A stretch of 39,308 nt of DNA from Lactobacillales bacterium (lineage in GTDB: Bacteria; Bacillota; Bacilli; Lactobacillales; Streptococcaceae): positions 1 through 39,308 of the forward strand of contig JAITQW010000049.1 in assembly GCA_031288715.1 (NCBI GenBank). Reading direction: 5' to 3'. The notes beneath the pieces were generated by a model, which was not told the DNA's origin, did no database searches, and saw only the letters and a program-made list of their open reading frames with translations. Shown here piece after piece: positions 1 through 39,308 of the stretch (position 1 is the stretch's first letter; every line of letters begins with the position of its first letter). A program made the position numbers and the translations under genes.

Positions 1-203
1 GAACCAATCCGCATAGAGTTGTTTATGTGGGTGAGTCAACTGAGGGCATATTGTTAATTGAGACAAATAAAAGAAATAAAGTTAAGATTGTCCAAGAAGA
101 TTATCCAATTGGTGATAGAACTTCAAATGGATCGTTTGTGATCGATGGAAAAAATGAAATCGTGGAGAGTGTGAGGAGATCTAATGATAGCTTAAGTTCT
201 TAA
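1..203 (+). CDS. parC: Topoisomerase IV subunit A (ParC)-like C-terminal end, partial
   Basis: An open frame enters from the left edge (codons begin at base 3) and stops with TAA at 201-203, giving 66 residues. The motif LLIETNKRNKVKIVQEDYPI, followed by GDRTSNGSF, resembles the last blade of the ParC/GyrA C-terminal beta-pinwheel, where Lactobacillales ParC proteins end in a DYP-I-x-x-R-x-x-NGSF pattern. ParC is the DNA-cutting subunit of the decatenating type II topoisomerase. Only the tail is present, so neither the catalytic tyrosine nor parE can be checked. GyrA is the main alternative. The assignment rests on remembered family patterns. Confidence 0.55.
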   Translation, partial: TNPHRVVYVGESTEGILLIETNKRNKVKIVQEDYPIGDRTSNGSFVIDGKNEIVESVRRSNDSLSS

Positions 204-246
204 ATGATCAGATAATGCATGTAGAATTCGCTATTAAGCATATAGC

Positions 247-290
247 AATGTTTTTTGTGAACGATTTTTAATCGTGAAACAAACTCTTAG
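247..290. repeat. Interspersed palindromic repeat, copy A
   Basis: This segment contains ACGATT-TTT-AATCGT, a perfect 6-bp hairpin, followed by the end motif GTGAAACAAACTCTTAG. About 38 bp match the copy at 10727-10770 almost base for base. It lies directly before the SD of the Fic gene. It belongs to the repeat family described in the findings. Confidence 0.75.
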
Positions 291-305
291 AGAAAGGTGA
301 ATGGT

Positions 306-1283
306 ATGAACCCACCATTTCGTATTACCAATTATATGTTAAACCGGATTGTAGAGATTTCTCAGCTGATTGGAGAGTTGCAGTTTCAATTGGAAAGGAA
401 CCTTCGTTTAAGAAAAGAGAATCGTATTAGATCGATTCATTCCTCTTTAGCAATCGAGAATAATACGCTTACCTTGGAACAAGTCACTGATATTATTGAT
501 GGTAAATGTGTACTTGGGGATCCGAAAGAGATTCAAGCAGTGAAGAATGCCTATGATGTTTACGAAGAAATTTTAAAACTTAATCCGTACAGTGTTGATG
601 ATTTTCTAAAAGCTCATGGCTATTTAATGAAAGATTTAGTAATGTTGTCTGGAAAGTTTAGAACTGAAGATGTAGGTATATTTGATGGTGATGGAAATAT
701 TGTTCACGTGGGAGCAAGACCACAGTTTGTTTCAAATCTTGTTAAAGAGTTGTTTGATTGGGCGAAAAGAGATGATGTACCGGTGTTGATAAAAAGTTGT
801 ATTATGCATTATGAAATTGAAGCAATTCATCCATTTGAAGATGGTAATGGACGTATGGGAAGACTTTGGCAAAGTGTCTTGTTAAGCCAATGGGAATTAA
901 TTTTTTCATGGATTCCAATTGAAACAATTGTTTATGATCATCAAAAAGGATATTACGATGTTTTGGCTGAAGCAGATAAAGAGAATGATTCAACAAAATT
1001 TATTGAATTTATGCTTGATGTGATTGTTGAAACCTTGAAAGTTTTTCCAAAGGTGAAAATGAGCGATAAAATGAGCGATAAAATGAGCGATAAAGAGCAA
1101 AGGATTTTTACGATTTTGTTGGATTATTTAAGTAATCATGCTGAAATTAGTAGTAAAGATGCACAACTGATATTTAATAAATCATCAGCGACAGTTAGGC
1201 GCTATTTTGCTAAGTTTATTGAATTAGGTTTGGTTGAGTTTAGCGGTGAGAAAAAAATGCGGAGATATAGATTGAAGAAATGA
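306..1283 (+). CDS. Fic family protein (AMP-transferase-type) with C-terminal winged helix
   Basis: Residues 175-186 read HPFEDGNGRMGR, a complete Fic motif (HPFx[D/E]GNGRxxR). Such enzymes usually transfer AMP from ATP to a hydroxyl side chain of a target protein. An N-terminal SSLAIENN (residues 46-53) fits the inhibitory helix motif [S/T]xxxE[G/N], so activity is probably self-restrained. Three MSDK units (residues 252-263) link the Fic domain to a winged-helix-like C-terminus. The ATG at 306 was chosen because AAAGG (293-297) lies at a good distance; a GTG at 297 is in frame but overlaps that SD. The predicted length is 325 aa. No antitoxin gene is adjacent. The target is unknown. Confidence 0.88.
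   Translation: MNPPFRITNYMLNRIVEISQLIGELQFQLERNLRLRKENRIRSIHSSLAIENNTLTLEQVTDIIDGKCVLGDPKEIQAVKNAYDVYEEILKLNPYSVDDFLKAHGYLMKDLVMLSGKFRTEDVGIFDGDGNIVHVGARPQFVSNLVKELFDWAKRDDVPVLIKSCIMHYEIEAIHPFEDGNGRMGRLWQSVLLSQWELIFSWIPIETIVYDHQKGYYDVLAEADKENDSTKFIEFMLDVIVETLKVFPKVKMSDKMSDKMSDKEQRIFTILLDYLSNHAEISSKDAQLIFNKSSATVRRYFAKFIELGLVEFSGEKKMRRYRLKK
1059..1094 (+). repeat. 12-bp tandem repeat x3 inside the Fic gene
   Basis: The unit ATGAGCGATAAA is repeated three times perfectly and encodes MSDK-MSDK-MSDK between the Fic domain and the C-terminal DNA-binding-like domain. Because the unit is in frame, changes in copy number would alter linker length without breaking the protein. From memory, similar x-(S/T)-D-K repeats occur in other Fic proteins. 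Confidence 0.9.
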
Positions 1284-1307
1284 GATAGTCAATCACTTGG
1301 CAAAGCA

Positions 1308-1342
1308 ATGAACTTTTATTTATTTCATAAATTAAAGTTCAT
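1308..1342. terminator. Hairpin downstream of the Fic gene
   Basis: Two 16-bp arms (1308-1323 and 1327-1342) are inverted with one mismatch and a TTC loop. The stem is AT-rich and has no clear U tract on the plus strand, so it may act as a weak terminator or an mRNA 3' end. It starts 25 bp after the Fic stop codon. Confidence 0.45.
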
Positions 1343-1377
1343 GGTGTATTTTATGTTTGAAGAGGAATGGTGAAGTA

Positions 1378-1488
1378 AATTATAAATACTATATTTGGGA
1401 TGTTGGTGGAACTTTATTTGACACGTTAAAGGCATTAGTAAAGGCGTTTGGAAATAATGAGGCAAAAATAGAAGTAAAAGTAAGTTGA
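1378..1488 (+). pseudogene. Remnant of a HAD-superfamily hydrolase (N-terminus only)
   Basis: This frame encodes NYKYYIWDVGGTLFDTLKAL, closely matching the start of small HAD phosphatases, which typically read YIWDLDGTLxDT. The nucleophile position D is present, but the expected second D of DxDGT is G here. The frame stops at 1486-1488 after about 36 codons, where the family normally has over 200. The likely original start, ATG at 1367, is in another frame and hits a stop after three codons, so a frameshift is also present. This is most simply a decayed gene; nothing here should be active. It lies between the Fic gene and pflB. Confidence 0.5.
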
Positions 1489-1541
1489 ATTTTTAAAGAA
1501 AAGGCATGCTCTAATTTTGAACATCGATATAATATTAACTG

Positions 1542-1558
1542 TTGTGCTGATTGCACAA
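1542..1558. promoter_or_regulatory. Rex-like inverted repeat upstream of pflB
   Basis: TTGTGC-TGATT-GCACAA is a perfect 6-bp inverted repeat. The half-sites resemble Rex redox-sensor operators (TTGTGA-N6-TCACAA), but the spacing is one base shorter and the inner bases differ. It lies about 30 bp before the proposed -35 of pflB. Rex commonly controls fermentation genes, so the location is sensible, but the match is imperfect. Confidence 0.3.
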
Positions 1559-1588
1559 AAATCAATCATTTCATTTTGGAAAATTAAG

Positions 1589-1617
1589 TTTTCATTCTTT
1601 TTTACAGGTGTTATACT
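1589..1617 (+). promoter_or_regulatory. Candidate sigma-A promoter for pflB
   Basis: TTTTCA (1589-1594) and TATACT (1612-1617) are separated by 17 bp. The -10 is good (5/6) and the -35 weak, as expected for a promoter that needs activation or derepression. Transcription would start near 1624, leaving a leader of about 105 nt before pflB. Confidence 0.45.
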
Positions 1618-1729
1618 TTAATTGAAAGTAATAAATAGGTAATATATAAGTATGTATATTTTGTCTGATTTTTCAATTTGTATATGAATTTGTGCTTTTT
1701 TGTTTGAAAGAAAGAGAGAGGATACGGTT

Positions 1730-4018
1730 ATGGTATCGATGAAAGAAAAATTGAAAAATAGTCCGATTTTCCAAGAAGCATGGAAGGGATTTAAAGCTGG
1801 GAAATGGTCGAATTCAATAAATACACGTGATTTTATTCAAAATAATTATTTAGAATATCAAGGGGATCATTCATTTTTAGAGAAAGCATCAGATTCTACA
1901 GATAAATTGTGGGTGAAGCTTCAAGAGTTATTTGAGGTCGAACATCAAAAGGGTGGCGTTTATGATATGGACAATGATGTTCCATCGACGCTAACTTCAC
2001 ATGGCCCTGGATATCTGATTAAGGAAGAGGAGAAGATTGTTGGTTTACAGACGAATGAACCTTTAAAACAAGCATTTATGCCCTTTGGTGGGATTCGGAT
2101 GGCCGAGAGTGCACTTGAATCTAACGGATATGAAACAGATGCGGAAATGGATAAAATTTTTACTCAATGGCGTAAGACGCATAATCAAGGCGTATTTGAT
2201 GCGTATACTCCGGAAATGCGTGCAGCTCGTAAAAATAAGATTATCACTGGATTGCCAGATGCGTATGGCCGTGGACGTATTATTGGAGATTATCGCCGTA
2301 TTGCATTGTACGGAATTGATTATTTAATGGAAGAAAAGTTCAAAGATCATTCTAATACAGGAAATGGAACGATGACAGATGATGTGATTCGTTTGCGTGA
2401 AGAAATTTCTGAGCAGTATCGTGCATTGGGTGATTTGAAGAAAATGGCGTCATCCTATGGTTTTGATATTTCTGGACCCGCAAAAACAGCACAAGAAGCG
2501 GTTCAATGGTTATACTTTGGATATTTAGGAGCAATTAAATCCCAAAATGGGGCGGCAATGTCCATTGGACGGATTTCTGCCTTCTTAGATATCTACATTC
2601 AGCGTGATTTAGAAAGTGGTGTGATCAATGAATTTGAAGCGCAAGAATTGATTGATCATTTGATTATGAAACTTCGTATGGTGAAGTTTGCTAGAACGCC
2701 AGAATACAATCAATTATTCTCTGGATATCCAATTTGGGCGACACTTTCAGTTGCTGGTATGGGAGTTGATGGTCGTTCGCTAGTAACGAAGACAGATTTT
2801 CGTATTTTACACACATTAACAAATATGGGACCTTCACCAGAACCAAATCTAACCGTATTGTACAGTTCTCGATTGCCAGAAGGATTCCGTACGTATGCAG
2901 CAAAAATTGCGAAAGAATCTTCTTCAATTCAGTTTGAAAATGATGATCTATTGCGTCAATATTGGGGATCAGATGATTGTGCAATTGCTTGTTGTGTGTC
3001 AGCAACGGTGGTTGGTAAAGATATGCAATTCTTTGGTGCACGTGCAAACTTAGCAAAAGCAGTGTTATATGCGATTAATGGTGGAGTTGATGAGAAAACA
3101 CGAATGCAAGTGGGTCCGAAATTTCGTCCGATTGATGGAGATAAATTAGATTTCGAAGAATTTATCGACCGTTACAAAGATATTTTGGATTGGTTGGCAG
3201 AATTGTATGTAAATACGTTAAATGTAATTCACTATATGCATGATAAGTATAGTTACGAAGCTGCTCAATTAGCTTTGATGGATTCTAACTTGAAACGTAC
3301 GTTTGCTACAGGAGTTGCTGGAATTTCTCATGCTACGGATTCAATTATGGCAATTAAACACGGAAATGTGAAAATAATTCGTGATGAAACTGGATTTGCT
3401 GTGGATTACGTTCCGCAAAATGAATTTCCAACTTATGGGAACGACAGTGAAGAAGCAGATGCGATGGCAAACTGGATTTTAAAGTATTTTATGACGCAAA
3501 TTCGTCGTCAACATACGTATCGTAATTCTACACCAACGACTTCTCTTCTTACGATTACTTCAAATGTCGTTTATGGAAAAGCTACTGGTAATTTACCTGA
3601 TGGTCGTCGTGCGGGCAAACCTTTAGCTCCAGGTGCAAACCCTTCTTATCAAGATGGAAAATTTTTGGGTGAGAAGAATGGATTGCTAGCGTCACTTAAT
3701 TCTACAGCTCGTTTAAACTATGGAAATGCGCAGGATGGAATTTCTAACACACAAACGATTAATCCAAATGGTCTTGGGAAAGATGATGATTCAAGGATTA
3801 ATAACTTGAAAAGTGTGTTAGATGGATATTTTGATAAAGGTGGGTACCATATGAATGTAAATGTCTTTACAAATGATTTGTTGAAAGATGCTCAAGATCA
3901 TTCTGAAAAATATCCTAACTTGACGATTCGTGTTTCTGGATATGCAGTTAAGTTCCGTGATTTGACAAGGGAACAGCAAGATGATGTTATGATGCGTACG
4001 GCGCACGGTAGTTTGTAA
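1730..4018 (+). CDS. pflB: Pyruvate formate-lyase (formate C-acetyltransferase)
   Basis: This glycyl-radical enzyme converts pyruvate and CoA to acetyl-CoA and formate in anaerobic mixed-acid fermentation. The paired catalytic cysteines lie in CAIACCVSA (C421, C422). The radical glycine is G737 in RVSGYAV, 25 residues from the C-terminus. At 762 aa the length is typical. The ATG at 1730 follows GAGAGAGGA with good spacing; a TTG at 1700 is in frame but has no SD. The activating enzyme gene pflA, often adjacent, is not found here. The gene appears monocistronic, with a long hairpin downstream. Confidence 0.97.
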
Positions 4019-4295
4019 AATTTTGGTTACAATTTCATGGTGGTAGCAATGTCTTCTCACTTTTTAAGTATTGCCAAAAAGTTTTGCACTTAAGGTTTTA
4101 AGACTTTAATTCTTGCTGAAAGGGGACGAGTGAGATTACAGATTCATGGAGTACCTTTCTCAGCAAGAATTGATTTCAAAAAGAGAAATTTAAAAGTGAT
4201 TCAATAGGCATTGATTAACATGTTAAAAACGGTATTATTATCAACCATTGATCGATTTCTTAAGAAGGAAAAAAATTGAGGAGCCATCTCAAAAG
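4019..4295. other. Non-coding gap downstream of pflB with a long hairpin (4108-4171)
   Basis: No gene is visible on either strand. The main structure is an inverted repeat: 4108-4123 (AATTCTTGCTGAAAGG) pairs with 4154-4171, with a 2-nt bulge and a loop of about 30 nt. It probably ends or stabilises the pflB transcript, since no T tract follows closely. It also separates pflB from the reverse-strand toxin gene, whose 3' end faces it. Confidence 0.5.
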
Positions 4296-4649
4296 TTATT
4301 TACCATTACTCCACGATATTATTTTTGAAATATAATTTAAACGATTCAAATAATCAGTCTTTGTATTTACAATATGCAAGACATATATTTGCTTTGGAAG
4401 TGCTACATAAAAAATTAAGTGCTTTTTATCTATGATATACATTCTTAGAGTATGTTTTTTGGTGAGTTGTCTACCTATTCGTTCATCAAAGTTAATTCCA
4501 AGCTCTGGGGCTGTTTTTAAAAACTGCAAGTCATTCATAATTTTGCTTGCTAATTCCTGAGCTGATTGCTTGCTAAAAAGTTTTTCCTCAATGTGTGTTT
4601 TAATTTCTTTTAGCTCTTGCACAAATTTCTCTGAAAATCTAAATTCCAA
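4296..4649 (-). CDS. RelE/ParE-family toxin of a type II toxin-antitoxin system
   Basis: The 117-aa basic product has the RelE/ParE layout: an N-terminal FSEKFVQELKEIKTHIEEK helix pair, a central LGINFDERIGRQLTKKHTLR segment, and C-terminal strands HLIFYVALPKQIYVLHIVN followed by a [K/R]xDYxxRL-like end. RelE relatives cleave mRNA on the ribosome and ParE relatives poison gyrase; the sequence does not separate the two. The start is TTG at 4649, preceded on the minus strand by GGGAG with a 6-nt gap. No full antitoxin gene precedes it. Only a 22-codon minus-strand frame (4707 to 4639) overlaps its start, possibly an antitoxin remnant. The gene is divergent from nusG. Confidence 0.7.
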   Translation of the reverse strand: MEFRFSEKFVQELKEIKTHIEEKLFSKQSAQELASKIMNDLQFLKTAPELGINFDERIGRQLTKKHTLRMYIIDKKHLIFYVALPKQIYVLHIVNTKTDYLNRLNYISKIISWSNGK

Positions 4650-4706
4650 ACTGTTCTCCCACTTCCGACTCAGAAAAAGAGTTTCCTTTTTTCATTTCTT
4701 TTTTCA

Positions 4707-4715
4707 TGATATACT
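4707..4715 (+). promoter_or_regulatory. Extended -10 promoter for nusG
   Basis: TG-A-TATACT is an extended -10 element with a strong core hexamer, about 70 bp upstream of the nusG start. A T-rich stretch replaces a clear -35. The same short interval must also hold the divergent promoter of the toxin gene. Confidence 0.5.
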
Positions 4716-4784
4716 TGTGCTTAAAGAAAGCAACGAGCAAGACTTGGGCTTTTTTATTTTGCAAAAAAATGGAGGCTGTCAGTC

Positions 4785-5333
4785 ATGGTAGAGAGTTTTG
4801 AAAAAGAGTGGTATGCGTTACAGACGTATTCGGGATATGAAGGGAAAGTTAAGCATGATTTAGAATCTCGTACTCAAAGTATTTCTGGAATGGAGAATTA
4901 TATTTTTAGAGTAGTAATTCCGTCAGAGAAAAAAATGATTGAGAAAGATGGGAAAATGAAAGAGGAAGAGCAGTACATTTTTCCAGGATACGTATTGGTA
5001 GAAATGATAATGACGGATGAGGCGTGGTTTGTTGTTCGTAACACACCAAATGTAACAGGATTTGTTGGTTCACATGGAGCAGGGACTAAACCAGCTCCTT
5101 TGCTTCCGGAGGAAGTTAATTCTATATTGAAGTCCATGGGTCAATTTGTGCGTGTATATGAATTAGAAGTTGAAGTGGGAGACATGGTTGAAATTATTGA
5201 TGGAGCTTTTTCAAATATGTCAGGGAAAGTCACAGAAGTAAACCAGGAAGAAGAAAAATTGAAAGTGGAAATTGAAATGTTTGGTCGTGAAATGGCAGTA
5301 GAGTTAGATTTCCCTCAAGTGGATACAATATAG
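4785..5333 (+). CDS. nusG: Transcription termination/antitermination factor NusG
   Basis: The 182-aa product has an N-terminal NGN domain (EWYALQTYSGYEGKVKHDLE...FPGYVLVEM...VRNTPNVTGFVG) and a C-terminal KOW domain (about residues 125-182, VGDMVEIIDGAFSNMSGKV). NusG binds RNA polymerase, affects pausing and Rho action, and can couple to ribosomal S10. GGAGG at 4771-4775 sits 9 nt before the ATG. secE, which normally precedes nusG, is not in the upstream 130 bp. The gene appears to be a single-gene unit with its own promoter, followed by a large repeat. Confidence 0.96.
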   Translation: MVESFEKEWYALQTYSGYEGKVKHDLESRTQSISGMENYIFRVVIPSEKKMIEKDGKMKEEEQYIFPGYVLVEMIMTDEAWFVVRNTPNVTGFVGSHGAGTKPAPLLPEEVNSILKSMGQFVRVYELEVEVGDMVEIIDGAFSNMSGKVTEVNQEEEKLKVEIEMFGREMAVELDFPQVDTI

Positions 5334-5694
5334 ATTTTAAGTAGGATTCCCTCTAATTTCCAAAAATTACGAACTACCTTAATGATTGACAAACGTTTCT
5401 CCTGTGAGTGATTTTTAATCGCGAGATGCCGAAATGCGAGAAGCGTGACAGAGTATAGGTAGGATGTACTTTTGGTTCATCTGTAAAGATATCGTGAACA
5501 GACTCTTACGTGGCTAATTACCTAAAAAGATTTTTACAAATTTATGAATGATTTTCAAAGTAGGTAAGTTTAAAGTTAATGAAATTGTATTGAGAAAATA
5601 AAGAAAATGTATGTTTCAATTTTTTTATGAGGCTAACATATATGGATGGAAGCCTCATAAATATTGACACATACCAAAGTAAATTGGAGTTGGC
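5334..5694. other. Gap between nusG and the flippase gene
   Basis: This 361-bp gap is filled mostly by composite repeat C. Near 5630-5665 a perfect 11-bp inverted repeat (TTTATGAGGCT / AGCCTCATAAA) with a 16-nt loop precedes the flippase gene. TTGACA at about 5664 has no convincing -10 partner. No coding gene is seen. Confidence 0.6.
5361..5510. repeat. Composite interspersed repeat, copy C
   Basis: The unit runs CGAACTACCTTAATGATTG ... GACAGAGTATAGGTAGGATG ... TTTTGGTTCAT and ends with GTGAACAGACTCTTAC. Outer arms (CTACCTTA/TAGGTAG) and inner arms (ACGTTTCTC/GAGAAGCGT) would form nested hairpins. The core to 5480 aligns over about 120 bp with the reverse complement of 36546-36718, and its outer parts align with 33066-33136. 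Confidence 0.8.
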
Positions 5695-7227
5695 ATGGCA
5701 GAATTTTCTTCTAGAACTGAAAAAGCAATGCGAAACGTAGTAATGAGTGGTATTACTCAAATTTTTATTATTACCACTCGTTTTATCATCCAGACTATTT
5801 TTATACGCAAGCTCGGTAAGGATTATACGGGTATTAATGGACTTTTCAACAATGTCATTTTGGTTTTAAACCTTTCAGAGTTAGGGGTAGGAAGTGCCAT
5901 TGTTTTTTCACTTTATCAAGCATTGCACGAGAGAAGTGTTGAGAAGATTTCTGGTCTGATGAATTTTTATCGCAAAGTTTATCATGTAATTGGTGGAGTT
6001 ATTGCACTCGTTGGTTTATTAATCATTCCATTTTTGCCATACATGATTAAAGGTAAATCTGTGCCGCATACTATGATTATTTACTTATTGTTTCTATTTA
6101 ACACAGTAATGAGTTACTTTTTCTCGTTTAAGCGCATGTTACTAACTGCAGATCAGAGAGAGTATCTTAATCAAGTTAATTTACTTTTATTTACGGCTAT
6201 CCAAATTATGTTTCAGTTTATTGCACTCTTGGTATTTAAAGCATATATTGCGTATTTGCTAATTTTTATCTTTTTTCAAGTATTGTCTAATTTGGTGATT
6301 TCACAGAAAGTTGATCAATTGTATCCTTTTTTAAAGGAAAATCGGCATGCGAAAATTAGCCAAGGAGAATTTTTAGTTATTAAGCGCAATACCAAAGAGT
6401 TAATGGGTGACAAGTTGAGCGAAGTTGTGATTATCGGGACAGACAATATTTTGTTGAGTGCGATGATAGGACTTAATGCTATAGGAATTTTTTCTAGTTA
6501 TGAATTAATTGTGAATGCGTTAGCAAAACTTTTTAACATGGTTATTGGTGGGGCTTCGGCTAGCGTGGGAAATCTAGCTCATGCGATTAAAGATAAGAAA
6601 AAGGTGGAGCAAAATTTTTTTTATCATTCTGGAATATCTTTTATGGTGGCACTTTTTACCTTTACTTGTTTGTTAAATTTGTTGCAGCCATTTATTTTGC
6701 TTTGGGCAGGAGAAGGTTATCTAGTTTCTTCGTTTACAATTTGGTTAATTGTGTTTAATTTGGCATTGCAAATTATGAGAAATACGCCAGCTGCTTTTTT
6801 CTCCGCACTTGGGACGTATCAGTATATGGGGAGAAAATCTTTCATTGAATCGTTGTTAAACTTAATTTTTTCTGCAACGTTATTAGCAAAAACAGATTTG
6901 GGTATTGGTGCTGTGGTGCTTGGAACAATTTTGGCAAATATTTTAGTTAATTCTTGGTGGGAACCGTATCAGTTATATCGTTTGTATTTTAAAGAAGGTT
7001 ATGTAAAATATTTAGTTTGTTATTATGTTCGCGTTCTTCTATTGTTGGGAACAGGGGGCATTAGTTGGTGGTTGCTGAATTGTTGGACGCTACATAATTT
7101 AATTGTAAGGCTCTTCGTTTCATTCATTATTTCGATTCTATTTGCGAGCATGACTGCTTTTTTAAGTTCTTATCGGGAAATGAAATTCGTATTTGAAAAT
7201 TTGCTTAAATTTAGGAGGAAATTTTAG
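5695..7227 (+). CDS. Polysaccharide flippase-like membrane protein (Wzx/MATE-type)
   Basis: The 510-aa protein has about 12-14 hydrophobic segments and an N-terminal pattern (FIIQTIFIRKLGKDYTGING, then LSELGVGSAIVFSLY) typical of polysaccharide transporters of the MOP superfamily. These move undecaprenyl-linked oligosaccharides across the membrane. Its substrate cannot be told from sequence, and no glycosyltransferases of a capsule locus are adjacent. GGAG at 5686-5689 supports the ATG at 5695. The DUF1146 gene follows with no gap, so the two probably share a transcript. Confidence 0.8.
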   Translation: MAEFSSRTEKAMRNVVMSGITQIFIITTRFIIQTIFIRKLGKDYTGINGLFNNVILVLNLSELGVGSAIVFSLYQALHERSVEKISGLMNFYRKVYHVIGGVIALVGLLIIPFLPYMIKGKSVPHTMIIYLLFLFNTVMSYFFSFKRMLLTADQREYLNQVNLLLFTAIQIMFQFIALLVFKAYIAYLLIFIFFQVLSNLVISQKVDQLYPFLKENRHAKISQGEFLVIKRNTKELMGDKLSEVVIIGTDNILLSAMIGLNAIGIFSSYELIVNALAKLFNMVIGGASASVGNLAHAIKDKKKVEQNFFYHSGISFMVALFTFTCLLNLLQPFILLWAGEGYLVSSFTIWLIVFNLALQIMRNTPAAFFSALGTYQYMGRKSFIESLLNLIFSATLLAKTDLGIGAVVLGTILANILVNSWWEPYQLYRLYFKEGYVKYLVCYYVRVLLLLGTGGISWWLLNCWTLHNLIVRLFVSFIISILFASMTAFLSSYREMKFVFENLLKFRRKF

Positions 7228-7470
7228 ATGTTCCATCAATATTTTGGTATTAATGCACTATTTAAAATTGTTGTTCACTTACTTTTTATCTATTTTTCTT
7301 TTTGGGCTCTGCAGTCTTTAAATTTGGAAACTTTTTTTCGTCGAAAAACAGGAGAAGAACAAAGAATTCGTGCCGTATTTTTGCTATTGGCAATTGCAAT
7401 AGGATATAATGCTAGTTCATTTTTTCTGGAATTTTTATTGTTGTCTAAAAATATTTTTGTAAGAATTTGA
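7228..7470 (+). CDS. DUF1146 family small membrane protein (YwzB-like)
   Basis: This is an 80-aa protein with two hydrophobic segments (about residues 10-29 and 46-70) separated by a basic stretch containing FFRRKTGEEQRIRAVFLLLAIAIGY. That pattern matches the uncharacterised DUF1146/YwzB family of Firmicutes, usually found next to cell-wall or ATP-synthase genes. It begins one base after the flippase stop, with its SD (GGAGG) inside the flippase 3' end, indicating translational coupling. Function is unknown. Confidence 0.75.
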   Translation: MFHQYFGINALFKIVVHLLFIYFSFWALQSLNLETFFRRKTGEEQRIRAVFLLLAIAIGYNASSFFLEFLLLSKNIFVRI

Positions 7471-7847
7471 GTCTCTTACAAAATAAAAGGCACTTTTTTC
7501 TTGTTCTCTTTTTAAATTTTTGCGTTTAATAAAATTTCATTTAACAATTGATTATAGCTAGGATATTCCTATAAATATATTTCATGGTATAAGCATCTAT
7601 TTTATAATGAAGAGCAATTTGGTAGAGAGTAACAGACTCTAAAAGGAATTTTAAGTGCTTATTTTTTTTATTTTAAAAGTTGTTTTGATATATTGTCTTT
7701 GTTAATGTTAATCGTTCTAATGAATGTATTTTTTATTAATTTCATTATATTATTAAAAAATCTAGATTATATTTGTAATTATTGAAATTTTTATTTTTTC
7801 TGAATAATACTTTCGTTTCCACTTTAAAAAGTATAGGAGGTTAAAAA
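7471..7847. other. AT-rich gap upstream of the mannose PTS
   Basis: This 377-bp, very AT-rich region holds a repeat-end motif TAACAGACTCTAAAAGG at 7630-7646 (copy F). A weak promoter candidate is TTGATA (7685-7690), 17 bp, then TTAATC. No sigma-54 -24/-12 element was found. No gene is visible. Confidence 0.5.
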
Positions 7848-8846
7848 ATGAGCATTGGAATTATTCTTGCGAGTCATGGTGATTTTGCAGATGGGATCAA
7901 GCAGTCGGGTATGATGATTTTTGGTGAACAAGAAAAAGTTCAATCCGTAACTTTTAAGCCGAATGAAGGACCTGATGATTTGCGTGCGAAGTTGAATGAA
8001 GCGGTTGCAACTTTTGATGCAGAAGATGAAGTTTTGTTTCTGGTAGATTTATGGGGGGGATCTCCCTTTAATCAAGCCAATGGAATTTATGAAGAAAACA
8101 AGGAAAGAATGGCGATTATTGCTGGACTGAATTTGCCGATGCTGATTCAAGCTTATACAGAGCGATTTAATGCAGGTGCGAAGATTCATGATGTAGTAAA
8201 AAATATTATTAAAGAAGCCAGAGATGGGATACGTGTTCGTCCAGAAGAACTGCAACCTAATGTAGTAAAAAAAGCTTTTTTACCTAGTAATGCAGGTACA
8301 TCGATTCCAGAAGGAACTGTTTTGGGAGACGGGCATCTTAAGTACGCTTTAGCTCGGATTGATTCTCGTTTGCTTCATGGTCAAGTAGCCACTTCGTGGT
8401 CGAAAGCAGTGAATCCAACACGAATTATTGTCGTTTCTGATGATGTGGCTAAAGATGATTTGCGTAAAAAATTGATTGAGCAGGCAGCTCCTCCAGGAAT
8501 TAATGCGAATGTTGTACCAATTGATAAGATGATTCAGATATCCAAAGATCCTCGATTTGGGAACACGAGAGCATTGTTGTTGTTTGAAACGCCTCAGGAT
8601 GCTTTAAGGGTAGTGAAAGGTGGGGTGGGTATTAAAGAATTGAATATCGGTTCTATGGCGCACTCGGTTGGTAAAGTGGTTGTGAGTAAAGTGATATCAA
8701 TGGGAAGTGATGATGTTGTTGCACTGAAAGAATTAGAAAGTTTAGGTGTCAAGTTTGATATTAGAAAAGTGCCGAATGATTCGAATGATGATATAGATAA
8801 TCTTTTGAAAAAGGCTGAGAAGGAATTGGCTCAGGTTCAAACCTAG
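7848..8846 (+). CDS. manL: Mannose-class PTS EIIAB subunit
   Basis: This cytoplasmic fusion carries the IIA domain (residues 1 to about 130; phospho-acceptor H10 in [11 protein letters not shown]), a linker of about 30 residues, and the IIB domain (from about 163; phospho-acceptor H177 in [15 protein letters not shown]). Phosphate passes from HPr to H10, to H177, then to the incoming sugar. The 332-aa length suits ManL/MptA proteins, which transport mannose, glucose and related sugars and often act in catabolite control. AGGAGG precedes the ATG. It is the first gene of manL-manM-manN. Confidence 0.95.
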
Positions 8847-8862
8847 AATAATGATGATATTA

Positions 8863-8876
8863 AAAAGCGCTTGCAT
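8863..8876. promoter_or_regulatory. cre-like CcpA site between manL and manM
   Basis: AAAAAGCGCTTGCA matches the catabolite-response consensus TGWAARCGYTWNCW at all but its first two bases. Lying inside the operon, it could act as a road-block for CcpA, or simply be chance in a short gap. Confidence 0.35.
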
Positions 8877-8897
8877 TATTAAAGAAGGAGGAGTTTT

Positions 8898-9692
8898 ATG
8901 TCTGCAGTTTCAATGATTTTAGTGATTTTTGTTGCATTTTTCGCAGGAATGGAAGGAATCTTGGATGAATTTCAGTTTCATCAACCATTAGTGGCGTGTA
9001 CTTTAATTGGCTTAGTGACAGGAAATCTTACTGACTGTGTTATCTTAGGTGGTTCATTACAGATGATTGCGATTGGATGGGCTAATATTGGTGCGGCAGT
9101 TTCACCAGATGCAGCTCTTGCTTCTGTTGCATCAGCAATTATTTTAGTTTCTGGAGGTCAAGGAAAAGAAGGTGTGAGCAGTGCGATTGCGGTTGCCATT
9201 CCGTTAGCTGTTGCGGGATTGTTTTTGACAATGGTGGTAAGAACACTTGCGGTTCCGTTGGTTCATGCGATGGATAAAGCAGCTACAAAAGGGAATATGA
9301 AGGCAGTAGAAATGATACATATTTTAGGAATCGGAATGCAAGGTTTAAGAATTGCGATTCCAGCAGCTTGTTTGTTGGCAATTCCATCAGAAAGTGTTCG
9401 TTCGGCATTGGATTCTATGCCAGATTGGTTAAATGAAGGAATGAGCATTGGTGGTGGAATGGTTGTGGCGGTTGGTTATGCCTTAGTGATTAATATGATG
9501 TCTAACAAAGAGGTGTGGCCGTTTTTTATTCTAGGTTTTGTGATTGCAGCAGTGAGTCAATTGACGTTAATTGCTTTAGGAGCGATCGGAATTTCGTTTG
9601 CACTTATTTATCTCACTCTTTCTAAAAAGGGAGAATCTAATGGTGGAGGTGGTACTGGGGATCCACTGGGGGATATCTTAAATGATTACTGA
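8898..9692 (+). CDS. manM: Mannose-class PTS EIIC permease
   Basis: This 264-aa polytopic membrane protein has the EIIC signature region GxLTDCVILGGSLQMIAIGWANIGAAVSPDAALAS. It forms the sugar channel together with EIID. The C-terminal tail is glycine-rich (NGGGGTGDPLGD). GAAGGAGGAG precedes the ATG. It is also known that class IIa bacteriocins use Man-PTS EIIC/EIID as receptors; susceptibility here is inference only. Confidence 0.95.
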   Translation: MSAVSMILVIFVAFFAGMEGILDEFQFHQPLVACTLIGLVTGNLTDCVILGGSLQMIAIGWANIGAAVSPDAALASVASAIILVSGGQGKEGVSSAIAVAIPLAVAGLFLTMVVRTLAVPLVHAMDKAATKGNMKAVEMIHILGIGMQGLRIAIPAACLLAIPSESVRSALDSMPDWLNEGMSIGGGMVVAVGYALVINMMSNKEVWPFFILGFVIAAVSQLTLIALGAIGISFALIYLTLSKKGESNGGGGTGDPLGDILNDY

Positions 9693-9727
9693 TGGAAATA
9701 AACTGAAAATGAATAGGAGGGAAAAGA

Positions 9728-10654
9728 ATGGCGGAAACAATGCAGTTAACGAAAAAAGATCGCTTAAATGTGGCGTGGCGTTCAACATTTATTCAAGGGT
9801 CTTGGAATTATGAGCGAATGCAAAATGGTGGTTGGGCATATTCCATGATGCCTGCCTTGCGAAAATTATATAAGACGAAGGAAGATCAAACAGCGGCACT
9901 AAAGCGGCATTTGGAATTTTTTAATACACATCCATATTTAGCATCGCCAATTTTGGGAGTTACTTTGGCGTTAGAGGAAGACCGAGCGAATGGTGCTATT
10001 GTGGATGATGTTGCGATTCAAGGGGTAAAAGTTGGAATGATGGGGCCACTTGCTGGGGTTGGAGATCCAGTTTTTTGGTTTACTATTCGACCAATGTTAG
10101 GTGCGTTAGGTGCTTCGTTGGCGTTAGGCGGAAACATTGTAGGTCCCATTTTGTTTTTTGTTCTTTGGAATGTGATTCGTTGGGCGTTCATGTGGTACAC
10201 TCAAGAACTCGGATATAAGCAAGGATCAAAAATTACGGATGATTTATCTGGTGGATTGTTACAAGATATTACGAAAGGTGCTTCGATATTAGGGATGTTT
10301 GTTTTAGCTAGTCTGGTTCAACGATGGGTAAAGGTTAGTTTTACAAAGATTGTTTCTGATATTGATTTGGCGAAAGATCAGTCAACACAAGGTCAGTATA
10401 TTCATTTTGACGAATTACCAAGTGGAGGCAAAGGAATTCAAGAGGCATTAATTCAGCAATCAGAAAATAGACTGTTAACTTCCCATAAAATAACGACCTT
10501 GCAAGAAAATTTGGATCAACTTATTCCAGGCTTGGTACCGTTACTTTTAACTTTCTTTTGTATGTGGTTGTTGAAGAAAAAAATATCGCCAATTGTTATT
10601 ATCTTAGGGTTGTTTGCGATAGGTATTGGCGGTCATTATTTTGGCATTTTGTAG
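9728..10654 (+). CDS. manN: Mannose-class PTS EIID permease
   Basis: The 308-aa product begins with the EIID pattern (TKKDRLNVAWRSTFIQGSWNYERMQNGGWAYSMMPAL) and contains the conserved GPLAGVGDPVFWFTIRP segment. It ends in hydrophobic segments. It partners with EIIC to form the transmembrane part of the transporter. AGGAGGG precedes the ATG and the gene lies 35 bp after manM. A repeat follows it directly and splits it from manO. Confidence 0.95.
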   Translation: MAETMQLTKKDRLNVAWRSTFIQGSWNYERMQNGGWAYSMMPALRKLYKTKEDQTAALKRHLEFFNTHPYLASPILGVTLALEEDRANGAIVDDVAIQGVKVGMMGPLAGVGDPVFWFTIRPMLGALGASLALGGNIVGPILFFVLWNVIRWAFMWYTQELGYKQGSKITDDLSGGLLQDITKGASILGMFVLASLVQRWVKVSFTKIVSDIDLAKDQSTQGQYIHFDELPSGGKGIQEALIQQSENRLLTSHKITTLQENLDQLIPGLVPLLLTFFCMWLLKKKISPIVIILGLFAIGIGGHYFGIL

Positions 10655-10669
10655 AAGATAATTAAATTC

Positions 10670-10770
10670 TAAGAGTCTGTTGATGCATTTTGGGACTTAA
10701 AATTAATTTCAATGAAGGCAAGTTAACAATGTTTTTTGTAAACGATTTTTAATCGTGAAACAGGTTCTAA
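10670..10770. repeat. Interspersed palindromic repeat, copy B (both ends visible)
   Basis: The left end TAAGAGTCTGTTGATGC (10670-10686) and right end GTGAAACAGGTTCTAA (about 10755-10770) are inverted relative to each other. The internal ACGATT-TTT-AATCGT hairpin matches copy A. This makes a unit of about 100 bp between manN and manO. It is the best small copy for defining element boundaries. Confidence 0.75.
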
Positions 10771-10937
10771 TAATAATGGAGCGAAATTTGGAGAGAATGA
10801 AAATTTGTTCATTTTCCTACAATTTCGTTCTATTTTGTGTAGAATAAATTTAAAAATTGAAAATGTTTTTTTATGAACGCTTGTTTTGTGGAAATGTCAA
10901 AATCTATTTCATGGTAATTATATAAGGAGATGAAACA

Positions 10938-11312
10938 ATGGTTCAATCATTAAATACGCGCGTGGAGTGGACAACAGATGCTACAGCATTTACAGGATTG
11001 ACTGATTACGGAAAGATTATGGTTGGCGATAATGGGTTTGAATTCTATAATAATCGGGATGTAAATAAGTTTATTCAAATTCCTTGGCAGGAAGTAGATT
11101 TAGTAATTGCTTCGATATTTTTTAAAGGTAAATGGATTCCTCGTTTTGCATTAAAAACAAAAAAAAATGGGATATTTACTTTTTCATCAAGAAAAAGTGG
11201 AAAGACAATAAAAGTCATTTCTGCTTATGTTCCTTCGGAAAGAATTGTACGCTCTTTAAGCTTTTTTGAAGTGATCAAGCGAGCATTTATGAAGAAGGAA
11301 CGCAGAAATTGA
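10938..11312 (+). CDS. manO: ManO / DUF956 family protein
   Basis: The 124-aa soluble protein (TDYGKIMVGDNGFEFYNNRD, then FIQIPWQEVDLVIASIFFKGKWIPRF) matches DUF956, found downstream of mannose PTS operons in lactic acid bacteria and presumed to be involved in their regulation. AAGGAG precedes the ATG. It is 283 bp from manN, with a repeat and an AT-rich region in the gap, so it may have its own promoter. Confidence 0.85.
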   Translation: MVQSLNTRVEWTTDATAFTGLTDYGKIMVGDNGFEFYNNRDVNKFIQIPWQEVDLVIASIFFKGKWIPRFALKTKKNGIFTFSSRKSGKTIKVISAYVPSERIVRSLSFFEVIKRAFMKKERRN

Positions 11313-11361
11313 TGGAAGCAGTTAAGAATGAAACTGTAACTGAGAAATGGAAAGGATAGTA

Positions 11362-12189
11362 ATGATGACGCTTCAAGAAGAAATTATTAAAGAATTGGGA
11401 GTTCAACCTGTTATTGAGCCAAAATTAGAAATTAAGAAGTCCATTGAATTTATAAAGGCGTACTTATATGCGAATCTCGCAATGAAGAGATTGGTATTAG
11501 GAATCTCAGGAGGTCAAGATTCAACGTTGGTTGGACGCTTAGCACAGCTTTCGATGGAAGAAATGCGCCTGGAAACGGGAGATAGCAGCTATCGTTTTTT
11601 AGCAATTCGTCTGCCTTATGGTGAGCAGGTTGATGAGGAAGATGCAAAGACTGCTCTTAAGTTTATTCAAGCAGATGAATGCTTAGTTGTAAATATTAAG
11701 CAACCTGTTGATGCTCAAATTGATTCTTTACGTGTGGCAGGAGTCAAAGTGTCTGATTTTGTGAAGGGGAATATCAAGGCAAGGCAACGAATGATTACGC
11801 AGTATGCAATTGCTGGTGAGCGTTCAGGGGTTGTGTTAGGAACGGATCATGCGGCGGAAAATATCACTGGTTTTTTTACGAAATATGGAGATGGAGGAGC
11901 AGATTTATTGCCACTTTTTCGTTTAAATAAACGCCAAGGCAAGGCATTATTGAAAGTGCTAGGAGCAGATAGTGCAATTTACACGAAAACTCCAACAGCT
12001 GATTTGGAGGATGAAAGACCTGGGGTAGCGGATGAATTGACTCTAGGTGTTACGTATGAGGAGATTGATGATTATACCGAAGGAAAGGAAGTTTCTCCTA
12101 CATCTAAAGAAGTTATTGAAAATTGGTGGAAGAAAACACAGCATAAGCGACACTTGCCTGTTACTATTTTTGATGATTTTTGGAAATGA
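11362..12189 (+). CDS. nadE: NAD synthetase, ammonia-dependent
   Basis: It converts nicotinic acid adenine dinucleotide, ATP and ammonia to NAD in the last step of NAD synthesis. The PP-loop SGGQDST is at residues 49-55, and later segments [33 protein letters not shown] and [17 protein letters not shown] are strongly conserved in NadE. At 275 aa it lacks a glutaminase domain, so free ammonia is the likely nitrogen donor. ATG 11362 was chosen because GAAAGGA lies just upstream; an in-frame ATG at 11347 lacks spacing to an SD. The next gene, 24 bp away, is a DUF2829 protein. Confidence 0.96.
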
Positions 12190-12213
12190 ATTGAAGAGAG
12201 TGAGTTAAAATGT

Positions 12214-12450
12214 ATGGTTTTTGAAGAAGCGTTATCTTTGTTGAAGAGTGGTAGAAGAGTGGTGCGTAAATCTTGGAGTGGAGAAGAGCAATATGTGCAG
12301 CTTTTTAATTTACTTGCTGCTGGGGAGGAGTATTTGCCGGTGACACCATGTTTTTTAATTTATGTGTTGGGTGAAGAGGAAGGATATTCGATGTGGAGTC
12401 CGACAACGTGTGATATTTTAGCTGATGATTGGGTCGAGGTTAATGTATGA
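12214..12450 (+). CDS. DUF2829 domain protein (Tad2-like)
   Basis: The 78-aa product has the DUF2829 layout: MVFEEALSLLKSGRRVVRKSW at the N-terminus, a central strand (CFLIYVLGEE), and the C-terminal DILADDWVEV motif. Phage members of this family (Tad2) bind NAD-derived signalling nucleotides and block Thoeris immunity; cellular members are mostly uncharacterised. It follows nadE closely on the same strand, so co-transcription is likely. No phage genes are nearby. Whether it binds such nucleotides is unknown. The SD (GAGAGTGAG) is only moderate. Confidence 0.75.
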   Translation: MVFEEALSLLKSGRRVVRKSWSGEEQYVQLFNLLAAGEEYLPVTPCFLIYVLGEEEGYSMWSPTTCDILADDWVEVNV

Positions 12451-12518
12451 AATTACAGTGAAATATATTTAGATAAGTTATTTTTTATTTACTAACCATT
12501 GAAAGTAGGATTATGAAA

Positions 12519-13544
12519 ATGATAAACTTGAGCAGCAAGCATCAGGGAAATAGCTACCTCTTTTTAACAGTAGCACAGTATGTAGCTTCTATCTTGATCA
12601 TAATGATTCATTCTGGAATGAGTGGTTTGCTTTTTTCGCCTCCAATCAATTTTTTCTTTTTGTGTTTACTGTGCAAAATAGCTGTTCCTCTATTTTTGAT
12701 TTCGACAGGATATTTTATAAAGAAAAAAATTTTTCAAAATACAAACTATTCAGCTTTTTGGTGGAGAAAGCAATTGAAAAGTTATGTGTGTTGGAGTGTG
12801 GTTTATCTTCCGTATGGGTTGAGTTACCTTGTTTACAATTTTCACTTTCCGTTGTTTCTCTATCCAATTGCATTGTTGATAGATTTTCTTTATTTAGGAA
12901 CTTATTATCATCTTTGGTATTTTCCTGCATTGTTTTTGGGAATGGGAATATCTACTTTTGAGGTGAAAAGGTTAGGATATAGATTTGCCTTCTTTATAAC
13001 TATACTATTTTAAGTTTTGGTTTAATTGAAACGTATTTTTCTTTTTTGGAAGGAACAGAAGTTGCTCGATTTTTTTATGATTATCAAAAGATTTTTTTTA
13101 CGCCGAGAAATGGGCTGTTCTATACACCACTCTTTCTTCTGCTTGGGTTTGCCGTTTTTGATTTTCAGAAAAATTCTTTTCTTACTTCGCGAATCAAGGA
13201 AAAATCTGTTTTTTTTGCTATTTTGATGGGAATCGAGGGATGGATTCTTTACTTTCATAAAGGATTTGATACCAATTTTTTGATTTTCCTTCCTTTGTTT
13301 ATGCTCTTTTTTTTCTTTCACTGATTCAAAGAAAGGTTCATAAAGTTCCTTCCTTTTTGGATTTGTGGAAATTGAAAGAATATACGAAATACTATTTTTT
13401 TCTACATTTAATTCCATTGGAAGGATTAAATTTTTTTCTTTTTAAGAATATTTCTTGGCGATACAAAGGCTTTTTTTATTTCTTGGAACCTGGTTGTTGA
13501 CTCATCTTTTTTCGTTTTTTGTGATCCGCTTGAAAGCAAGTTAA
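12519..13544 (+). pseudogene. Membrane acyltransferase-3-like gene broken by three frameshifts
   Basis: Three frames join into one hydrophobic acyltransferase-3-type protein of about 342 aa: first to a stop at 13011, second (from about 13013, LSFGLIETYFSF ... TPRNGLFYTPLFLLLGF) to a stop at 13322, third to about 13478, then a final piece GTWLLTHLFSFFVIRLKAS ending at 13542-13544. Each switch is repaired by adding one T to a T run (near 13008-13011, 13307-13314 and 13471-13477). The family O-acylates sugars or peptidoglycan in the membrane. As written it cannot be made full length, but homopolymer sequencing error would give the same picture. AGGA at 12507-12510 suits the ATG at 12519. Confidence 0.7.
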
Positions 13545-13594
13545 AGAATTGATCGTTTTTATCCGCAAGAGTGTAATTTTGAAAGGAATTTATT

Positions 13595-14335
13595 GTGAGT
13601 AATTTTTTTAAGAAGCGTGTACTAGTAACGGGAGGAGCTTCAGGAATTGGTTTTGCTCAAGCGCAAGCTTTTTTGGAAAAAGGAGCACATGTTTTTGTAG
13701 TAGATAAGAATCAAATAAAAGAGGAAGAAGAATGGAAGAGGTGCTATGGTTCTTCCTTTTCTTTTTTTCAGGCTGATGTATCGAAGAAAGATGAAATAAG
13801 GGCAGTTTATGAGCAGATTTTAGAAATTGATATTTTGTTGAATACGGCTGGAATTTTAGATGGATATGCAACGCTTGAGGAAACTTCGTATGAGTTGTGG
13901 GAAGAGATATTTGTCACAAATGTAATGTCTCAATTTTCAATGATAAAAGCATTTTTTTCTTCGATGTTAAAAAGGGGGGATGGTGTGATTATTAATATGG
14001 CTTCGGTGGCAGGATTGGTTGCAGGTTGTGGAGGAATTGCTTATACTGCTAGTAAACATGCAATTGTTGGGTTAACAAAGCAGTTAGCGTTGGATTGTGC
14101 ACAGCAAGGAATTCGAGTGTATGGAATTGCACCAGGTGCGATTCACACACCAATGAATGCGGCAGATTTTACAGGAGATGGGAAAATTGCAAAAAAAGTG
14201 GCAGAAGGAACTCCGCTTCATCGTTGGGCAAAACCTTCCGAAGTAGCAGACTTAACTTTATTTCTGGCAAGTGAGAAAGCAAGTTATATGCAGGGTGCGA
14301 TTGTTCCGATTGATGGTGGATGGATGTTGAAATGA
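13595..14335 (+). CDS. Short-chain dehydrogenase/reductase (SDR, FabG-like)
   Basis: The classical SDR pattern is complete: TGGASGIG (residues 12-19) for NAD(P) binding, N110, and the catalytic S137, Y150 and K154 (YTASK). The usual NNAG is NTAG (83-86). D37 after the second beta strand (VVDKN) suggests NAD rather than NADP. The substrate cannot be inferred; 3-oxoacyl-ACP or hydroxybutyrate-type dehydrogenases are possible. The start is GTG, with GAAAGGAA 6 nt upstream. Length is 246 aa. radA follows after 11 bp. Confidence 0.88.
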   Translation: MSNFFKKRVLVTGGASGIGFAQAQAFLEKGAHVFVVDKNQIKEEEEWKRCYGSSFSFFQADVSKKDEIRAVYEQILEIDILLNTAGILDGYATLEETSYELWEEIFVTNVMSQFSMIKAFFSSMLKRGDGVIINMASVAGLVAGCGGIAYTASKHAIVGLTKQLALDCAQQGIRVYGIAPGAIHTPMNAADFTGDGKIAKKVAEGTPLHRWAKPSEVADLTLFLASEKASYMQGAIVPIDGGWMLK

Positions 14336-14346
14336 GGTAAAAATAA

Positions 14347-15720
14347 ATGACGAAGAAGGCAAGGGTGCAATTTTTGTGTCAACAGTGCGGCTACGTTTCT
14401 CCGAAATATTTGGGACGTTGTCCGAATTGTGGGGAATGGAATAGTTTTGTGGAAGAAGTTGAAAAAAGTGGAAAGAAATTACGTTCCTCTCGAGTTTCTT
14501 TTGCAGGTGAAAAAAGTAAGCCATATCGGTTGAAGGAGGTTAGGTCTAGTAAGACTCCTCGTGTTAGAACAAAAATGGAAGAATTGAATCGAGTGCTTGG
14601 AGGAGGGATTGTTCCAGGATCGTTGATTTTAATTGGCGGAGATCCAGGAATTGGGAAATCAACCCTCTTGTTGCAAGTTTCAAAAGAGTTAGCTGATATA
14701 GGTGGGACGGTCTTGTATGTCTCGGGAGAAGAGTCTGCACAACAAATAAAGATGCGAGCGGAGAGGATAGAAACTTCAGAGACGGAGTTTTACATATACT
14801 CTGAGACGGATATGCAGGAAATTCATGTGCAAATCGAACATTTGCGTCCTAATTATGTGATTGTGGATTCGATTCAAACCATGATGCAACCAGACATTTC
14901 CAGTGTGGCTGGCTCTGTTTCACAAGTTCGAGAAGTGACGGCAGAATTGTTGCAGTTGGCGAAAACAAACGGAATCGCGATTTTTATTGTGGGTCATTTA
15001 ACAAAAGAAGGTTCTATCGCAGGGCCTAGGATGTTGGAACACATGGTGGATACAGTTTTGTACTTTGAAGGGGAACAACATCATAGTTTTCGTATTTTGC
15101 GTTCGGTGAAGAATCGCTTTGGATCTACCAATGAAATTGGTATTTTTGAGATGAATCAAAAAGGACTGGAGGAGGTAGTTAATCCGTCGCAAGTTTTTTT
15201 AGAAGAGCGATTGGATGGAGCAACTGGTTCAGCGATTGTCGTAGCGTTAGAGGGTACACGGCCAATTTTAGTAGAAATTCAGGCATTAGTTTCTCCAACC
15301 ATTTTTGGCAATGCTAAACGAACGACAACAGGGATTGATTACAATCGTGCAGCACTGATTCTAGCTGTGTTGGAAAAGCGTACGGGGCTTTTGTTGCAGA
15401 GTCAAGATGCATTTTTGAAGGCGGCTGGAGGAGTCAGATTAAATGAGCCAGCAGTGGATTTAGCAGTAGCTATAGCTCTAGCCTCTAGTTATAAAGAGAA
15501 AGGGACAGCATTTGATGAATGTTTTATCGGAGAAATTGGATTGACCGGTGAAATTAGAAGAGTAAATAGAATTAACGAACGAGTGAAGGAAGCAGCAAAA
15601 TTAGGATTTAAAAAGGTGTATCTGCCAAAGAATCATGGACATGATTTGGAAAAATTTTCAGAAATTGAAATAATACCTGTATCTACTTTGTCAGAAACTT
15701 TGAAAAAGGTTTTTGCATGA
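14347..15720 (+). CDS. radA: DNA repair protein RadA/Sms
   Basis: The 457-aa protein has an N-terminal zinc finger (C11, C14, C25, C28), a RecA-like ATPase with Walker [10 protein letters not shown] (98-106), the RadA-specific KNRFG motif (255-259) and a Lon-protease-like C-terminal domain. RadA is a branch-migration helicase in recombination repair and transformation. It is spaced 11 bp from the SDR gene, and no ispF/cysS/disA neighbours are present. Confidence 0.96.
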
Positions 15721-15858
15721 CTCTGTGCTTGTTTGGGATAGCCGATTAATTTTAAAATTATTGTATTTAATTTGCAAAATATTGTTAATTTATGAATATT
15801 TTTAGAAAAAATTCTCTTTTGTTACTAATGTTATATTTACAAGAATGAAATTTAGTGG

Positions 15859-15880
15859 AATAGTTATCTAGATAACTATT
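15859..15880. promoter_or_regulatory. Perfect 22-bp palindrome upstream of glnQ (putative operator)
   Basis: Each half reads AATAGTTATCT and the two halves are exact inverted copies around the centre (CTAG). It lies about 35 bp before the glnQ start, downstream of an AT-rich region where a promoter is expected. Such a site suits a dimeric repressor. It does not match the GlnR consensus TGTNA-N7-TNACA. Confidence 0.5.
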
Positions 15881-15913
15881 GTCTGTGGAATCTTTTAAAG
15901 GAGAGTGAAGCTA

Positions 15914-16651
15914 TTGTCTTTAATTGAATTTAGGAAAGTAAATAAGTATTATGGTTCTTTTCAAGTACTCAAGGATATTAATTTACAAGTTGAAGAAGGT
16001 CAAGTAGTTGTAATTATTGGACCTTCTGGTTCAGGGAAGTCGACACTTCTTCGGACTATTAATGGGTTAGAGGGGATAACTTCTGGTCAGTTGTTTGTCA
16101 CTGGCTATGATTTAGCAGATAGTAAAACAAATTTGCAAAAAATTCGTAAAAACGTAGGGATGGTTTTTCAGCATTTTAATCTTTATCCTCATAAAACGGT
16201 AATGGAAAATATTACTTTAGCACCTGTTAAAGTTTTAAAAGAATCGCAAAGTGAGACTGATCGGTTGGCAGAAAAGAATTTGAAATATGTAAATATGTGG
16301 GATAAGAAGGATTCTTATCCGGGAATGCTTTCTGGAGGACAAAAGCAACGTGTGGCGATTGCTAGAGGTCTTGCGATGAAACCGAAGATGTTGTTGTTTG
16401 ATGAACCAACTTCAGCTTTGGATCCAGAAACGATTGATGATGTTTTAAATGTGATGAAAAAATTGGCTAGAGAAGGAATGAACATGATTGTTGTGACTCA
16501 TGAAATGGGCTTTGCCAGAGTAGTGGCAGATCGACTCATTTTTATGGCAGATGGTCAAGTTTTGGAAGACACGTTAGACATCCCTGGTTTCTTTGAACAA
16601 CCAAAAATTGAGCGAGCTAGGGATTTTTTAGGGAAAGTGATCAATCATTAA
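15914..16651 (+). CDS. glnQ: Polar amino acid ABC transporter, ATP-binding protein (GlnQ-like)
   Basis: The 245-aa ATPase has Walker A GPSGSGKST (36-44), Q-loop (VFQHFNLYPHKT), signature LSGGQKQR (139-146) and Walker B MLLFDEP (159-165). It belongs to the glutamine/glutamate importer class. The start is unusual: TTG at 15914 with AAAGGAG at 15897-15903; GTG at 15905 is in frame but touches the SD. The gene order ATPase, binding protein, permease, permease equals B. subtilis glnQHMP. Confidence 0.93.
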   Translation: MSLIEFRKVNKYYGSFQVLKDINLQVEEGQVVVIIGPSGSGKSTLLRTINGLEGITSGQLFVTGYDLADSKTNLQKIRKNVGMVFQHFNLYPHKTVMENITLAPVKVLKESQSETDRLAEKNLKYVNMWDKKDSYPGMLSGGQKQRVAIARGLAMKPKMLLFDEPTSALDPETIDDVLNVMKKLAREGMNMIVVTHEMGFARVVADRLIFMADGQVLEDTLDIPGFFEQPKIERARDFLGKVINH

Positions 16652-16694
16652 ATTTAACGATCTTTTTGTTTGCGGAAATTTTGCAGATGACTTA

Positions 16695-16724
16695 TTAGAA
16701 CCTGTTTCACGCTTAAAAATTATC
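16695..16724. repeat. Repeat end fragment, copy J
   Basis: TTAGAACCTGTTTCACG is the reverse complement of the right end of copy B (GTGAAACAGGTTCTAA). Only one end and a short AT stretch are present, just before the SD of glnH. Confidence 0.6.
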
Positions 16725-16743
16725 TTTATTAGGAGGTGGTCAT

Positions 16744-17553
16744 ATGAAAAGGAATCAAAATCAGTGGTTTTATTTTATTATTTTTTGCTTGCTTTTGATT
16801 TTGAGTTCGTGTGGGAAAAAACTATCCGAAGAAAGCACCCTTAAGCGTGTAGAACAATCTGATCAGATTGTTTGGGGAGTGAAGAATGACACTCGTTTGT
16901 TTGGTCTGATGAATATAAAGACAGGACAACCAGAAGGTTTTGACATTGATATTGCTAGGGCACTAACGAAAGAAATTTTAGGAGATGAGAAGAAAGCCTC
17001 TTTTGTAGAAGTAATTTCGAAGACACGAATTCCGTTGTTAAAAAATGGAAATATTGATACGATTATTGCTACAATGACGATTACTCCTGAACGAGCCAAA
17101 CAAGTCGATTTTTCAGATGCCTATTATCATGCAGGGCAAACGTTGTTGGTGAAAAAAGGATCAAAAATTCATTCAATAAAAGATCTAAATGAGAAAACAA
17201 CTGTTTTAGCAGTTAAGGGATCGGCTTCGACAGTAAATATTCGAAAAGCAGCACCACTGGCCAAAGTATTAGACCTTGAAAGTTATGCGGAATGTTTTAC
17301 AGCTTTAAAGTCTAATCAAGGGGATGCAATAACAACGGATAATACAATTTTAATGGGAATTTCTGAAGAAAATCCAGGATATGTTTTAACTGGAGGTAAC
17401 TTTACTAAGGAGCCATATGGAATTGCTGTGAAAAAAGGTCAAGAGGAATTTGTTAAAAAACTAAACCAAGCGCTTAAAAATATTAGAAAAAATGGAGAGT
17501 ATGAGCGAATTTACAAAAAGTGGTTTGCCAAAATTTTGCGTATGATGCAATAA
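16744..17553 (+). CDS. glnH: Amino acid ABC transporter, substrate-binding lipoprotein (GlnH-like)
   Basis: The 269-aa product has a lipoprotein signal peptide ending in the lipobox LSSC (C23), followed by a type 3 periplasmic-binding fold (GVKNDTRLFGLMNIKTGQPEGFDIDIARAL ... MTITPERAKQVDFSDAYYHAGQTLLVKKGS). It would be anchored outside the membrane and deliver glutamine, glutamate or a related amino acid to the permease. AGGAGGTGG precedes the ATG. The repeat fragment lies between it and glnQ, but the gap is under 100 bp and the operon is probably intact. Confidence 0.93.
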   Translation: MKRNQNQWFYFIIFCLLLILSSCGKKLSEESTLKRVEQSDQIVWGVKNDTRLFGLMNIKTGQPEGFDIDIARALTKEILGDEKKASFVEVISKTRIPLLKNGNIDTIIATMTITPERAKQVDFSDAYYHAGQTLLVKKGSKIHSIKDLNEKTTVLAVKGSASTVNIRKAAPLAKVLDLESYAECFTALKSNQGDAITTDNTILMGISEENPGYVLTGGNFTKEPYGIAVKKGQEEFVKKLNQALKNIRKNGEYERIYKKWFAKILRMMQ

Positions 17554-17606
17554 AGCGGAAATTAACGTAACAGGTTATAAAATACTTTAAAAAGAGAGAA
17601 GATAAA

Positions 17607-18257
17607 ATGATTGGATTGTTTCAGCAGTATGCTCCAGATTTTTTATTAGGGTTTAAAAACACTTTGATTGCTAGTGGGATTGCGTTGTTTTTTAGTTTGA
17701 TCATTGGGACATTGATGGCGTTGTTTCAACTTTCTGAAAATTGTGTAGTCAAAACTACGGCACGTATTTATGTAGAAGTTTTTCGTAATATTCCATTGAT
17801 TGTGATTGTCATGTTTTTCTTTATTGCACTTCCAATGCGGGGAATTAAAATTACAGGGATGCAAGCAGGAATCATTGGACTTATTATTTATACCTCTTCA
17901 TTTATTGCGGAAACGGTTCGTGCAGGAATTCAAGCTGTTCCGAAAGGTCAAATGGAAGCAGGTCTTTCGCAGGGTTTGTCTTATTGGAAAAGCATGTACT
18001 ATATTGTGCTGCCTCAAGCGTTTAAAATTGTTATTCCACCGCTCGGGAATCAATTTATTAATTTGGTGAAAAACTCTTCTATTTTGGCAGTGGTTGCCGG
18101 AATTGATTTGATGTATGAGGGAGATTTAGTGGCAACAACGACTTTTCAAACTATTCCGAGCTATCTATTGGTAGGATTATTTTATTTGATCATTACTCTT
18201 CCCATTAGTTATTTGATGGTTTATCTTGAACGACGCTGGAATGTGTTTAATGGTTAG
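17607..18257 (+). CDS. glnM: Amino acid ABC transporter permease (GlnM-like)
   Basis: The 216-aa membrane protein has about five hydrophobic segments and the EAA loop GQMEAGLSQGLSYWKSMYYIVLPQA, which docks to the ATPase. It is of the His/Glu/Gln permease type (VEVFRNIPLIVIVMFF). It is paired with the second permease 44 bp downstream to form the channel. Confidence 0.92.
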   Translation: MIGLFQQYAPDFLLGFKNTLIASGIALFFSLIIGTLMALFQLSENCVVKTTARIYVEVFRNIPLIVIVMFFFIALPMRGIKITGMQAGIIGLIIYTSSFIAETVRAGIQAVPKGQMEAGLSQGLSYWKSMYYIVLPQAFKIVIPPLGNQFINLVKNSSILAVVAGIDLMYEGDLVATTTFQTIPSYLLVGLFYLIITLPISYLMVYLERRWNVFNG

Positions 18258-18301
18258 CAATTGCCAAAAACCGAAATGATTAGTTTAGTAGGAGGGAAAG
18301 A

Positions 18302-18961
18302 ATGTCTATTTTTCATTGGGATACGATTAGATTTTTGTTAATGGGACTGAAGGTTACTATAGAAGTTGCTGTATTATCAATCATATTTAGCTTTCTATTT
18401 GGATCAATTCTAGGAATTTTACGTTTTAAGAAAATTTTTATCTTTAGCAAAGTTTTAGGTGTGATCATTGACGTGATTCGCAATCTTCCGTTACTATTGA
18501 TCATTTTTTTTACGTATTTCGCATTGCCACAAATTTTGGAAATTCGTTTAAATATTTTTTGGTCTGCTGTACTTGCGCTGACGATTTTTGAATCAGCGAT
18601 GTTTTCGGAAATTGTTCGAGCAGGCCTAAATGCAGTACCTAAAGGTCAGATGGAAGCAGGACTCTCAACAGGGTTAAGTTCATTTTCGACACTACGGATT
18701 ATTTTGATTCCGCAAGCTTATCGAGTGATGATTCCTGCAATGGTAAGTCAGTTTATTTCGCTGATTAAAGACACTTCTTTAGCGGTTATTATAAGTTTGC
18801 CAGAGTTTACCCATCAAGCACAAATTGTATATAGTCAAGATTCAAGAGCAGTATTGCCAATGTTTACTCTCTTAGCCGTTGGTTATTTTGCAATTTGTTT
18901 TGCACTTTCTCAGCTAGCGCGTTTTATTGAAAAAAAAGAGTTGTACAATTATTCTGCTTAG
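18302..18961 (+). CDS. glnP: Amino acid ABC transporter permease (GlnP-like)
   Basis: The 219-aa membrane protein is a paralogue of the preceding permease, with VIRNLPLLLIIFFTYFALP and an EAA loop GQMEAGLSTGLSSFSTLRIILIPQA. AGGAGGG precedes the ATG. It is the last gene of the glnQHMP unit. A short AGCTA/TAGCT hairpin near the stop may end the transcript. Confidence 0.92.
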   Translation: MSIFHWDTIRFLLMGLKVTIEVAVLSIIFSFLFGSILGILRFKKIFIFSKVLGVIIDVIRNLPLLLIIFFTYFALPQILEIRLNIFWSAVLALTIFESAMFSEIVRAGLNAVPKGQMEAGLSTGLSSFSTLRIILIPQAYRVMIPAMVSQFISLIKDTSLAVIISLPEFTHQAQIVYSQDSRAVLPMFTLLAVGYFAICFALSQLARFIEKKELYNYSA

Positions 18962-19077
18962 CTATTCTTATCGTAGCTTAAGTAGTAGTTTTAAAGTTAA
19001 TCAATTATAATGTGAAGAATAAAAAAAGTTCGAGCATGTGGCGACAATAGGTTCTCTAGACAAAAGGAGAGATATTT

Positions 19078-19428
19078 ATGGGTAGTTATCGAGATCGCCG
19101 TGTAGGCACGGAAATTCTGCGAGAAGTGAATAAAATTTTACAGCGCCGTGTCCGTGACCCTAGAGTTCAAGATGTGACAATTACAGGTGTTCGTGTGACA
19201 GGCGATCTATCACAAGCAATAGTTTATTATAGCATTTTATCAGATCTTGCTAGTGATGGAAAAGCGGTACAAATTGGTCTTAAGAAGGCTACAGGACTAA
19301 TTAAACGAGAGCTTGGTGAGAGATTGAAATTGTATAAAATTCCAGAATTGATTTTTGAACGTGATTCTTCAGTTCAGGCAGGAGAGCATATTGATAAATT
19401 ATTGAGAGATTTGAAGAAGGAATTATGA
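19078..19428 (+). CDS. rbfA: Ribosome-binding factor A
   Basis: The 116-aa KH-like protein has the RbfA pattern [26 protein letters not shown] ... [12 protein letters not shown]. It helps 30S maturation and cold adaptation. It is normally in the nusA-infB-rbfA-truB cluster, but here it stands alone with a perfect TATAAT at 19006-19011 upstream and AAAGGAGAG before the ATG. A tRNA follows after 70 bp. Confidence 0.95.
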
Positions 19429-19498
19429 AATACATTCATTGAGAGGGACTGATATATTAGATCTTCTCTAAATTTTAGGTTAGATAGTTTGGTATCTC

Positions 19499-19570
19499 CC
19501 GCTCTTAGTGTAATGGATATCACGTAAGATTCCGGTTCTTGAGATAGGGGTTCGATTCCCTTAGAGCGGA
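19499..19570 (+). tRNA. tRNA-Arg (anticodon CCG)
   Basis: A full cloverleaf can be drawn. The acceptor arms are CCGCTCT (19499-19505) and AGAGCGG (19563-19569) with discriminator A, followed by a D arm, anticodon stem TAAGA/TCTTG with loop TTCCGGT (anticodon CCG), and T arm AGGGG-TTCGATT-CCCTT. CCA is not encoded. It decodes CGG, a rare codon in a low-GC genome. GTTTTT/AAAAAC followed by CTTTT (19573-19592) is a possible terminator. Confidence 0.9.
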
Positions 19571-19734
19571 TAGTTTTTCAGAAAAACCTTTTGTTAGGGA
19601 CTGTTATTTAGTAGGATATGCTGAATAAATTTATTTTCTAGTGTTTTTGCTGAGGCAATTAGGCCTATTTAATTTTTTGCTATATTTGGTCGCAAGATAG
19701 TTTCAAGAGATTTTGGAGCAGATTATTTGATGGA

Positions 19735-19757
19735 GATCGTTAACAGGCTCTAAAAGG
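19735..19757. repeat. Repeat end, copy G
   Basis: GAGATCGTTAACAGGCTCTAAAAGG matches the right end of the 254-bp element (GAGATCGTTAACAAACTCTAAAA) almost exactly. It is followed by the glycosyltransferase gene. The opposite end is not clear in the preceding 150 bp. Confidence 0.65.
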
Positions 19758-19812
19758 TTACGGATGTTTTATGAAATCTTGTTGGCATGGGTCGTTTTTG
19801 GAGGAAATAATT

Positions 19813-21087
19813 ATGAACATTGGTTTTTTTACGGATACTTATTTTCCGCAAGTGAGTGGTGTTGCTACTTCCATTAGGACATTGAAGAACGAATTAGAAA
19901 GTTACGGTCATGTAGTCTATATTTTTACAACAACGGATCCGCGTGCTAATAACGAGGAAGAGGAGCGAGTTATTCGTTTACCAAGTGTTCCTTTTATTTC
20001 TTTTAAGGATCGGCGAATTATTGTACGTAGAATGGTAGAGACGTATCGAATTGCACATGAGCTAGCTCTTCAATTGATTCATAATCATACGGAGTTTGGA
20101 TTAGGACTTCTGGGGCAAATGGTGGCACATCGGATGAAAATTCCTGTGGTTCATACGTGGCATACAGATTATGAAAAATATTTACACTATATTGCGAAGG
20201 GAAAGGTTTTTCGCCCGGTTCATGTAAAAATGTCTGCGAAGTTTCTTTTTGGGAAAGTGGATGGAGTTGTTTGTCCGAGCAAGTTGACACGAAAAATGCT
20301 TAGTAGTTATGGATTGAAAGTACCACTGAAAGTGATTCCTACAGGGGTTGATATACATAAATTTCTTCGTTCTGATATTACAGGAAGTGATAGGCAAAAT
20401 TTGCGCTATAAGCTAGGGGTGGATGAAACGGGGATTTTGTTATTAAGTGTAAGTAGACTTTCTCGAGAAAAAAATATTCATTTTTTGCTTTCGGGAATGC
20501 CAGAAATATTGAGAAAATATCCGCAAATTCGCTTGATAATTGTAGGAGATGGTCCGGCACGCGAGGAGTTAGAACAACAGGCTAGTGATTTAGGAATTTC
20601 TGGACAAGTGTGTTTTATGGGAATGGTTGCACATGAAAACATAACATATTATTATAATGCTGCTGATTATGTGGTTAGTGCCTCGATGTCTGAAACGCAA
20701 GGATTGACGTATGCTGAAGCGCTAGCTTCAGGTGTACAGTCCATTGTTCATGGGAATGAGTATCTATGTGATTTATTTGATGATGAAACACTAGGATGTT
20801 TATATTATGGAAGCGAGGCGTTTGCTAATGCTTTGATCGGATATATAGAAAAAAATTTGGAAATGGATGAAAAGTTATTACAGATAAAGCTATACGGAAT
20901 TTCTGCTGAATGTTTTGGTTTATCAATGATAGAGTTTTATTTTGAAACGCTTGCCAATTTTTCGAAGAAGCAGTTGGAAAAGAAGCGAATTTTGGATTTA
21001 AACAAGATTGGGAAGAAGATAGCATCGGTGAAAAAGTTACGTAGATATTATCAAAAAACTGAAAAAATGACGATAGAGGACAAGTAG
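19813..21087 (+). CDS. Glycosyltransferase family 4, diacylglycerol glucosyltransferase-like
   Basis: The 424-aa product begins MNIGFFTDTYFPQVSGVATS, the hallmark start of GT4 enzymes that make monoglucosyl-diacylglycerol for membrane glycolipids and lipoteichoic acid anchors (BgsB/LafA type). The EX7E motif is in SETQGLTYAEALASG. GGAGG at 19800-19804 supports ATG 19813; an in-frame ATG at 19771 would add 14 unlike residues. The partner transferase that adds the second glucose is not adjacent. Exact product specificity is inferred. Confidence 0.85.
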   Translation: MNIGFFTDTYFPQVSGVATSIRTLKNELESYGHVVYIFTTTDPRANNEEEERVIRLPSVPFISFKDRRIIVRRMVETYRIAHELALQLIHNHTEFGLGLLGQMVAHRMKIPVVHTWHTDYEKYLHYIAKGKVFRPVHVKMSAKFLFGKVDGVVCPSKLTRKMLSSYGLKVPLKVIPTGVDIHKFLRSDITGSDRQNLRYKLGVDETGILLLSVSRLSREKNIHFLLSGMPEILRKYPQIRLIIVGDGPAREELEQQASDLGISGQVCFMGMVAHENITYYYNAADYVVSASMSETQGLTYAEALASGVQSIVHGNEYLCDLFDDETLGCLYYGSEAFANALIGYIEKNLEMDEKLLQIKLYGISAECFGLSMIEFYFETLANFSKKQLEKKRILDLNKIGKKIASVKKLRRYYQKTEKMTIEDK

Positions 21088-21162
21088 AAGAAGTATTGGT
21101 TTTGAGGTTGATTGGTAAAATTTCATCCATAAAGAGATTTTAAATTAAATCAAAATATTTTC

Positions 21163-21192
21163 TTGCATTTAAGATATGGTTCGTAGTATGAT
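21163..21192 (+). promoter_or_regulatory. Candidate promoter of the S10-spc-alpha cluster
   Basis: TTGCAT (21163-21168) and TATGAT (21187-21192) have an 18-bp spacer. This would give a leader of about 160 nt before rpsJ. The -35 is weak; the -10 matches 5 of 6 bases. Confidence 0.4.
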
Positions 21193-21198
21193 AGGCAA

Positions 21199-21359
21199 GG
21201 TTTTCTGTGTAAAAAATTGGAAGACTATAATGGCAAGGAAAGCCTTGCACTGGCTTTGAAGCGAGAGGTTGCGACACACGCGGATGCATTGTCATATAGC
21301 AATGTCGGTATTTTCGTGGAGCTATGCCTATTTTCAAAATAGACGAAGGAGGAGACAAG
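21199..21359 (+). promoter_or_regulatory. Structured 5' leader of the S10 operon
   Basis: Three hairpins are visible: GCAAGG-AAAG-CCTTGC (21233-21248), GCATTG...CAATG (21286-21304) and CTATTTT-C-AAAATAG (21328-21342), the last just before the rpsJ SD. The segment around 21261-21327 (GCGAGAGGTTGCGACACACG onward) recalls rpsJ leaders of other Lactobacillales, from memory. A role in r-protein or growth control is inferred. No terminator-type U tract is present. Confidence 0.5.
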
Positions 21360-21668
21360 ATGGCAAAACAAAAAATTCGTATCCGCTTAAAAGCTTACGA
21401 ACATCGTATTTTAGATCAAGCAGCGGAAAAAATTGTTGAAACAGTACAGCGTACAGGAGCGAGCATTTCTGGTCCGATTCCTTTACCTACTGAGCGTTCA
21501 TTGTATACAGTGATTCGTGCTACGCATAAATACAAAGATTCACGCGAACAATTTGAAATGCGCACACACAAACGTTTAATTGATGTGTTAAATCCAACAC
21601 CAAAAACCGTTGATGCGTTGATGAAATTAGATCTTCCATCTGGTGTGAATGTTGAAATTAAATTATAA
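21360..21668 (+). CDS. rpsJ: 30S ribosomal protein S10
   Basis: The 102-aa protein starts [20 protein letters not shown] and is the canonical first gene of the S10 operon. S10 binds 16S rRNA in the 30S head and, as NusE, takes part in antitermination with NusG. AAGGAGGAG lies just before ATG 21360. The frame is open 12 codons further upstream, but that extension overlaps the SD and leader hairpin and is rejected. Confidence 0.98.
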
Positions 21669-21696
21669 AATATAGAAAAAAATTGGAGGTGTACTC

Positions 21697-22329
21697 ATGA
21701 CCAAAGGAATCTTAGGGAAAAAAGTGGGGATGACGCAAATTTTTACGGAAGCTGGAGAGCTTATTCCAGTAACAGTTATTAAAGCAACACCAAACGTGAT
21801 TCTACAAGTGAAGACAGTAGAAACGGATGGATATGAAGCAATTCAAATTGGATTTGATGACAAACGTGAAATTTTGGCGAACAAACCTGCGAAAGGTCAT
21901 GTTGCGAAAGCAAACGCGACTCCTAAGCGCTTCATTAGGGAATTCAGAAATGTTGAGCTGGGAGAAGTAGAAGTTGGAAAAGAAGTCACAGTAGAAATCT
22001 TCCAAGCAGGAGACATTGTGGATGTAACTGGTATGTCGAAAGGTAAAGGGTTCCAGGGAGCTATCAAGCGTCACGGGCAAGCTCGTGGACCGATGAGCCA
22101 TGGATCTCGTTACCATCGTCGTCCGGGGTCAATGGGTCCAGTAGCGCCGAATCGCGTGTTTAAAAATAAACTTCTAGCAGGGCGTATGGGTAATGACAAA
22201 GTAACTCTTCAAAATTTGGAAATAATTCGCGTGGACGCTGAACGCAACGTTCTTCTTATTAAAGGGAATGTCCCAGGTGCGAAGAAATCATTAGTTACTG
22301 TAAAAAATGCAGTTAAGACTGCAAAATAG
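21697..22329 (+). CDS. rplC: 50S ribosomal protein L3
   Basis: The 210-aa protein starts [15 protein letters not shown] and has the extended loop [18 protein letters not shown] that reaches the peptidyl-transferase centre. It is an early-assembly protein of the 50S subunit. GGAGGT sits 6 nt before the ATG. Length is typical. Confidence 0.98.
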
Positions 22330-22352
22330 CACGGAAAGGAGGTACTTTAGAA

Positions 22353-22979
22353 ATGGTAAACGTAACATTATTTAAGCAAGATGGGACAACAGCTGGAGAA
22401 ATTACGTTAAATGATGATGTATTTGGGATTGAAGGTAACGAATCTGTTGTTTTTGACGTAATTTTAAGTCAGAGAGCATCATTGCGTCAGGGAACTCATG
22501 CGGTTAAGAATCGTTCAGCAGTTTCTGGTGGTGGACGTAAACCGTGGAAACAAAAAGGAACAGGACGTGCACGTCAAGGTTCAATTCGTTCTCCACAATG
22601 GCGTGGCGGTGGAGTTGTTTTTGGACCTACTCCCAGATCATATTCATATAAATATCCGCAAAAAGTTCGCCGTTTAGCGTTGAAATCTGTTTATTCTGAA
22701 AAAGTAGCTGAAAACAATTTAGTTGCTGTGGAGGGATTGAATTTTGATGCGCCAAAGACAAAAGAGTTTGTGAAAGTACTAGAAAATTTATCTATTGATA
22801 CGAAAATATTGGTTGTATTGGAAGAAGGAAATGTTTTTGCAGAAATTTCTGCTCGTAATTTACCTGATGTTCAAGTAACGACTGCGAGATGCGCAAGTGT
22901 TTTGGACATTGTTTCAAACAACAAATTGTTGATAACGCAAACGGCTCTATCACAAATTGAGGAGGTGCTTGCAGAATGA
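22353..22979 (+). CDS. rplD: 50S ribosomal protein L4
   Basis: The 208-aa protein contains the exit-tunnel loop region [30 protein letters not shown], where macrolide-resistance mutations occur in other species. L4 represses its own operon in E. coli; such control is not established for Firmicutes. The stop overlaps the rplW start (ATGA). Confidence 0.98.
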
Positions 22980-23281
22980 ATTTACATGATGTAATTTTAA
23001 AACCTTTAATTACAGAAGCATCAATGTTGGCAATGGACGACAAGAAATATACGTTTCTTGTAGATACACGTGCGAGTAAGACGCTGGTAAAAAAAGCAGT
23101 AGAAGTAGTGTTTGACGATGTTAAAGTAGAGAAAGTGAACATAATAAATGTCAAGCCTAAGCCTAAGCGTGTAGGCCGTCATAGTGGCTTTACGAAAAAA
23201 CGTCGCAAAGCTATTGTGACATTAACAAAAAATTCTAAAAGTATCGCTTTATTTGCAGAAGATGCAAGCGCAGAAGCGTGA
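22976..23281 (+). CDS. rplW: 50S ribosomal protein L23
   Basis: The 101-aa protein ([15 protein letters not shown] ... [24 protein letters not shown]) lies at the exit-tunnel rim and docks trigger factor and SRP. It overlaps rplD by 4 bp, with GGAGGTG inside rplD, so translation is probably coupled. An unusual 206-bp gap follows before rplB. Confidence 0.97.
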
Positions 23282-23487
23282 AAAATATTTTTTTAAATGA
23301 TCGTATAAATTATAAGCTTGTTTGGCATTAATTTGTTTGCGACATGCTTTTCTGCTATGTGATAGAAAAGCGTACAAGAGTAAGCAGTGTGCACTTATAT
23401 CAAAATATCCTTAGGGTTTGTTAGCAGAATCTTAGTGCTCGTCTTCTATGCAAGCTCTTGCAACTTTTCAATTAAGGAGGGAAAAAC
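23282..23487. other. Expanded gap between rplW and rplB with hairpins
   Basis: This interval is normally under about 50 bp. It contains a perfect 8-bp hairpin GCTTTTCT (23346-23353) / AGAAAAGC (23364-23371) and a perfect palindrome TGCAAG-CT-CTTGCA (23449-23462). Between them, TTAGGGTTTGTTAGCAGAAT (from 23411) resembles a degenerate end of the interspersed repeat family. No gene is present. Confidence 0.6.
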
Positions 23488-24321
23488 GTGGGAATTAGAA
23501 ACTATAAGCCGACTTCAAATGGTCGTCGTAATATGACTTCATCTGATTTTGCAGAGATTACAACAAGCACACCAGAAAAAACGTTGCTTCGTTCGCTGAA
23601 GAATAATGCTGGGCGAAACAATAATGGGCGAATCACAGTTCGTCACCAGGGTGGTGGACACAAGCGCCAATATCGCTTAATAGATTTTAAACGAACAAAG
23701 GATGAAGTAATTGCAACAGTCAAAACGATTGAGTATGATCCAAATCGTTCTGCCAATATTGCGTTGATTGTTTATGATGATGGCATTAAATCTTATATTT
23801 TAGCACCAAAAGGATTAGAAGTTGGCATGAAAGTTGTCTCTGGTGTTAATGTGGATATCAAAGTAGGAAATTCCTTGCCTTTAGAAAATATTCCTGTTGG
23901 TACTATAATTCATAATATTGAAATGAAGCCAGGAAAAGGTGGGCAATTAATTCGTTCTGCAGGGGCAAGCGCACAATTGCTTGGTAAAGAAGGAAAATAC
24001 GTGTTAGTTCGATTAAATTCTGGGGAAGTCAGAATGATTTTAGCTACTTGCCGTGCAACTATTGGAACGGTTGGTAATGAACAGCACGAATTGATTAACA
24101 TTGGGAAGGCAGGACGTTCTCGCTGGTTAGGTAAGCGTCCAACAGTTCGTGGATCAGTCATGAATCCAAACGATCATCCGCATGGTGGTGGAGCAGGGAA
24201 AGCTCCAATTGGGCGTAAATCTCCTGTATCGCCTTGGGGACAGCCTGCTTTGGGTTACAAGACTCGTAGCAAAAAGGCTAAGTCTGATAAGTTGATTGTT
24301 CGTAGAAGGAATGCTAAGTAA
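23488..24321 (+). CDS. rplB: 50S ribosomal protein L2
   Basis: The 277-aa protein has the conserved core ([23 protein letters not shown]) and the C-terminal catalytic-region loop [18 protein letters not shown] with the key histidine. L2 is essential for subunit association and peptidyl transfer. The start is GTG at 23488 behind AAGGAGGG. Confidence 0.98.
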
Positions 24322-24372
24322 GGGTGTGTCAATAATTTAAGTTTTGAAAAGTATGAAAAAAGGAGGGTAATT

Positions 24373-24651
24373 ATGGGTCGTAGTTTGAAAAAAGGACCTT
24401 TTGCAGATGAGCATTTGATGAAAAAAGTGGATGCTCAGGCAGGTGTGGAAAAGAAAAAAGTTATTAAAACTTGGTCACGTCGTTCAACGATTTTTCCTAG
24501 TTTTGTAGGTTATACAATTGCGGTTTACGATGGACGCAAACATGTGCCAGTTTATATTCAAGAAGACATGGTTGGTCATAAATTAGGAGAGTTTGTTCCC
24601 ACTCGTACGTATCGTGGTCATGCAGGTGACGATAAGAAAACACGTCGTTAA
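24373..24651 (+). CDS. rpsS: 30S ribosomal protein S19
   Basis: The 92-aa protein ([19 protein letters not shown] ... [16 protein letters not shown]) binds the 30S head next to S13. AAAAAGGAGGG precedes the ATG. It lies in the standard place after rplB. Confidence 0.98.
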
Positions 24652-24672
24652 TCGATAAGGAGGAAAGACAAA

Positions 24673-25020
24673 ATGTCAGAACAAATTACATCTGCGAAGG
24701 CAATGGCTAAAACCGTTCGTATTTCTCCTCGTAAGACACGTCTAGTGATTGACTTAGTCCGTGGAAAACATATCGCGGATGCGTTGGCTATTTTGAAATT
24801 TACACCAAATAAGGCCGCAACAGTCATTGAGAAAGTATTGAACTCTGCGATTGCAAATGCAGAAAATAATTTTGATTTAGATAAAGAAAGTTTATATGTT
24901 TCAAAGGCTTATGTGAACGAAGGGGCAACGATGAAACGTTTCCGTCCTCGTGCGAAAGGGTCCGCTTCACCAATTAATAAACGGACAAGCCATGTTACTA
25001 TAGTGGTATCAGAGAAATAG
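24673..25020 (+). CDS. rplV: 50S ribosomal protein L22
   Basis: The 115-aa protein has the [20 protein letters not shown] start and the tunnel-lining hairpin ([24 protein letters not shown]). Together with L4 it forms the exit-tunnel constriction. AAGGAGGAA lies before the ATG. Confidence 0.98.
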
Positions 25021-25042
25021 AATTTAAAGAGGAGGGATTTTA

Positions 25043-25699
25043 GTGGGTCAAAAAGTGCATCCAATAGGAATGCGTATAGGGATTATCCGTGATTTGGAAG
25101 CAAAATGGTACGCTGAAAAAGAGTATGCTACTTTTTTGCATGAAGACTTAAAAATTCGCGAATTTATACAAAAGAAACTTCAAAGTTCTGCTGTGTCAAA
25201 GGTAGAAATTGAACGTGTAGCTAAGAAGGTAATCGTTTCAATTCATACAGCAAAGCCAGGAATGGTAATTGGTAAAGGCGGTTCAGAAATTGATGCGACT
25301 AGAAAAATGTTGGAAAAAATAACCAGCAAACGAGTTCATATTAATGTTGTAGAAATTAAGAAGCCAGATTTGGAAGCAAAATTGGTTGGAGAGGCGATTG
25401 CTCTTGATTTAGAACGTCGTGTGGCTTTTCGTCGTGCGCAAAAGCAAGCAATTCAGCGCACAATGCGTGCGGGAGCAAAAGGAATCAAAACACAAGTATC
25501 CGGACGTTTGAATGGTGCAGATATTGCGCGTACGGAAGGATACTCTGAAGGAACTGTTCCTTTGCATACGTTGCGTGCAGATATTGATTATGCTTGGGAA
25601 GAAGCTGATACAACTTATGGAAAATTAGGAGTAAAAGTTTGGATTTATCGTGGTGAAATTCTTCCAGCGAAAAAGAATGTTGTAAAGGGAGGGAAATAG
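25043..25699 (+). CDS. rpsC: 30S ribosomal protein S3
   Basis: The 218-aa protein has a KH domain with [12 protein letters not shown] and forms part of the mRNA entry tunnel with S4 and S5, including its unwinding activity. The start is GTG at 25043 behind GAGGAGGG. The stop is 2 bp from the rplP start, whose SD lies inside the rpsC 3' end. Confidence 0.98.
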
Positions 25700-25701
25700 C
25701 C

Positions 25702-26133
25702 ATGTTAGTACCAAAGCGTGTAAAATATCGTCGTGAGTTTCGTGGGAAAATGCGTGGTGAGGCAAAAGGCGGCAAGGAAGTAACGTTTGGTGAATGGGGT
25801 TTACAAGCTGTAGATTCACACTGGATTACAAATCGTCAGATAGAAGCAGCACGTATTGCAATGACTCGTTATATGAAGCGTGGTGGGAAAGTGTGGATTA
25901 AAATTTTTCCTCACAAATCTTATACAGCTAAAGCAATTGGAGTTCGGATGGGCTCAGGAAAAGGAGCTCCTGAAGGATGGGTAGCGCCTGTAAAACGTGG
26001 AAAAATTATGTTTGAAATCGCGGAAGTTTCTGAAGAAGTAGCGCGTGAAGCTTTACGTTTAGCTTCGCACAAGCTTCCAATAAGAACGAAGATTGTCAAA
26101 CGTTCGGAAGTAGGTGTTGTAAATGAAGGTTAG
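25702..26133 (+). CDS. rplP: 50S ribosomal protein L16
   Basis: The 143-aa protein ([36 protein letters not shown]) is a late-assembly 50S protein near the A site. It overlaps rpmC by 11 bp. Confidence 0.98.
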
Positions 26134-26314
26134 TGAAATTCGTGAATTAGCATCTGCTGATTTGATTGCAAAGGAAAAAGAGTTGAAAGAAGAATTATTC
26201 AACCTGCGTTTTCAACAAGCAACAGGTCAACTTACAAATACTGCTCGGATTAAACATGTACGTAAAACAATTGCACGTATTAAAACGGTGCAGCGGGAAA
26301 AAATTTCATTGTGA
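26123..26314 (+). CDS. rpmC: 50S ribosomal protein L29
   Basis: The 63-aa protein ([37 protein letters not shown]) lies by the exit tunnel next to L23. Its ATG lies within the rplP 3' end, so the two are translationally coupled. Normally rpsQ follows at once, but here a foreign-looking exported-protein gene is inserted. Confidence 0.98.
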
Positions 26315-26369
26315 TGAAATGATAGACGAAATGTAAAAAAATGGCTAGGGAATTTTGGAAGGAGTTTTT

Positions 26370-27098
26370 ATGATGAAAAAAAAGTTATTTAATTTGGTAA
26401 TGATAGGTATTGCTTCGGCAGTCTATTCTCAAAAAGTAAGCGCAGGAATCGATGAGTTTGCAGAAACTGCGAATCAAAAGATTCGTTTGAGAGATAGTAT
26501 GCCACTTTATCTCCAAAAGCATTCAGCGTGGAAAGATGTTCATTACGGCCAGGAAGACATACTTGAGGAAGCAACCATTGGAAAATGTGGATGTGGGATT
26601 TGTTCCATGGCTATGGTGGCCTCTTTCCTAGAACAAAGAGAAATTACACCTAAAGCGATCGCAGATTTCTTTCTTCAAAAGCCTCTTGAAGATTATTATG
26701 TATCTGGTATTGGAACAAAGTGGAACAGTTTTAAAATTTTAGCAAGTCATTATGGATTTAAGATATCTAAATTAGGTATTTATAGTAAAACTGAATTCAA
26801 AGAAAATGGAAAGCCTAAATTTAAACGCCCTGGTTTTGATCAACTTAAAAAACATTTAGCAATTGGAGAGGCGGTTATTGTTTTTTTTAGTGGCCAGGGG
26901 GGGACGTTTACGAATAGCGGACATCTTATGGTTTTAAAACAAGATAATTCGGGAAAAATAAGAATGTTTGATCCCGATGATTCTGAAGAAAAATACCATT
27001 ATCAAAGGGAAATTGATATTGATCGAGATCTTGTTGATACTTCGAAATCAAAGATAATTCGTTTATGGTCCTTTTCAAAAGAAAGGAGACTTTGTTAA
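26370..27098 (+). CDS. Exported C39-like cysteine peptidase/hydrolase inserted in the ribosomal operon
   Basis: The 242-aa product starts with a signal peptide (MMKKK, hydrophobic core, then YSQKVSA before the likely cleavage). The mature part fits the Peptidase_C39_2 layout: C75 in [13 protein letters not shown] (compare CGPxSxAM), H185 in NSGHLMVL, D201 in MFDPDD, a Cys-His-Asp triad. No C39-typical ABC transporter is attached, so it is not a bacteriocin-exporting peptidase. It begins 55 bp after rpmC with its own GGAAGGAG SD. Its last codons contain the rpsQ SD, and its TAA overlaps the rpsQ ATG by one base. Substrate unknown; a secreted protease or amide hydrolase acting at the wall is possible. 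Confidence 0.75.
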
Positions 27099-27361
27099 TG
27101 GTTGAGAGAAATAGTCGTAAAGTTTACCAAGGACGTGTGGTTTCTGATAAGATGGATAAGACTATTACGGTTCTAGTAGAAACGAAGAAAAACCATCCTA
27201 TTTACGGGAAACGTATGAAATATTCGAAAAAATATAAAGTACATGATGAAGAAAATGCTGCGAAAACAGGTGATGTTGTAAGAATTATGGAAACAAAACC
27301 ATTATCTGCAACGAAACGTTTTCGTTTATTAGAAATAGTAGAAGAAGCAGTGATTATTTAA
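27098..27361 (+). CDS. rpsQ: 30S ribosomal protein S17
   Basis: The 87-aa protein ([28 protein letters not shown]) is a primary 16S rRNA-binding OB-fold protein. The ATG at 27098 overlaps the stop of the preceding hydrolase (TAATG), and the AAAGGAGA at 27081-27088 lies inside that gene. Upstream in-frame codons are just the hydrolase 3' end and are not part of S17. Confidence 0.97.
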
Positions 27362-27458
27362 TTATTTGCAGACTTTTTGACAAAAAATAAAGTAAAAAGG
27401 ATGTAATGAATATGGTTATTTTCAAGTGAATAGACTATAAAGGGGAGGAGAGATACAA
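27362..27458. other. 97-bp gap rpsQ-rplN with degenerate repeat end
   Basis: The gap ends with GAATAGACTATAAAGGGGAG, similar to the repeat right end AACAGACTCTAAAAGG running into the rplN SD. It is longer than usual for this junction. Confidence 0.4.
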
Positions 27459-27827
27459 GTGATCCAAGCGGAAAGTCGTTTGAAAGTTGCAGATAATTCT
27501 GGTGCACGTGAAATTTTGACCATTAAAGTTCTTGGCGGTTCAGGTCGTAAAACGGCAAATATCGGGGATGTTATTGTGGCAACAGTGAAACAAGCTATTC
27601 CAGGTGGAATGGTGAAAAAAGGAGAAGTGGTGAGAGCTGTGATTGTTCGTACAAGATCGGGAGTTCATCGGACAGATGGTTCTTATATTAAATTTGATGA
27701 AAATGCGGCCGTGATTATTCGTGATGATAAGAGTCTACGAGGAACGCGAATTTTTGGGCCAGTAGCTAGAGAGCTTCGAGAAAGAAACTTTATGAAGATT
27801 GTCTCTCTTGCTCCAGAGGTATTGTAA
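27459..27827 (+). CDS. rplN: 50S ribosomal protein L14
   Basis: The 122-aa protein ([20 protein letters not shown] ... [20 protein letters not shown]) binds the 30S interface and is the docking site of the silencing factor RsfS. The start is GTG behind GGGGAGGAG. An exported amidase gene, not rplX, comes next. Confidence 0.98.
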
Positions 27828-27884
27828 GTTATTTGAATAAATGTTAGTAATGTAACTAGTAATTGATAGGAGGTTTGTTCAAGC

Positions 27885-29222
27885 ATGTTGAGCTTTAAAC
27901 AGGTTCTAAGGAAGAAGTGCATATTCTTTATTGGAATAGTTGCAATTTTGAGTGTTTCATCGGCTAATGTAAAAGCTATCGAGCCATCTGATGTTAAGAT
28001 AAGCGTTTCGCAATTTGAGGCAACCATTAGACAAGTCGTCTTAAGTGAAAATTGGGGAAAATCACAGCATGATGTTAAGGAAATATTTACTCAGTTTTGT
28101 TCTAAGTTAACAAGCCAAGATATACAAAAATTAGGTTCAAGCATTGATGGGGTAAGAGAACAGATTGTAAGATTTGAAGGTAGTGAATGTCCTCAACCAA
28201 GAGCAGCCTATGCATTGCTTGCCAATTTGGAATTTTTAATTGATGGTTTAGGATTTCAATCTTTAAGGAAGCCTTTGGACGATTTAGACGTAGAAATAGA
28301 GCATCGTTGGCCTGATGCAAAAAATTGGACTCAGGGAATTGCTGGTAGGCGTGTAGGAAATCCCAAAAGTGTGACGATTCATAACACTGCGGGAAGTAGC
28401 GATGCTGCTTTTTATGAAGAATTTATTAAAAGAAAAGACGCTGCAACAGGTTTTGCCCATGAGTATCATGATGATAAAACTGTATTTTGCGCTGAACCTG
28501 TGGAAAATAAAGCTTGGCATTGTGGAAATCCTGAAGGAAATAGAGATTCCATTGGATTAGAAATTTGCAAGGACAAATGTAGTGATCCAGCTCCGTTTCA
28601 GGAAGCAGAACGACGTGTTATTGTTCGCACTAAAGAAATTTTAGATCAATTTGGACTTCCTGCGGATGAGGCTACCATCCGGTTTCATTGTGAGTGGTCG
28701 GCTACTCAATGTCCATGGCGGACAATTCAGGATCATGGTGGAAATATAGCAAGTGCAAAGGCGTGGTTTATTGGAGAAGTTCGTAGGCTTATACAGGCAG
28801 AAAGCGTTAGAAGACCCGTAGGAGAATTTTTACTAGTACCAGTTCGAGTTGCTAGTACTTCTCGAGTACCATCTGTCAAGCGTAGACGTTGTTATAGTGT
28901 AGATGAATGTGCTATCCTCTTTGGTAAATTTTTGCAAATTCGTTGTAATGAATTAGCTCCTGCTGGTTTTTCATGGAAGGATAATGGAATTCTGTGTGAT
29001 TGGGTTGAAAAAATAGCACATGATAGAAGTGTTGTTCCAAGGAAAGAATTTAGCGTTGGAGACAGCTTTGCTTTTAAGCCTGACTTGTTAGTTGGTGTTC
29101 AAGGAGAATCTGTAAGAGATGTAGGTAGAGATTGGTGTCAATTTGTGTTTAAAGAGCCAGCGGAACCATTTAATAGTGTTTGGCTGTCTGTAGACGGGGT
29201 AGATTCTCTTATTTATGAGTAA
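27885..29222 (+). CDS. Exported, cysteine-rich N-acetylmuramoyl-L-alanine amidase (Amidase_2/PGRP type)
   Basis: The 445-aa product has a signal peptide (MLSFKQVLRKK, hydrophobic core, cleavage near NVKA at 31), an N-terminal helical region (35-135), a central Amidase_2 domain (about 138-300) and an unrecognised C-terminal region (310-445). The zinc ligands fit T7 lysozyme: H166 (TIHNTAG), H268 and C276 (FHCEWSATQC), with the same 8-residue H-to-C spacing. The domain would cut the muramyl-L-alanine bond of peptidoglycan. Fourteen cysteines are unusual for a Firmicutes exported protein. AGGAGG precedes the ATG. It sits between rplN and rplX on the operon strand. Confidence 0.85.
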   Translation: MLSFKQVLRKKCIFFIGIVAILSVSSANVKAIEPSDVKISVSQFEATIRQVVLSENWGKSQHDVKEIFTQFCSKLTSQDIQKLGSSIDGVREQIVRFEGSECPQPRAAYALLANLEFLIDGLGFQSLRKPLDDLDVEIEHRWPDAKNWTQGIAGRRVGNPKSVTIHNTAGSSDAAFYEEFIKRKDAATGFAHEYHDDKTVFCAEPVENKAWHCGNPEGNRDSIGLEICKDKCSDPAPFQEAERRVIVRTKEILDQFGLPADEATIRFHCEWSATQCPWRTIQDHGGNIASAKAWFIGEVRRLIQAESVRRPVGEFLLVPVRVASTSRVPSVKRRRCYSVDECAILFGKFLQIRCNELAPAGFSWKDNGILCDWVEKIAHDRSVVPRKEFSVGDSFAFKPDLLVGVQGESVRDVGRDWCQFVFKEPAEPFNSVWLSVDGVDSLIYE

Positions 29223-29228
29223 ATTGTA

Positions 29229-29268
29229 TTTTCATAAATTAGTGATCATGTAAGCTAATTTATGAAAA
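29229..29268. terminator. Perfect 14-bp inverted repeat after the amidase gene
   Basis: TTTTCATAAATTAG (29229-29242) and CTAATTTATGAAAA (29255-29268) are exact inverted copies with a 12-nt loop, starting 7 bp after the amidase stop. No U tract follows, so it may protect or process mRNA, or only partially stop transcription, since essential ribosomal genes lie downstream. Confidence 0.6.
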
Positions 29269-29303
29269 CGATGTCATTTCAAGTGCTAAGGAGGAGAAGC
29301 ATA

Positions 29304-29609
29304 ATGTTTGTAAAAAGGGGCGATCGAGTGAAAGTGATTGCTGGGAAAGATAAGAACAAGGAAGGTCTTGTATTAACTGCTTTTCCTAAAAAAGAGAAAG
29401 TCATTGTTGAGGGGATCAACAAGATTAAGAAACATCAGAAAGCCAATAATACTCATCCACAGGGTGGAATTATTGAAAAAGAGGCACCGATTCATGTTTC
29501 TAATGTCCAAATTTTAGATAAGAATGGTGTAGCTGGTCGTGTAGGGAAAAAATTCAAAGACGGAAAAAAAGTACGATACAATAAAAAAACGGGTGAGGTT
29601 TTAAATTAA
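29304..29609 (+). CDS. rplX: 50S ribosomal protein L24
   Basis: The 101-aa KOW-domain protein ([21 protein letters not shown]) starts 50S assembly. ATG 29304 follows AAGGAGGAG with 7 nt. The frame is open to 29262 but lies over the hairpin and lacks an SD there. Confidence 0.97.
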
Positions 29610-29638
29610 GAAATTTGCTGAAAGGGGGAATTTGTTAA

Positions 29639-30178
29639 ATGAGTCGCCTAAAAGAAAAGTATATAAAAGAAATTATTCCTGCGTTGATAGAAAAATTTAA
29701 TTACACGTCTGTTATGCAAGCACCTAAAGTAGAAAAAATTGTGATTAATATGGGTGTAGGCGATGCAGTTTCCAATGCTAAAAATTTAGATAAAGCTGTA
29801 GGAGAATTGGCGCTGATTTCTGGTCAAAAGCCGATGATTACGAAGGCTAAAAAATCAATCGCAGCATTTCGATTGCGTGAAGGTATGCCTATCGGGGCTA
29901 AAGTAACGTTGCGTGGCGTGAGGATGTACGAATTTTTGGACAAATTAGTAAATGTCGCTCTTCCACGTGTACGTGATTTTCATGGAGTTTCTGTGAAATC
30001 ATTTGATGGTCGTGGGAATTACACTTTGGGCGTGAAGGAGCAGTTGATTTTTCCGGAAGTGGACTATGATAATGTAGATAAAGTGCGTGGTATGGATATC
30101 GTGATTGTAACGACAGCAAATTCTGATGAAGAAGGTCGTGAATTGTTAGCACAATTGGGAATGCCGTTTCAGAAGTGA
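29639..30178 (+). CDS. rplE: 50S ribosomal protein L5
   Basis: The 179-aa protein ([41 protein letters not shown]) binds 5S rRNA and contacts the P-site tRNA. AAAGGGGGAA precedes the ATG. A MITE-like repeat follows before rpsN. Confidence 0.98.
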
Positions 30179-30182
30179 ATAT

Positions 30183-30437
30183 CTAAGAATCTGTTAACAA
30201 CTAGCACATGAAATCACGTCAAACGCATGAAGAATTTTTGGGTTCACAGAGAATGGTTTTAAGCGATTTAAAATTTTTGAACGATTTTTTTACAAAACAT
30301 TCGCTTAAAATACTTCTCTCACGCTTATTTTTTCTCATAATTCTTTCATGCGTTTGGCGTGACATGAAATGTGTCATAGATTATGTAGAATATACCTTTG
30401 ATTTAGTTTATATAGAGATCGTTAACAAACTCTAAAA
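30183..30437. mobile_element. MITE-like element (about 254 bp) between rplE and rpsN, copy H
   Basis: The ends are TAAGAATCTGTTAAC (30184-30198) and GTTAACAAACTCTAAAA (30421-30437), inverted relative to each other. Internal long arms 30214-30236 and 30339-30362 pair with one mismatch and one bulge (TCACGTCAAACGCATGA...). An inner TTTTAAGCGA / TCGCTTAAAA pair (about 30257 and 30301) completes a long hairpin. It encodes no transposase. A 75-codon frame inside (30208-30435) is only the product of the inverted repeat. It lies in a transcribed essential operon. Confidence 0.75.
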
Positions 30438-30517
30438 TGAGTGAAATCAAAGTTTATCTGTTCTTGAGACTGAAAAAAATGAATTGAAAAGGCATAAAAT
30501 AAGGAGGCATAGGATAA

Positions 30518-30703
30518 ATGGCAAAAAAATCAATGATTGCGAAACAAAAACGTCCAAAGAAATTTACCTCACAAGCATATACTCGTTGTGAGCTTTGTGG
30601 ACGTCCACATTCTGTATATCGCAAATTCCATCTTTGCCGTATTTGTTTTCGTGAACTTGCCTGTAAAGGTCAGATTCCGGGAGTGCGAAAAGCAAGTTGG
30701 TAA
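30518..30703 (+). CDS. rpsN: 30S ribosomal protein S14, zinc-binding type
   Basis: The 61-aa protein is the short S14 with a zinc ribbon of C24, C27, C40 and C43 ([20 protein letters not shown]). It helps build the 30S head. AAGGAGGCA precedes the ATG. Being zinc-dependent, it is the form usually replaced by a zinc-free paralogue under starvation; none is in the window. Confidence 0.97.
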
Positions 30704-30850
30704 TAAAAGAGTAGTAGAATGAATGGATACTAAGCGCCGTAAAAACCATGTCCTACGCATTGCGCGGATTATAGATTTTGATTTATTTCATAGGTGCTGC
30801 GCTTTATAAATCTTTAGCAAATTTTTTGAAAGAAGGAGGGGAATATTTCA
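30704..30850. other. Expanded gap rpsN-rpsH with inverted repeat
   Basis: TAAGCGC near 30730 and GCGCTTTA near 30801 are inverted and would close a long loop. CGCATTGCGCGG lies inside. It could be a decayed repeat element. No gene is visible. Confidence 0.4.
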
Positions 30851-31249
30851 ATGGTCATGACAGATCCTATCGCAGATTTTCTAACGCGCATTCGTAATGC
30901 CAATATGGTAAAACACAAATTGTTAGAAACTCCTGCATCAAGAATAAAACGTGACATCGCAGAAATCTTGAAAAAAGAAGGTTTCATAAAAGAGTTAGAA
31001 TATATAGAAGATGATAAACAAGGACTACTTCGTGTGATTTTGAAATATGGAAGAGAAGGCGAACGTATTATTACGAATTTGAAGCGTATTTCCAAACCTG
31101 GATTGCGTCAGTATGTAAAAAGCGAAGAAATTCCAAAAGTATTAAATGGTTTAGGAATTGCTATTATTTCTACTTCCGAAGGATTGTTAACGGATAAAGA
31201 AGCTCGCAATCGTAAAATTGGTGGCGAGGTACTTGCATACGTTTGGTAA
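30851..31249 (+). CDS. rpsH: 30S ribosomal protein S8
   Basis: The 132-aa protein ([20 protein letters not shown] ... [13 protein letters not shown]) binds central 16S rRNA and in E. coli represses the spc operon. GAAGGAGGGG precedes the ATG. A 131-bp gap follows, longer than usual. Confidence 0.98.
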
Positions 31250-31380
31250 GATAAAGAATTTGTTTGCTATTTCTAAGCAGTAGGGATTTTTAGTGATTTC
31301 ATTTATTTGATTGGCATAAAAAATTTTATTCATGCGAGATAATAAATAGATTCTAAGGAAAAGAAAGGCGGTGTACTTAA
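31250..31380. other. Gap rpsH-rplF
   Basis: The 131-bp AT-rich gap contains GATTTTTAGTGATTTC near 31288 and AAATAGATTCTAAGGAA near 31347, which resemble degenerate inner and end parts of the interspersed repeat. Nothing coding is seen. Confidence 0.35.
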
Positions 31381-31917
31381 GTGAGTCGTATTGGAAACAA
31401 AGTAGTTTCTCTTCCAGCAGGTGTTGAAGTGAAGGCGAATGGAAGCGACGTTACTGTAAAAGGACCAAAAGGTGAGCTATCATGGACTTTTTCTTCAGAT
31501 ATTGAAATGGAGCAAGAAGGAACTGAAATTATTTTTATACGTCCAAATGATAGCAAGTCTATGAAAACCATTCATGGAACTACACGTGCAAACTTTAATA
31601 ACATGGTTTTAGGTGTGAGTGAAGGGTTTAAAAAAGAATTGGAATTGCGTGGAGTCGGATATCGTGTTCAATTGAAGGGGAAAGATTTAGAGTTAAACTT
31701 AGGTAAATCTCATCCGGATATTGTGAAAGCCCCAGAAGGAATTACCTTTGTTGTTCCATCAGCAACAGAGATTACTGTAGAAGGAGCAAGCAAAGAAGTA
31801 GTTGGTCAAACTGCTGCTTACATCCGTTCTCTTCGTCCGCCTGAACCTTATAAAGGCAAAGGGGTTCGTTATGTGGATGAGTATGTTCGTCGTAAAGAAG
31901 GTAAAACAGGGAAATAA
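31381..31917 (+). CDS. rplF: 50S ribosomal protein L6
   Basis: The 178-aa protein ([33 protein letters not shown] ... [13 protein letters not shown]) lies near the GTPase-associated centre. The start is GTG at 31381, with the weak SD AAAGGCGGTG. Confidence 0.98.
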
Positions 31918-31960
31918 GAAGAATATTTAGGTAATAAATGAGAATAAAGAGGTGAAAATT

Positions 31961-32317
31961 GTGATTTTAAAACCAGATAAAAATAAAACACGTAAGAAGC
32001 GTCACAAACGTGTTAGAAATAGACTTTCTGGAACAGCTGAATGCCCACGTTTGAACGTTTTTCGTTCAAATATGAACATTTATGCACAAGTAATTGATGA
32101 TATAAAGGGTGTGACGCTTGCAAGTGCCTCTACTTTAGATAAAGAAGTCTCAGGTGGAACAAAGATACAAGCTGCATCTGTTGTTGGTAAATTAGTAGCA
32201 GAGCGCTCAGTCGCTAAAGGAATTGAAACGGTTGTTTTTGACCGTGGAGGATACCTTTATCATGGACGTGTTCAGGCATTAGCACAAGCCGCACGTGAGA
32301 ATGGATTAAAATTTTAA
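31961..32317 (+). CDS. rplR: 50S ribosomal protein L18
   Basis: The 118-aa protein ([28 protein letters not shown]) binds 5S rRNA. The GTG at 31961 follows AGAGGTG by about 6 nt and gives the usual length; another in-frame GTG at 31952 lies within that SD. Confidence 0.97.
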
Positions 32318-32337
32318 GGAAGGGAGGAATGTTGTTC

Positions 32338-32838
32338 ATGGTTTATATTGATCCAAAAAATTTGGACTTAGAAGATCGTGTTGTTTCTATCAACCGTGTT
32401 ACAAAGGTTGTAAAAGGTGGGCGTCGTTTACGTTTTGCAGCTTTGGTCGTGGTAGGTGATAAAAATGGGCATGTAGGTTTTGGAACAGGTAAAGCGAAAG
32501 AAGTTCCGGAAGCAATTCGTAAAGCAATTGAAGCAGCGAAGAAAAATTTGATTCAGGTGCCAATGGTAGGAACAACGATTCCTCACGAAGTCATCGGTGC
32601 TTTCGGTGGTGGACGTATTTTGATGAAGCCGACAGCTGAAGGATCAGGAGTTGCGGCAGGTGGTCCTGTTCGTGCTGTTGTGGAATTGGCAGGAATTGCA
32701 GATATTACTTCGAAATCTTTAGGTTCGAATACACCAATTAATGTTATTCGTGCAACTGTTGAAGGATTGAAGAATTTGAAGCAAGCGGAAAAAGTGGCGC
32801 GAATTCGTGGAGTTTCTGTGGAGAGTTTAAAAGTATAA
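32338..32838 (+). CDS. rpsE: 30S ribosomal protein S5
   Basis: The 166-aa protein ([29 protein letters not shown]) helps decoding accuracy and mRNA unwinding; the conserved loop is VVKGGRR. ATG 32338 is 9 nt after AGGGAGGA; the in-frame ATG at 32329 touches the SD. Confidence 0.97.
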
Positions 32839-32850
32839 GGAGTGGACAAG

Positions 32851-33030
32851 ATGACTGAATTAAAAGTAACATTGAAAAGATCAGTAATTGGACGTCCTCA
32901 AAATCAACGAGATACAGTGAAAGCCTTGGGTTTAAGAAAATTGCATAGTGCAGCTGTAAAACCTGATAATGCAGCGATTCGAGGCATGATTTCTACCGTA
33001 TCACACTTAGTGGACGTTGAAAAAGTATAA
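32851..33030 (+). CDS. rpmD: 50S ribosomal protein L30
   Basis: The 59-aa protein ([30 protein letters not shown]) has the normal length. ATG 32851 follows AAGGAGTGG. The next gap holds a composite repeat before rplO. Confidence 0.97.
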
Positions 33031-33140
33031 GAATCTATTAATTTGTCTTCATATTATAGATGGTGAAATTGCGAACTACCTTAACGATTGGCACATGAAG
33101 TTTGACAGAGATTAGGTAGGATGTTTTTAGTTCATACATG
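33028..33140. repeat. Composite interspersed repeat, copy E (rpmD-rplO gap)
   Basis: The left end TATAAGAATCTATTAAT (from 33028) overlaps the rpmD stop. The core CGAACTACCTTAACGATTGG ... GACAGAGATTAGGTAGGATG (33071-33123) and TTCAT match copies C and D. The inner hairpin of C and D is replaced here by GGCACATGAAGTTT, related to a segment of copies D and H. Confidence 0.75.
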
Positions 33141-33187
33141 GATAGGCAATTAATGGATTTTAAGAAAATATAAGGAGGTGTTCGTCA

Positions 33188-33628
33188 ATGAAGCTTCATG
33201 AATTAAAGCCGGCAGAAGGTTCACGTTGTGTGCGCGATCGTGTTGGGCGAGGAACATCTTCTGGAAATGGGAAGACTTCTGGTCGTGGTCAGAAAGGACA
33301 GAAGGCTCGTTCTGGTGGTGGTGTTCGCTTGGGATTTGAAGGAGGACAAACTCCTCTGTTCCGTCGTTTGCCAAAGCGGGGATTTACAAATATTAACCGT
33401 AAAGATTATGCATTGGTTAATTTGGATACGTTGAATCGTTTTGATGATGGAACAGAAGTGACACCAGTTTTTTTGGTCGATGCTGGGATTGTGAAAAATG
33501 AAAAGTCTGGTGTTAAAATATTAGCGAATGGCAAATTAGCAAGGAAATTAACAGTAAAGGCAACTAAATTTTCTAAAGCGGCAGAAAAGGCAATTGTTGC
33601 TGCAGGAGGAACGATTGAGGTGATCTAA
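33188..33628 (+). CDS. rplO: 50S ribosomal protein L15
   Basis: The 146-aa protein starts [13 protein letters not shown] and has the glycine/arginine-rich [28 protein letters not shown] region that threads into 23S rRNA. AAGGAGGTG precedes the ATG. It abuts the secY start. Confidence 0.98.
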
Positions 33629-34948
33629 TTGTTTAGATTGTTGAAAAAAGCTTTCCGTGTCAAAAGTATTCGATCAAAGATTTTATTTACTGTCTTTATT
33701 TTATTTATTTTTCGATTAGGAGCTCATATTACGGTTCCTGGAGTAAATGCACAGGCATTAAATGAACTGAAAGATATGCCCTTTTTAAGCATGTTGAATA
33801 TTGTAAGTGGTGGAGGCATGCAAAATCTTTCTGTTTTTGCAATGGGAGTTTCGCCAGGGATTACTGCTTCAATTGTGATTCAGCTTTTGCAGATGGATAT
33901 TGTTCCAAAATTGGTAGAGTGGGGCAAACAAGGAGAAGTTGGAAGAAAGAAAATTAATCAAGTGACGCGTTATTTGACTTTAGTGATAGGTTTTGTTCAA
34001 TCTATCGCGATTGTTGCCGGATTTAACCAATTATCACAATTTAAAAATGTGGTTAAAGCACCGTCTGTAGGAGCATATGTTCTCATTGGAGTTATTTTGA
34101 CTGCTGGAACAATGTTTGTTACTTGGATGGGAGAACAGATAACGGAAAAAGGGTTTGGGAATGGTGTTTCCATGATCATTTTTGCAGGTATTATCGCGGG
34201 AGTTCCAAAGGCGGTTAAAGATTTGTGGGAAGATTCTTTTGTGAATATTGATTCTTCTGAAATATGGTGGTCAATTTTGTTTATTATCGTTTTAGTGATT
34301 GCGGTAATTGTAATTGTTACGGTAACGACCTATGTACAACAAGCTGAACGGAAAATTCCGATTCAATATACGAAACGTGTTCAAGGGGCTCCAACTAGTT
34401 CTTATCTTCCACTTAAGGTAAATGCTGCAGGAGTTATTCCCGTTATTTTTGCCAGTTCTTTGATTTCGACTCCAAGTACTATTTTGGCAATGTTTGCAAA
34501 AAGTCATGAAGGAGAAGGTTGGTATGATATTATGTCAAAAGTCTTTAATTATAATACGATTCCAGGAAGTATCCTTTATACAGTGTTAATCGTAGCTTTT
34601 ACTTTCTTTTACGCGTTTGTGCAAGTGAATCCAGAAAAAATGGCAGAAAATTTACAGAAGCAAGCCTCTTACATTCCGCGGGTTCGTCCAGGCAAACCGA
34701 CGGAAGAGTTTGTTTCAAAATTATTGATGCGCTTGTCAACGGTTGGATCAATTTTCTTGGGATTGATTGCGCTATTACCAATAGTTGCTTCTATGCTCAT
34801 TGATGAATCGAGGAGTTCCTTGAAAAGTCTTGGACTTGGAGGAACGAGTTTATTGATTATTATTGGAGTAGCATTGGAAGCAGAAAAACAATTGGAAGGC
34901 CTATTATTGAAACGTCAGTATGTTGGATTTATTAATACAGATGATTAA
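33629..34948 (+). CDS. secY: Protein translocase subunit SecY
   Basis: The 439-aa channel protein of the Sec translocon has ten expected membrane segments. The plug region follows LGAHITVPGVNAQAL, and YVQQAERKIPIQYTKR and GKPTEEF are conserved cytosolic loops. The start is TTG immediately after the rplO stop, with GAGGTGA inside rplO, indicating coupling. The two exported hydrolases of this operon would pass through this channel. Confidence 0.97.
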   Translation: MFRLLKKAFRVKSIRSKILFTVFILFIFRLGAHITVPGVNAQALNELKDMPFLSMLNIVSGGGMQNLSVFAMGVSPGITASIVIQLLQMDIVPKLVEWGKQGEVGRKKINQVTRYLTLVIGFVQSIAIVAGFNQLSQFKNVVKAPSVGAYVLIGVILTAGTMFVTWMGEQITEKGFGNGVSMIIFAGIIAGVPKAVKDLWEDSFVNIDSSEIWWSILFIIVLVIAVIVIVTVTTYVQQAERKIPIQYTKRVQGAPTSSYLPLKVNAAGVIPVIFASSLISTPSTILAMFAKSHEGEGWYDIMSKVFNYNTIPGSILYTVLIVAFTFFYAFVQVNPEKMAENLQKQASYIPRVRPGKPTEEFVSKLLMRLSTVGSIFLGLIALLPIVASMLIDESRSSLKSLGLGGTSLLIIIGVALEAEKQLEGLLLKRQYVGFINTDD

Positions 34949-35125
34949 ATATTTTTAAGTGGAAAGTCTAATTGATCTGATCAAGTTTTGAGAGGTAGAT
35001 CTTTTTGGTAATTTATTAGTGAATGAAATTTGGTGAAAGTTTGATATGCAAAAAACACTGAAAATAGGTTTATCTTCGCCCCTTTGTTTTTGAGTGTTTG
35101 CAAATAAGAGAGGTGGAGGAGATAG

Positions 35126-35776
35126 ATGAATTTATTAATTATGGGCTTACCTGGTGCGGGAAAAGGTACGCAAGCGCAGGGAATTGTTGAGATATTTGGA
35201 ATTCCACAGATTTCCACGGGAGATATTTTCCGAGCAGCGATGAAAAATAAAACCAAGTTAGGTTTAGAGGCAAAATCCTTTATCGATAAGGGGGAGCTTG
35301 TTCCAGATAAGATAACCAATGGGATGGTTAAGGAGCGTTTGGCGGAAGATGATGTTTCTATGGGATTTTTGTTGGATGGGTTTCCACGAACTCTTGTTCA
35401 AGCAAAAGCGCTGAATACAATGTTGAAAGAGTTGCACCGGGAAATTGATGTGGTGATTAATATTAGTGTTCCAGCAGAAATTTTAGTAGATCGTCTGTCA
35501 GGGCGTTTTATATGTCGTGATTGTGGGGCAACTTACCATAAGCTGAACAATCTTCCTAAAATTTCTGGGACGTGCGATCGTTGTGGTGGTCATAATTTTT
35601 ATCAACGTGATGATGATAAACCTGAAACGGTAAAAAGACGTTTAGGTGTGAATGTTGAGCAGAGCAAGCCTATTCTTGATTATTATCAAAAGCAAGATTT
35701 GATTTGTACAGTAAATGGAAATTGCGCAATTGAAGCAGTTTTTGCAGAAGTGAAACGGATTATTGAGCGGATTTAG
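35126..35776 (+). CDS. adk: Adenylate kinase
   Basis: The 216-aa enzyme balances AMP, ADP and ATP. The P-loop is GLPGAGKGT (7-15), and the lid has a structural zinc site C130, C133, C150, C153, typical of Gram-positive Adk. A 177-bp gap from secY contains a weak AACACT/AGTGTT hairpin. GGTGGAGGAG precedes the ATG. No map gene follows. Confidence 0.97.
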
Positions 35777-35848
35777 AAATATTTTGTTACTTGGCATGAA
35801 AATGAAAAATTTTACCCAGAAAAGACGTTTATTAACGACGTGGGATGC

Positions 35849-35877
35849 TTGTAAAGAGAAACAGAATGTGTTAAAAT
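35849..35877 (+). promoter_or_regulatory. Promoter upstream of infA
   Basis: TTGTAA (35849-35854), a 17-bp spacer, TG-N (35869-35871) and TAAAAT (35872-35877) form a good extended -10 promoter. It would let infA-rpmJ-rpsM-rpsK-rpoA-rplQ be transcribed apart from S10-spc. Confidence 0.6.
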
Positions 35878-35984
35878 AATAAGGATTCTTTTTTTAATTT
35901 TTCAAATAGATAAATGGGATTTGATAGTTTTTTCGAAAATCTTACCATTATAATTTTCGAAGAGGTTTAATAGAGACTATAACT

Positions 35985-36014
35985 TAGGAGTCTGTTTAAG
36001 CATTGCTTAAACAG
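35985..36014. repeat. Repeat end with near-perfect palindrome, copy I
   Basis: TTAGGAGTCTGTTTAAG resembles the repeat left end and runs into an exact 11-bp inverted repeat with a single-base centre (CTGTTTAAGCA at 35992-36002, TGCTTAAACAG at 36004-36014). It lies in the infA leader. It could act as a hairpin in the mRNA or a weak terminator with the T-rich stretch after it. Confidence 0.6.
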
Positions 36015-36051
36015 TGTTTCTTGGTTTTTCAGTGGAGGAGGGACTCTTTCG

Positions 36052-36270
36052 ATGCCAAAAGAGGATATGATTGAAATCGAAGGACTAGTAGTCGATACTT
36101 TACCAAATGCAATGTTTAGAGTAGAACTTGAAAATGGCCACAAGATTTTAGCAACTGTTTCGGGTAAAATTCGAAAGAATTACATTCGTATTTTAGCAGG
36201 AGATAAAGTGACGATAGAAATGTCTCCGTATGATTTAACTCGTGGTCGCATTACTTATCGATTTAAATAA
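36052..36270 (+). CDS. infA: Translation initiation factor IF-1
   Basis: The 72-aa OB-fold protein ([45 protein letters not shown]) binds the 30S A site during initiation. GGAGGAGGG precedes the ATG. Its leader holds copy I of the repeat and an upstream promoter. Confidence 0.98.
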
Positions 36271-36382
36271 TTGTTTTCGCATAAAGTGTCTAGTTATTTT
36301 ATCAGAGAGAGCTGTTTTTTTAACATATAATTCGTGTTTTTAAGTTAGGAATTTTCAGCTTTTTTTATGTAGGGGGTTAATC

Positions 36383-36499
36383 ATGAAAGTAAGACCATCA
36401 GTAAAACCGATGTGTGAGCATTGCAAGGTTATTCGTCGTAATGGTCGAGTAATGGTGATTTGTTCAGCAAATCCGAAGCATAAACAACGTCAAGGATAG
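36383..36499 (+). CDS. rpmJ: 50S ribosomal protein L36
   Basis: This 38-codon gene encodes [20 protein letters not shown] and a zinc-binding set C11, C14, C27, H33. AGGGGG lies 7 nt before the ATG. It is in its standard place between infA and rpsM. Confidence 0.97.
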
Positions 36500-36545
36500 T
36501 ATTAATTGATTCATTTAGAGAAATACTAACTTTGTCTCTTTATGA

Positions 36546-36718
36546 ATGAACCAAAAGGTACATCTTATCTAACCTCTGCCACACTTCATATGCCAGTAGT
36601 TAAGATAGTTTGCACCAAGAGGTATCTACCTAACCTCTGTCACGTTTCTCGTGTTTCGCGATTAAAAATCACTCACAGGAGAACCGTTTGTCAATCGTTA
36701 AGGTAGTTGCAATTTTTG
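36546..36718. repeat. Composite interspersed repeat, copy D (rpmJ-rpsM gap, inverted)
   Basis: Read on the minus strand it starts CAAAAATTGCAACTACCTTA and carries the same nested hairpins as copy C, including GTGAGTGATTTTTAATCGCG. A second, shorter unit (AACTATCTTAACTACTGGCA ... GCAGAGGTTAGATAAGATG) lies in tandem and ends TTTTGGTTCAT. With flanks it fills nearly all of the 291-bp gap. Confidence 0.8.
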
Positions 36719-36790
36719 AAGAATTTTGCCGGTTGTTAGCAGGTTTTTAAAGATCAATCGTAAAACGAAAATAGAGGAGGAAAAAGATTA

Positions 36791-37156
36791 ATGGCTCGTA
36801 TTTCAGGAGTTGATATTCCGCGTGATAAGCGTATAGTTATTTCTTTAACGTACATTTACGGCATTGGAAAAACGACAGCACAAAAGGTTTTAGCAGCAGC
36901 AGGTGTTTCAGAAGAAGTCCGTGTGAAAGACTTAACAACAGATCAAGAAGATGTGATTCGTCGTGAAGTTGCTCAATTGAGGGTTGAAGGGGATCTTCGT
37001 CGCGAAGTGAATTTAAACATCAAACGTTTGATGGAAATAGGATCTTATCGTGGAATTCGTCATCGCCGCGGGCTGCCGGTTCGTGGTCAAAATACGAAGA
37101 ATAATGCACGTACACGCAAAGGACCTGCAAAATCGATTGCAGGTAAAAAAAAGTAA
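36791..37156 (+). CDS. rpsM: 30S ribosomal protein S13
   Basis: The 121-aa protein ([26 protein letters not shown] ... [22 protein letters not shown]) bridges the subunits in the 30S head. GAGGAGG precedes the ATG. It starts the alpha operon part. Confidence 0.98.
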
Positions 37157-37185
37157 GATAGATAAAAAGGAGGCTTTTGAGAATA

Positions 37186-37572
37186 ATGGTAAAGAAAGCA
37201 ACGCGTAAACGTCGTGTGAAAAAAAATATTGAAGCAGGTGTGGCGCATGTACATTCAACCTTTAATAATACGATTGTGATGATTACAGATGTTTATGGAA
37301 ATGCTCTATCTTGGTCTTCGGCAGGCGCTTTAGGATTCAAGGGTTCTAAAAAATCAACTCCTTTTGCAGCTCAAATGGCTGCGGAAGCAGCATCAAAAGC
37401 AGCGATGGAATATGGAGTGAAGAAAGTGGAAGTTTCTGTTAAAGGTCCTGGTTCAGGTCGTGAAGCAGCAATTCGTTCTCTTCAGGCAGCAGGCTTAAAT
37501 GTAACAGCAATTCGTGATGTAACACCTGTTCCACATAATGGAGCTCGTCCTCCAAAACGTCGTCGTGTTTAA
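37186..37572 (+). CDS. rpsK: 30S ribosomal protein S11
   Basis: The 128-aa protein ([33 protein letters not shown]) lies on the 30S platform next to mRNA. The ATG at 37186 is 12 nt from AAGGAGG, a little far; an in-frame TTG at 37177 is closer to the SD but adds unlike residues. Confidence 0.97.
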
Positions 37573-37668
37573 TATTAGTAGATATTAGATTTTTTATTTT
37601 TAAAATAGGCTTTAAGAGTTTTGCAGCATTGGATTACCATACGAGATTTAAGGAGGTAAAAAATACGG

Positions 37669-38610
37669 ATGATCGAATTTAAAAAACCAAGGGTCACACC
37701 AGTTGATGAAACTGAAGGATATGGTAGATATGTGATAGAACCTCTTGAACGAGGATATGGAACTACTTTGGGAAATTCAATGCGCCGAGTGTTGTTGTCT
37801 TCTCTTCCAGGAGCAGCAGTTACAAGTGTTCAATTTGATGGAATATTGCATGAATTTTCTTCTATTCCTGGTGTTCATGAAGATGTTACTCAGGTTATTT
37901 TAAATCTGAAAGGGCTTGCATTAAAGATGTTTGTGGATGAGGATAAACAATTGGAAATTGATATTGTTGGTCCTAAGAAAGTGACAGCAGGAGATATTTT
38001 AACAGATTCAGATGTTGAAATTTTAAATAAGTCTTTGCATCTTTGTACAGTTGCAGAAGGTGCTAATTTTAGGGCTTCTTTAACTGTTAAGAAAAATCGT
38101 GGATATGTTTCAGCAGATGAAAATAAACAGTCTGATGCTCCCATTGGAGTTCTTGCAATGGATTCGATTTATACTCCTGTAAGTCGTGTAAATTACCAAG
38201 TAGAATCAACACGTATTGGTAAAAGGGATGATTATGACAAGCTAACGATAGAAATTTGGACTGATGCTTCAATTCTCCCTAGTGATGCGCTTGGATTGTC
38301 AGCAAAAATTTTAACTGAACATTTAAGTATCTTTTCAAATTTAACTAAAGAAGTTGTTTCAGAATCAGAAGAAATTTTAGTTGAGAAAAAAGAAGTTGAA
38401 AAACCTAAGAAAGTAGAGATGATTGAGGAATTGGACTTATCAGTTCGTTCTTACAATTGTTTGAAACGTGCAGGAATTAATACGGTTCAGGAGTTAACAT
38501 CAAAAACTGAAGCTGATATGATGAGAGTTCGTAATCTTGGACGTAAATCGTTAGAGGAAGTTATTGATAGATTATATGATTTAGGAATGTACTTAACTAT
38601 TGAAAAGTAA
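37669..38610 (+). CDS. rpoA: DNA-directed RNA polymerase subunit alpha
   Basis: The 313-aa protein has the N-terminal dimer domain ([40 protein letters not shown]) and the C-terminal DNA/regulator-binding domain ([22 protein letters not shown] ... LGRKSLEEV). AAGGAGG precedes the ATG. AATAGGCTTTAAGAG near 37605 in the upstream gap looks like a degenerate repeat end. Confidence 0.98.
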
Positions 38611-38703
38611 GTTTTTTGGATTTTAGAATTAAAAATTGATAAATTTTATGAAAGAATAATTTTGGATTAGAATTTAATTCTAGGTAAACGGAGGGGAAAT
38701 CAA

Positions 38704-39087
38704 GTGAGTTATCGTAAATTAGGACGAACAAGCTCTCAACGAAAAGCTATGTTGCGTGATTTAACGACAGATTTAATTATTAATGAGTCGATTGTTACGA
38801 CAGTTGCGCGTGCAAAAGAGATTCGCCGAACGGTTGAAAAGATGATTACTTTGGGAAAAAATGGCGACTTACATGCACGTCGTTTGGCGGCAGCGTATAT
38901 TCGTAACGAAATTGCCTCGATAAAGGAGTCAGAAGATGGAAATGTAGCGATTGAATCAGCTTTACAAAAGCTATTCAATGATATTGCCCCACGTTATTCA
39001 GAGCGTCAAGGTGGTTATACACGTATTTTAAAAACAGAGTCTCGCCGTGGTGATGCTGCGTCAATGGCAATTATTGAACTGGTCTAA
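38704..39087 (+). CDS. rplQ: 50S ribosomal protein L17
   Basis: The 127-aa protein ([30 protein letters not shown]) is the last gene of the alpha operon. The start is GTG at 38704 behind GGAGGGG. The usual cbiO/ecfA genes are not visible after it. Confidence 0.98.
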
Positions 39088-39107
39088 AAAGTATAGGCAA
39101 TCAATAG

Positions 39108-39143
39108 CTAATAAATTTTTAATCTTGAAGCAGACTCTTAGAT
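39108..39143. repeat. Interspersed repeat fragment, copy K
   Basis: AAATTTTTAATCTTGAAGCAGACTCTTAGATG matches the inner part and right end of copies A and B with several changes. TTGTTAGAGTTTGTCC near 39164 resembles another, opposite end. It lies just after the ribosomal cluster. Confidence 0.6.
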
Positions 39144-39298
39144 GTTTACCTTAAGAATTTTACTTGTTAGAGTTTGTCCTTGCTGAGCGAGGCAAGTTGT
39201 AACATAAAACCGTCCACTGAAAAATAAAAAAAGACAAATCATCAAAATTCTAATAAAATGTTTAAAGTATCAGCCCAAAACATTTAGGAGGAATAAAG

Positions 39299-39308
39299 AT
39301 GAAATGCC
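39299..39308 (+). CDS. Start of a gene cut by the window edge
   Basis: AGGAGGAA lies 7 nt before ATG at 39299, and only MKC plus one base remain. Proteins starting MKCP include NrdR, but three codons cannot support a name. Confidence 0.5.

Follow-up and report, generated by a model that had tools for sequence, protein, structure and literature searches.

Few gene clusters are as conserved as the spc operon, and the locus described here raises the question of why a gene encoding a cell wall hydrolase should be placed inside it, and what the encoded enzyme might do. The window (the whole stretch of DNA that was analysed, 39,308 nucleotides) corresponds to contig C22 in an assembly of 1.27 Mb that consists of 53 contigs and is 88.6% complete. 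The preliminary description had proposed an exported zinc amidase of the autolysin or antibacterial type, embedded at an unusual site between rplN and rplX, and this view is supported by the analysis, with export predicted from the N terminus of the translation.

The amidase gene and its surroundings

The reading frame at 27885–29222 (forward strand) starts with ATG, encodes 445 residues and is a genuine gene. Its placement in the spc part is as previously described, with a complete ribosomal-protein gene on either side (rplN and rplX), outside any phage lysis region. The features of this area are as follows:

26370–27098, forward strand: Peptidase_C39_2-like gene for a secreted hydrolase, the second insertion, located between rpmC and rpsQ (Pfam, E=2.8e-9)
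27459–27827, forward strand: rplN (L14), complete, upstream neighbour of the amidase gene
27868–27873, forward strand: AGGAGG, Shine-Dalgarno-like, 11 nt 5' of the amidase ATG (direct reading)
27885–29222, forward strand: amidase reading frame, 445 residues (ORF list, Pfam, PHROGs, translation)
27885–27977, forward strand: signal-peptide-like N terminus, residues 1–31, with the AxA-type site VKA/IE (translation, by eye)
27978–28310, forward strand: N-terminal extension, residues 32–142, predicted helical, low to middling pLDDT (Pfam, AlphaFold2, Foldseek, genus search)
28359–28715, forward strand: Amidase_2 domain (PF01510), residues 159–277, ligands H166, H268, and C276 (Pfam, alignment, AlphaFold2, Foldseek)
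28884–29216, forward strand: ZoocinA_TRD (PF16775), residues 334–444, wall-binding domain (Pfam, 2ls0 sequence match, Foldseek)
29229–29268, forward strand: A+T-rich 14-bp hairpin, 3' of the amidase gene and 5' of rplX (z = -2.8)
29304–29609, forward strand: rplX (L24), complete, downstream neighbour of the amidase gene, with its ATG at 29304

Promoter-like matches are at chance level (16 vs 14.7 in shuffled sequence), and no clear terminator was found for the amidase gene, all terminator-like sites listed falling within genes in a scan that is blind to the A+T-rich hairpin at 29229–29268. Neither kind of signal is in excess, and the gene probably shares a transcript with rplN and rplX. An S10-Clostridia ribosomal leader (Rfam RF03136, 41 bits) is located at 21248–21366, upstream of rpsJ.

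The C39-like gene carries GCG and SGH motifs and a signal-peptide-like start. Among the genomes read, an insert between rpmC and rpsQ is present only in that of the window, and the tblastn relatives of the protein elsewhere in the order are 24–32% identical to it.

A MITE-like element is positioned between rplE and rpsN (30207–30370); its body of ~148 bp (30215–30362) has 27-nt imperfect terminal inverted repeats and CATGAAAT on both sides as an 8-bp target duplication, with five other copies aligned at 92–99% and a sixth at 83%. The frame orf75 (30208–30435), considered as a third inserted gene, overlaps this element and was rejected; it is probably not a gene. A short dispersed repeat (AACTACCTTAA.GATTG, later TAGGTAGGATGT) occurs at 33066–33124, 5364–5391, 5440–5480, and 36689–36715, and has many copies in the genome, some of them ~100 nt apart. 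Gaps of ~280–350 nt between ribosomal genes are also seen in two congeners, namely in G004 (L058, 10119–10464 and 10999–11283), with no convincing ORF, and in G003 (L057, 9773–10055), with short ORFs of 42 and 52 residues.

Domains, zinc site and cysteines

The N terminus of the amidase, MLSFKQVLRKKCIFFIGIVAILSVSSANVKA/IE, resembles by eye a Sec signal peptide, by means of which the protein would be exported. The extension that follows (residues 32–142) lacks a Pfam match of meaningful E-value (the best is DIL, 0.11), has no fold match among the Foldseek matches listed, and gave no match in any of the four remaining genomes of the genus.

The catalytic domain belongs to Amidase_2, not to M23, with a Pfam score of 52.2 bits against a curated cut-off of 26 (E=9.9e-14). 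The PHROGs matches are endolysins, the best being phrog_670 (E=7e-37), and both the Amidase_2 and the phrog_670 matches are well beyond chance. In an AlphaFold2 model built on a 21-row alignment (mean pLDDT 69, pTM 0.47), confidence is high in the amidase region (block pLDDT ~79–98 for residues 151–300), moderate in the C-terminal domain, and weak in the N-terminal part, which is helical. The top Foldseek match is a prophage amidase of E. faecium (8c4d, E=1.2e-14). His166, His268, and Cys276, exactly the ligands named in the preliminary description, are invariant over the 21 rows; these three residues should hold the zinc ion, and the MurNAc-L-Ala bond is the predicted site of cleavage.

The C terminus, which had been called unrecognised, is in fact a known domain. 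Profile and structure searches of this region identified residues 334–444 as ZoocinA_TRD, with 66 bits against a curated cut-off of 27.4 (E=3.9e-18) over model positions 1–106 of 106, and the same region matches the recognition domain of zoocin A in the PDB (2ls0) by sequence, as well as by fold (E=7.9e-5).

Cysteines account for 14 of the 445 residues (3.1%), as compared with 0–1.4% in the 16 other reading frames of the window. The count of 13 in the mature part was confirmed (positions 72, 102, 202, 213, 228, 232, 269, 276, 336, 342, 354, 371, and 418), the fourteenth, Cys12, being located within the signal peptide. These 13 cysteines were rejected as proof of disulfides, since five of them (Cys213, Cys228, Cys269, Cys276, and Cys354) are at positions shared with phage lysins, Cys276 being a zinc ligand. 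The other eight are distributed two, two, and four per region (Cys72 and Cys102; Cys202 and Cys232; Cys336, Cys342, Cys371, and Cys418) and could pair. A search for Dsb-type oxidases in the 88.6%-complete genome gave no DsbB-family gene, and for Redoxin one sub-threshold partial match.

Related genomes and the history of the junction

Across 204 surveyed genomes, the wider ribosomal operon cluster was altered infrequently, although the rate was raised on the ancestral branch of the streptococci (PMC8046335). In our order-wide survey of L14 and L24, the two are adjacent in 41 genomes among the matches listed, a count that covers genomes with a joined L14+L24 match. Where the surroundings of L14 were read at gene level, a gene-sized insert between rplN and rplX is present only in the genome of the window (G000) and in G004, of the same genus, in agreement with the suggested unusual placement; the junction is bare in the congeners G001 and G003, with spacings of 31 and 68 nt. 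By profile match, PF01510 is absent from G001, G002, and G003.

The gene at the G004 junction is related to that of the window. It consists of three frame pieces with two apparent frameshifts, compared to the window gene one by one with none joined, and is arranged as a signal-peptide-like start, an unalignable region, and amidase stretches with identities of 45% and 59% to the protein of G000; a profile search found no ZoocinA_TRD in it. The frameshifts and the missing domain indicate that the gene is dispensable or decaying in G004, or else that the G004 assembly contains errors. The two amidases are sisters in the tree (bootstrap 93).

The species tree is (G000,(G003,(G001,G004))), and, given the bare junctions of G001 and G003, one gain would have to be followed by two losses. 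The simplest history, suggested by this arrangement, would be that an ancestor of the genus, which has small genomes and probably belongs to the Streptococcaceae, captured a phage-type lysin once, in the spc part of the operon, before the genus diversified, with two later losses and decay. Independent capture at one junction is a less simple alternative, to which the lack of alignment between the two copies over their first 142 residues gives some room. The proposal of a foreign origin is upheld by the phage-lysin type of the catalytic domain, seen in PHROGs and in the tree, whereas a recent arrival is not, since the base composition of the gene, including GC and GC3, is host-like.

ZoocinA_TRD is present in 12 of 196 genomes of the family, and the enzymes bearing it in the genomes seen are mostly phage lysins. 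A viral scan using the TRD protein of G010 returned zero relatives. One genome of the host family carries a zoocin A-like gene combining M23 and the TRD, and the lysis region of a second member of this family is 78–86% identical to Streptococcus phages; on these grounds the host family is probably Streptococcaceae. In a genome of another family (L007, 1489–1950), a signal-peptide-like start is followed by ZoocinA_TRD with no catalytic domain.

Proposed role and comparison with known lysins

Secreted wall hydrolases act as autolysins or weapons. We propose, with moderate confidence, that the protein is a secreted, growth-coupled amidase of phage type with zoocin-type wall recognition, most likely a bacteriolysin directed against related bacteria. 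The recognition domain would bring the enzyme to the wall, where its phage-endolysin-type domain would use zinc to cut the MurNAc-L-Ala bond, and co-transcription with rplN and rplX should make its output track growth. An antagonistic, zoocin-like role is favoured by the accessory distribution of the gene, which is not conserved in the genus, by the rarity of the TRD in the family, and by the presence of this domain here and its absence from the G004 copy. A point against it is that the frames on either side encode ribosomal proteins and, on reading, showed no dedicated immunity gene. We lean towards a bacteriolysin over an autolysin without strong conviction; because most enzymes that carry the TRD in these genomes are phage lysins, the role may also be that of a residual lysin or an autolysin.

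As an autolysin, the enzyme would trim the wall of its producer in growth and separation, the operon site coupling trimming to growth rate. Growth-coupled expression fits this somewhat unlikely role, but the absence of PF01510 from three congeners and the broken copy in the fourth do not correspond to a housekeeping role conserved across the genus, and the lack of a clear disulfide oxidase in the 88.6%-complete genome also argues against it. It is improbable that the gene is a tolerated, passive relic of a phage lysin that came to rest in the operon and has little or no function. The broken, TRD-less copy in G004, the bare junction of two congeners, and the MITE that has landed in the same operon agree with such a relic, yet the 445-codon frame is intact, its catalytic residues are kept, and dN/dS between G000 and G004 is of purifying type (~0.28 and ~0.10 on two matched catalytic stretches, with dS saturated). 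Chimerism or contamination, which the preliminary description had considered and an assembly of 53 contigs at 88.6% completeness might invite, is extremely improbable and was discarded in view of the relative that occupies this junction in the independent genome G004, the host-like GC and GC3, and the intact neighbours on either side.

A literature search found no paper that links the spc operon with a wall hydrolase. If a lysin is kept there in more than one species, an external wall hydrolase would be naturally coupled to ribosome production, and the amidase gene would then serve as a test of how conserved operons accept cargo. A broader proposition, that the ribosomal-protein operon of this lineage repeatedly took in secreted wall hydrolase genes (the amidase and the C39-like gene) and retained them, serving as a site from which external enzymes are expressed in step with growth, appears doubtful.

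Comparison with the Amidase_2 phage endolysins (the phrog_670 group and 8c4d) reveals a common catalytic domain and zinc ligands, as well as the N-terminal motif GxAGRR.G.PK found in many of them. Unlike these endolysins, the amidase of the window has a signal-peptide-like N terminus and a helical extension, with no phage genes nearby, and includes CPW in place of the CPH of most aligned relatives. The endolysin of Streptococcus phage Javan253 likewise combines Amidase_2 with ZoocinA_TRD, but is phage-encoded, 299 residues long, and has no N-terminal extension; the same pairing is present in one viral contig of IMG/VR. In the available excerpts of a survey of 256 Streptococcus phage endolysins, ZoocinA_TRD accompanies catalytic domains of Amidase_5 or NLPC/P60 types, not Amidase_2 (PMC12294143), and, taken with the Javan253 and IMG/VR cases, these excerpts indicate that the pairing exists but seems uncommon. 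Zoocin A of S. equi subsp. zooepidemicus, a weaponized wall hydrolase (PMC12352652), has the same C-terminal wall-recognition domain (PF16775), although it is an M23 endopeptidase (PMC12352652, PMC7341270) and the protein of the window is an amidase. Endolysin LyJH307, which lyses S. bovis, also uses ZoocinA_TRD as its cell-wall-binding domain, whereas its catalytic domain is NLPC/P60 (PMC7341270) rather than Amidase_2. Phage lysins provide precedents for each of the two domains and for their pairing. The amidase of the window differs from them in its signal-peptide-like start, its helical extension, and its place in the operon; it represents a known kind of enzyme, at an unusual address that it has in common with one related species.
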